Positions 1 to 64,000 of a stretch of DNA of 64,000 nt are shown here, piece by piece; the first letter of the stretch is position 1, and each line of letters opens with the position of its first letter. Made by a program: the position numbers and the translations under genes. This DNA comes from Xestospongia bergquistia (Eukaryota > Porifera > Demospongiae > Haplosclerida > Petrosiidae). The stretch is taken from the NCBI GenBank assembly GCA_963965975.1, contig OZ014421.1, positions 2,779,001-2,843,000 of the forward strand, written 5' to 3'. The notes under the pieces were generated by a model that was not told where the DNA came from, ran no database searches, and was given only the letters and a program-made list of their open reading frames with translations.

Positions 1-201
1 GATTATGGAGATTTGATGTCTCTACAACAAAGTTACTTCAGTGACAAGCAGAGACTCTCTGAAGTTCTTCAATTATGGATTGATGGACGACCTACAGAAG
101 TTAAATGGAGTGTTATTATAACAGCTGTAGAGTTACCTCCTGTTGATGTCTTATCTGTTGCTGAAAATATGCGTCAATTTCTCTCAATTAAAAATGACTA
201 A
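1..201 (+). CDS. 3' terminal exon of a Death-domain protein (partial)
   Basis: The reading frame is open from base 1 to a TAA at 199-201 and gives about 66 residues. They fit the last three helices of a Death domain: a basic stretch before LSEVLQLWIDG (the helix-5 W), then a W followed by IITAV and a final helix ending MRQFLS. Death domains are adaptor modules that bind like with like in apoptosis and innate signalling. The frame has no break. The start is outside the window, so the rest of the protein is unseen. The neighbouring locus at 3300-7270 ends in a related Death domain, so this is probably the tail of a tandem paralogue. Confidence 0.72.
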   Translation, partial: DYGDLMSLQQSYFSDKQRLSEVLQLWIDGRPTEVKWSVIITAVELPPVDVLSVAENMRQFLSIKND

Positions 202-690
202 ACTAACTTTGTCCCTTTTAGTTATGAAAGTTTTGTATTGTTACTCTTTTGATTTAAGTTTACTTTTATTACATTCTAAATTTTAACAAACAGATATTTG
301 GTGTGTTGATTTCTTATTGTACATAAATAATAATTATACTAATGCTGATCTCTTCTTTTTAGTATAATTTTGTTCATTTGCTCAATAACAGTATTTTGTT
401 TTGGTAATAAAATTAATATTAATAACTGCAGTGTAGAATGTATGCATTATGTCCTGATATGCAAAAAGGGACTATTTTAGTTATTATATTTCTGTCATTT
501 TGAAATTTTCATACCATTTTAAAGTATTCATAACACTAAGTTTGTTGATAATTTTATTTTATAAGTTGCATTACCAGAAAGTCTTCATTATTAACACTGA
601 ATTTGAGAGCATTGCTCTTTCACATGTTGAATTGGAGCATACAAAAACAAATTAGGGGATTCAAACTATCCAGTGTACCACACTTTAACT
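202..690. other. 3' UTR and AT-rich intergenic DNA
   Basis: Apart from the candidate poly(A) signal I see no coding frame, RNA gene or repeat structure here. Confidence 0.5.
406..411 (+). other. Poly(A) signal AATAAA, candidate
   Basis: A canonical AATAAA lies about 205 bases after the stop codon of the Death-domain gene. It is the first such hexamer at a sensible distance. In AT-rich DNA it can occur by chance. Confidence 0.4.
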
Positions 691-1510
691 GGTTTGCTAT
701 TATTTCACCATGTGGATAATACCAGGAACAAACCTTAATGATTATGTCATCCTCAATGTTAAAAGTCACATATTGAAATGATGTGTCTTAAGATGTAAGA
801 AGATCAAATCAAATTGACTGACAATAGAAGGAAGAGGAGAACCTAATATTGTGTTATTCCAAGAAGCAAGAGCAACATATCGACTGCTACAAAATTAAGG
901 GTTACTTCAGCGCAGGAGGTGTCAAATATAATGGTGTAAAAATAGACTAATTAGTATCAGGAGTGCGTTAAGGGTGTCATAGTTGTACTGTGAGTGTTAA
1001 ATGTCAATGTATTACAATGTCATAAGATAATAGCTAATATATATGTAAGTGATTATTATATTGCAATTGTTATTTCTTGTACAAGTGCTTTGTTGTGTAT
1101 TTTTAACGTAGAGTTCTACAGTAAAATAGCTATAGATTATTATAACCAATTTTTTGTATAGGTATGCAATAATGAAAGTTATCAATGGTTATTACGCGAG
1201 GGCGTGGCTTACTAACATAGTCAGCTGCTACCAAATTTGATAAGTAAGAAAGTAGGTAGTTAGCTAAGACTGAAAGTAATGTAGTCTTTTATTATGTATA
1301 ACAAATTGGCTCTGTATAGTTTAAGTCTTTAATTAATGTTATTATCTATTATGCTGTTAATTTATGTCCTCTAACTTTTTGTTATAGGATCACGAATGAG
1401 ATGGATTACTACTTATAACAATCATAGAATACAGCAGGAGCCTCGGTTTGATAAAAAAGGTTAGAAAGTTGTTTTAACATTTACATGAATTAGCTTATTG
1501 TTGACATCTC
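691..1510 (+). repeat. Dispersed repeat, copy 1
   Basis: This stretch is closely similar to 24725-25405. Shared landmarks are the ATTTCACCATGTGGATAAT opening, a CAAGAAGCAAGAGCAACATAT block, a GCGAGGGCGTG block and an ACAGCAGGAGCC block near the end. Copy 1 carries about 200 extra bases (about 931-1130) that copy 2 lacks. I find no open frame, terminal inverted repeat or target duplication, so the class is unknown. A gypsy LTR begins just after it. Confidence 0.75.
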
Positions 1511-1523
1511 TCTCTCTCTGTAC

Positions 1524-1694
1524 TGTAGTGTAGTATTATATATTATGAATATCATTATATCCTTTGTGGTCAGGACCCCTAAGTGGTCTGTATGGTTGTG
1601 TATGTATAAATGTGTTGTATGGTTTGTGAGAAGGCTTCATTATTCTAGTTATTTTTTATTCATATTATAATATTGCTGTACTCAATACACTGCA
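1524..1694 (+). mobile_element. Ty3/gypsy 5' LTR
   Basis: The segment starts TGTAGTGTA and ends TACACTGCA, a near-perfect terminal inverted repeat, and is 171 bases long. It matches the reverse complement of 54874-55044, also 171 bases, whose ends are a perfect TGTAGTGTA/TACACTACA pair. A gag-like frame follows at about 1790. The true left edge could be about 4 bases further out, because both copies also share TGTAC just before it. No 3' partner LTR is visible downstream, so this copy is truncated. Confidence 0.8.
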
Positions 1695-1789
1695 ATTGAC
1701 GATGAGGTGGGATCGTACCTAAGATGAAAGACTAGAAAAAAAGGTGAAGGTCAAGTGTTGGTCCTGAGCTTCTAAGCAGCAGAGAAGTA
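1695..1789 (+). other. Gypsy primer-binding site and leader
   Basis: Directly after the LTR comes a sequence of the form TTGACGATGAGGTGGGATCG, the degraded counterpart of TGGCGACAAGGTGGGATC in the minus-strand copy. This is where a reverse-transcription primer-binding site lies in Ty3/gypsy elements. The leader through the AAGCAGCAGAGAAG block is also shared with the minus-strand copy. I cannot name the primer tRNA. Confidence 0.55.
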
Positions 1790-2304
1790 ATGGTTTGTCA
1801 CAGTCGGAGAGTTTGTCAGTGAACAAGAAGATTGGTCATCGTATATAGAACGACTGGAAAACTATGTTGTCGCCAATGATGTGATGACAGGTGAGAAGAA
1901 ACGTGCTATACTGTTGAGTGTTTGTGGTGCTCGTACCTATCAGTTAATTTGTAACCTCACAACTCCCGTAACCCCATTGCTAAAGTCACATGAGGACTTA
2001 GTGAAGTTAGTGCGAGAGCACTACAGCCCCAGAAGGTCTGAGATTGTCCAAAGATTTAAATTCAACTCTCGTACTCGTAAACAAGAAGAATCTGTATCAA
2101 CCTTCATAGCAGAACTGAGGAAGCAGTCGGAGTTATGTAACTTCAGAAACATGCTAGACGACATGCTTCGCGACAGGTTAGTATGTGGGATCAATCATCC
2201 TGGCATACAAAAGAGGCTACTTTCAGAGTCAGATCTCACGCACGCTAGAGAAAGCACTAGAAATAAGTCAAGGCATGGAGGTAGCTGACCACGGATCAAA
2301 GGTC
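1790..2304 (+). pseudogene. Ty3/gypsy gag fragment
   Basis: The long frame 1791-2288 gives a retrotransposon Gag capsid-like protein: WSSYIERLENY, then a VREHYSPRRSEIVQRFKF motif, FIAELRKQSELCNF and a final LVCGI motif, all typical of gypsy Gag in invertebrates. Gag would build the particle that packages the element RNA. It is broken. The ATG at 1790 is out of frame with the main body. Near 2237-2244 a tandem 4-base duplication (ACGC) shifts the frame, so the conserved tail is read in another frame until about 2304. No nucleocapsid zinc knuckle, protease or polymerase follows. The element is truncated here. Confidence 0.78.
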
Positions 2305-3299
2305 ATTCAATCATTATGAATAATAATTAATAATTACGCAAAAGAGGGGTTCGATGGAACCCATGGAGCCAACCCCTCTTGATCTGCCACTTGATCCTAC
2401 TCAAATATTTACTTTTCATGTTTCTGGTATCTCATACGGAAGTCACACCTACACATATAAACATGTCCACCGCTATCCAATGATAGTTTCTTAAATTGCT
2501 TTCAGTATCTCAGTAAGTATATATCATTTTTTTCTTGCCATGAAAAGGTTAGTTTAGAATAGTCCAAGGATTTCGATTGTGTGCATGTAAATTCATGAGT
2601 GATCTAAAAATAGTAACAGCTCTAAATGTTTAAATAAATTCAATTTATTACAAAGTAATTATTCATGTGTGTGTTATGAGCTCCTCTCTTGCATTTTTGT
2701 TGGCTCCTGTTTACAAGGACAACAGCATGTTCATCGATTAAAGTCTATAGCCACATATTATTTTGTTATATAGTTATGCAACTGCAGATGTTTATAATAA
2801 TGCAATACTCTTATAACACACATGTGGTCTGGGAAATATGGGCTACTTCAAAATAATGAAAATTTAATTCCCAATTGCTACAAAAAAAAATCTTTTGTCC
2901 GCTTTGACAATTATAAAATTGTCGCTTAATTTATAGTCTTTTATTAGCCATTACAATATTGTATCTTCAGTTATAATATTTTTCTTTGAACAATATTATT
3001 ATTTACAGTTTAATTTATTAGTTTATTTGACATCATTGAGTATACATACATCTATTTATTATGACAACTATTGTATATGATGTGATGGAATACCAATAAA
3101 CTAACAGTACATTGATGACTTATATATCAATTCATATCAGTAATAAAAACACTATTAATCTACTTATAAGAAGATTACTTGTTTACTACAAACTTCATGC
3201 AAAATAATAAACATTTAATATGTATAATTTTGCATTTTTATTTCATATTAATTTACTATTATTTTTGGCTTTCTATTATTACATACATTGTTCATTCAG
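2305..3299. other. Intron or intergenic AT-rich DNA
   Basis: No coding frame or recognised repeat is seen. In the paralogous gene at the right edge, another ankyrin exon lies about 0.6 kb before the matching exon. No such exon can be found here. Bases 3190-3299 resemble the intron before 63778. Confidence 0.5.
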
Positions 3300-3372
3300 G
3301 ATGATATGACTCCAGCTGAATTAGCTCAGAATAGAGGCAATCGAGACATGGCAAAGCTAATAATAGATGAAG
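3300..3372 (+). CDS. Last ankyrin-repeat exon of the Roc-COR-Death locus
   Basis: The exon follows TTCATTCAG and ends before GTATTT. It is 73 bases long and encodes a final ankyrin half-repeat (DDMTPAELAQNRGNRDMAKL). The exon at 63778-63850 has the same length, phase and nearly the same sequence, and about 150 bases of the following intron match too. It is thus a paralogous exon from a tandem duplication. The ankyrin exons that should precede it are absent. Confidence 0.75.
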
Positions 3373-4098
3373 GTATTTAATCATAAAAAATTATGTATAT
3401 CACAACAACTTCATTTTCTTTGTATAATTTATATTATTGCAGAACCATTTTATGTATTGTACTAACTAGTTTATAAATTATAAGCTTCTCTAATTACTTC
3501 TTTTTAGTGTTTATTAAAATACATTATCTTTAAGGATTATCATTTATAACAACACAGTTATAATAATATTATTATTAAGTAATTCTGAGATAGTACATTT
3601 ATAGCAATGACAGTACTGCAATCAGTTATGCCCAATTTAAAAATAAGTAAAAGTCATTAGTAATAATATGTGTAGCTACACATTATGTAGACTTCTTTTA
3701 TTTTGTATTTTGTAGTACCACACAGCAATGGAATAATTATATATAATAAGTATAAATAATCATAATTAATACATCTTGAGTATGGTTCATGTGAGAGTAG
3801 GTACAACTAAAATTATAGAATTTGAAGTTACTGCAATTGGAAAATAGAGGCATAATTGATAGATTTTTTTAATTAATAAAAGGTACTATAGAGTCTTCTG
3901 TATCTCTATGTAGCTTCTTCTATAGGCCAATATTCAGTAGTTGATTTCATAAAAATCTCCAATCTTAAAACATATAGAATCATAGACATAACTAGTTTCC
4001 TTACTAAAAAGGTACAGTACCAGTTTGCGTATATTAAGTTATTAACATGATTAGTATGCTAACTAACACTATACTTTATTCTATCATTAATGTAATAA

Positions 4099-5935
4099 TC
4101 TTTTGTTATCTTTATCACATCATTACAACGGCTTTTCAAATGCGGACTCCGCAAAGGCAATGTTCAATTAACTAACATGAGGCTTGTTCTAATGGGACCA
4201 CCTTATGTTGGTAAAACAGCACTTCTGTTCAACTGGAGTGCACCTAGATTTCATAATAGTACAGCATTAGCTACAAGACCTATACGAGCATTAGAGAGAG
4301 TGGCTGGACTCAATGAAGGAAAGATATGGGAAAAGGTTACCAGACTTGACTTGCTTAGGATGCTATCAGATGCAATTCATGCACTAGAGCAAGATTCACA
4401 ACAAGAAGCAGATGATCCTATGTCAGAAGAAGCTAGTGGAACAACATTATCTATAGAATCACTTCAAGAGTTCACGAATGGTGTAACTAGCATCACTGCG
4501 TTGGCAAAGCAAAATGAAACAAACTTCAGTGCTCCTTCAACGTTGCCTACTGTAGTAACATCAACCATGTCAGAAAAAGATTTGAATGAGTTAGATTCTA
4601 ATAATGACACTATTATGAAACTTAACCAAAGAGAAATCGAAAGTTTTACTACGTCTTCAAGAAACGCAACAATCTCATATGACAAAGCTACAAGACCTGT
4701 AGTTTCTAGTGCCAGCTAAAGAGTTATCATCTCACCGTACAGACATCAATTCTGATCAATATTCTAGAGAGTTAACAAAAGTTTTAGCAAAGGAAAAAAA
4801 ATCAAAAAATCGCCACAAAGCTACATGGATAAATGTTCTTGATAGTGGTGGTCAACCACAATTTGCTGATGTATCATGAGCATTTATTCGTGGTAATGCC
4901 ATAAATATAATCTGTACAAAGTTAACAGAAAGCTTCTTTGAAAAGCCTCAGTTTTGCTACTCACTGAATGGTAAGTTACTCAATCAACCTAGTGAGTTAC
5001 AGATGAACAACCTACAACTGATAGAGCATTTTGTGCGTTCAATAGTTTCTTTTAAAGATTCTATTGTTGTTAAAGGAAAGAAAAGCTTACCATTTTTTAT
5101 GATCATTGGCACATGCTATGACAAGTTTAAGCGTAGGAAAAGAGAATTGTATGAGCCATTAGAATTTAAGAATGAGCAGCTACAATCCACTCTTAGCAAG
5201 TCTCATGATCATTTTATATTTCCTAATGATGATCCGAAAAATCTCATATTTCCTGTTGATAATCTTTGCTGGTGGAATCGAAAGAAAATATCATCTTCTC
5301 TTCGACAGCATATTATGTCCTATCAGAAAGAAATTGCCATCGCTTCATGCATACCAGTACATTGGTACATGTTTGAATTGCGTTTGAAAGAGGAGGCATC
5401 ACAAGATGATCATGGAATAATTTCATTGGAATCATGCTGTGATATTGGAGTTAGTCTTGGCATGGATGAAAATGATGTCAAGAAGTCATTATCCCACTTA
5501 CATACCATGGCCTTGTTCCTGTATTTTCCAATTGTCCTTCATAATGTAATCTTTACGAATCCTCAATATATGCTTGACATGCTCTCAGCATTGATACGTG
5601 TGTTATTTGTAGACTCCTTAGAGGATATTTTATTCAAGGGTAAGTCTATTACATTAGATACATAGCGAGCATTTCGTGATTTTGGAGTATTTGAAGAATC
5701 CTTACTTGATAATGTTTGCCTATCATTTGTTTGTTCTGTTTTTACAAAGCATGCCTTTTTAATGTTGCTTCGATATCTACATATCATCACACCACTCTCA
5801 ACAACTGATGGTGTTAAGCGGTATTTTATGCCAGTAATATTGTCACCTCAACAAGTAAAAGAAAAAGATATATTTCTTTTTCAAAGAAAATGTGATCAAA
5901 TGATAATTACATTCAGAAATAAAATTGTTCCTCAA
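4099..5935 (+). pseudogene. Roc-like P-loop GTPase exon, broken
   Basis: A Walker A motif GPPYVGKTALLFNW lies at about 4195-4236, preceded in frame by LFKCGLRKGNVQLTNMRLVL. After a frameshift, the switch-II-like LDSGGQPQF motif appears at about 4838-4864, matching the DxGGQ form of Roc domains. A hydrophobic FFMIIGTCYDK strand at about 5092 sits where the base-recognition strand (normally N/TKxD) would be; here the K-x-D signature is poor. The rest, to VPQ at 5935, is the Roc-COR transition with a winged-helix-like stretch. Frame 1 covers 4099-4719 and frame 2 covers about 4712-5935, with stops at 4877 and 5663. The region between Walker A and the GGQ motif is unusually long and rich in Ser, Thr and Asp. 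Confidence 0.65.
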
Positions 5936-6071
5936 GTGAGTAATGTAATTGTTCTAACATCTCAACAATCATTTAATTTATTAATGTTAAAAGCATTCTC
6001 TTATAAATTTGTGCAATTTCTGCCAATTTTTTGGGATAATTAATACTAAAAACATTATTCTCTATTTTTAG

Positions 6072-6516
6072 GGTGTATTTCCAGCTGTTGTTGTTGCTCT
6101 TGTTGACAGAACACAAAGTCCACAATTTAATATAGATAGTTGTTCAAGAGCATTTCCAAGACAACTTCGTTATGCTGTTTTACTTTATTCTGAAGATTTA
6201 TTTGGTTCTGTCCTACTAGTTGATCGATTCTATTGTATTGAGGTCTACTACAATGGACTAACTAAAAATTGCTTTAAATTGCACAAAGTCATCTGTGAAG
6301 CTATATCAGCTTGTACTGATATATTGGCATATGATGAAGGGATACTCAAAGCTGAAGTAACTATACCTTGTAAACAAGAGCACGTAGAAAGTGGACACAA
6401 GTTACATCCAGCTATTATATCATGGAATGATGATCCACCTTTAATAAGATGCAGTATTGAAAAACAGCTCCCAACGCTTGAATTAACTGATGAAAGACAA
6501 ACCTGTTGGCTAATTG
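6072..6516 (+). CDS. COR-like exon
   Basis: The exon lies between TTTTTAG and GTAGGT and reads GVFPAVVVALVDR, then a long alpha/beta stretch with LLYSEDLFGSVLLVDRFYCI and a WLI end. GVFPA after the preceding exon is a hallmark I associate with the C-terminal-of-Roc module in sponge and cnidarian ROCO-like proteins. The exon itself has no stop or frameshift, although the gene upstream is broken. It ends in phase 1. Confidence 0.55.
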
Positions 6517-6916
6517 GTAGGTAGGTTATAAATGCTACCTTATCTAATATTCGGATTTCTTTGTCCTTGTGTAGATTCTTGCTCTGTCACTTCTAGATGC
6601 AAAACAAGTAAACAACATGGTATGTACATAATTGATATTCATTTTGTTGAGGCAATTGACCTATTTTTTACGCTGTTTTATTGTAGATGAATCAGGACAA
6701 GAAATGCTTGACATTTCAAGCAAAAATCTAGGTGAGAGTTCCAAACATAAAAAATTCTTAGATTATAGCATTTATAACTCACAAAATCCATGTATAATTT
6801 TCATCTTTTAAACAGATAATTCTGATCTTATCTCAGTTAGCTCAAATCTACCAAATGGATCACTAGGTAACTATACCAGTTCAACATTGATTCTTATTAA
6901 TGAATTGATCATGTAG

Positions 6917-7162
6917 ATGAGGGTCACCTTTCTGCTCTTGTAAAGTTTGTAAAAGAAGTTGATGACTGGGAAATTTTGGGCATACATCTCGGTGCAGTAA
7001 TTAAAGATATTAAAGTGCTCAATCACTTTCAACCTGCACCATCTCGTAAAGACATGTTAGTAAAGTGGTTAAAAGGTGGTCATGCAAACAGAGCAGACTT
7101 CATTAAAGCTCTAAGTGCAATTGATAAAAATCGTATTGTGCAAGAAATTTTATCCCAAAATG
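6917..7162 (+). CDS. Death-domain exon
   Basis: Eighty-two residues fit a full six-helix Death domain: VDDWEILGIHLGAVIKDI (helices 1-2 with the core W and LG..LG), then KDMLVKWLKGG (the helix-5 WL) and FIKALSAIDKNRIVQEIL. Acceptor ATGTAG and donor G|GTAAAG are clean. It is preceded by three 45-51 base linker exons rich in Ser, Asp and Asn. The following exon would end the protein after four more residues. One base fewer in its first A-run would instead open 14 more residues, so the true C-terminus is uncertain. Confidence 0.7.
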
Positions 7163-7376
7163 GTAAAGTCAGACTGTCATGACAATTTTTCATTTCTAAA
7201 AAGACATTTCTAAAATTAACTTGCTGGCAATTATAACTCTTTCTTATATATTACAGATGAAAGAGCTGATATTCCATCAACTACAACTGAGGCTACAAAT
7301 GACAGCACCAAATGAAGCTGAGGAAATAGATAACATACACATTTTCTAACGTTTTTTTTACTTAATTAAGTTTTAG

Positions 7377-7382
7377 AATAAA
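7377..7382 (+). other. Poly(A) signal AATAAA, candidate
   Basis: The hexamer sits about 107 bases after the predicted stop of the ROCO-like locus and fits its 3' end. Confidence 0.5.
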
Positions 7383-8508
7383 ATGATATTTTAGTTGCTG
7401 ATTTTCATTATAACTTATGATTTGTGTGTTAAGTTTGTGTTAGTTTATAACTTTTTTTTTGTTGAAATCTATATTTGAGTTAAATCGTTAGCTAACACTA
7501 CTGTTGGCAATGAAATTGATATCAATAGTGATATAGAAACAATAACTTACGAATCATAACTTGCATACATGTTCATCAAATTAGAAAGTTTGTCTGGAAA
7601 TGCTGAATTAGCTAATATACTCTTGAGTTATCATATTGCTTCTATACACTGAAACAACATAATACATATTGTATATTTTATTCATTTTACAGTAGAAATT
7701 TATACAAAATGTCATGGAGGAGTGTGCAGTACACACACAAATAATTAGTTTTCAGAACAAAGTAGTTACTTGAGGATAACAAAATTTTCTTCTGATTAGT
7801 GATATGGTATGATGAAGCAAAAGTTTTGATACACTGAAGTTAACTGAAGCAGAATGAGATTGTGAATGTCATGAAGGAGTTTTTAGTTATCGACATCACT
7901 CAATTAGTTTTCAGTGAAGATGGTCCAATATTGGTACCTACCCGTGTCCAATATTTTAAACATACATTTACTTTAAAAGTATAACCATGTTACAATTGTT
8001 AGTGACCTACCTGACAAATTACAATTAATTAACATCAACTTCCTGTGGGTGGCCAAATTGACTTCATTATCCACGTTTTACTCAAGGTCACCTTTGATCA
8101 GTTTTCTGAGAGCTGTACGTTCTACTTTTAGTTGTTGTATAATGGTTATTGGTTATATTCTTAGAGTTTGAAGCTTGTGGCAACAACTGTAGATGAAAAA
8201 AAAGCTTCATGATACCAATTTCATTCGCTGTTACTTCACCTAGATTTGTGACAGTTTTTATAAGTCTGTTACTCATTCTGAATTATTTTTATGTCTCTGG
8301 AAATCAAAAGGTAAGTGAAACACAATGAAATTGTATGTAGGTGTTCTAACATGCATGTATATAACACAGATTCTGTTAGACACCTAAAATAGGAAATACG
8401 AGTATACTATTGAGTCATGATGTAGCTTGATAATAAGTGTGAATACATAGAGATTTGTACAGACATTAGAACAATTTGAAGTTAAGTGAAGTTTTGTGTG
8501 ATAGAATG
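7383..8508. other. Intergenic DNA
   Basis: This AT-rich region lies between two convergent units. Short frames exist but lack family signatures, and I see no RNA gene. Confidence 0.5.
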
Positions 8509-10547
8509 TTAACAAATGTGGTAGTGAGGTTTTGTATGATAGATCTCAAAGCATGGATGTAAATGTAGTAGTGTTTTACATTGTTTGCATCTGTATTGTG
8601 TTTGTGATCGCTTTTGTTTTCTAGATCGGCACACTTCACATTGTGAACGACCTCCATAAGGTGTGTCAGTTGGTATTGGCTCAGGAAAAGGCCTTTCTGT
8701 TAGCCTAAGAGGTAATTCAACTGACATGAATAGCTGAGAGACATGACTTTGGAAGCCATCAAGGAGACTTTTCCCAACCTCGATTTGAAAGTCTAATTGG
8801 ATGAGTTTCTTGCTGTTATAGATGTTGTATAAAATATATATGTGCATTTACGAGACACAGGTCCAGCAAATGAAAGAACGCTCTTTTTTCCACCATTTCA
8901 CTGTCCTATGAGCAAAGCCGTAGTACAAAATCAGTTGGTCTGATTTATCTACTCCTCCCATGTATTGATTATAATCCTCGACTACTTTTGGTTTCTTGAT
9001 GGTTTCTGTTCCATCAGCAGAATGCTTTGTCCTCGTCTTCTTTGAGGTGACACTGTCATCATGAAAGGTGAGAGCATACAGACCTCACGTTTATCTTTCC
9101 ACTTTGGACACATCATTTTATCGTTGTCTGTTCGTTCAGAGTATAACTCTCCTTTTGTTAACTTATGATTATTGAAGGATTGATTTATCCCACGTCTGTT
9201 ACTGTTGAGTGTTCCACAAGCTTTGAATCCAAGATAGATCAGGTCAGTAAAAAGTGCTGTTGAGGTGTAAAAATTATCAATGTAGACCTCATAAGTGTTT
9301 TCAACTAAATCTTGAGATAGTTCTAGAACAACTCGATGTGCTAATCCCTTTTCCACAGTGTTATTTGTCTCTTTACCTGTGTACAATTTCCAATTGTACA
9401 TGTAGCCCATCGTTGAATCAGCTAGTACCCAAGCTTTCATGCCCCATTTTGTAGGTTTTTTGGGCTTGTGTTGTATCCATGATAACCTTCGTTTGAAGCT
9501 TATCATGGATTCACCGATTGACAGATATTGAGAAGGCTTATAGTTGGTTTTGAAGCTGGTAAGAAGTTTGTTGAGAAATGGTCTGATTTTATAAATTCTA
9601 TCATAATCTGGACTATCCCGTGATGGCATGTGTTATCAGTATCATTTAGATGTAGAAACTTCATTAGAAGCTCGAATCTGCGTCCCGACATAACAGAGGA
9701 GAAGTTCATATTAGCAAATGGCCACTTCTGACTCCAGTAACTCCTAAAGAAGTACACTCTAGTAATTTACTTGTTAATGTTATGTCAAATATATAAGTGT
9801 ATATGTAATGTATATTTTTTATACCTAATAGTAGAGTATCCAACAATTCCCTTAGCAATAATTATTGAGAGTAAAGCGTCTACCTCTTTTAGAGACATAG
9901 GTTGTTTTACCTAGTCATGAGCTCTAGCCTTAGAATGACTGGCCATAAATTCAGAGTGCTTATGTGTATACTGGTTAGTGAATCGAGTAGTCTCTTCCCA
10001 CATGTTTTTCTTGATATCGTCATTGAAAAGGAGATTGAAAAAATCCAATGGAGATTTATTGAGCATATTTGGGATAGTATGTTGATATGTGACAGAGTGT
10101 CCTAATAGAAATTCCATGTTAGTAAATGTTTATGATATTATTTTCAATATTTTCTAATATTATGTATCATGTTAAGAATGTAATTTTATAAATATTTTTG
10201 GGCAATAATTTTATATACATCTTTTCACATATTATTTATCGAAAAAGATAATGTAAGTGTAGTATGATGTCATTACCTGGAGACTGATATGAGCTAGAAA
10301 ATAGCTCACTAGTACAAGTTGAACTAGAGCTAGTTCTCTCTTTGCAAGAGGTAAGGGTGGAGCTGGAGATTGTAGTGCTGCTGGATTCTTCTTCGTCTTC
10401 CACATTTTCATCTGTAATGTAACCATCGAAGTTGTCGTTAGATTCACCATCACTAGGCATTTCTTCAAGATAATTTAACAGGAAATTAGGGTCTGAGGGT
10501 AAGATATCTTTTCTACGAGCCATAATCTCACTTTCTTTTATAAAAAT
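8509..10547 (-). pseudogene. piggyBac-like transposase relic
   Basis: Read right to left: an acidic Ser-rich N-terminus starting MARRKDILPS (exon 10547-10277, donor CCAG|GTAATG); a second exon from 10101; SYWSQKWPF at about 9742; the catalytic region at 9629-8982; a MGGVDKSDQL block near 8960; and a C-terminal Cys-rich finger (CEVC, CKQC, CFEIYHT) near 8640-8510. These are the landmarks of DDE_Tnp_1_7 transposases that cut and paste at TTAA. The second D block (VYIDNFYTS) and third (GGVDKSD) are present. The first block reads SIGESM where SIDESM is expected, so the first catalytic Asp is lost. There is a TAG after KARAHD and frameshifts near 9625, 9065 and 8900. I could not find its termini. 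Confidence 0.8.
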
Positions 10548-12091
10548 TGATTTTAATAATTTGACATGTGCTGCGCAAAATTGCACAGCATTCCGTGAAA
10601 GAGTTAAGGGAATCCATTTGTGGTCCAATCAAAGTATTAGATCTCTCACATAAACTAAACAAACGTACTATTCTCTCCCTTGTTCATGTTAATTGGTACC
10701 TGTACAATAAAATAAGAGAGTATAGTCCACCTCTATTCCAACACATTACATGTCCTTTAGTTGGAGTGCCGCAACTTTTAACTCTTTCACCACAGCCACC
10801 TACTGAAGATAAACGTACAGTGGATGTATCCAATATGTCTCTCAAACAACCATGACTAATGGAAAATTTGGCCAATTAGGGCACAAATCATTACTTTTGC
10901 AAAAATTAAAATTAATAGATAGTAATCAATAAACTTCATTAATCTGATCATTGTCAAAAATCAATGCAAAAAAATGCTATCTATTTTATGGAATTTTTTT
11001 TTTAAATTATGAAAACTTTTAAAACCATAGATTAATTACCATGGAGTGACTATTAATCTAAAGTCTGATACATTTGTACTGTACATAATAATAGCTTCAT
11101 TATTAGAAAAGAATTTGTATAATTGTGCACAGGTATTCTATGAGTGAAATCTCTACATAGTAAATAGTTCTAGCATAACTAACACTCATAAACAAGATAG
11201 ATATGTTTTGTACTAGTGTGAGAGTACTACAAATTTTATTAGTGTAAAATACTCACACTTCTACAGAAGAAGGTCAACATATCTTCGTTTTGAACATTGA
11301 TAACCAAAACAAAAAATAAGAACATGATGGAATAATATATATCCTTTCCTTTAAAACTTTATTGCAAATTGTGATAGACGTAGCTTAGAATGGAATATAG
11401 GTTTGGCTTAGGTAGGTGCTTTGCTGAGTGAGTGTCAAGCATGCGTGAAAATTATATACTTTAATGAAGAGAAAATGTTTGTGATTTTTTGCATTGATTA
11501 TGGTGAAGATGTTACTGACAGAAGAAATCTACATAGCAACTTGTCAATTTTCATTTTTGAAACCTGGATGGAATATTTTGTGCAATATAGATATTTATGT
11601 TTATACTCAAGGTCACTTAGGTATGTCTTTTTTAAGTGTTCTTTTGAATACTGCAATCTGATTGGGCTACAATATATTGCAGTGTCCACAAATGATATAT
11701 GCTGGTGTCCCAGACCACATTTACTCATGCATTGTGGGCAACAATGCCAGACTATATATAAACAATTATATATCTATTGATATTCACAAATCCTTTCATT
11801 CAATTATATATCATATTCATACCTCCTTTGATACTAGTTAAAAGACTCCTTGCAATACTTTTATACCAAAAGTGGCTTCACTTCCTCCACAACTTAACTG
11901 TTTGATTCTTGCCTTGTGTCTACCTTCAGTCCTGATAACTTGTGTCAATGAAGTTGGTAGACTAGTTCGTAGTTCGTATTAGCTAGCTTGTTTTATGCAC
12001 TAAGTTAAGAAATATCACGTGACACTTTGAGCAAAAGTGTGGGAGTCGCTCAACATTCCTGAAGTGAGCTCTGTGTTCCAGAATAAAATAG
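10548..12091. other. Intergenic DNA upstream of the Kelch locus
   Basis: Several open frames occur (for example 11421-11780 on +) but they show low-complexity composition and no family motif. The last part must contain the Kelch gene promoter and 5' UTR; I can point to no clear TATA box. Confidence 0.45.
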
Positions 12092-12201
12092 ATGGCCACT
12101 GACGTATCTTCAGGTTAGTACAATATCTACACTTGTAACATATTTGTATATTACCATAATTATATCTGATCTCAAGATATAGTACATATCATTCTCCACA
12201 G

Positions 12202-14160
12202 GACAGTGCAAACTTGATGGAAGAGCTTTTCATCACACTCAAGTGATTGGTGACAGTCTATATTTGTGGGGTGGAAGTCAACCAAACTTTCCTAAAATAC
12301 ACAGCAATGATGAGAAAAGGAGACTTACATCTCAAATACAAATCTTCAGTATTACCTCTGGTAAATGGGACACTAAACCCACCAGAGGTAATCCACCACT
12401 AGGAGTGTGTATGTATTCCTGTACTACATTTAATAACAAGATCTATTATTTTGGAGGATGGTGTGGTCATGGCATCTGCTACCATAACAGTCTGAATGAA
12501 CTAGACACTTCTGTTCTAACCTGGACACAGATATCACCAACAGATGATAGGAGACCAGTGATGAAGAGGGGCTATGGTGGTATGATGTTGACTGAGTATG
12601 AAGGAGTACATCGTCTTCTAGTTATAGGAGGTGTTGGGTCCCCACCCTCTATAAAACTATCACAAGCTCAATATATTCAGTTTTCCAGTGGTAGAGTATA
12701 TACTAATGAACAGAACCTATATAACATATCCACTAGTAAGTACATTAATATATCATATTATACTATTAGACGTCATATTATTATCATAGAGTACAGCTAT
12801 TATGTTGTATCATCTAAATATTCCACCACCTATATTTTCATATCTGTCAATATTTACTACTCACTATTCCACATGATAACTATTTTATTGTTTTCTCACT
12901 TACTAAAAGTAGATGAACACTACAGCAGTACTTTACAGTATATGTAATTATTGTATTATGAGTGGATATATAAAGTAATTGATCACCACTAGTCATGTGA
13001 CCTTGGATTATTGTGAAACTAATCAATTGTTCACTATATAATAACTTATATTGTATATACCTGTTACCTACATCGCTTATGAAATAATTTTAGTAGAGTA
13101 TTTACAATAATACTTTAATGATTAGTTAATGTTAATATTAATATTATAGTTGTACTAACAAACTCTCATTTTATTAATTATTATATCATGACCAAATTAC
13201 TACTATGATACAAGTATGATGATGAGTGTTCTGTTTGTTCTACTTTTAGATGAATGGACAATACCTGATATCAGTGGACAGTGTATGCCACCTAATAATA
13301 ACTTTGTTATAGAAATGATACATAATACCAGAGCAATCATCTTTGGTGGTATTATTAATGGTGGCAAATCAAGTAATACTATATATATAGTGGACATTAT
13401 CAACAATACATTGGTATGTTATATTATCATGACTAATAACATTATAATGAGTGTTTGTTGAGTTCATTTGTCTATATCTAGCACTGGCAGACTATCACTA
13501 AACCTGACCCTGTAGTACATTGGCCAGGAAAAAGATGGGCTCATGCTGCCACTATTATCACTGGATCAATATCATCTATACTGGTAGTGATAGGTGGAGT
13601 GGATAATGATAAGAAAATAATGAAAGACTGCTGGATATTGGATATTAGTAAGAAGTCCTGGACAAAGGTATATCATGGTGTGTCACTCTTATCATTTCTA
13701 TAATAGTATGTATCTGTTAGGTAGAAGTATTAATTATAAATGACATGTCTCATCTGTTAGGTAGAAGTGTTTATTGTAAATAACGTGTCTCATGCAATGT
13801 CTTAACAATATCAATTAGTAATAATTACACACTGTATTACTTTAATATGATAGATGAATTATAATGTTTTAATAATTTATATATATGTCTATAATTATAA
13901 AATTATATTTATAATTTGATAAAATTCAAATTATTATACTGTAGTTTAGATTGTCTTTAATATTTACAATTAACAATGTAACGGTATTTATATCTCTACA
14001 CAGATTAATCTACCTGACTCTGTCACTGAGAGATGTTCCCACTCACTATCAACCTACATGATGGGACCTCACTGTGTGGGCTTAGTTATAGTAGGAGGTG
14101 CAATAAATTGTGATGGTCCATATGTCACAGACCCCAATATAACAATGTTAATAGAACTAG
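12202..14160 (+). CDS. Kelch-repeat propeller exons
   Basis: Four exons (12202-12735, 13250-13413, 13482-13667, 14004-14160) carry about six Kelch motifs. Each has a hydrophobic strand, a GG pair and a spaced aromatic Y/W pair, such as NELDTSVLTWTQISP and CWILDISKKSWTK. Kelch propellers bind partner proteins or ligands. No stop or frameshift lies in these exons, so this part remains fully open and could still be translated from the ATG at 12092 as far as the stop at 15412. Confidence 0.8.
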
Positions 14161-15515
14161 GTAAGTAAGTTATTACAACATTAGCACATTAAGTTCATGT
14201 GAGAAATACATAAGTGATGTCATAGTACTTCTGTGTATTTCTTTGTACATAGTAGGAGGTGTGGTTTGATGTACATAGTAGGAGATGTTATTAGATGTAC
14301 TAGTAAACTGTTTTGATATACTACTGATACCCACATATTTATCATAAGAGATAATACTGTATCTATTATCAGTACTATAATTATTCTTAGTGTTCATTTA
14401 GTTATTATGTACTATTATATAGATGACCTTGTTATGTACTACACTTCCATACATGTTATACTAGTAGTAGATTACCACATTGTATACTGACATTAATACT
14501 CTCATGTTCTCTCATATAGTCCTCAATAATGATCACTGGTCAGTAGGGTTTATACTAGACTCTAATAAACTGATTTCAACTGATAACTATCAACAAAGAG
14601 TATTAAAACAAACCACAGAAGTAAGGAGACAATGGATAGAACAACAAGTAACAAAATCAACTCAATACAACTTGTCAACTAAGGAGAAAGTTTTTCAAGC
14701 TAACTACCGAGATGATCTTTTAGTTGCTCAACAAAACATACAAAGTCTTCAAGAAAGACTACTAGAACTAGAATCTCAACAAGATAGACATCAAGGTAAC
14801 CTAACTATATTGATGTATGTAGTTATATAGTTAAGTAGATGAATTGATAATAGACAGATAGTCCATAGATCCTCTATATACTAGACTTTGTTTTAATGAC
14901 AATCCATTCATGTGTCCATCCGTTCATTATAAGGACAATGGAATGAATCTGTTATATCTCTATCTGTCCATTCCTCCGTTAATCCATCCATCTATTCATT
15001 CTTCATATTCATCAGATTAATTTAGGAATCAGATGGAATAATAGATAAATGGACAAATGGAAAAATAAATGGATGGATGGACTCAAGAACATATAAAAGA
15101 TGAATTAATAGAATAATAAAATGTATTGATGTGTACAGAGAGAGATAGAGAATGGATAGTTATATCAATTGAGGGATGGCTAAATGGATGAACAAGTAGA
15201 AGGACATGTCCATTGGTATATTGACAAAATTATAATAAGACATAATGACTGATGATGACATATCCATTGTGTTTATATTATAGTTCCTACTACAACAAGT
15301 CATCTTGGTTTAATACATGAGAAAGATAGCTATATAGTTCAACTCATTCGTAAACTACACACTGTTACTAAAGAGAAAGAAGAGATCATAACAACACTCC
15401 AAACCCAACTATAAGAGTATAAACAACAGAACTTACCTAGGACTCCTCAAAAGACTACAGGTTTGTTATTATTATAAATATAACAGTTCATTACTTTATT
15501 TACCATATATCACAG

Positions 15516-15749
15516 ATGTTGTCAGTTATCTTCCTAAACTGACAGTTATTCTACAACCAGTACAAGAAGATTGGGAACTACTGGGTCATCAACTTAATAT
15601 AGATCAGTCTGTACTGACTGATATCAGAAGTAAAAGAGATTCTACTAAACAGATGAAGTACTTGTTAGAATAATGGTCTATAAAAGGAGGTACATTGACA
15701 CAACTTGAAGACGCTCTACTTCATATTGGCAAGAAAGATGTCATTTCTG
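15516..15749 (+). CDS. Death-domain exon with internal stop
   Basis: After CACAG the exon reads DVVSYLPKLTVILQPV, EDWELLGHQLNI and MKYLLE, then TAA, then WSIKGGTLTQLEDALLHIG. The W..LG, LL.W and T...LEDAL spacing is that of a Death domain. The stop replaces the residue just before the conserved W and so removes helices 5-6. The downstream junction is unclear: a donor G|GTATAT to the acceptor at 15817 gives a stop, while read-through of 15750-15817 stays open to 15940. Confidence 0.65.
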
Positions 15750-16551
15750 GTATATTTTCATCTGTTAATGATTTAAAATATTATTATTACCATTGTGATC
15801 TTATTGTCAATGTACAGATCTCTACTGATAAATTAAATAAGGACAGCACAGGTAATCTATGTATAGCATATTGTACTTTATCTAGCAATAGTAGTAGTAA
15901 TGATGGATTAATTACTTCTTATATGGAGAGACTCTCTTGATAGATCCTGCCTTAGACTATTGGAAGGGCTGTATTTGCAAGGCTATAGCTTTTGATTAGT
16001 AATCTTATTATATAGTATGTCATTTGTGTCAAAATGTTGTGATAATTGTAAGAGTTGTATTGTTAGCATTATACTAGAGTATTTACTAGACCCCACCTCA
16101 AAACCTATCCCCAAAATGCTTGAGTGTACAATGCACAGACAGTAATAAAACAATCCCACTATTGTAATATTAATATTTTCATGAGGTGGTACACCATATT
16201 ATTTACCCACTTCTTCTATCTTACCTTATTAGTAGAATGACATTTACTGTAACACAATAAAACAGCATTACTGTTCAATATACACCATTTCATAGGTGAC
16301 ATTTTTAAATGTCTAATATTTTAAGTACTTACTTAATATTTAATATAACTATAGATCTATCATTACAAGATGAGATGACTGTTCATAAAGATTTGGCTGT
16401 GGTAGAGAAGAACACTGTAACTGTACAGACAGAGTCAATGGAGATATCAATAATTACAAGAGATGTGTCTGTACAATTTAACTATGTTATCCCATCCAAT
16501 GGTAAAGTATTGAATAATCAATGACCTGTTTTGTTATTAACAGTCTTTTAG

Positions 16552-17199
16552 ATATTCTGTGTGGTGTGTGTATTGGAGGTGAGAAGTTGTTCTTAATTCA
16601 AGGAGACTCTCCTCAGTTTCTTAACTGGGAAGAGTATGGATTGAGAATTACTGTTTCACAAGGCACTATGTCTCCAACAGAGACCAATGAAATAGCTGTT
16701 ACAGCACTGGTTGGTGGACAGTTTAAATTACCTGAGGAAACTGAACTGATCAGTGCTGTATATGCTATATCTGTCTCTAAACCACTACTCCAATCAGTCA
16801 AATTAGAAATACAACACTGTGCAGATATAGTCACTCAAGATCACACTAGTTATCTCAGTTTTGCTAGAGCCTCTGTTAACCAATCTGTACTTCCTTACCA
16901 ATTTGAGCTAGAAAAAGGAGGACAGTTCTTTCCTTGTGAACAATATGGCAGTATTTATCTCACACAGTTCTCTTTAAAGGGTGTCGTCAAATCAGGCACT
17001 AAGCCAATTTCATCTTTGCCAGACACGTCAGAGGAAACAGATTCCATTTTTTATTCAACCAATGTTACTGGTGATTCTGAGTCAGACAAGGCTTCCAGCT
17101 CCATTGGATCCTTGTCTGATGATGAAATACCTGCTTCTATCACTTCAGAACTACCCACTGAGTCTAATATTGAAGTCCATGTCATTAGTTCAGCAAGAG
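16552..17199 (+). CDS. ZU5-like domain exon
   Basis: The exon opens with CIGGEKLFLIQ, followed by a hydrophobic strand pattern, EYGLRITVSQGTMSPTETNE, LPEETELISAVYAISVSK and a VKLEIQHCAD strand. This is the beta-sandwich pattern of ZU5 domains (ZO-1, UNC5, ankyrins, PIDD), which hold Death domains in check or undergo self-cleavage in PIDD-like proteins. I see no clear HFS self-cleavage triad. An acidic, Ser-rich linker (from about 17000) ends the exon. There is no stop or frameshift. Acceptor CTTTTAG and donor AGAG|GTAAAT are sound. Confidence 0.65.
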
Positions 17200-17862
17200 G
17201 TAAATATATATATCAGAATTTGTTAATACTTTTTGCAATTATTATAGATAACACATTGACACAATCTGATCACAAAGAGATAACAGGTGAAGTTGTGTCC
17301 TCGACACATGATGATAAAATGATGGTTGTGGAAAGATCATTAGACATTAATGAACATACTTTGACAGAGCTACACATTTGTAGTAGTAACATTCAAATGA
17401 AACCAACAAAAGAAAATTAATTAAAATATGTTATTTGAAGTTATTAATTCTGTTTTATAGTTGATTCACCAGTAACAGACCAAGAAGTTGTAGACATAAC
17501 CAAATCCTCCTCATCAGTTAATAATAAACCTATTATTGTAGAGACACAAACTGGATCTAGTTTGGAACCTTGTCTAGTACAACCTACTATAACTCATTCG
17601 CTGACTGTCTCTGATAGAGAACTGTTCTCAATAACTAGTCAAGGTAAATTAGATTATTATAAATTACATACACATCTCCTCATCATTACTATAGATGAGT
17701 ATCTTGTTAGTAAGATATTTGATGAGACAGTTACTGGATCTACTTTGGAATTTTTTCCACAACCTATTACTATGATAGTATCTAGTGAACAGTCTTTAGT
17801 GACTAGTTCAGTATCAGGCACATTATATTATTAACTGTACTTTATATTATTATATCTTATAG

Positions 17863-18431
17863 GTGAACATCATGTTAGATCATCTCCTAATAAAAAGTAT
17901 ATAGGTCAAGTAGTATATGAAGTATGTAGTAACAGAGAATGGTTGATGCACTTTATGGTAGCTGAATGTCTTAATGCTCTACTGGAGGTAAATAAATACC
18001 TCTGTAGTTTTTGTATAGTTAATCCTTCAATATATATAGTATATAAAGACCTCTCTTCCTGTTAATACAATGAAGGATGCTAGCTTATCATTTACATTTC
18101 AAGATAGTGATGGTTACATTGAATTAGACTTTAATGAAGAGGATACTACTTATAATGGATGGAGTATTTATCCTCACAATTTCCTGCAGTGGTAAGTATA
18201 CTACATATTGGTAATATTACATGAATGTATACAATGTTTGATAGATCTATCAAAGTGATGTGGATATGTTTGGTCTACAAAATCCTCCATCTGTCCCTTC
18301 TATACTGATCACAGTGTTAGCTAAAAGTGGACATATTACAGCTACTGAAATAAAATATAGTGTACCATTGAAAGGAATTAAACCTGAAAACAAAAAGATT
18401 AATATAATTCGTTCTCTTCCTAGTAGTGATA
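17863..18431 (+). CDS. Unnamed conserved-looking domain (three exons)
   Basis: Exons 17863-17987, 18049-18191 and 18245-18431 give a compact mixed alpha/beta stretch: VVYEVCSNREWLMHFMVAEC with LNALLE, then FTFQDSDGYIELDFNEED, GWSIYPHNFLQW, then a DVDMFGLQNPPSVPSIL block. I do not recognise a named family. Similar blocks between ZU5 and Death-fold parts are something I recall from sponge predicted proteins, but that is memory and is not shown here. The donor at 18191/18192 appears displaced by two bases, because in the natural frame splicing would create TGA. Confidence 0.45.
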
Positions 18432-19293
18432 GTAAGTTCTAAAATAAATGATAGTGCAGAATATATATTTCATTAAGTAGGAGTATCAAGACAATCATTA
18501 TCAACTAATGAAGTTGTTACTACATCAGATGTTAGAAGTATGTTTATATAATTATGATATTTATATAAATACATAATTACACTTAAAATAGCATTTTGTT
18601 ATTTCATCCATTGTATTCGTTACCAGAATCTCATGAATATGATGTAAACTCAATACTGGGTAACCACAAAACCTAAAACTGATCTAACTCAGTATGTATA
18701 AAGCTAACCAGAAGCCAAAAAGTACTCTTTGTAGATTATGTCCAATTAATGAAACTATGAAGGAGAGACAAATACTATTTCAACTTAACTGGGTTAGCTC
18801 ATTTGAAATAGTATCTGCTTATAGCATAAATTGAAGCCATGATCAGTTACTATATAGCAAAGTGGGTGTAAAAGCAATGTGGTTGTAGATGCAACTAGTT
18901 GGCTTTATACATATAGAATTATACTAGTATTGACCTTGTAGCAACTTAGAATTGGGTTTATTACATATTGTTGGACTGTGGTAACGAAGACCTTAGTTAA
19001 AATGACGAAATGCTTTTTTCAGTATACTTAATTATAATGAAATGGCTATTGATGGTTCCAAAATACGACTCTTACTTTATTCACATTGTTTATTTTGATA
19101 ATGAAGGAGATGTCTCATGGTATTTACATTTCAAGTCATATATGTAATATTAAATTTGTCATCACTATAATGATGATAATATTATTATTACTGTTAAGTC
19201 ATCTGACTAGAATACAATTGTAAACATTAAGTTATTCTAGGTGATCTTTCTAATACATTACTAACAGCTCCATGTTTTCTCTCTATACTCTAG

Positions 19294-19679
19294 ATGATAC
19301 TCTGAACTCTGATATAGCTAGACGAGTTTTACTTAAATGTACCAGTGCTATTGTTGAATCAACTATTGAGCCTATTGTTCTAGCAAGGAGATTGGTTTCA
19401 GAAGAAGTTATTTCTGAGGATGTTTACAAAATTATAAATGACAAGAAAACAGGAGATACCAGCGCAGATCGTCTTGACTATATTCTTGATGATCTAAAGG
19501 ATCATGTCAAACACAATGTTAGTGCCTTCATAATTTTCTTGGATATTTTGAGAGATGATAGTTAAATCGACATGACCTAGCTGATAAAATAATGTCAAAA
19601 TATAAAGGTATGATGTGTTAGCTTTTACTTCTTTCTTTAGAAAATACTCTTTTCTATTTCAGAATTAGCTACATCATAA
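19294..19679 (+). CDS. CARD-like death-fold C-terminus, frameshifted
   Basis: After CTCTAG the exon encodes a helical bundle: ARRVLLKCTSAIVESTIEPI, then LVSEEVISEDVYKIIND, RLDYILDDL and VSAFIIFLDILRDDS. The L..L...VIS...Y..I pattern with F..FLDILR fits a CARD. TAA at 19563 ends the open frame. The next frame continues with HDLADKIMSKYK, a good sixth helix, to donor 19607, and a tiny last exon at 19663-19679 ends in TAA. So a 1-2 base indel near 19560 cuts the last helix. Confidence 0.55.
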
Positions 19680-19829
19680 ATATAAAAATCAAGAGAAACC
19701 CTTCACGACATTTCATTTCACTAACAAACACATTTCAAGTATTGTAATTATGTTAATGTTCACTTGGTTGTTGTCAAGTCAGTAAGTGTACATCTTATGT
19801 CAAACCATCATCTTTAAAGTTGCACTACC

Positions 19830-19835
19830 AATAAA
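19830..19835 (+). other. Poly(A) signal AATAAA, candidate
   Basis: It lies 151 bases after the last stop of the CARD-like end, at a normal 3' UTR distance. Confidence 0.5.
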
Positions 19836-21480
19836 GCTATATGCTATAGTATATTGTATGATTGTGATGTATTTGTTTTGATCACCTATCTCATACAAAC
19901 AGATTCAAACAGATTGTGTGTTACTCTTCTTATCCTTTATACACTAATAATTCCTTTTGCATAATAAATGATTTTTTTAAAAGTGTTAACATAAAAAATC
20001 AGTATATATTATTACTTATATTACTTAGATTTATATGCTTTATATATAGAGTAGACAGACCAGTTCTGTCTCAACCTCTACTATTTCTGAAATAAAATAA
20101 AGAGGAGAAGGGGCTAATAGAACACAACTGTTCATCCCAGCTGTACTTATAAAAATATTATTTCAATTTCTTGAAAGAGATATTAGGCAATCTTAGTGGC
20201 ACCAGAATCAAAACATTATGACCTATTACCAATACAACTACTCTACCTTATATATAAGACTTTGATAATGTCATTGTTGCAAGAATTTCAGACAAGTAAA
20301 CACTAATCCAAGTAAGATAATAAAAGTGATTGATAGAGCTAGTGTTTCTTCCTGTGCAGTACAATAGCCACTACCTGTATAATACAAATCCATGTAAGGG
20401 TATACATAGGAAGGCATTCCTTGACCATCATGCAGCAATGTTAGAGTGAAATAATTAAAACAGAATCAATGAACTATTTGTCTTATTAGATTTGCAGGAA
20501 ATGTTTCTATTCATTCATGAGATAGGAAGGTATTACCTGGACACTATCAGAGACAGCTAGAGTTTTATATAAACTGTATATTAGTCTAAGAGTTGTGATA
20601 CATAAAAAGTTATTACATGTGGAGTGACGGTTAGTTGATCTTAAAAATATCTGGTGACTATGTGTAATTTGTGAGCTGTAGTTGTAAAAAAGAGTTGACG
20701 ATGAGATAAAAGCTAATCAGTTAAGACATAGTATGTAGTGGTTAGTTATAATGTTGTCAGATATGACAACGTGACCAGCATTGTATATATTATTTATGAT
20801 CAAAGTGAATGATGCAGCTAACATTTTGTTCTTCTTGCAATTAACTTTGTTAACCTTTATTGTAAGTCTTTTTATCCCTTTATTTTCCAGTTTTCCAGTC
20901 ACTTCTATATGTAGTAGAGGTAACCTGTGTTCAGAGGTGTTTGTTTCATTCATTTGCTGGGTCTGTATTTTCTTATATAATTTGAATATGAGTCATGCAA
21001 TTTCTATAGTGTCAATGAAGGTTTATAAAATAAGATATATAATAGGACAGATATGATTATTGAACATTATATTCATGACTCTTGTAGTGATGATGAGAAA
21101 CCAAGAGAATCAGATGATGTTGACATTTATTGTGGATATAATGACAGCTAATTTATATATTGAAACTATTTTTCTAGTAACTTTATAATACAGACAACTA
21201 AATTGAGAAGATTAGTCCTAACAACTGTGAATTGGACTTTATATGATGTACAACAGTTTGTTGAAAATGAATTGAAAATTTCTGGACAAAGACAGAAGAG
21301 GCTTACTTGTTTATTAATAGTTATAGCAACTTTCAACAATTAAAGTATCACTTTCAAGGAATTGAAACAGAACACTTTCAAATGAAAAGTATTAAAGAGA
21401 AATCAAGGTTTAGAGAAGATGGTAATAGATCATTTCATTACTTATAGTTACAATGAATAGGAGTCCAGTGAAAGAGTCTT
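19836..21480. other. Intergenic AT-rich DNA
   Basis: No gene is recognised. A 50-base block near 20919-20970 (TAACCTGTGTTCAGAGGTGT onward) recurs, diverged, near 27071-27120, so some old dispersed repeat is present. The opposed frames at 20717-21056 have no family motif. Confidence 0.45.
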
Positions 21481-21511
21481 TTGGTGAGCTTACAGTTTGA
21501 AACCTTTACCA

Positions 21512-21572
21512 ACCAATGACGCCATATGGCATTTATTACTTTAGTAGTGAAAGACCAATGACGCCATATGGC
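21512..21572 (+). repeat. Palindromic direct repeat upstream of piggyBac gene
   Basis: ACCAATGACGCCATATGGC occurs exactly twice, at 21512-21530 and 21554-21572, a 42-base period. Each copy contains the palindrome GCCATATGGC; the second extends to the perfect 12-mer CGCCATATGGCG. It lies about 200 bases before the transposase ATG, so it may be a subterminal transposase-binding repeat. No matching copy is visible 3' of the gene. Confidence 0.7.
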
Positions 21573-21754
21573 GTTTTCAACTTTAACAAAGTTTACCTTT
21601 ATAATATTAGCTCCTTCTTCCTACTTTTCTTTTTTTAGTATTATGTATTTATAACAAATAAAATCGTAATAATGAAAAATAAAAGTTAATTATTATGGGT
21701 GGAGTCAAAACGGGAGGGTATTAACCCTGCAGTAGAAAATTTTGATAGTAAACA

Positions 21755-23781
21755 ATGGCTACTACAGATGAAGTATGTGAATTAGTAATAGAAGACAGTG
21801 ATCATGAGATGGAAGAGTATATTTTTTCTGGAAGTGGTGATGAATTGGATGCTGAAGTGTTGAAGAACTGGATGTTAGGTGGTGCAAATGTTATACTCGG
21901 AAACGATACCGACTACAGTAGTGACAATGATGATGACAGTTATGTTGGTGATTATGCAAGTAAAATAGGTGGAAATGATAGTGATAGAGAAAGCAATACT
22001 AGTATTGATATGAACCTTCAATCAAGTGGTAGTCGAGGGAAAGGACGTTCTCGTGGTAGAGGTTGTGGTGGTCATAGAAGTAGTCGAGGTGGTAGAGGTC
22101 ATGGTAGATGATGTCATAGAGCTCGTTGTAGAGAGCGGGGCAAACCCGATAGTAGCAACAATGATGTTGATTTACAATGGAGTGACCAAGCTTCAGATGT
22201 CACCATTCAACCATTTGCTAGTGTACCAGGACCAACAGTAACTCTTTCTCATAGTCCATTACAGATTTTCCTACTGTTTTTTACCAGGGCAATTATCGAC
22301 CTAATTGTAGTAGAAACCAACAGATATGCTGCTCGGTGTTTAGGAAACAACAGCTGGAAAACCTGTACAGAGGAAATATTCGCTTTTTTGGTTTTTGTAT
22401 ACTAATGGAATCAACAAGCTTCCAGATATAATATGATTACTGGTCCACAGATCCATGTCTTCACTATGCTCCAATAGCATCAAGAATATCACGTAAAAGG
22501 TTTATGGAAATCAAATCATTTTTGCATTTTGTAGACAAGGATACCATTATACCACATGGACAACCTGGGTTCAACAGGCTGGCACGCGTTCAACCTATTC
22601 ATGACCTCCTAAAGTTTTATTCTTTGTATTGTCTGCACAGAGATGTTTCAGTACATGATGCGATGATCAAATTTAATGGAAAGTCAAAAATAACACAGTA
22701 CATTCCATTGAAACCTATAAAACGGGGAACAAAGTTATGGAATTTAGCTGACTCAGTCAATGGATATATCATAGACTTTAAAGTTTACATTGGCAAGGAA
22801 GGTGATACAATTGAAAAAAATCTAGGCATGAAGGTTGTATCAGAACTCACTTCAAAACTATCTAGCGGTCATCGTGTGTACTTTGACAACTACTTTACTT
22901 CACTACCATTACTCCAACATTTACTTGATCGTGACGTTTATTCCTGTGGAACATTTCGTGTAAATCGTGCTGGAATACCATATGTTATCAAACAACTAAG
23001 AGAAGGTAAGCAATGATAAGTTATACTTTGTACATACTTTGTATTTAGGTGATCTCAATCAAGGAGAGTTTATGCTTAGACAAGCCGGAAATTAGTTGTC
23101 ATAGCATGGAAAGACAAAAGACTTGTCTATGTTATGTCTACGAATTGTAATCCCACCAGCACTGTCAATGTAAAAAGGAAACCAAATATAGTAAGTAATA
23201 AAACAACCACTTAATATTACCTTATATAATAAGTACATGGGAGGTGTAGACAAGGCAGATCAATTAAGTTCGTATTACCAACTGCGGATGAAATCACGGA
23301 AATTCTACATGTAAGAAAAGATTAAAATACCATTATCACACATTATTTATTATTTAGGTATATATTCAAGTTCCTACTGGATGTAACCATTACCAACTCG
23401 TATATTCTTTTCAAGAACTATATACCAGCTACTGCACAAGCAAGGTACAGTCATAAGCAATTCCGATTAAACTTAGCAATTGAATTGATTGGAGACTATA
23501 ACAGTCGTCAACAATATGGTATGCCCAGACCTACATATGACTTAGCCAAGGCAAAGTCTACTACTCCCACAAAAAGAAGATCGGACAACATAGACAAGGG
23601 AAATGGCCATTACCCTACAAAATGTAACAAAGCTAGATGTTGGTACTGCTGGAACGTTAATAAAGTGAGACATGAAATCAGACTAAAATGTAAAGCATGT
23701 GATGTTCCTCTTTGCGTTTATACTCAGGATGAAGATGATTGCTGCTTTGAAAAGTATCATATAGATCCACAACTGCATTAG
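21755..23781 (+). pseudogene. piggyBac-like transposase, largest copy
   Basis: The start is ATGGCTACTACAGATGAAG after AAACA. An acidic N-terminus is followed by an unusual Gly/Arg/Ser tract (RGKGRSRGRGCGGHRSSRGG). TGA at 22109 ends that frame; the N-terminal helical domain is then badly shifted until 22504. From 22504 the catalytic core is open: HDAMIKFNGK, VYFDNYFTS, then introns, then MGGVDKADQL at about 23238 and the C-terminal zinc finger (CWYC, CKAC, CCFEKYH) ending at 23781. The first catalytic block reads VHDAM where IDEAM is usual, so the first Asp is His. TAG lesions also interrupt 23085-23160. Three introns are suggested by GTAAG donors. Confidence 0.8.
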
Positions 23782-24192
23782 ACAGTACTTATTATCATTA
23801 TCATTTCACTTACTATCATTATGTTATCACTCATTGTAATGCGTATTCATTTTATCACTCATATTTCTATACCTAAAACTGTGTAATAATAAAACAAAAA
23901 AATAATAATAAAATAGCTTACTTACCGACACAGGTAGTTTACTTTTGATATAAACACCTTTCACAAACCTAAATAAAACATAATGACTCACTTAGAGTAG
24001 TACAAATAAATAAATGACGAATCAATCTCCTCAGTGGGGAGACTGACTTGTGAAACTTCGTAAAACGAACAGTTTATACAAAACTAGCAATAACACAGAC
24101 AAAACATCACTTACCTTTCCACTGGAGTACTTCAGGTGAGCTTATAATCATGTTCTCTTGCTAAAAAAAGGAGAAAAAAGCACACACAAACA
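23782..24192. other. Spacer between two piggyBac relics
   Basis: This AT-rich spacer has no gene. AATAAA-like A-rich runs near 23889 could serve the upstream transposase. I found no terminal inverted repeat. Confidence 0.4.
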
Positions 24193-24724
24193 ATGCGTTT
24201 TTCAACTAAAATCTTATGGTCAAAAGCATATAATGCGCATGCGCGAACGGTTGGTAAAATTCCTTTTGTCTCAGTTGGACCTAAACCACCTCTTCCCTCA
24301 TCTCTATTAAATATATTCCTTCTCTTTTTCACAACAGACATTCTTCAACATATTGTTGATGAAACAAATACCTATGCAAGATTATGCATGGGAGACATAA
24401 AGTACGAAACATGGGATAAGGTATCAGTTGATGAAATGCTAGCATACATGGGATTTATGTTGTTGATGGGATTAGTACAATTACCTTCAATCAATGATTA
24501 CTGGAAGAGAGATCCTATTTTTCATTACCAACCAATTGCAAGCAAGATATCTAGAAATCGCTTCTTTGACATCCATCACTTTTTACATTTCACTGACAAC
24601 AGTACTCTTCTCACACATGGCCATTCAAATTATGATAGGCTCAGAAAAGTCAGACCAATTCTCATTTATCTCAACAACAAGTTCTCTTCTTTATTTACAC
24701 CAGGTAGAGACCAAAGCATCGACG
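24193..24724 (+). pseudogene. piggyBac N-terminal fragment, truncated
   Basis: The frame gives the piggyBac N-terminal helical domain: VDETNTYARLCMGD, VDEMLAYMGFMLLMGLVQLP, DYWKRDPIFHYQPIA and HHFLHFTDNSTL, then RKVRPIL and FTPGRDQSIDG. It stops right at the first catalytic Asp (SID), where the dispersed repeat at 24725 begins. It has no internal stop, so it is better preserved than its neighbours. The true start is unclear; the first 40 residues do not look like the family. It is probably a separate element from the 21755 copy, since it repeats the same domain. Confidence 0.75.
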
Positions 24725-25405
24725 GTTTACTAATTTTATTTATTTCACCATGTGGATAATACCAGGAACAAACCTTAATGATTATGTCAAACACATCATC
24801 CTCAATGTTAAAAGTCACACATTGAAATGATGTGTCTAAAGATGTAAGAGGATCAAATCAAATTGACTGCTAATGGAAGCAAGAGGACAACCTAATATTG
24901 TGTCATTCCAAGAAGCAAGAGCAACATATTGACTGCTAAAAAGGAAGGATTACTTCAGCGCAGTAAGTGTCAAATATATTATAGGTTATTATAACCAATA
25001 TGTGTTGTATAGGTATGCAATAATGAAAGTTATCAATAGTTGTTTGCGAGGGCGTGACTTACTAACATCAGCTGCTAACAAATTTGATAAGTAAGAAAGT
25101 AGGTAGTTAGCTAAGGCTGAAAGTAATGTAGTCTTTTATTATGTATAACAAATTGGCTGTGTATAGTTTAAGTCTTTATTAATGTTATTATCTATTGTGC
25201 TGTTAATTTATGTCATCTAAGTGTTTGTAATAGGATCACAAATGAGATTGATTACTACTTATAACAAACACCATAGAATACAGCAGGAGCCTTGGTTTGA
25301 TATGAAAAGGTTAGAAAGTGATTTCAACATTTACATTTACATATTAGCTACTAGGTATTTTATATACTGATATTCATGTAGTTCACCCTTATAATTGACA
25401 TCTTA
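24725..25405 (+). repeat. Dispersed repeat, copy 2
   Basis: This is the homologue of 691-1510, without its 200-base middle insert. It abuts the piggyBac fragment exactly where that frame loses family similarity, so it either interrupted the element or was carried as its 3' part. Bases after about 25405 no longer match. Confidence 0.7.
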
Positions 25406-26238
25406 TGAAAATGTCTAACTAAATGAATTAATACTAACATGTTAATTCCCAAAAAGTCTATGTATCAAAATGTCACCAAAAGCTAACCTTGTGCATTTAT
25501 TTTTGAACTGATAAATTGTAGACTTTTCTAACCAAACTTGGTTTCTTAGACAACTGGATACAACATTTATATTAGTGTCACAGTAGCATCATGTACTATA
25601 CAAGATTTGGAACCAGTTGAAGTAACAAAGAGATAATAATGTTGGATTGAGGGATTAGGTATGCCAAGTATTTTCATTTTTAATTTATTCAAAGCATTAA
25701 CAAAAGAATTTATTACTTAATATAATTATTATCCTGCATAATTAATATCATTTTATGAATAGACAAAGAGCAAGTAAATGAGGATCTTTTAGCTACTAAC
25801 CAAATGTATTTGCTAAAACTCATATAATGTTCATTATAGATGTTACTTTCATTATAGATGTTACTGACAGTGGTGTACTTGTTCAGCTTGTATTCCTGTT
25901 AATACTGATAAGACTATGTATCTACATAAGGAGTGGATACAATGAACATGTCTCTGTATGTCTATCTTTGTGAACTCTCCAATGTATTCATGATATGTAT
26001 ATTTGTGACAATAGGAAAAAAACTATAATAAATATTAAACTTTTTTATCATTTTTGTGATAGTACACAAACAAGACCTCATGCATCTACTTAATTAATTT
26101 AGTAGCTTATAACTGAAGACAGCTTAGAGAGGCAGTTGGAATCAGATATAGATATCTAGAGTCCATTTTAATTTAAACTATATATGTTAAGACACAGATA
26201 GCTTCTAAGGTGTTCTTCAATTGTGTTTTTTTGAACAG
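25406..26238. other. Unassigned AT-rich DNA
   Basis: No gene is recognised. A 60-base frame near 25877-25930 encodes a hydrophobic stretch (LVQLVFLLILIRLCIYI) that could be a transmembrane exon of the Death relic that follows, but nothing confirms it. Confidence 0.35.
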
Positions 26239-26340
26239 CCTTCTCAGGTTACCAGGACAACTATAATAACAGCTGTGGATATAACTCCTTTTAATAACTC
26301 GTCATTGGGTGACATCATGTGTAAATATCTTTCTGATTAA
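26239..26340 (+). pseudogene. Death-domain tail relic
   Basis: After AACAG the frame reads RTTIITAVDITPFNNSSLGD, then IMCKYLSD and TAA at 26338-26340. It matches the end of the Death domain at 1-201 (IITAVELPPVDVLSVAENMR) in spacing: T/S-IITAV, a Pro, a small hydrophobic helix and a final L. No preceding Death-domain exon is found in the kilobase upstream, so this is an orphan last exon. Confidence 0.5.
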
Positions 26341-29300
26341 CTTTTAGAGTCAATCTCCCACATAAAGTATTATAATTTTACTAGTATTTTGTAAATAACA
26401 ATGATATTTAACAATTTAGAAAGTGTGTTAGTGTATGTATTTTAACTGTTTTAAATTTTTAATTCATTGTTATTTTCTCCTACTTGTTTATATATGCTCA
26501 TTATAAGATTTTTTCAGAAGACTGTCATTGACATTATGTATGATAAGTGCAATATAAATTTATCTTCCATATTCCACTAATTGTGTTAAGCTAACTAGTT
26601 ATTTTTTAGAAGTACCCATCTGCTGACTCAGTTAACAAATTAAAGACCTGAGAGCCATATCTTTATGATAGATACAACTTTCTACTAGTGATTTGGCTTC
26701 ATAAAAACTTTCAGCAAAAGTTGGTACTTGTAATAACAGAACGTATAATGAAGACTAGAGAAATATTTCAGCCAATCAGTAAATGTTATGAGAGGAAGTA
26801 AGTCTAATCAAGCTTGTATGAAATCTCACTAGCCATGCATTGTATGTCGTTTCATTTACATAGATATTGAGCTATTACTTTGCTACCAAATTTATTATGC
26901 AAGTAAATAGTCTCACTAAATAAAGTGACACCAACTTTAAACATTAATCCAAAAAGATTACCAGAGTGTTAAGAGAGATGATGTTCAATAATGAGTAATA
27001 AAGAAGGGTCTTAGTCCTCAATTAAATGTATGTTTGTACATACAACAAATCAAATAAACAAGGCACATTAACCTGTGTTTAGAGGTGTTTTTGTGGAATT
27101 CATTACTTGGGTTTGTATTTCTGAACATTGAAACTTCAGAGTTCAATGAGGCTTCAATAGTTACTCACACTTAGATACTAACTATCTGCATATTTAAAAA
27201 TTAATTAAACTACTCCTCTTAAGATGAGACATGCTGATATCATATATGACATTAAGCACCTTAAATCAGTTTTCATGCGTGCTACTTACATCATACTATC
27301 ATACAAACATACTACACTATCATACAAAATTGATGTATCATACTATCATATCTATAAACATCATACTATCAAAATCCCACTCTACTTAGTAATATATGAA
27401 ATACATACTTAGAGAAGTGAAATTATATGTCAGATCTATTTGTTACGAATAATGTTCAATCCATTATTATATAATTCTGGCTCTACAGAATATGTGATTC
27501 AATTACATGAAAGAGACAATAGTTCTATTCCATCAGCTCAAATAATAGATTGTTATATTTAACAATATTTGAACTTACTCTGATAAAAAGAACTTCAAAA
27601 ATCGATCCTAGAAATGAGCAATCAAATACCACATAATTCTAAAAGGGTTAGAAATAGTAAAAACGTGGTTGGCACATGTTTTTTTAATCCCGTCTATCTA
27701 CTTATATAAGTCATTAAAATAAGATGAAAATTGACAAAAATCTCCATACAAGCTAAAAAAGAAGCTGTTGATATATATTCCTCTAAGAGATATACATAGA
27801 AAACAATGACTAAAATAAATGTTAACATATTCAAACTTCTACAACTTGGACAACTGTTCTTTTATACCATCGTTGGAAGAAGTAAAACTCTTTATAGTGA
27901 TGAAATTGAGTGGCATATTGCAATTGCTTTAGATAACTATAAGTGTAATTACTTCTCATAACTAGTTATAGTTGCATGACTTTAATATTATATAAGAGCA
28001 TATATTTCCTGTTTGTTGTTGTGTTCTGTTTTGTGTTGATTCAGATTGTTGGGTTCTCTATCAATTAAAGATTACAGGAATATAACACTAGCAAGTGATT
28101 AACAAGTTACCATTATAATTGCTAACAAAACTCAGCAGTTGCTTCATAAAACTTTTTATTTTGTACTGGTTGATTATCTCGTCTGACCAGAAATTTGAGA
28201 CAATGTGATCTTCAATATTCTCTTACAATTTGGAAAAAGTCATTTCAAACTTTACATTTGAAATTATTCTTATGATTATTTCATGATGTGTTTTAACTTC
28301 CCAAATTGGAGTTTATATGACATATATGAACTAGTCAGTGTTCTAGATAAACCCACACATTATATTATAAAATACAGTATAAATTAGAATTAACTTAATA
28401 GAATTTGATAAAGATTTCTATATTTTTGAATTTTTAACATATCTCTCAGACACAAAAAGCCATATATGTTGATGGAATATTGAACATTGAATATATTATA
28501 TTTTTCTTCATCTTTTGCTTTCCTGTCGTTTAATTTATATCCTTCAAATATTGAAACATTTCTCCTACTTTTGAATGGTTAAACATCTGAAAATACAATG
28601 CTGTATATAAGATAAAGCTTTTGTTTTTTTTGTTTCATCAAGATATACAAGCTATGCATGTACATCTGATTTTACAGCCAGTGATTTTAAAGACAATTTC
28701 TATTTTCCAAAATTGAAGAATTTTCTGCATTTCTACAAAAGCAATCTGGAGAAAGATTCAAAATTAATTACTTCATTCAAACAATGATTTTATTACATTT
28801 ACAAAAGTTAATAATACTTCCTCTAGTCCTACACTACCAATAAAAATCACATTCTAGTGACACCACATGATGTTATCAAGCTTCCAATTTTGCCAGTATT
28901 AGTTAAAATGCAAAGAAATTATTACTGTATCAAGAATACTGTAAATAAAGTAATGGGTACCGACTTAAAGATCTAATATCTACAAGTCACTCCTATTGTG
29001 GAGAAAACTTGTAAATATATATTTTTTTCAAAATCAAATGGAAAGGTAATTTATTAATCATATCAATATATTGAAGATTGCTTTGTGTCATGTACTTGTT
29101 GTGATCAGCATTCACTAGGTGAGTACAGTAAGAAGTGACTTTTACACTTTAAGAAAATATGATGGCAGTTTGGATTACATGACTGCTAAATCAATTAGTA
29201 CCTATTCATGAACGTGACTTTTTATTCGTCTATACATAATATGAATAAAAAAAATCATTATTAGTTCTAAATGTTGGTTGCATAAACAGCCCTTAATATT

Positions 29301-29645
29301 GTCATATTACATTAGCAACGAAAGTAGTGTAATGTTGATATTTTTACATCAAAGAAAGCTTGCCTCGGGCAACTTGTATAACCATACATATATTGGTAAA
29401 TCAATCAATAGAATTTTATTGTGATATATAATAATTGATTACCAATATAATTTATTCTAACTACTATGTTTTTTAAATACCATTGACAATAAATTTGTTG
29501 ATTTTTATAAAACTCTTTTTGATAAAACACCTTTTAATAACAAAAATATAAATAGCAATTACCAATCAGTGAATGAAAACTAATAATCATTAAATGTTAA
29601 TACACACTCAGCAAACTACATGTATAAACCTAATCATATCAAAAA
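26341..29645. other. Gene-poor AT-rich region
   Basis: I see no coding family, RNA gene or intact transposon in 3.3 kb. A low-complexity patch of CATACTATCATA-like units lies at about 27284-27385. A diverged 50-base repeat at 27071-27120 matches 20919-20970. Confidence 0.45.
27284..27385 (+). repeat. Imperfect CATACTATCATA tandem patch
   Basis: The motif CATACTATCATA and near variants recur about six times in 100 bases. It is simple-sequence in nature and explains the open frame 27224-27412, which I do not treat as a gene. Confidence 0.55.
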
Positions 29646-31506
29646 TCAAACTCTATTTAATACTATATAATATAAATTTATTAATAAGACATTTAATGAG
29701 AACAGGAACAATGGTAGATTACAACCTTTCAGATATTCTATAGTAGCATTGATATACCATCTCAATAAATACAATTTGAAAAATCTTTTCTCAATACACA
29801 GAATATTAATGTGGTGAAGGACCTGGAAGACAGTGCGGAACAGTTTGGTGTATGAGAGTAGAATCATAGAAGCTAATACTGGAATTGCTTGTCTTCCCAC
29901 AAGTCAAACTAATTTACTGGAGTATTATGATGAATATTAGTAGAAACCAAACATAGCATGGAAAGAAAAACTACAACCATACTTTACTACATGAACCCAT
30001 ACAAATGATATGTTTGTTTGTTCTTTTAGTACTAAATGAGATGAAACATATAAAAGTAATACCACCACCTAGAGTCCTTGAATTGTCTACAAAGTTTGCA
30101 TTTTTATGAAATGTTAACTGACTATTATAACTCAGTAAACCAGTAGTGTCATGATTACTAACATCAATTTGTTCAAATATAACATTTTCAAAATATATTA
30201 GTAATAAAGCTGATTGAAATGTATCAACCTTTTTGGGTACTTTACTGGAATAAAATGAAATGCCTGCAAGTTAAAAGTTAGGATACAGAACCATACCTGA
30301 TCCACAGTATGCTCTATTGTTGGATATATATACTACAATTATTAAACTCAATATTAACAACAGGACTCAACAAACCAATTGCTACACCTCCTACAAATTC
30401 TTGAGCAACATTTTGTGCAAAAATACAATAATTTTCAACTATTATCTCAGATTCATTGCTGGGTGTGTATCTTTGTAGCAAAGCATACCTGCTCCAAAAG
30501 TACATTCATAGTTATCTGTGCTAAGTATCAATACTTTGCCATAAGTACTAATAGTATTGATCATTACTAAAGAATAAAGACCAGTGTTGCTAGCAAAGAA
30601 AAGGAAGTTTGCTCCAACATTAGCAATGTTATTATAGAGCACAACACTTTCAATTCTAAACTGTATTTTGTATGATTGTGTGTACAATAAGTATATAGTC
30701 AGCCCTCCACTAGATTGAATGATATGGTAGCCTTTCCTCCTGGTGCAACCTTTACAATTTAATCAAAATGTGAAATTTGGTTGTATAATAGAAACATTGC
30801 ATTGTGTTTTATTAATAGCTTGGTTATAATACAGTTACTACAGTATATATGTATTACCACCTAAACAACCAGTACATGTCTTAAGAGGTTGATTTCTTGC
30901 TAATAAGGAATTGGCAATTGCAACATCAAAAATATTTGCAAGAACGAGACCAAAACCTGAACCATTCTGGACTGATACCTGTTCTAATCTGACGATATTA
31001 ATGTCCAAAAAGGGCAAGTCAATATTTATTTGTAAGTAACTGTCAAACTATCTCCACAATTTGCTATTTTTAATGATGTTAGTGAAAATTCGATGTCTGC
31101 TACTTCTAAATTTTATACCTGCGTTGTTGTTGTCATTGCACATTATTACTGAAGTAGATTGCAGAACATTCTCATGAAAACTTTGCTCTATATGACCCAG
31201 TCCTTGTTGTGTTATATTGCTTAAATCGCTGATCTTCAATGTACCATGTAGAGTGTGAGTTCCCTTTTCGAAGTAGAAGACTGTATCATCAATGAAGTAA
31301 GATTTATGATCAGCAGTATAGTAGGAAAGATTGTGACAACTAGTAGAAGGACAAGGTGCTCCTGCAGAGACATAATACTCAGAGACATAATACTCAGATA
31401 TATGATACATGTTGTAGTAACTAGTATTAATGGTGTCATTGCCATAACTATCACATGAAATATATGATCTCTTAGGATACAGACTATAGGGTAGTCGTCT
31501 TTTCAA
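29646..31506 (-). pseudogene. Sponge-type beta-helix surface protein pseudogene
   Basis: The frame 31506-31048 shows a Cys-rich start (SAGAPCPSTSCHNLSYYTAD), then FYFEKGTHTLHGTL, an ISDLSNITQQGLGH strand-turn pattern and SVIMCNDNNNAG. After a shift it continues with VRLEQVSVQNGSGFGLVLAN and NSLLARNQPLKTC (31000-30880), later FRIESVVLYNNIANVGANF (30660-30600) and VVNIEFNNCSIYIQ (30350). The repeated short strands and Asn-containing turns suggest a right-handed beta-helix of the pectin-lyase type, a family I associate with large secreted sponge proteins. Frameshifts and stops are frequent. No signal peptide is visible, and the left limit is approximate; 29646-29900 is only weakly supported. Confidence 0.45.
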
Positions 31507-32215
31507 TGTGGTCCACTGTATGCAGTACTGAGGTCATTGATTGAAGTATGGAGCTGTTGATTCAGTAATTAAAATAGTTTATAATAATTGTTTATACTGT
31601 ATATATAGTAGCTAGATATGTATGCAATCTAAGTAACAATGAATTTATAAAAGCAACATATCTAGATCTGTTCTATTTTAGTTAAACTCTTAATAATAAA
31701 ACACTTTTATTACAAAATAATTGAATGAAAAGTAATAATCATACAATGTTAGTACATATTCAAACCAAAGTGTTTTATAAAACCGGTTGACCAAAATCAA
31801 AGCTGTAATAGCTGAGATTGAAATTGACTGTATAGACTTTACTGTGGACGTGAGTAGTTGCTATTATGTGAAAAATGTTTCACTGAAATAGTGTGGCCTT
31901 GTTTGCTACAAGGCAATAATAGTATCTCTCGATATTCCTCAAATGTTATAAAGTCCAGTATGTAGTTATTGTAATGTAAGGACTTATAAATTAAACTTTT
32001 AGATGTTGTTATTAACTCTATATATATGTAATTTGGCAGTTGCGTAATAAGTGCATCTGTATGTGTTGATTATTTTTTATATAATAAAGTTAGGTGTTTA
32101 ATGAGTTTGAGTTTTGACGCACCTTCCTCTCTTGAATTGCTATGATCCTTTGTACTTCCAATCTGTTCAATAAAACTATTGATCCAAACCTAGCGACAGA
32201 TTGCGCATCTGAAGT
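31507..32215. other. Spacer with short repeat arm
   Basis: No gene is seen. Bases about 31995-32105 resemble 33820-33930 (shared GTATGTGTTGATTATT and AACTCTA blocks), so related short repeats flank the copia fragment on both sides. Confidence 0.5.
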
Positions 32216-33470
32216 GAAAAGTCAGCCACCTAAAAGTGTTTGGGTGTATAGCATTTGCTAATGTACCAGATGCTCAACGACGGAAGTTGGACAAGAAATC
32301 TGAGAAACTCCTCTTTGTTGGCTATATTAAAGAGACCAAAGGATACAGGATACTTGATAAGAAAACATCAAAAGTTATCATACGAAGAGTTGTAACATTC
32401 AATGAAACAGATTTTGGTTACACAGAAGCTTTCAAATCAAAGGAAACAGTCGAAATAGACATAGACTTAGAGAAAGGCAATGAACTAGGACAAAGACCAG
32501 AAGATGAACATCGGCACTCAGAACAACAAAGGCAACCTCCCGTTAAATACGAGTTGTAGACTGGAAATCATGTTGTTGCGTATAACATATGTCAAATATC
32601 GCAACCAAAGACCATGGTGGACGCCCTGATAATGCCAAGGAATGGAAATTAGCAGCGGACTCGGAATACAAGTCACTCATGGAAAATAAGACATGGGAAA
32701 TTGTGGAACTACCAAGTGGTTGAAAAAAGATTGGTTGTAAGTGGATATTCAAGGTCAAGCACGGAAGCAATGGTAGTGTGGAACATTTCAAGGGATCGAT
32801 TATGACTAGACGTTCTCCCCAGTGGTTCGAATCTCTTTAATCCTAGCACTACTAGCTTATACAGTACAATATAATATGTTAATTCATCAGCTGGACATGA
32901 TGACAGCATTCCTAAATGGAGAACTGGATAAATAGATATACATGCAGCAGCCTGATGGTATGTAGAACCTGGAAAGGAACAACTTGTTTGCAAACTAAAA
33001 AATCACTATACGGGTTGAAGCAATCATCGATGTATTGGAACACAGGATTAGAGGTATATGGAATCTATTGAATTCAAGCAGAGTGCAGCTGATCCATGTG
33101 TTTACATTCAGGCAACTAATACAACCGTTGTTGGAGTTTATGTGGATGACTTGATTGTGATCACTAAAACTGCACAAGAGATGCAGAGAAAAATCTTTGG
33201 CTTCTCGATTCAAGATGAAGGACATGCACTACTGCCTTGGAATCAGTATAGAACAAGATGAAGATCAGAAGTGTCTGTCGATACATCAAAAGAATACTTG
33301 ATAAATATGGACTGACAAAAGCAAAGACTGCTTCAACTCCAGCTGATCCCGACATCAAGTTAATGAAGGTTGATTGTACTAGCAAGAACGTAGATCTGAT
33401 TACTTACCAGTCAATGATTGGAAGTTTGTTGTATGCTGCCATTGCAACACTTCATCATCCATCCATTTAA
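32216..33470 (+). pseudogene. Ty1/copia pol fragment
   Basis: The first open part (32216-32559) is the integrase C-terminal region: HLKVFGCIAFANVPDAQRRK, KLLFVGYIKETKGYRI and VTFNET. The reverse transcriptase follows in pieces: a WKLAADSEYKSLMENKTWEI block, CKWIFKVKH, a KKSLYGLKQSS block near 33000, then VVGVYVDDLIVITK with the YVDD active site near 33133, and finally STPADPD and YQSMIGSLLYAA, the RNase H entry. Frames change several times and stops are common. Integrase core, Gag and clear LTRs are missing. Confidence 0.85.
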
Positions 33471-35514
33471 TACACACATCTGATGTAGTTCCTGATAACA
33501 ATATAATATCAGATAGAGACTGTATCAGTGTTCCTATGTTATAGTACTGTATCATGTTATTATAGTAATTTCATACAAAACAATCTAGTAAATTAATTTC
33601 CTTGAAGAGTTACATAATCTAAAGGTATAATATTAGCTGATAGATTTTGAGAATGAATGCAACAAGTGAGAAAACATGTTTTTGTTCATATCAAATAGTT
33701 GACTTGAGTAATAATATGACATATCATATTATTGGTTGTGTTTGATGAAGTTATATTTAGACAAGTACATTATAAACTAATATAAATTTTGTAAACAATT
33801 AAGTGCATGTACATGTAATAATAAACTTGTTGTTAATAACTCTACATGTATGTAATTAGCAGTTGTGTAATAAATGCACATGTATGTGTTGATTATTGTA
33901 TATGTAATTACCTTAGGTGTTAATAAGTATTAATTAATTTTTTAAGTTTTTGAAGCTTATCTTTCCTTTAAGCTATATCTATGCTTTTTGTTCTTTCTGT
34001 TTTGATCTTTTCTAAGTTATTTTCACTTTCTTACCAATCTACTCTCTAGTCCTGACACCTCCATGTATCTTTTGCAATAGGCAAATTAACAGCACATACT
34101 ACTCTTAGTGTCACATGACATGAACATTTGGAACTTTAGCTCTGTGATGAACTTTACTCTTAGGCTTTACAGAATGACAAAGACCAATGAACTCAAACAG
34201 AATTTTAACACTGAACAGGAATATACAAATAAAGTACTAGAAACTATGAGAAACATACATTAGCATTAGTGATGGATACATAAAGTTTGAAGTATAAAAT
34301 GAATCCTTAGAAAATAAATGTGATTACAAAGACTATAAATGATGCATTATGACATAATACATGAAATAATAAAATAATGTATTGTGAATAGAATGGACAA
34401 ACAGATAATGTGATGTATGTACATATCTCTTACGCAATATTTGGTATAAGTTTTTAATGTATCACATTCTCTAGGATTAGTTGAGATTGTGGGTGAGTCC
34501 ATCTTCATTTGAGAACCCTCTCTCTGACATAAGTCTTGATCCTGAAAGTACAACAACACTACATAAATAAGCAGAAAGTAAGAGTAATGATACATTATAA
34601 ATTAATGTAAAATATGCTGTTAACTTACATCCCCAGACTCTTTTGAGATCGATCAATGACTCTGTCTTATACATACACATGTACATGTGCAAAACTTATT
34701 TGATGAAATATCATATAAAAATGCTGTTTTATCATATAACTTTTAAGGTATCATAGTATAAAGAGATTATAATTTATAATAATTATTATAATGATCTTAC
34801 TCCTTGTTCTCCTATATATAATAGAATAAATCTGTTATTATATTCAAATTCTTTTGCCTCATAATCAGTGCATCTTTATCAATTTAAATACATCTAAAAT
34901 AGTTAGTCCTTCTAAAGTACTGAGAATAGAGAAAGACAATAAAGTTTATAATATTGCGAACAAAATACTTGTATAAGTATTGCACATTGTTCACTCTTAT
35001 ACACAAATAACATATTATGTGTAGACAGTATGGTTTATAATTATATGAAATATTTTAGCTAATTGAAGGAGTGCCCAATTCTAGGATCATTAGGTTAATA
35101 TAGGTCTCCACTAAATACATTTACAAGTACATTCAATAATGGAATTTACAATAGCATATAATCCTAACTATCTATTTCCTAATGTTGTCTATATTACCAA
35201 AAAATCTAAGACAAGCAATACTGTCTAACTTAGAAGATCTTAGCAGAGAAGCAATCACTAACTACATATTGCTATATGCACCTTTGATTTTGACCAGTGC
35301 CTGTTCGACCAAAAAATTGTCCAACTTTTCTTTAGCCCAAATGAATAGAAATTTCTAAGTGCAGTGTCATCAAATTTAAATGTTTGATTTGAGGTGAATT
35401 GATATTTTTCTTTAAAAGTAGTTGTTGATGTTAGATAACTATTTGGTATAGGAATATAGAGAGACAAATTCTCAATGAATTTTAAGAAAAGCAAGTGAGA
35501 GCAAGCAATATATA
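33471..35514. other. Gene-poor AT-rich DNA
   Basis: Holds the second short repeat arm at about 33820-33930. The remaining short frames lack any motif. No RNA gene recognised. Confidence 0.45.
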
Positions 35515-35526
35515 TCCATCTATCTA

Positions 35527-35557
<31 letters not shown>

Positions 35558-35655
35558 GTCTGTCTGTCTATCTGTCTGTCTGTCTGTCTATCTATCTGTC
35601 TATCTGTCTATCTATCTATCTATCTACCTATCTATCTATCTATCTATCTATCTAT
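35515..35655 (+). repeat. (TCTA/TCTG)n microsatellite
   Basis: About 35 tetranucleotide units alternate between TCTA and TCTG, with TCTG clusters in the middle and pure TCTA at the right end. Confidence 0.95.
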
Positions 35656-35683
35656 AAAATTATATATATATAATATTATATAT

Positions 35684-35686
<3 letters not shown>

Positions 35687-35778
<92 letters not shown>
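35687..35778 (+). repeat. (GA)46 microsatellite
   Basis: An uninterrupted 92-base GA run follows a short TA-rich link after the tetranucleotide array. Both arrays make the frame 35495-35812 a false ORF. Confidence 0.95.
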
Positions 35779-35780
<2 letters not shown>

Positions 35781-37943
35781 TCAATAATTCAATAAGGCAT
35801 AAATGGAGGTAAATGAGAGGTGGACCTATTTATTTCTAGAAGGTTTCTGTAACTCACTATTCAAGTGATCATCAGCCAATCTATAACAATTATATAGCCA
35901 GTATTGATGATGGTATTAAACAACACATCACACAGATCATCTAGACTTACTACAATGGAACAACATGGAGCTGTTAGGGCAGAGCTGTCCAATCTGACCT
36001 GATGGAAAAACAAGAGATAGTATAATATAATGACTATCATCATGTGCGCTTATACCTATCCTTCTAAGGTGTGGTTCAGTAGTCCTTCCAGTTGCTCTTG
36101 TTTGAGCTATAGCTCTGCTCTAGTAACATGTAATGAAGGTATTATTATAATCATATTTAATGTACAATCTAATAGGTACATGTACATGTATATATAACAT
36201 TGATGACAGTGTAAACATATGTACATATGATATACTCCAAGTGTGTTCTAACACAGCAGTTTAATTGAGACCAAAACTGTCACATTGTAATAATGCTTTA
36301 ACTATACTCTGTCCAAGTGAGAGTCCTTCATTAAAAAAGGTGCTTTATGTATGGAATGTAAGGTGAGGTATTTCCTCTCCTATTATATGCAATTAGCACT
36401 GAAATACATTTTAATTTTATTCACGTGGATGTCATCCAAACACACCATGTTTCTTCTCATGTTCATCAAGATGTCAAAGGGAAAGAGACTGAGGTTACAA
36501 AAAAAGTTGTTTTCAATGTCCGTGGATATTTAGAGGAATTCAGCAGATATAAACAGACTCAAGGATCTCTGAAACAAACCTCTGATGCGGCAGGACTTTC
36601 ATGACCAGCATCAAGAGACTACTTCACTCTTCCTTCTTTGTTAATTTTTTTCCAGAATTTTGGTGCCTTTATAACTGCCTAAAATTACAATAAAACAGTA
36701 CCAACTTATTACATTAATAATAATAATTGTTATAAAGGAACATCTGTTCATATAATTAGAACTGTAATTTTAATTGCAACGACTGACTTGTCAAGGCGTA
36801 AATTGTACATTATTCATTAAATCCTTGAAGTTACAAAATTTGAAGTATATCATTGAATCCTTGAAGTTATAAAAAATGGGAAGTATGTCATTGAAAATGT
36901 ATGGAGTGTTATAGTTTGCTACATTCTTGTAGCAATAGAAAGCCAAATTTTACATATAAAACGCGTGTTTGCAAGCTGAATCGATTGGTACAAGTCCAAT
37001 GTGGATAGCAGGTAAAACAGTAAAGTTATTTACACGTCTGGGTAGCTTTTCTCAACTCAGACAGAGTATAATACATATCCAAGTTGTTGTATCAATTATA
37101 TAACTACACTAATAATACTGAATGTATAGACTCTTAAGTCACTTACAGTTGCTACAAAAAACAGTTCATAAGTCGAACATCAAGACATAAATCACTTTTA
37201 GTCCCAACATAGTAATAGCTATAAGTGAAACAAATAATGTTTAAGAGAACATAAAAGAAAACTCTTCAATCAAGTCTCATGAAATAAAATGATCATGTGA
37301 TAATTATAATTATAAAATGGGCGTGGACATTATCTTATCAAAAAGAGGCAAGTAAAATTAAAATAACTTAAAAAGCCACTTTTGGGAATATTCCTATGTT
37401 TAAAATATTGATAATAGTATATTGTAAATTTAGTAATTTTTGGAAGCAATAAACTCTGCCACATTGTATATGTTTTTAGAACAGACAGATACATTGACAC
37501 ATAAAGCAAGTACTATGACACTCACTCACATGGACACCAGTGAGGGTTAATAATTCTATACATTGACATCAATAGAACTTGTTACTTGGCGAAATTGGGC
37601 CTGTCTAGCAAGTTGAACTTGTCTTCTCTGCAAGGACCATATAAATTAACTGAAGACATTATAGCGACATCACAAAAAGCATTTAATCCCAAAGCGACCA
37701 CAGAATAGGAATTATGAAGTATAGGAATCTATTCACTGAGTAAAGGAATATGTTACACAGTATATACCAGATATTGAGATAGTACTTACACATTACTGAG
37801 AGTTTCTTTAAATCATAGATAATAAGGTACTGCTATAACAGTTAGTAGTGTACGTATAATAATGAAGATAGTTCAGAAGATCGAGTTAGGACAGATTACC
37901 TTAAGATACGACCTGCATTCATTATACCACACCCAACGTCATA
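35779..37943. other. Upstream region of the ankyrin gene
   Basis: No coding family is recognised. The last few hundred bases should include the promoter of the gene starting at 37995; I see no definite TATA element. Confidence 0.4.
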
Positions 37944-37970
37944 ACCACACCTTTAAAACTTGGGTGTGGT
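37944..37970 (+). promoter_or_regulatory. Hairpin next to the ankyrin start codon
   Basis: ACCACACC (37944-37951) and GGTGTGGT (37963-37970) are perfect 8-base arms with an 11-base loop, 24 bases before the ATG. A further CCACACCC lies at about 37926. It may be a 5' UTR hairpin or a CACCC-box cluster read by zinc-finger factors; the sequence alone cannot decide. Confidence 0.4.
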
Positions 37971-37994
37971 CTTTGTTTTCCTCTCTGTTTTGAC

Positions 37995-38012
37995 ATGGAT
38001 AACAACGAATTG
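37995..38012 (+). CDS. Ankyrin gene exon 1
   Basis: The start ATG GAT AAC AAC GAA TTG is followed by the donor GTGAGT. The six residues are the N-terminal cap. Being so short, this exon is the least certain of the seven. Confidence 0.6.
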
Positions 38013-41000
38013 GTGAGTACTTATAAAGTTTACTAAATGTACTAAAATGGAGAATTCCTTCATTAACATAATATAATTGGTCAGGTTCGTCTAATCCACT
38101 CAATAATCCTGCCATATTCAGCATATTCCCTCAATCTAACCTAAACATGACCTGGTGGATTACTTTAGGTTATCTGATCTAATATAAGTAACGTATGTAC
38201 TTTACCCTATAGTTTGTATATAGGTCATGTCCATATACTTAGTACAATGTACTATATTAGTAGTTACTGTACTCTTGTTATAGTATGTCTTCTATAATAT
38301 TATGTCTACTGTATTATAAACTATGTTGTATATGATCTTGGGTATGTGTAATATTACATTCATTAACTTTAATATCTTTGTTAGGATAATAAACTGATTG
38401 TCTCTGTTAGAAGAGGACGACTAAATGAAGTGAAAGAAGCTTTACAACAAGGAGCAAATGTCAATGCTCAAGATGAGGTATGTAAGTGTGTCACAATATA
38501 GTCATATTCAGAGATGATATTGTCTTATGATAAGAGTTCTTGTCATTATCGAATCATCATAATTATTTACATATATGATATGTAAATGTTATAGTTATTA
38601 TAATAATAATCACAATATATCCTTTAAATCAACCTAGTATAAATTAATGTGTGTGTGTTACAAAGTCTTTATTAAAGTTTAATCATGTAATTAAAACATT
38701 TTATATATAACATTTGAGATATGTCAATGAATGGATACATAAAGAGTTTACTCTGTTGCTGAGGGGTGTGGCTTGAATTGCTTACTGCATCCTTGTGCTT
38801 CTTTTCTATAATTATATACATGATAAACTCAAATAAACTAATCCGTACTGTACTATTTCATAGTGCTTAACATGTTGTACATGACAAAATATTAGGAGTT
38901 AATTAACTTTGTATGTACATCTTGTGTTTGAAAATTTTCATGATATTAATTTTTACATGAACCTTTTTGGAGATGAAAGTTTCCTGATTTATAGTCAATT
39001 GTTTCAATATTTTATAATCATGTAAAACTTGTAGATTTGTTGTAATGATTAGATGTGGTGTGTAAAATGTGCTTAAATGCTCACTCATTGTTTTTTAATT
39101 AATAGGGTGTGGTCAATTCTTTCATTAGTGACCCTTCACATTGTATTAGAGCCATTTTAGAAACTGATAGTTGAGTTTTAGGTTGTTTTTGTAATACAAT
39201 TTAAGAAAACATTTTACAATGAGAATTTAGTCAATATAGTAGTAACATGATTTATGAACATTTGAAGTTACCATGTAAGAACCTGTAGCTTCACGGGTGG
39301 TTCTTGGTGTAACTTCACTCTGATGACATCATCATTAAATGACAGGTAGTGATGTCATCATATATGATGATATCATCTAAATCCATCACCTACATCCTAA
39401 ACCAAACCTTGTGACACATAGTGATGTCATCATCATAGTACAAGTTACATCATCATAGAAGTTACACCAAGAAGGACCCAGCTTCACAATGTAGAAAGGA
39501 ATGTGTAATTGTCAATCAATATACAAACAGCTAAATAACTGTACTCTGGTCATGACCATATTTGTAAGCTTAATGACTTGTGAAGTTGTGAATATGATTA
39601 ACTCACTATGAATATAATTACATATATCTTGTAATTGACAATAGGTGTGTTTGATCAATACTGGTTGTATGTTCCTTCCTCCATTGTATGTTTATTGGTT
39701 CATGGACCAGATCATATATATTTATTGTTCACTATGTGTACAGTCTATTTGTTGTCACTTCATATTATTTAGTTAATAATATGATAACATTACTTAATGA
39801 GATATAAATTAAATATGTGATGCCATATCTTACATGTACATGTATAATTATTATATTACATATTAATATTATATCACTTATCATTATAGTCATATACATG
39901 TAAGTACACATGTATCAGTGTATGTGTGTATATAATGATTGTACTATTGATATATTGATGAATAATTATACTATTACTATTATCATTATATGTAGGTCAA
40001 GTGTACTAGTATATTCTGGGCCTCATGTCGTGGATACACAGATATTGTTCAATATCTGATAAAAGAAGCAAAAGCAGATCCTAATATACCTACTAGTGTA
40101 AGTATATTATTATATTGGTATACAATATAAACTCTCTATATAACAGACACCTTACAACCTTGTGTTCATAGCATGAAAGTGTCTTTATCAAAACTTTACC
40201 AATGAAATTGTACATGTGTGTTATTGTAACATAATAAAATTAATTTAGTAATCATGACACAGTTTCAAAGTGAAAGTTTGTGTAGCCTTCTAATGCTACT
40301 TTGGATAAGTTAATCCTATACTAAGGTTCAATGAAGATGTCTCTGTTGCAAACTGTTTTGTATGGCTTTGAAAATTATAATGAGGTTTCCTTTACACAAT
40401 ATTTATCAGTTTTAATATTACAGATTTCCAGCTGGTATGACTATGATATTTACTAAAAACTGTCACAAAGTCCTACTTAGGATGATCCAAATGTTACAGT
40501 ATGTACTTTCCATAAACTTTAACATTTTCTTGATTTTTTCATCTTTCATGTTAACTACTATGTGTTTGTATTTTCAGCCTTCATAAGAAATATACCAGGT
40601 TTTATTTTGGTTGTAGATTTGCAACCATCCTCGTTAATACCTATCCACAAAATATATTAAATATGTAACCTTTTCAGTAAAGCATTAATTCATAGTCTTT
40701 TTTAATCCTTTAACCGTTTAGAGCTTAGATTACTTCAGTAGTACACTTGTATTTCTGTTTAACCCTTTGACATTTTTTGACAAAATTTTGAACTGACAGT
40801 AAATTCCCACACAATTACTTAGGCAATTAAAGGGTGAAGAGTGAATGGTAATTATTATTACTTTATTTTTCTCTCTAGCTTTACTTTGTTTGTGATACAA
40901 TCTATATCTATTGTGTAATTTTTATTACTAGTTAGTAACTCATATTATACATTGATATATAAACACAATACATAACTACTATATTTCCAATACACCATTA

Positions 41001-44000
41001 CAATAGACTTAGTGTCATATCCATTCATTCATGAAAGAAAAGAATGCCTGTTTGTGCATGTGTTTAATTATTCAAATATATTGACATCATAATTACAACA
41101 TTTTAAAGAATATAATGAATCAATAGGCTGGGTTTATATTGATGACATTTTATCACTACATGAGTCCTCTCATTCCTGATGGAACACAAGCTATCTCTTG
41201 TTGTCGAGTTTGTCATGTGTGCAGAGATTTATTGCGAGTAAGGAGTGTTATACTTGTTCAGTAAAATTGGAATCCTAAATGATTAGGCTTCTTGTATAAC
41301 TGGTTGATCCATCATTAGAGCTAAAAATGATTTATTCTCAAGACAGAACAGCTCTTCTTTGTGCCAACAAGACCAAGATTATGATACATCACGAATGATT
41401 AGACTTGGAAATGCAATATCTTTCTAAAACCACTTGGTGACCACACTAAGACATCTTTTTTGTCATATACAGGTCAAAGAACAAAAGTGGTCCTTTTAAG
41501 AGATAGACTTAGTTTTCCTAGCTGCTATAGATTGTAAAGTAGAATAGCAGATAAGTTATTATCTGCACTACAGGTAGCTATTTTTGATAGTACGATAAAA
41601 GGAATTTTCATCATAGTTGACAGAGGATTCCTACAGTATACTATTTTCCAATAAATCTGTGGAAATAAACACATCTACACAGGCAGTAGTAACCATGTAT
41701 TCTTTTATAGACTGTGTAGTATGTGATATTATAGATATAACGATATATCTGTTCCATGTTGAGACATACTGTTTAACCACAAACCCTATATTACATAAAA
41801 TGTATGTTATCTTGTCTGTAATATATTACATGATATAGTTAACCATACTATGTAATAAACAGATCAGTACTACATTGTATATATCCTATAACCTTTTATG
41901 ATTATAACACGTTAGTGAATATAAACATTAGAATAATACCATTTGAATAGAAGCAGACTTTTTAATAACTACACAGTTATCACAGTACTAATACACTGTG
42001 TGTGTATAGACAGATAGTTAAAGTCAAATTAGATTACTATAATTAGCTTATATGAATTTTACTACAAAAGATCTTTTTGATCACTTACATATACAATAGA
42101 AAATATACATAACTATGAGGTAATGAAGGATAAAAGGTCAACAGTGAACACATGACAGACAATACTTAATGTACTTTAGATGTCAATGGTTTTACTGAGT
42201 TTAGTACTATCAATAGAAAGTTAGAATAGTAATATTGTGATGAAGTTATTGAGAATTGACTATAATAATATGTATGTGTTGAGTTACATCAATGGACTAT
42301 TTTCAGTCACTGTTGTGCTTTCATGTTTATTAGTGAGTGTGTCATATCATCTACACAAGCTATATTAATTCTGTGTCATATTACTGTCATATGTAATCAT
42401 TGTTTTATAGTAGATCAATTCTAGTATAAATTTTATAATAATAAAGGTTTACGAGAAATAGTAAGAATTTACGTTACTTTCTATTTTCAGTTTAATAGTG
42501 TTTATATAAGATAAGATAAATACCTCACTTAGAGGTAAGCAATGTGATTCATTATTGAAATTGTATTAGAAGTTTATTACTTTAACTACTGATACACACA
42601 ACAATCAATGAATATTATTACTGTTATCACAAATGTTTTTATTTGGATATGATTTATATAATAATGTATGTCATTAATTATTTTTTCCGCCTAGCATACT
42701 GCATGTGTTGGTAGTGCTAACATTGTTTTGGACAACATATTGTATACATATATTATATTGGTATGTCTATTTCATAATTACTTTTTACAGCTTAAGAATG
42801 AAAGAAATGAAATTAATCCACATATACAACTACTAATGTACAAACAACCAATAAATATTATTACTTTTACAGTGAGCACTATCATTTGAGTGTGAAACTT
42901 TTAAGTTTTGTAATTAAAGAAAACGTAGTACTTGAAAATCTTTATTGTAATAATAATCCAGTTCATTACATCATCAATAGTGTCTTCAAAAGAGTGTTAG
43001 AATATATTATGAAGTAACATTTTGTTTTTGTTTGTCATTAGTGTTACATTGTATATACTGATAACCAGTAATCTACAATATTTGAATTGTTCGACTAATA
43101 CAATAATAAATTAAGGATAGGGTCAAGATAAAAGTGTCACTCTCACTTTATTAAACAACCAGTATTGTTGATCAATACTAATTAATTAGCATTAGTTATT
43201 ATTTGTATATTGTGTAATAGAAACATTATTATCACAATTAGAGCTCATATAATGACAGTAGTCTCATTACATATGACATAACCTGGTAACTCATTACTGA
43301 TTGGAGGGAATTGAAGTCATTTACTGTTCCCATTATGAGTGATTAATGTATATACCTGGCAAAAATACAAATTCAACTATATTCTAGAATACTTTCTACA
43401 ATTCTTAGCACTTATCAGAGCTATCATATAACACTTGTTTGCTGACATTTCTATTAATACTACATGTGTCTTTAAAGTACCTTTAAGGGAAAAGCTTTTC
43501 TAGTATATTTTGATGGTTGATTAGTGATAGTGTATGCAAGTTAATAATGAAATATAAGAAGTCCACAATATTCACTGAACATTGAGACAAAGAATGGAAA
43601 GTTTCTTTAGCTTTTATGAAATTGTGATACCTTTTCCAAACAGAAATTATATCATATTATATATAATCATTAAATTCTATGAAAATGAAAATACCCAGTC
43701 TTTATTTGACCAGTATATCAAGTACATGTACATGTTATATACACGTACATAATGTTAATGATGATAACATGTAATTAAATGTCCTCACTTAATGTGTATC
43801 TATAATTACATATTTTTCTTATTAATTGCAGTTTGGAAATACTCCACTAATAATAGCAGCAGCTAATGGCCACTTAGATATTGTTACCATGTTAATTAAA
43901 CATGGTATCAATATCCACCATACTGATGGGGTTAGTAATATATGTGTGTATATTGATGTAGCCTCTACTTTATACTCTGTTCTATTTAATGTATATAAAA

Positions 44001-47000
44001 TGAACAATAACAGTCTAGCACATATTATATTAATTAATAAAATGTTATGAAATGATGACTGTTCACTGTTTATTCAAAACCATTTCTCCTATCATTTCTT
44101 TGTAGTATCATAAACATGTTGTAATGAAATGCACTAAAGTTCTTAACCTCGCTGCGGTCTTATCCAGAGACTTCCTTATCCTCCTCAAGTGAAGTAATCT
44201 CATGTGATGCGCAAAATGATTATTGATGACTCAGCATTTCTCTTCAATCAAAGGGAAAAAAAGCTTTGCCTTTTAGTCCATTTGCTAGGTACTTTGTACT
44301 CTAATTGACAAAAGGTCCAATACTTTCCAACTTCCTATTAAAAGTTAGTAATTCTCCAATGATAGCTATGGTGCTAGTATTTTTAGTTCATGCTCATTGT
44401 ATCGACAAAGATAACTTTAAAAAGTAAGTAAAACAGTCATAACTTTCCAAAGAAGTATTTCTTCAAAAATTTGCACTTTAAAAAGTTAGAAAATGTCATA
44501 AGCTGTATGCAGAAGATTTTTATTGAGTTTTAGAGTCTTCACTGAAAGCTGTGCTTTTTTTTCAAATGTTTTTCAGACTTCTAAAGCTTTTTGTTCATTT
44601 GTTGCTCCTTTTGGCAGTATTCTTAAGAAGTGCAGAAGTTTTGCTACCGCTCACTATAGTTTGGTGGCTACCAGTGCCATATTTGCTGAGTTAAAGCAGT
44701 TCAAAGCCATTTGCCCGCGTAACAGACAGAGAGAGAGACATACACACACTAACAGACTACAGAAACCCTTGATATGCACCCACTCACAGCAAGGTTTATA
44801 ACGTACATACAAGTCTATAAAATGGTGGAGAAAATTATTATTTTGGATGCTAGAAGTGGTTGTTTTGTGAAGAACGAAGAGGAGAGATTGCATTGTCTGT
44901 AGTGATAGAAATGAAAAACGCCACCTAACATTGTTTGTCTGTCAGACTTGTCCAGAGAATCCAGCGTTATGTTCAGACAAGTGTTTTAAAAAATATCATA
45001 CCTAATAGATACTCATCAATCATACTTATCCACTTATCACATATTTATTTCATTATATAAGTAAAAGAACATACAAAACTACTAACCTGTACACATTGCT
45101 ATGGACAGCACATGCGTTCAAGTATCCAAAGTAATGGTCTGATAGGTCAGAACAACAAACACATACATCTGATAGACATCTTAAAGCAACTCATCTACTT
45201 GAGAAGAAGAGAATAAACATAAAAAGGCTTTAATGCAATGGTCATATACCTTCCATATCTTTTAAGCATTGTACTAATGTATTCAGGTTGTTACTGTCAG
45301 AACTTTGGTGTATTTCAGTTTTAACTTTTGTCATAAACTTTAGAGTAACAACCTTTCTAGTATTGCTTTTCAAGTATTGCTGAAGTACCTGTTTATTTAC
45401 TTTCATCTCTAATAGCTTTGCTTCTTCTTTTTTCTTGTCATGATCAAGTCTTCTTTGGTGAGGCAAATGGTCATAGATTTCATATTTAAACAATCAACTA
45501 TAATTCTAAATTTATAAGTATAGACAAGTGTTTGTTTACTTTATTCATTTCATGATTATGATCTTCAATAACATTGGACACTTTTACACACTGTTTATCA
45601 AAACTTACTATGATTTTTATTCTAGCTTCACAACCTTGCTTCAAAGTGTTGAAAGTGTTTAAAAGTATATAGATAGTGAAATAATCACATTAGTTCACTA
45701 TCTTTCATTAGTTGTGCCCCTAGATCCTTTACTTTTAGAGTCTTCACTACTAAAAACACAAGTAAAATGATCACTAAAAAGCACAAGTCTTTGTTTGTTC
45801 CCTCAACTCACTTTTATACACTCCTAATTGAGACTTCTACAATCTCTGCAAAATAGCTGAACCAAATTTTTAGAATCAAATACCCCTTTATTTTAGCCTA
45901 AAGATCAGTATGGGAAGAGAAAGTCTCCGCAACAACAAATAAACAATATGGCATGTGCTACAGTAACTTGTTGTTGTGTCAATGGGTGTGGCTTTTCATT
46001 TTAGGGCGTGGTTTCAATTGAAAGAACGCATCCAGTTATAGGCACTACCACCTCAATAGCTATCACTATACCAGACAGTAATGATAAAGGATCAGAAGAA
46101 AGTATTGATACATGATTGTAGAGTACAAGTTGTGAGATATTCTTTAAACCAGGACCGTAGATCACTTGTCACAATGAGTTTCAATGATTGGAACAATGGC
46201 AAAGTCCTCAAAACTTTAATTTCATTTGCTAATATACATAAAGATTATTAATAATTAGTTGCCATTACTTCTATAGTGCCCCCGCGCCCAAACTTTCAAA
46301 ATTAAAGTTAAAATTCAAAAAATTATATCTTTTCAAGGGTTAACTTTTAATGATTAATAATATCCATCTAGACAGATATATTATTTGGTAATCACATCTT
46401 AGCAATAATTTCACTTAAAAAGTTTATATTTAAAAATGCCTGCCCTTATTTGCTGTATGCATAAATTATAAAAAATTGTATAATCTAAAGAACTACTCTA
46501 TCAAAAGTTCCTCATTTCTTGCATACCTGTACTGTATACTTATAGTATCTTATTTACAGAAGGTTTTGTAAAGTAGTTTAGTATTTTAAATTCTAGAATT
46601 TTTTTTTATGAAATAAGAAAAAAAGATGAGCTCATAAATGAAAAAAGGAAAAAATTACAAAAATATATCTTAAAAGTAAGGTTATTGCTAAGTAAAATTA
46701 CAGAAGATTTTTGGGAAATTACAAATATTGAAGCAAATACATTCATTCTTGTTTGTTTACTCTTACTCAGTTACTTTTACTTTTCGATGAGACTTGTAAA
46801 TTTTATATTTATTTTTTAATCTGCCATTGCAATTTTTGTTTTACCGAAAATTTGTCCTAGGATAAAAATTATCTGTTCTTTTTATCCTATGGGATACAAT
46901 TTATCAAATATTTTTTAACCTAGGACAAGAAACATCTGAAAATTTTTATCCTACTGACCAAAAAATTATCCTGGGACATAAATAACTTGCTGCCAATTTT

Positions 47001-50000
47001 TTATCCTAGGATAAAATTTCTCGACATTTTTTATCCTAGGATAAAATTTCTCAAGATACTTTTTATCCTAACATAAAATTTCTCATAATACTTTTTTATC
47101 CTAGGATAAAATGTTTCAAGATAACTATAGTAGTCGAACAATGTAAATTTCTCTTAAGTTAAGAAGATATTCAGAATACATTTTGTCTTAAAGTAGTAAC
47201 ACACAACTATAACAAAAATAACAAAGAAAATAAAGTCTACAGAAACTATTTATAAATATCAAGGACAAAAATTAAGGGTTTCAACTGTTGCAATTCCAAC
47301 GTGCAGCTTTATTGTCAAGCACTACATCTGGTACATTCACACGTAAATCATATGATACCACTCTTTGCATGCATCACATTTGATCATTTCTCTATTTCAG
47401 GCATTCTGCACAAACAGTATATGGAATATATAAATGTAGCTGAGACTTTAGTGATTTATCTTCCAATCCTTCTAGTTGGAAAGTCTTTAAAGCTGCCTTC
47501 AGTCAGACATAAATGTAAATGACTTCTCATTTTTGTTTGCTCAAACATGTATCGACTAGGATCATCTCCTTTGGCTAGAATTGAGATAAATCCGAGAACA
47601 AACAGCCCACAATCAGCTGATCCAGCTTGCGATTAACAATGACAATACCTACATAAGTAAACATAATAAGTAACCGTGCAAATGTTCATACTTGAGAGTG
47701 ACTTCTTTCTTTTGTAATGGAAGACACAAAATAGCAGATATTTGTCTTTTAAGACTCTTAGTTAGAGCAGGCCTCATACTTTCATAAACATTAACCTCGC
47801 ATAACTTACTTGCAATAGTTGAAATGCCAACCCAATGGCCACATCCAGTATGTAAGACCTGGACAAATTCTGATGTCATTATATTGAAAGCCAATGTCAG
47901 GTATAGATTTGTGTTTTGAAAGCTGGAATATGTGTTGGAATACTTTCATATGCAGAAAGTGTCAGCTGAACTTGAGATAGATTCAGCTTTTTTATTGGAG
48001 AAAGAGAATGACATCCAATTGGAATAAAAACAGGATGAAAACCAGCTTCTTTAATCAATAAGCTACAGAAAAAGGCTTCGGTATCATGGAACTGGATGAA
48101 GCCTTTGTTAAATTCAGCGAAAACTTGTGAACTTTGTTGACTCCCAATTACAGTTTGAGTGGAAGACATAAATGGCATAATAGGAGACAGGAAGTTGGCG
48201 TGAAAGAAAGACCTAATAGGAGATTGGGAGCGATGGAAGTTACTATGAAAGGATGAAGGCTGGACATGACGAGAAGATGAGAACTGAGAATGTTCTGAGT
48301 TATCATTCTTTAACAGACACTGAGATTGTCGCGAATTATCATCTCTTGATGGAGACTGTCATTGTTGTGAGATATCATCATCTATTAATGGAGACTGAGA
48401 TTGTTGTGGGGTATTGTCATTTCATGACTTTAGTGAAGATTGAAGCTTGGAATTGTTGTCAGAAGACACAAGATAAGGCTTTAAATGGATACCATGGATT
48501 CTTGCTGTTATTTTCCCATCGACCAGGCTCTTCAGAGAAGAGAAACCTTTGCCATCGTCTTTAGTAACTTGAAAAGGACCAAGCCATCTATAGTCTAAAC
48601 ACCCTCCTGCTCATCGTTTTTTTCTAAAATCTTTCTTAAGAACCTTTATTCCAATATCAAACTTTGGTGGTGTGATGTATTGACTCAGTTATGGTTAATA
48701 ACTTTTCAGTACAAACACATTAACATATAACACAGACACAAGACTAAAGATCAAATAATAACACAACATGAACATTTTATAAAGTATATTGACTAGATCA
48801 CTTATGGGACAGGAAGTATGCACAATATAATGATATTCATAAGTATTACAACACAATAATCAAATAGTAATACAGTACAGGTGATTGCTATGTTTTCTGT
48901 CATAAATATTTTTCTGTGGTATTTTGATGTTCTCTGTTACATTTTCAAACACTACCTTTCTATTTGTAGTAAGTTTAGAAAAAGAATCATCCTGTATAAT
49001 TGAGCTTGCAATGATACCTAAAACTTATAATAACTAAAACTCGCGGATTGACTAGTTGTGAGATAATCCTCCAGTACTTCATTTCCTTCCTTTAGTGTAG
49101 TCAATTGAACAGGAAGAACAGCCTTCCTTCCAAACATTACCTCAAATGGTGCATATTGGGATGATGCATGCTTGGATGTGTTGTAGGTGAATACACAAGA
49201 ATGAAGATACATGTCCCAATCTTCCTTTTTCTCATGTGCATATTTAACAACCATATTTTTTAATGTCTGCTTCCATCACTCATCTAATCCATTGGCCTGA
49301 AATATGGTAGACATAAGGTCAATATTGAAACACAACATACTTGAGGATGATATGGAGTGGTAAAATGTCTTTTAATGCCCAGCAATTTCATCTCCTTATC
49401 AACTTCTCTTCTAAATTCCCTTCCTTGATCACTTGTAAGAAGTTTGGGCAAACCCATCCTCATAAAAATCCATAAGACCAAGTAACAAAACAATACATCT
49501 ATCAATACATAGAATACCTTCATTAATAAAGTAATTACACATTTACTTGGCAGTAGTACAGCCTCCACCCACTTAGCAAAATAATCTGATAAATGTAGAA
49601 CGTATCTGTTGCCATTCTTTGAGGCTGGGTTTATGGGTCCAATGAAGTCAATACCAACATGGAACCATGGAGAATGAACTGGAATTGGATACAATTCAGG
49701 ATATGATGTCAGAGGCTTCTTATTGACTCTTTGGCAAATGTCACAAGTTGCAATCTATAGTGTTAGTAGCTAAAAACAATTTTGTTTGTGTTCCTTAACT
49801 AACCATTTCTTTTACATCTTTTATAACTCCCTTCCACATAAATCTCTCCTTTATTCTTGCAACTGTTTTAGCAAATCCTAAGTGCCCAGATGTGATATCA
49901 ATATGGCAATCATTAGCCACTCTAATCTGTTCTGCTCTGTTCTGTACATATTTCACCATCTGTTAAATAGTAAATGTATTGGTAACACTTTTAAATAAAA

Positions 50001-53000
50001 ATAATACAACTAACCTGCTTATCTTTCCTTGATAAATAAAACAATTCACCATCATTTACAACAAAGTTCTCTGCTTTTTTTCTTATTTGTCTTTTTCTAG
50101 TAGCAGTGCATTCTTTAGAGTATCTTTTTTCCACAATATAGTGGTAAACTTCATCTAATAGATCAAATTCATCAAAATCATCTCTCTCTGCCATACTTCT
50201 CAGCTCTCTTTTCAAAAAGTAACACGTTACTAAAGGTCAACAGCCTTCCTTCATACTTAACTGCATTCTTTGAGTTGGCATAAGTATTGTTCTTCAGTTT
50301 ACTGCATTCTTCTAGGTTAGCGCGATTGGAATCAGCCATTTTGATCTGGTAGGACAAAAATTTACAACAGCAGACAAAAAATTTCAGCAGATATGTTCAA
50401 TTATTTTGTCCTAGAACAAAAAAATTTTTTAGGGACAAATTTTTTCGTGACAAATCTGCTTTTCTAACTCAGGGCCAGCAGCTAGACCTTCTATATAACC
50501 TAACATGTATTGCTTTGCCTTGCTACGTTACTTTTTGATGTTTTCTATTGTAACAGTATCTAGAGCCAGTGGAATGTTTTCACGTAGGTTTGGAAAGGTA
50601 TAATTAGTATACACTCTGGTGTATCTCTTTGATTGTCCACAGCAACGTTCAATGGGGTTAAATTCACAGTGGAACTTGGGAAGTATTATGCAGCAATGCT
50701 GACGATTGTGTAAATATCGATTGTGCTCATCTGTAAAGTCTGAAACCATAATACCAGCACCTTTACCCTTTGGTTTAATCGAATGCATGTCAACACTACC
50801 CCACTGTGTTTAGCTGAGAATATCGATTCATCATGAAATATGACAACAGTCTTGTCAAGAATAGCAGTAGGATGACATTCAAGATCACTTGGAAGACACT
50901 GAGCAGCTTCAATTGTTGGAGCATTGTCTTTGTTAATAAATCCCTGAGTAACCATTTTACGAATGAATTTCCGCCTATACTCAAGCACATCATCTCTTTC
51001 TTGTCTGTCAATGTATTACCCTTTTGTTGGTCCAAGACATGAAAACCAAGCTCATGCAGCCACTTTCTAGAGGTTTCAACACTAACTCTTCGAGGAAAAC
51101 CTGATTCATTGGGCCGAAGCTCTTCATTGACCCATTGGCAAAATGATCTTGCTGTCATGTTCGGTCGTCCTTTTACTTAAGCATTTTCTCACGCAAACTG
51201 TCTAACACACTTTTTTAATCGCTCATTGAACCACAAAACACCTCTTTGTTGATATCTTCCCCGTAAAGAATCTGGGAAATTGTTACTTTTACTTAAAAAC
51301 ACTACTCTCCATTCTCTAACAGTTCAATCACTTTTCTTGACTGTCTCTCCAATCAATTTTGCTGCGTTTGTTTGTGAAAGGTGCATCCTGGTTACCAACA
51401 AATTATGCAAGAGAAGAGTAAGAGACATAATGTCACCTCTGTGCAAACTACTTAGCCAATCATGAGCATACAATTACACAGCAGCATCTTCTTCCATGTC
51501 TTCAATTGATGGCTCATACCACTCATCTTCTGATGATTGATAATCATTTAAACTTGTAACTTCTTCTTGAGTAAACTCTGGCTCATTAGTGGAAGATACA
51601 GTCTTATTTCTTTTACTATTTCTAGCATTAAGTAACTGTATAATTCTTTTTCTCTTACTACTTTTTGGTGGCATTGCGTTAAGGGCATTAATTAGAATAA
51701 CGTGTGCACGCATTTGCCAAATATATTGATTTTGATTGGTCAGTGCATAGTAACCCAAAAAAATTTTCGAAAGTGACCGTTTTTTCATGCAATTGAAAGT
51801 ATTCTAAGAAATATTGAAAAAAGTTCATTGTTGCTATGGAGCTACTTGATGCTTTAATTTTTTAATTATTGACGTAAAAATGGAAATTTATGCCTTGTTG
51901 CATTGCATGGACATGTATACATGTCACATGACTTTAGTACAGTATTGTTGCTATCTAGAAGCTGTAATAGCTGTATCGACATTTATAAATGTTGTCATAG
52001 TGACTTGAAAGGCTATTCTAGTGCTTTGATATTGGATTACCTCATTAATACACTCGTTAAACTTGTATTTCTTTATTGCTTCACTGCTACCTCCATACAC
52101 ATGAATGTACAAAACCACAACACTTATAGCAACAAAAAAATTAGAATGTCAATGTTCACTAAACTATGAAGAAACTATTAAACAATAAGTAGGACTAGTT
52201 ATAATAAACATAATTCTGATTGGATGATAATGAGGAATTTCTCAACATGTTTTGCTTTGAAAACAGTGATGATGAATATTTAGATGATGAGGAATAGGTC
52301 TGGAATGAGATAAATAGAGATATGATTTAAAATAGAGATAAAACAGAATCATAAATTGATAAGCTATGTAATATTTGAGAAAATATGAAAGATATTAAGC
52401 AGGACAGGTATTAGCTAGCATTCACAAATACATAAGAACAACTTTTATCTATTACATAATGGCCATCAATTGTAATGACCATTATTCACTGTTGTTGTAT
52501 TATGATAATAAATTATTACTTTCCAGAGATAACACAATTTAATTGTCAACACATTTCATGGATATCAGTATACAAGATTTCATACCATATGATAAACCTC
52601 ATTGTCTAACTAACATCATAACTTTGTACTCACTACTTGATATACTTTAGTGTTTGCTTGTACATGACATTCACTGTTATCTTGATGATCAGTCAAACAT
52701 CTATGCAAATACCTGTTTAGTAGAACCCTACAAATCATTGGATAAGGAAACACCAGATGAAATAAGAGCTTATATGGTTTTATGATCTTGACTTGTCTTG
52801 TACTACTACATGCTTTAGATGATTACTGGCACAGGAATTCAACCTTCCATTATGAGCCAATAGCTACTAGGATTATTTGAAGGTGATTTGTTGATATTTA
52901 CTGGTTTCTCCATTTCCTGATAATAGCAATCTACCACACTATTATGTGTCACTTATAATTAACTAGAAATAATAGAACCAATTCTTACATACAAATTCAG

Positions 53001-56000
53001 TGAATATTTATACCTGGTAAAGAACAAAGAACAGATGAGGCTGTGGTTCCATTCAAAGGATATTTTTCAATGAAACAAAGATCTGTCACCACTTCCATCA
53101 TTTTTTTGGACAATTTTTATGGAAGTTGTTCCCCTAGATCTATTGATAAAGAATACATATACATGTGAACCAATGATATTTGATAGACAGGGCTTTTATA
53201 CAACATTTAAATCCATCACAAAAAATGGTCTCTCTCAGAGTGGAGATAGTGAGTGTATACAAAATAGTCATAACTGTATTCCAGCTCATCAAGCCATTTT
53301 TACTTGTACCTCAATAAATGCAAATGCAAATAACAAGGTTTCTATAAAAAGGAAATTGAAAAATGGCTTCGAAATAACTTGTCCTCAGGCAATTTCTCTT
53401 ACAAGAAATTCATGAGTGGAGTCGATAGGAATGACCTGTTGTGGGAATATTATAATTTGTGTTTGAAAACTTGTGAAACATTATCTTTACTGGTGTATAT
53501 TTGATCTTGTCATTACAAACATATTCATCTTGTAGTTTAACTTCACATACCTCCATACATAATTGTGAAAGATGTAACAATAAGTCATGTGATTTTAACT
53601 ATAATAACACTTATAATTGACCAGCTTTGAATGCGAGTTTGTCCAGACATTCCTTCCCTTGCAGAATGTCTGGCTTTGAGATTGTAAGCCCTTAATTTAA
53701 GTCTTCAATCTTCAAACTCCCTACAATTAAAAACTGACCCATTATTACTGACTATCTTGTCAGGAAGTCCAAACGTTGAGAACAATTGGCGTAGTTTCCC
53801 AATTGTTTCACTGGAAGTAGCAGCTTTGACTGGAAGCACCTCTAGCCATTTTGAGTGTGAATCTATGATGATGAGAAACGTTCGTCCTAAGTAGGGTCCG
53901 GCATAATCAATGTGTAGCATGGACCATGGTCTTGTTGGCCACTCCCTTGTGTGGAGTAAAGCTAGAGGTGGTGAATTTCTGCTCAACTGACACACATCAC
54001 AATTACTAACTTTCTTTTCTATGTCATCATCTAGTTTCAGCCACCAAACATAACTTCATGCTATGGTTTTCATCTTGAAAATGCCAAGGTGAGACTTGTG
54101 AATTTCATCCAATACACATTCCCACAGCTTTGGTGGTGTTATAACTCTGGAGCCCCACAGGACACAACCATCTACAATGCTCAATTCAGAGTGTGTCCTT
54201 GAATATGGTGTAAAATCTTCTCCTGTCCCAATGTTATTTTTCCAACCTCGACTGACTAAAGTGGCTACTTTGGATAGGATAGGATCAGTTGCAGTACATG
54301 ACTTAATATCAGATACTGTAATAGGTGATGAATTTAGTATGTCTACCAAATGAATAATTTCAGGGGGGATGGGAACAGACTTTAAAGTATCAAGTAATGG
54401 CAATCTACTCAGACCATCAGCATGTTGTAACTCTTTACCAGGCATATACTGTACTGAATAAGTGTAACTACCCAAAATTAGGGCCCATCTTTGGATCCTA
54501 GCAGATGCTATATGTGGGATACCACGATGTTCTCCAAATAAATGCATTAATGGCTTATGATCAGTATGTATTATAAATCTCCTACCTGAGAGGTATTGAT
54601 GGAATTTCCTGACTCCCGCAATGATGGCTAATGCTTCTTTGTCAAGTTGTGAGTAGTTCCTCTTGGTTGTTGATAGCGTCCTCGATGCAATGGTGATCGG
54701 TTGTTCTTCTCCGTTGTCTAAACAATGAGATGGGACAGCCCCTACTCCATAAGGAGAAGGTGTTACATGACGAGCCATTGCTTCCCTGCTGCTTAGTAGT
54801 TCAGGACCAACACTTGACCTTGACCTTTTTTTCTAGTCTTTCGTCGTAAGTATGATCCCACCTTGTCGCCAATTGTAGTGTATTGAGTACAGCAATATTA
54901 TAATATGAATAAACAATAACTAGAATAATGAAGCCTTCTCACAAACCATACAACATACTTATATATACACAACCATACAGACCACTTAGGGGTCCTGACC
55001 ACAAACGATATAATGGTATTAATAATATATAATACTACACTACAGTACACATTAATAACCACAAATACAAATCAAAACTTACTATTTTGTATTTATAAAG
55101 AATGACTAGTTTAGTTCAGCTTTGACACCTTGTCTCCTTATAACTGAAGTTCTCATTCTATTCATAAAACTAACAGAGGTTCTCTAGCACAATTAAATTA
55201 ATTCTTCACTTCTTTTAGACCTATTAGATTGATAAGCATTTAGTAATGTAGTATATTAAGTCTACAGTAGTAGCTATATATACATGAACATAACTGTACA
55301 ATAATTATACCATTGACAATATCACATAGTGGATGTTTACATGAAATCATTAAAATTATGAATGTATTATGTGTTACTAGTACATTGAGTTGAAATTTAT
55401 CTGTATAGTGTGTATTGTGTATGTATTACTTCTTTGTTTAATTTATTACTATAGGATGGCTGGACTGTATTACATTTTGCAGCCTACGAAAATCATGCAG
55501 AGATCATCAAAATATTAATTGCTAATGGAGCTGACATTGCTGCTGTCACTAAGGTATGAAAGATTATTATATGTCAAGCAGTCAAGAATCATAGATAATA
55601 TGTTAAGTATTATATTTATAGGGTATTATAGATCAATGAAAATACTGTTTTGTGCTATTTATTATTGTTTGTTAACTGTGAACACCAGCAACATCACTTA
55701 TATATCTGGAATGCTCAGTATAACAAATTTAACGTACAGTTAGGACAGTACTTTCAACAAGTTCTATTGTGATATCATTGGCTTCGAAGTTGTTCAATAT
55801 CAGTAGACCAAAATTCAACTGTTTTGCTGAAAGATTTGATTTTGCTGTGGACTGACACCAGATATATCAAAGGTTTATCACCTTATCACCTATACTAGTC
55901 TAGTCTAGGCCAGTCATCTAGGTTCTCTAACTTGAATGGATCTTAGATTATCCATCTCTCCTTGATCCGTACAACTGCCACTATGTAATGTAATATTGTT

Positions 56001-59000
56001 TACAATGTAGCATAAACAAGCATAAAATGACACTTATAAGACCAAATGACAAGCATAACATGTCTACTTAAACACAGAATTATAAAGAACATTCTAGAGA
56101 GTTCTGGAGAATAGTTACATAACATTTCACACATTAATATATACATTAAAGTAGGGTCTCCCTTAGAAAGGAGAGTGGGAGCATATAAAGAATGGACATT
56201 TAGTTATAACATTATAGCAGGACATAAAAATATTCTATTGTGCCTCAACAAATGCAAATCAAAATATCAAAGTTTCTATAATAGGAAAATTGAAAACTGG
56301 CTCATGAATGACTATAACTTGTCCTCAAACAATTTCTGTTGATAATGAAGTTATGAATGGAGTGGATAGGAATGACAATCTGAGGGGATATTATAATGTG
56401 TGATTGAAATCTTGTAAATTAAAAAAAAACTTTTCTGGTGTTGCCATTAAAACATGTTCACCTTCCATACAAAATATGAAACACTATAATGTAGCACTTG
56501 CAAAAGCTTTAATTGAAGACGATAACTCTTAAGAGGATGGCCATCAATAAAAATATGAAGTATGTACATATTTCTGCTAGAACCACTTCCTGTTCTAGGT
56601 AGTAAATGATGTCACAAATATTACCATTGTAGAGATACAAGAGATGATGAGGAAGAGTGTTGTTCTATGAGGATTATGACAAACGCCTGTACCATATAAA
56701 GAATTAAACATGTCTACTTCATCTTATTTCATAGATATCATGGGCTAAATGTTGACACTTTAGTATAAAGCAGAGAATTAAATGTACTTCAGATAAAAAT
56801 AAGTAGCTTACACACAAGAAAAATTGTTAAATATTGTCTATAAACTTTATATGAAAACGTGATCATGAAATATTAAACATTTTCAATGATAACATAAATC
56901 AATTCTTGGTAACTAAACACTCACCAGATCTCGATGACTTAGTCAAACATCATCTTTGATCACCAACTGCTATCAAAATATTACTAGAAAATAAACTGTC
57001 ACCTTTAAAACATATGTATATAGCCTAAGCACAGAGAGACCGAAGTGACCATAAACACCCACGTAAATAATTTGATCAGTCATTGAATATTTAGTTACAT
57101 AAATTGTGATTAAAAACGTTTAATATTTAATATCTTAGTTTGGGCTTTAGTTCTTTTTCCAACCTTTTCTTTGCAGCCTTAATAGTTCTGGTGTCTCGTT
57201 TCAAAATTCCACACACTGTACCAATTTATAATTGTTCAGTTTGGTCTCCAGTTCTGCTAAACTGTAGAATAGATCAGTAACAGTAAAAGGTAGAGCCATT
57301 CTCAATCACGTGCAACAACGTTGCTAGGCAACGGTCAAATTTAACCCTTTATTCAGCTTGGTGCTGTCTACAGTGTTCTGAGAGATACAGGCTTGTCATG
57401 CTTATTATTAGCCTTTCTACTCTTTCTTCTCTGCCTTCGAAGAATATCTAGTCTATGTTTAGTGATTTTGCTAGTTTCACTTTGTCCTTAAATAGCATAT
57501 GTTGTTTGTGGACAGCTTCTCTCTGCCATATCATTTTTTAGTCTTCTTGTGCAAAACATTTGAATCTCTTTGAAGACACTCAGGGAGTTGACTATCTCTT
57601 TTTGGCAAGACTATATAGAGGCCAGTCATCTAGGTTCTCTAACTTGAATGGATCTTAGATTATCCATCTCTCCTTGATCCGTCCACTCCCACTATGTAAT
57701 GTAATATTGTTTACAATGTAGTATAAACAAGCATAAAAAGACACTTATAAGACCAAATGACAAGCATAACAACATGTCTACTTAACCCTTAGAGGATCGC
57801 GCCTATTTTAATGATTCACTTAAAAACTACAAGATTCAAGTGAAAAAAATGGAGTTAATTTATGAAAACAAGCAGCGTATGTATGCTTCAGTTTGTGTTT
57901 TCTCAATAGAAAATTGCTTTAGGCCATTAACGACTAACGTATATTTGTTGTTCTTGCCTACAGGACCACTTCCTTGGACACTTGAACGCGCATGCTGTGC
58001 TTAGCAACGAGTACAGGTTAGTAGTTTTGTAACTTTTTCAACTTGCGTAATTATGTGCACATATCATATATGAAAGCTACGATTTATTAGCTTGAGTCAA
58101 GCATGGCATTTTAAAAACATTCATGTAAACACAACAACTAGTGGGACTCCACTATACAGTTCTGCGTTGCTACTAGTCATAATCGTAACTGCTCTCTAAT
58201 TCTGTTTTAATATATATCTAAGCGATTTTCAAAATCCTGATCAAAGTCTTTTGTTGTCCTATAGTAGTAATTATGTAAGATTATATTAATAAACATTTAT
58301 AAAAAAATAAAGTTATAACTTATAAAATAAGATACTTTTTTAATTAACATTCCACCTGTCACAATATTGTGACAGTGTTTTTTTAATGAAGGTGGGCATG
58401 TCACAAATTCGTGATAGTGGTCCTCTACAGGTTAAATACAGAATTATGAAGAACATTCTAGAGAGTTCTAGAGAATAGATACATAACATTTCACACATTA
58501 ATATAGGATTGTCTAGCACAATGGTTCCAACAGTATTGTATATACAACGCCACAAACATATAGTGAACTACAAATAGTAGAACCATTTCTTACATACATA
58601 AATTAAAAAAACAGAGCATACATTTGGTAATGATTCCATTCAAAGGAAGTTCAACATTGAAGCAGTCAAAAAGCTAAGTTGATCATGAACAAAAAGTATG
58701 GTTAAGGCTGCTGTTGTCTTTAAAATTGACAATAAAGATACATCATTACTTCTAGCATTTTTGTTTGATGGTTTGTTCTGAGGTTGCTCTCCTAAATCTA
58801 TTTAGAATGAATACATATGATTGTGAAACAATGACATCAGATACATAGGGCTTTCCTACAACATATAAATTCATCATAAAGTAGGGTCTCCCTTAGAAAG
58901 GAGAGAGGGAGTGTATACATTTAGTTATAACATTATAGCAGGACATAAAACTATTCTATTGTGCCTCAACAATTGCAAATCAAAATGACAAGGTTTCTAT

Positions 59001-62000
59001 AATAGGAAAATTGAAAACTGGCTCATGAATGACTATAACTTGTCCTCAAATAATTTCTTTTGATAATAAAGTTATGAATGGAGTGGATAAGAATGACAAT
59101 CTGAGGGGATATTATAATGTGTGATTGAAATCTTGTAAATTTTAAAAAACCCTTTCTGGTGTTGCCAGTAAATACATGTTCACCTTCCATACAAAAGATG
59201 AAAGATTATAATGTAGCACTTGCAAAAGCTTTAATTGGAGACTTTAACTCTCAAAAATGAAGAGGATGGCCATCAATATAAATATGAAGTACGTACATAT
59301 TTCTGCTAGAACCACTTCCTGTTCTAGGTAGTAAATGATGTCACAAATATTACCATTGTAGAGAGTACAAAAGATGATGAGGAAGAGTGTTGTTCTATGA
59401 GGATTATGACAAAGTCCTGTACCATATAAAGAATTAAACATGTCTACTTCATCTTATTTCATAGATATCATGGGCTAAATGTTGACACTTTAGTATAAAG
59501 CAGAGAATTAAATGTACTTCAGATAAAAATAAGTAGCCCACACACAAAAAAATTGTTAAATATTGTCTATAAACTTTATATGAAACATGATCATGAAATA
59601 TTAAACATTTCAATGATAAGATAAATCAATTCTTGGTAAATAAACACTCACCAGATCTCGATGACTGAGTCAAGCATCATCTTTGATAACCAACTGCTTT
59701 CAAAATATTACTAGAAAATAAACTGTCACCTTTAAAACATATGTATATAGCCTAAAACACAGAGAGACCGAAGTGACCGTAAACACCCACGTAAATAATT
59801 TAGTTAGTCATTGAATGTTTAGTTACATAAATTCTGATTAAAAACGTTTAATATTTAATATCTTAGTTTGGGCTTTAGTTCTTTTTCCAACCTCTTCTTT
59901 GCAGCCATAATAGTTCTGGTGTCTCGTTTCAAAATTCCACACAGTTTACCTGTCTTTACTAATTTATAATCGTTCAGTTTGGTCTCCAGTTCTGGAAAAC
60001 TGTAGAATAGACCACCAACATTAAAGATAGAGCCACTCTCAATCACGTGCACCAACTTTGCTAGGCAACGGTCAAATTTAACCCTTTATTCAGCTTGGTG
60101 CTGTCTGGTGGATAGCAGTGTTCTGAGAGATACAGGTGAACCTCTTCATTAGATAGACTCCTCTGACTTGATCTCTTGTGTCCTCTTTAATGTTCTTGTT
60201 CATATCTCCAATGATGACTTTTGGGGAATCTAGATCGTTTATGTAGCACATCTTTTTCTTAAGTGTCAAAATAAAGTATACAGCTTTTCGAATTCGCTCT
60301 CTTCTCCTTCCGTACAATTAGCCTCTCCTTCTATACAATTAGCCTCAATCAAGGCCTAGAGATTGGGATTCAATATTTCCTAATGCATACTATTTGGGAT
60401 ACCAAATATCCTTAGGGAATGCAAAATATCCTAGAATATATTACTCGGGGATACCAAAATTATGGAATGTCATATTTCCTATTTCCTTGAAAAAAAATGC
60501 TATTAGTCTTTTTATAATATGCAAATTAAATGAGTATTAATTGCATTCCTTTCCAAACACAATAAAGATAACTATGTAAACTCAAAACAGTCATCAACCT
60601 GTTCTCACTAGTTAACAAACTTTACTATAAGATCCAGTTAGTTCATTACAACTAAAGCTGAACAAAGCAGATGACTTAGCCTGTTACAAATATTAATCTC
60701 CATCTACAAGTACTCGTGTGCTTGGGAGGAGTCCATGTAGTCTTTTTTACATCTAGGATATAGTTTACTCTCATTTGGAATAACAAACTGGTAATCTGTA
60801 AAAATGACAGCCATTGTTGTTGAGAATACTGTTCTCAACAAACATCAAGGATATCAGTATAAAAGATTTCATACCATGTAATAACCTTGTAATTTATCTA
60901 ACACCATTACTTTGTACTCACTACTTGACCCAGTAATTCAGCTAATTCTTATTGTGACAACTGAGACTGTTGTGATTTCATGAAATCGCTAGAGTTTTTC
61001 GTGAATTTATGAAGTCCCTAAGTGAAACAGTGATTTCACAAAATCCCTGAGAGTTTGAGGGATTTCACAAAATCCCTATATACACAATCTTACTGTAACA
61101 TATATATGATCAGTGAAATCTTTGTACACAGTAAAGAAAAGAGCATAGATGAGGATATGGTTTAATTCAAATGATGTTTATCAATTAAATGGTATATACC
61201 AAAGTGCCATCTTATCATGGGTTTAAAAGATTCCCCTCAAAGATGAAATATTGTGTACAAAACTTGTAATTGTATGGAAGGATAACCAATCCTTCCCTTG
61301 GACCTCAAGAAAGCCAATCAAAATGAAGCTTGATTTCTTCCCTTGATACTAGAACAAATACTTTTATCTTAGTTTGGAATAACAAAATACATTATATTTA
61401 CAATTTCCTTTTTTCCAGTTTTAAATTGCATACATCAACTCAAGAATTGCCTTTATTAGCAAATTCTTTCTTGCTATTACAAACACAACGTCTTCAGTGT
61501 GCCACCTAATAAAGTACATCCAATATACAAACCTCTATGAATATAATTATCATAATTATGAACACTGTGATGTAATTTGTGAAATAGTGCATAATCTAAT
61601 AACCTACCAACATTCCTTTTCAATATAATATTTTAATATCATAACTTAGTTTCTTCTGAACCCTGCTAGAATGATTAAGTAATGATAGTTTCATGTAAGA
61701 CCATTTTAGTCCATCTTTAATTACCACAACTGCAGCCATACATTTGATTGGCAAAAGAAAAGCAACATTAATTAACTTTAATATTAAGATGATCAACTAC
61801 TTACATAGCTTTAACATAGAAGATAAGAAACAAATGTGAACCTGTAGATATTTTCAGTGTGCTTATGAAGGCTAGCACTACAATGAATATATCACATCAT
61901 ACTAGACCAATTTATACATATATATGTTGAGTAGATGTTAAATATTCTTTAATCTACACAGCACCTTATATTACATAGTTTAGCACAGAAGAAACAAATA

Positions 62001-63850
62001 TAAGCATATACTTATTAATGAAAGTTTACAGAAATCACTGGGAAAAACAAACTGGTTCATTACAACTAAAACTAAGCCAAGCAGACAACTTGGCCTGTCA
62101 TAAGGTGATTGTTTCTTGACAAGTTCTCTTATGCCAGGTTCACTTTATTTATTGTCTATATTTTTACTTTAGATTTCTTAATACTAATGCACACATGTTT
62201 TTAAATACAACCCTGTGTGCACAATACAAACCTTACATCACAAAGCACAATTCTCTATCAGAAATAATAATACTGCTATATCAGTGTGTTTGTAACCTCT
62301 CCTTTTTCACAAATTGATTTTTACAAAAAAATAAATTACAATAATTTTATTTTTCCCTCTCATCCTACATTATGACTAATAAGACAATTAATATAAAATT
62401 ATCTAACATAGTACCATATCTGACTATTGTCATGACTATGTAACAATATCTACAATAGTTTGTCATGTAAATGTATTTTATAATAAATAAATATATGTAA
62501 ATTGAAACACAATGACAAGATATCTGAATAGAGACAATATCTAATTTGACAAACACTTGTAACTTGTGTGGACATTAATTTTATATAATTGATTTAACTT
62601 TCCTACATCATTTCAATGATATTAACCCTTAGATGATCACTGTTACAAATTAGTGACATGATCACCTTCATTAATAACCACTGTCACTAATTAGTGAACG
62701 AGGAATGTTAATTAAAAGGGAATTAGATAATGATTTCATAGAAGTTGTTGTGTTAACATTAATAACCACTAATACAAATCAAAACTTACTGTTTACTATT
62801 TATAAAGAATGACTAGTTTAGTCACTGAAGTACTCTTTCTATTTATAAAAATGGAAGAGGTTCTCTATTATGTTAATTATTCCTGTATTAAGACAGATTG
62901 GTTTGATAAGAGTTTTATAATGTAGTATATTAAGTCTACAGTAGTAGCTATATATACATGAACATAACTGTATAATAATTGTACCATTGACAATATCACA
63001 TAGTGGATATTTACATGAAATCATTAAAATTATGAATGTATTATGTGTTACTAGTACATTGAGTTGAAATTTATCTGTATACTGTGTATTGCGTATTTAT
63101 TTTCTCTTTGTTTCATTACTACAGGATGGCTGGACTGCATTACATTTTGCAGCATCCAGTAATCATCCAGAGATCATCAAAATATTAATTACTAATGGTG
63201 CTGATATTACTGCTGTCGATAAGGTATGAAAGATTATTTTTTATTTCATCAAATATTCAAAGATCATAGAAAAAATACTAAGTATGATATTAAAATGTTA
63301 TTATAGATCAATGAGAATACTCTTTGTATTATCTGTTATTGTTTGTTAAATATACATGAAGACTGGTATAATCACTATTTTGTATAAGTATCCTATTCAG
63401 TTTTTTAGCTAGAAATTACAGATATATTGTGTTAGAATCATAATTAATTTGGTATCTAGGAAGTACAATATTACAATTCTTTAATACAAGGTTTGTATAA
63501 AATGTTTTTATACCAAATATTTGAATGAAACTAGTGGCTTGACACATTTTGTTATTTTGAAATTGCATCTCAAAAATCTCAGCTTTGTAAACATACAGTT
63601 GCTATATATGCATAACTATTCTATATGTATGCAAAACTGTTGTTTGATATATTTTAGTAGCAGTGTCTTAACAAATTATGTCACAAATGTTTTGCAAATC
63701 AAGTCACATATATAATATTTCATATTAATAAAAATATTATGTTTGGCTTTCTATTATTATATATATGTTCCACTCAGGATGGTATGACTGCAGCTGAATT
63801 AGCTCAGAGAGAGGGCTATCGAGACATTGCAAAGCTAATTATAGATGAAG
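37995..63850 (+). CDS. Ankyrin-repeat gene, partial at 3' end
   Basis: Seven coding exons: 37995-38012, 38385-38477, 39996-40097, 43832-43930, 55455-55553, 63125-63223 and 63778-63850. All internal exons are phase 0 and each encodes about one 31-34 residue ankyrin repeat. Every exon is open and every junction is GT-AG. The 194 residues seen contain no stop. Ankyrin stacks bind proteins. The last exon matches the one at 3300, so Roc, COR and Death exons likely follow beyond base 64000. Introns 4 (11.5 kb) and 5 (7.6 kb) hold most of the transposons in the window, on both strands. ATG 37995 was chosen because it opens a short exon MDNNEL ending at a clean GTGAGT donor. Confidence 0.78.
38385..38477 (+). 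CDS. Ankyrin gene exon 2, repeat 1
   Basis: Acceptor TTTGTTAG and donor GAG|GTATGT. It encodes VRRGRLNEVKEALQQGANVN, a typical first ankyrin repeat, 31 residues. Confidence 0.8.
39295..39479 (+). mobile_element. 185-bp MITE with 8-bp target duplication
   Basis: The ends are GGGTGGTTCTTGGTGTAACT and the reverse complement of GTTACACCAAGAAGGACCC, about 22 bases with two mismatches. AGCTTCAC flanks both sides exactly (39287-39294 and 39480-39487). An 8-base duplication is the hallmark of hAT-type transposition. There is no coding capacity; the middle repeats TGATGTCATCAT motifs. It sits in intron 2 of the ankyrin gene. Confidence 0.85.
39996..40097 (+). CDS. Ankyrin gene exon 3, repeat 2
   Basis: Acceptor TATGTAG and donor ACTAGT|GTAAGT. 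It encodes 34 residues including FWASCRGYTDIVQYLIKEAK and DPNIP, an ankyrin repeat of slightly unusual length. Confidence 0.8.
40098..43831 (+). other. Ankyrin gene intron 3
   Basis: This 3.7 kb intron is AT-rich with no well-supported gene. Near 41200-41270 there is a Cys-rich stretch (CCRVCHVC, then CYTC in another frame) that might be a ruined piggyBac finger, but support is weak. Confidence 0.5.
43832..43930 (+). CDS. Ankyrin gene exon 4, repeat 3
   Basis: Acceptor AATTGCAG and donor GGG|GTTAGT. The 33 residues FGNTPLIIAAANGHLDIVTM onward match the ankyrin consensus (G-x-TPL--AA--GH---V--L) very well. Confidence 0.85.
44889..45005 (+). pseudogene. Orphan piggyBac C-terminal zinc finger
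   Basis: The frame CIVCSDRNEKRHLTLFVCQT, then CPENPALC and CFKKYHT followed by TAA, is the piggyBac C-terminal cross-brace finger seen also at 23640-23781. No catalytic core is recognisable upstream, so this is a 3' fragment in intron 4 of the ankyrin gene. Confidence 0.65.
45242..45493 (-). pseudogene. MULE/ZSWIM-like transposase fragment, tentative
   Basis: The frame reads YDHLPHQRRLDHDKKKEEAK, LEMKVNKQVLQQYL, then RKVVTLKFMTKVK. I associate HLPxQRRL with a following VTLKDL-like block with the region before the catalytic core of Mutator-like elements related to ZSWIM3. No catalytic D/E or SWIM motif is visible here, so only the fragment can be described. Confidence 0.35.
45494..46836. other. 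Part of ankyrin intron 4 without assigned genes
   Basis: AT-rich sequence with poly-A and poly-T runs. I recognise no gene or transposon end. Confidence 0.45.
46851..47118 (+). repeat. Palindromic subterminal repeat array
   Basis: About eight imperfect copies of a 25-35 base unit centred on TTTTATCCTAGGATAAAATT follow each other. Clear copies centre at about 47010, 47041, 47074 and 47105. Each unit is itself a near-palindrome with a CCTAGG core. Related TTGTCCTAGAACAAAA units lie at the other end (50415-50440). This looks like a transposase-binding array. Confidence 0.75.
47456..48178 (-). pseudogene. Ulp1-like cysteine protease domain
   Basis: Two frames (48178-47897 and 47894-47675) plus a last exon (47625-47456) give FIPIGCHSLSPIKKLNLSQV, then FVQVLHTGCGHWVGIST with the catalytic His in GHW, an NVYES strand where the Asp/Asn partner sits, and GSADCGLFVLGF with the catalytic Cys. 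This is the C48 peptidase layout that removes SUMO-like modifiers. A 49-base intron (47626-47674, GT-AG on the minus strand) rejoins the frame as HAGSADCGLF. The only visible break is a single-base frame change near 47920. Confidence 0.6.
47456..50339 (-). pseudogene. Integrase-protease gene of the Ginger-like element
   Basis: ATG at 50339-50337. The exon ending at 50015 carries EVYHYIVEKRYSKEC. Exon 49959 onward has the integrase HHCC finger (CHIDITSGHLGFAKT, then CDICQ after an intron). The catalytic core follows: GIDFIGP (first D), LTSDQGREF (second D), NGLDE (E) near 49285. Next come YNTSKHASSQYAPFEVMFGR, then VLKKDF with GPFQVTKDDGKGFSSLKSLV and HLKPYL near 48500, a Ser/Gln-rich linker, and a Ulp1-like protease to TAA at 47458-47456. 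Breaks: TGA at 49278-49276 just after the catalytic E, a shift near 49020, and a one-base frame change near 47920. All three integrase acidic residues survive. Confidence 0.7.
50528..51674 (-). pseudogene. DDE (IS630/Tc1-like) transposase relic with internal deletion
   Basis: Starts MPPKSSKRKRIIQLLNARNS with an acidic tail (51674-51474). A helix-turn-helix-like segment SFCQWVNEELRPNESGFPRR follows at about 51130, then TSRKWLHELGFHV. The catalytic part has VIFHDESIFSA (first D, 50840) and LPKFHCEFNPIERCCGQSKR (NPIE with the last acidic residue, 50640). The segment that should carry the second Asp (DNA-x-H) is missing: MVSDFTDEHNRYL jumps straight to HNRQHCC, pointing to an internal deletion. 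Several frame changes occur. This is a non-autonomous relic. Confidence 0.65.
51675..52553. other. Spacer in ankyrin intron 4
   Basis: AT-rich spacer between the DDE relic and a piggyBac relic. I see no gene or clear terminal repeat. Confidence 0.45.
52554..53480 (+). pseudogene. piggyBac relic, strongly decayed
   Basis: Scattered pieces in order: YANTCLVEPYKSLDKETPDE with IRAYM (about 52709-52778), a DYWHRN-like and HYEPIATR-like patch (52820), KEQRTDEAVVPFKGYFSMKQ (53020-53080, first catalytic block, with Thr before Asp), FLDNFYGS (53105) and TNDIXX (53170), VSIKRKLKNGFEITCPQAIS (53340), and GVDRND (53416). The order is that of a piggyBac transposase but stops and frame changes are many. 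The start block GATATCAGTATAxAAGATTT recurs at 60847. Confidence 0.65.
53703..54778 (-). pseudogene. Gypsy RNase H and integrase fragment
   Basis: The open frame 54778-54056 begins MARHVTPSPYGVGAV and runs directly into RNase H (ASRTLSTTKRNYSQLDKEAL, HTDHKPL, HADGLSRLP), then the start of the integrase finger region. A second frame (53995-53705) has WSMLHIDYAGPYLG with the first Asp and a VSNNGSVF block where SDNG is usual, so the second catalytic Asp is Asn. The ATG context lies in the same leader that precedes gag in the 1524 copy. Gag, protease and reverse transcriptase are therefore deleted, with the leader and start codon joined to RNase H. Confidence 0.8.
54874..55044 (-). mobile_element. 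Ty3/gypsy 5' LTR, minus-strand copy
   Basis: 171 bases with perfect ends TGTAGTGTA and TACACTACA. On the minus strand it is followed by TGGCGACAAGGTGGGATC, the likely primer-binding site, then the leader and the deleted pol frame. It matches 1524-1694. The partner 3' LTR is absent. Confidence 0.85.
55049..55675 (+). repeat. Exon 5 duplication block, copy A
   Basis: The block, including intron flanks and ankyrin exon 5, is closely similar to 62755-63349. Shared parts include ACATTAATAACCAC, GTATATTAAGTCTACAGTAG and the sequence up to GTTTGTTAA. The gypsy LTR ends four bases before it. Confidence 0.85.
55455..55553 (+). CDS. Ankyrin gene exon 5, repeat 4
   Basis: Acceptor TACTATAG and donor AAG|GTATGA. 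It encodes DGWTVLHFAAYENHAEIIKI and a NGADIAAVTK end. It is 99 bases, phase 0, and a near copy of exon 6. Confidence 0.88.
55907..57391. repeat. Duplicated piggyBac-relic segment, copy A
   Basis: Matches 57619-60136 at high identity, but lacks 646 bases (the TTAA MITE) and about 368 bases (58505-58872). On the plus strand it carries a piggyBac relic with a GVDRNDNLRGYYNV block near 56356-56400. Near 57130-57300 it carries, on the minus strand, a degraded copy of the MULE-like frame at 59855-60055. Confidence 0.85.
57786..58431. mobile_element. 646-bp piggyBac-type MITE at TTAA
   Basis: TTAA flanks it at 57782-57785 and 58432-58435. The ends are CCCTTAGAGGATC and the reverse complement of GGTCCTCTACAGG. 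Copy A of the surrounding duplication reads CTACTTAAACACAG with one TTAA and no insert, a natural empty site. Near the right end lies a CTGTCACAATATTGTGACAG palindrome. I see no coding capacity. Confidence 0.88.
59855..60055 (-). pseudogene. MULE/ZSWIM-like N-terminal fragment, tentative
   Basis: The frame MVHVIESGSIFNVGGLFYSF, PELETKLNDYK, then RDTRTIMAAKKR resembles the N-terminal segment before a Mutator-like transposase core (G-x-x-F-x-S-x-x-ELE, then a RDSRTI-x-AAKKR block). It stops after 66 residues with no catalytic part. A decayed copy lies at 57130-57300 in the other duplicate. Confidence 0.4.
60090..60317 (-). pseudogene. Possible endonuclease-like fragment
   Basis: The frame contains SPKVIIGDMNKNI, resembling the GDFN strand of exonuclease-endonuclease-phosphatase folds used by LINEs and some Helitrons, then a GVYLMKRFTCISQNTAIHQT piece. 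It is short and lacks the other catalytic motifs, so the call is weak. Confidence 0.25.
60838..61340 (+). pseudogene. piggyBac relic, short
   Basis: GGATATCAGTATAAAAGATT and CTTTGTACTCACTACTTGA match the start of the 52554 relic. A block near 61127-61160 reads KEKSIDEDMV, the first catalytic block with Asp retained, followed by stops. The rest is unreadable. Confidence 0.55.
60972..61076 (+). repeat. Short tandem repeat with hairpin units
   Basis: Four diverged units of about 29 bases share TGATTTCAxxAAATCCCT. Units 3 and 4 both contain GATTTCACAAAATCCCT exactly. The last unit reads AGGGATTTCACAAAATCCCT, an 8-base stem with a short loop. Confidence 0.65.
61341..62621. other. Part of ankyrin intron 5 without assigned genes
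   Basis: AT-rich intron sequence. I recognise no gene or transposon end. Confidence 0.45.
62626..62718 (-). mobile_element. End fragment of the TTAA MITE family
   Basis: TTAA at 62622-62625 is followed by CCCTTAGATGATCACTGTTA and about 90 bases that match the reverse complement of the right end of 57786-58431, including the GTGACAT-to-CACC and AATGTTAATTAAAA parts. The other end is missing. Confidence 0.7.
62755..63349 (+). repeat. Exon 6 duplication block, copy B
   Basis: The homologue of 55049-55675, covering intron flanks plus ankyrin exon 6. Confidence 0.85.
63125..63223 (+). CDS. Ankyrin gene exon 6, repeat 5
   Basis: Acceptor ACTACAG and donor AAG|GTATGA. It encodes DGWTALHFAASSNHPEIIKI and a NGADITAVDK end. 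It is closer to the ankyrin consensus than exon 5 (TALHFAA; AVDK). Confidence 0.88.
63778..63850 (+). CDS. Ankyrin gene exon 7, last repeat start
   Basis: Acceptor CACTCAG and donor GAAG|GTATGT. It encodes DGMTAAELAQREGYRDIAKL and IIDE, ends in phase 1 and pairs with 3300-3372. The following intron runs off the window. Confidence 0.85.
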
Positions 63851-64000
63851 GTATGTATTTCATAATTTGGGACAACAACTTTATGAAAACTTCATTTTCC
63901 TTGTATAGTTTATATTATTGTAGAACAGTTTTATGTAATGTACTAACTACTTTATAGATTATGAGCTTCTCTAATTACTTCTTTGCGTTGTTTTACTTAA

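Follow-up and report, generated by a model that had tools for sequence, protein, structure and literature searches.

The stretch of Xestospongia bergquistia DNA analysed here (the window, 64 kb) contains a Gypsy-type integrase gene that ends in a Ulp1-like peptidase, which raises the question of whether it is a DNA transposon, a retrotransposon fragment or a host gene. Ginger elements are intermediate between DNA transposons and Gypsy retrotransposons. We conclude that this locus is very probably a dead copy from a low-copy family of cut-and-paste DNA transposons of the Ginger superfamily, with a Ginger1-like protein. The initial annotation had proposed a DNA transposon of Ginger type that carries a Ulp1-like protease, and domains, ends, 4-bp duplications and copies at different sites all back this proposal. 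We observe the domains and introns, the ends, occurrence at multiple sites, 4-bp duplications at part of them, and decay. Comparison of copies at different sites placed the boundaries at 46822 and 50452, with terminal letters TGCCA...TGACA, and these positions replace the ends first given, 46837 and 50453.

46822..50452, gene on the minus strand: highly probable Ginger1-like DNA transposon of 3631 bp, the nested solo LTR included; ends taken from copies at other sites
46818..46821, no strand: target duplication, left copy AATC
50453..50456, no strand: target duplication, right copy AATC

The gene runs on the minus strand, where the signatures of an integrase with introns and of a C-terminal SUMO-protease-like domain lie as first reported. 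Three GT-AG introns are compatible with the reading frame, and the join across 49467-49541 is provisional.

50015..50194, minus: exon, N-terminal region with YPYY-like stretch (Y-S...F...Y)
49804..49959, minus: exon, first half of the H2C2 zinc finger (CHIDITSGH, 49882-49908)
49542..49754, minus: exon, second half of the zinc finger (CDIC, 49734-49745) and first catalytic Asp (GIDFIGP, 49635-49655)
49341..49466, minus: exon, second catalytic Asp (SDQGREF, 49413-49433)
49045..49296, minus: exon, catalytic Glu and then an immediate TGA stop (GLDE, 49276-49290 including the stop)
48455..48668, minus: coding region with GPY/F motif (WLGPF, 48572-48586)
47900..48133, minus: start of the C-terminal peptidase region
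47691..47900, minus: exon, Ulp1 His (GHWVG, 47826-47840) and the third residue of the triad (YESM, where relatives have Asp)
47459..47629, minus: exon, Ulp1 Gln and Cys (QAGSADCGLF; DCGLF, 47600-47614), gene end

In the spliced reading, Integrase_H2C2 matched at 6.3e-17, over the Pfam cut-off. The rve profile matched at 3.3e-4 in the spliced reading and at 9.5e-6 with the middle exon alone, both below the curated cut-off, and Ty3 integrase matched at 1e-19. The integrase D, D and E reported earlier were found in GIDFIGP, SDQGREF and GLDE, the Glu directly before a stop. By eye, without a profile, the window copy shows the GPY/F motif as WLGPF, followed by ...IHGIHLKPYL. A sister family has the same order of parts and is about 50-66% identical to the focal family in most exons; its loci read, again by eye, WLGPY (L031, L034) or WLGSY (L035). 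At the YPYY position the focal family has RYSKE or RYCKE, then F and Y, so that Ser or Cys replaces Pro in the readable copies; L044 reads otherwise. Sister loci L031, L033, L034 and L035 have YPDG there, followed by F and YY in L031, L033 and L035.

The C-terminal part, in its spliced reading, scored 27.8 bits against Peptidase_C48 (Ulp1; cut-off 20.7), and a piece of sister locus L034 scored 13.0, below that cut-off. Matches to ULP_PROTEASE proteins in the PDB were weak (E 0.11 and 0.16); the search of solved structures with the peptidase gave three matches in all (E 0.11-0.19), the last of them not a peptidase. The focal locus is not listed in a whole-genome Ulp1 profile search because its exons score apart. 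The protease H and C also lie where they had been placed, in GHWVG and DCGLF. The third residue is Glu in the window (YESM) and Asp in all three covering relatives (L023, L025, L030), a change from Asp to Glu here; the sister family has canonical residues (HWVTIS, IYDS, QVGSSDCG).

This architecture is already known: H2C2, DDE, GPY/F and Ulp1 are Ginger1 features, and the part of Bao et al. (2010, PMC2836005) available to us reports Ulp1 C-termini in the Ginger1 transposases of 8 of 12 Hydra families (Ginger1-4 to -10 and -12). The suggestion of a distinct element family thus holds at the family level only, since Ulp1-bearing Ginger1 elements are known from Hydra (PMC2836005). Like these, as that text describes them, the focal element has a single spliced transposase with H2C2, DDE, GPY/F and C-terminal Ulp1, TGTNR ends, a 4-bp duplication and a length within 2.6-7 kb (PMC2836005). 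Unlike the Ginger1 elements of the same account, it has Ser or Cys for the Pro of YPYY, save in L044, and imperfect terminal inverted repeats; those of Ginger1 are about 40-270 bp long (PMC2836005).

46822..47123: left terminus, imperfect inverted end with an array of TTTATCCTAGGATAAA-type palindromes (46853, 46916, 46967, 47002, 47032, 47097)
50406..50452: right terminus, one palindrome (50407) and the TTTTTTCGTGACA end

Inverted termini had been claimed for the window copy. Over about 75 bp, the imperfect inverted ends scored above all 500 shuffles in two of the three copies tested, L040 and L030, but in the window copy they are imperfect and not above shuffles (37 against a shuffle maximum of 43). 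Most copies end in TGTCA/TGACA; the window has TGCCA on the left, L044 has TCTCA, and L045 and L057 have TGTTA. Seven of the eight TTTATCCTAGGATAAA-type palindromes in the 64 kb window fall inside the element, and the same palindromes occur in part of the diverged sister family's loci. We found no such subterminal CCTAGG arrays described for Ginger1 in the available part of PMC2836005.

Ends unique in the genome would have pointed to a host gene, and they are not unique. Within one mismatch, the right end matched 12 times (including the window and four C11 neighbours) and the left end 8 times; at up to three mismatches the counts were 71 and 18, whereas reversing the patterns gave 1 and 0. The exact end CGGACCAAATTTTTCGTGACA occurs at 27 places, 17 of which were retrieved. 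Because its ends recur across the genome and are flanked at part of the sites by 4-bp duplications, this is a mobile element and not a host gene.

The target duplications of the copies, which the initial annotation proposed to read, were perfect over 4 bp at three of the seven independent insertions with both flanks (AATC, ATGT, GTTC), three of four bases were alike at two, and there was none at two (L027, L044). Three perfect sites in seven have a chance of about 9e-6 for a preset length, the 4 bp here having been settled after looking. One perfect pair joins L057 with L042, two ends 2.3 kb apart in opposite orientation that presumably belong to one insertion. Duplications of 5-8 bp were rejected, with no perfect match among the seven paired sites. 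A 3-bp duplication starting one base later fits five of the seven; 4 bp is preferred because a related-looking family shows a symmetric preference spanning four flanking bases (n = 17: G first in 13, R second in 14, Y third in 12, C fourth in 9).

Ginger1 targets CCGG or CCGT/ACGG, as given in the available part of PMC2836005, and here the focal element departs from it: none of 23 focal-group flanks reads CCGG, CCGT or ACGG, nor does any of the 17 flanks of the related-looking family or of three sister loci. The 23 flanks include single-ended copies, with the left flank only where flanks differ; L029, L041 and one of L051/L057 each count as one with the duplicated site to which they belong, and C11 copies with the start of the window's right flank were counted once. 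For sister locus L034 the flank, GGTA, comes from reading by eye. A purine stands first in 19 of the 23 focal-group flanks. Targets are AT-rich at part of the sites; taken together the flanks do not resemble TATA, though two read ATAT.

Could the element belong to Ginger2/Tdd instead of being Ginger1-like? The 4-bp duplications, the AT-rich targets at part of the sites and the absence of CCGG would suit this reading, and H2C2, DDE, TGTNR ends and a 4-bp duplication are shared with Ginger2/Tdd as far as the source describes them (PMC2836005). The focal element, however, has GPY/F (WLGPF) and a Ulp1 C-terminus. In the sections available, Ginger2 is described as being without GPY/F and YPYY and as preferring RTATAY targets, and Ulp1 is described for Ginger1 (Bao et al. 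2010, PMC2836005). We therefore regard a Ginger2/Tdd assignment as very unlikely.

For the Ginger1-like transposon, an intact element would have carried a single spliced gene for a transposase with an integrase-type H2C2, DDE and GPY/F module. This module would bind the element ends, probably via the CCTAGG palindromes as putative binding sites, and the transposase would cut the element out and join it across a 4-bp stagger. The Ulp1-type peptidase probably stripped SUMO or ubiquitin at the reaction site, and its substrates may have been host repair or chromatin proteins, or the transposase itself. It is possible, and we put it forward tentatively, that these families form a separate Ginger subgroup combining a Ginger1-like protein with a G-R-Y-C-like four-base target and ends recognised via subterminal CCTAGG arrays, kept in part across families. 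If so, target choice would have shifted while the protein plan stayed within an integrase-like lineage, and the non-CCGG targets offer a natural comparison for the determinants of integrase target choice. Ulp1-bearing Ginger1-like families in a further animal genome, that of a sponge, would mean that the group reaches an early animal branch. Judged by titles and the starts of abstracts, the literature searched on Ginger in sponges or on KRBA2 with Ginger held nothing on topic; passing mentions within these papers are possible.

The solo LTR of a foreign retroelement is nested within the transposon.

48673..48879, minus: nested solo LTR of a Gypsy-type retrotransposon, 207 bp, TG...CA; foreign to the transposon (strand assigned from retroelement frames in L024)

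GGTG flanks this solo LTR on both sides (48669-48672 and 48880-48883), and the LTR is missing from L023 and L042. Both LTRs and the body of the retroelement are present at L094/L024, where reverse transcriptase and RNase H frames adjoin the integrase; there the retroelement interrupts the transposon's coding region and, by eye, has an integrase of its own. The claim that Gag, reverse transcriptase and LTRs are absent held for Gag and reverse transcriptase, with no Pfam match in 17 of the 27 listed open frames scanned (at least 60 aa, 44000-53000), but not for LTRs, given the foreign one at 48673-48879. The element ends bear no long direct repeat that would be a Gypsy-type LTR of their own among the repeats listed, and the only LTR inside the element and the reverse transcriptase at L024 are parts of the nested insertion. 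Very probably, a Gypsy-type retrotransposon inserted later into the lineage of the window copy; in the window the solo LTR is its sole remnant, and its body persists in neighbouring duplicates.

That the whole locus is a Gypsy LTR retrotransposon fragment with only its integrase kept is extremely unlikely. The Gypsy-type integrase, with its zinc finger, DDE core and Ty3 match at 1e-19, the frames beside the integrase in L024 and the window's solo LTR would fit. Yet the retroelement is nested, with its own LTR, GGTG duplication and integrase (by eye), splits the coding region and is absent from L023 and L042. The focal gene itself is interrupted by spliceosomal introns and encodes a Ulp1 domain, and duplications lie immediately beyond the element's termini; these three features reject the fragment reading. 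The integrase tree also speaks against it: eight rows of the focal kind (window, L023, L024, L026, L031-L034) form one side of a 100/100 branch against Ty3 and 12 other integrases of the genome, in a tree that drew a program warning of long branches and left out reference Ginger1 proteins and the focal-kind L021, L022, L025, L027-L030 and L035-L039. These 12, several of them near-identical, remained from 15 retrieved loci after three with short frames were dropped, and their label "Gypsy" stands for an integrase plus a frame of more than 900 aa in 10 of the 12.

The window copy is dead: five stops interrupt the gene in frame, the catalytic Glu being followed immediately by one of them, and there are frame breaks, the peptidase change from Asp to Glu and the nested solo LTR. 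Since no intact copy was seen among those examined, activity of the transposon is deduced from fossil copies. C11 copies L021-L024, L026 and L028 lie within segmentally duplicated DNA with flanks in common, and the window copy probably rose in number on its contig by being carried along in such duplications. Truncation of C11 copies at 48734 was rejected, as this position falls within the nested Gypsy-type LTR. L023 and L024 lack the stop that follows GLDE.

A domesticated host gene of the GIN1 or KRBA2 kind, a transposon in looks only, could account for the several introns and for the gene-family-like segmental duplications of these C11 copies, but it is extremely improbable, as the ends recur at unrelated sites, part with 4-bp duplications, and the frame is broken, with the post-GLDE stop common to five of the seven covering C11 copies (window, L021, L022, L026, L028); a solo host gene is rejected by the repeats and duplications. 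According to Bao et al. (2010, PMC2836005), Ginger1 gave rise to at least two host genes of vertebrates, and descent from Ginger1 is stated for GIN1/GIN2 in that paper and in PMC9004415. The focal element shares introns with GIN1/GIN2 (PMC2836005; PMC9004415), but those are host genes and it is a decayed mobile repeat.

Further copies of the transposon are present elsewhere in the genome (146 Mb, 21 contigs). By comparing copy edges, we fixed the transposon ends as TGTCA...TGACA. With at most one mismatch, the terminal patterns occur at 12 places for the right end and 8 for the left; with at most three, at 71 and 18, and the reversed patterns at 1 and 0. Three mismatches characterize 56 of the 71 right-end matches, and 27 of these 56 have one identical other end sequence. 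Target duplications were judged at seven independent sites with both flanks read (L-numbers denote other loci of this genome). Perfect 4-bp duplications flank the window copy (AATC/AATC), L040 (ATGT/ATGT; L041 is the same site) and L057 with L042 (GTTC/GTTC), taken as one copy with mutually inverted parts. L030 has CACA/GACA and L045 has AAAA/GAAA, and the two flanks do not match at L027 (L029 is the same site) or L044. Three perfect duplications in seven would arise by chance with a probability of about 9e-6, with A and T each assumed at a frequency of 0.34 and G and C each at 0.16.

The gene was assembled by reading the three minus-strand frames and then locating each piece.

Parts of the transposon and its gene; the introns have GT-AG borders
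46822-50452, minus strand: element, 3631 bp
50015-50194, minus strand: N-terminal exon
49804-49959 and 49542-49754, minus strand: H2C2 zinc finger, its two halves on two exons
49542-49754, minus strand: catalytic stretch GIDFIGP
49341-49466, minus strand: catalytic stretch SDQGREF
49045-49296, minus strand: catalytic stretch GLDE
48455-48668, minus strand: GPF motif
47900-48133, 47691-47900 and 47459-47629, minus strand: peptidase region
49960-50014, 49755-49803 and 49297-49340, minus strand: introns

A low-complexity linker separates the GPF motif from the peptidase region. The three introns (44-55 bases) are plain from the frames, and comparison with L040 is consistent with a putative fourth at about 47640-47690. 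The coding pieces on either side of 49467-49541 are joined tentatively. Pfam matches to Integrase_H2C2 (6.3e-17) and Peptidase_C48 (2.8e-6) exceed their cut-offs, and rve (3.3e-4) falls under its own. Among solved structures, the integrase matches those of Ty3 (1e-19) and foamy virus (1e-17).

In a tree with 12 other integrases of the same genome and Ty3, a branch supported at 100/100 separates eight rows from the window family and its diverged sister family from all the rest; the program warned of long branches meeting among the remaining rows. Placement relative to Ginger1, Ginger2, GIN1 and KRBA2, whose sequences lie outside this tree, rests on diagnostic features. For Ginger1, Bao et al. 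2010 (PMC2836005) give GPY/F and YPYY motifs, TIRs ranging from about 40 to 270 bp, TGTNR ends, 4-bp CCGG/CCGT duplications, 0-4 introns, and Ulp1 C-termini in 8 of 12 Hydra families. Other papers give the same 4-bp length (PMC10045372, 2023) and support the descent of GIN1 from Ginger1 (PMC9004415). Our element shares the Ginger1 protein features, apart from a YPYY-like stretch (Y-S...F...Y) that may or may not represent YPYY, and also the TGTNR ends and the duplication length, but lacks the CCGG target. We therefore call it a Ginger1-like variant rather than plain Ginger1.

None of the 23 window-group flanks is CCGG, CCGT or ACGG, and 19 of the 23 begin with a purine. Sister-family flanks are GTCC, GGCC and GGTA (n = 3; GGTA by eye). 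A related-looking family with ends GGACCAAATTTTTCGTGACA has G first in 13 of 17 flanks and C fourth in 9 of 17; this GGACC-ended family may belong to the same group, an assignment made only on end similarity and a CCTAGG motif. The 27 exact ends CGGACCAAATTTTTCGTGACA found genome-wide form one family (for example, L062-L078) with a G-R-Y-C-like flank preference (17 of 27 ends read). At one member, L064, a CCTAGG palindrome lies close to the end. No autonomous partner of the CGGACCAAATTTTTCGTGACA-ended family was found.

With one mismatch tolerated in a core of 12 bases, we found eight TTTATCCTAGGATAAA-type palindromes in the 64-kb window, seven of them inside the element (six at the left end, one at the right). 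Relatives carry 6 (L025), 7 (L027), 8 (L029) and 5 (L030). At L034 a run of 30 adjoins the sister gene. There are 4 at each of L032 and L038 and 1 at L035, but none at L031, L033, L036, L037 or L039. This placement, common among copies, suggests that the palindromes are putative end-binding sites. By analogy with what is established for integrases, the transposase would bind the element at both ends, nick it beside the terminal CA and integrate across a 4-bp stagger. The Ulp1-type domain would probably alter SUMO or ubiquitin modifications where the reaction takes place. Bao et al. (PMC2836005) propose a repair-related role for this domain and state that the excision mechanism is unknown.

The initial annotation described an element without LTRs or reverse transcriptase. 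This holds for the transposon itself, but a solo LTR of a Gypsy-type retrotransposon is nested inside it at 48673-48879. The following observations support this. The 207 bases begin with TG, end with CA and have GGTG at either side; they are missing from L023 and L042, whose sequence continues unbroken across the point; and at C11:2590300-2602300 (L094, then L024) the repeat flanks a body of roughly 4 kb. Two of the frames read in the body exceed the Pfam cut-offs, for RVT_1 (5.3e-8) and RT_RNaseH_2 (4.8e-19), and further frames resemble gag, aspartic protease and integrase by eye. The window solo LTR and this two-LTR duplicate share one insertion point, with its GGTG duplication.

The window copy of the transposon is non-functional. 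It has in-frame stops after GLDE, KKR, SLKS, SQQ and YCHC, and frame shifts near 47900-47940 and at the N-terminus. Its peptidase Asp is replaced by Glu; all three relatives covering the position (L023, L025, L030) have Asp. Every family copy read over most of its length is disrupted, rearranged, truncated at one end or missing internal sequence, with L048-L061 represented in this survey by one fetched end each.

Related copies lie on contig C11 between 2.39 and 2.92 Mb. At L021, L022, L024, L026 and L028, the gene-start half of the transposon abuts the nested retroelement. Past the retroelement, L094 contains the rest of the L024 copy, with the window's left flank and TGCCA end; no such second half was listed near L021, L022, L026 or L028 when 47130-47940 served as the query. 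The window's right flank recurs at L021, L022, L023 and L028, and its left flank also at L023. The stop after GLDE is common to the window, L021, L022, L026 and L028, and is not in L024 or L023. The C11 copies therefore spread mainly by being carried along in segmental duplications, and at least some of this spread came once the gene was already dead.

The segmentally duplicated sequence comprises C11 2.39-2.92 Mb (L021-L024, L026, L028, L094) and window 44872-53497 and 60493-63781, with the transposon and nested retroelement joined to differing flanks. L024 and the window have the same left flank and diverge right of AATCTGC. On C1:28000441-28029125, four related right-end regions spaced at about 9.3-9.9 kb suggest another tandem or segmental array. 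Several minus-strand open frames at window 50528-51803 resemble, by eye, the remains of a transposase or of another mobile gene; their Pfam matches are all under cut-off. On the plus strand, an open frame at 43826-44050 resembles an ankyrin repeat by eye (NTPLIIAAANGHLDIVTMLIKHG).
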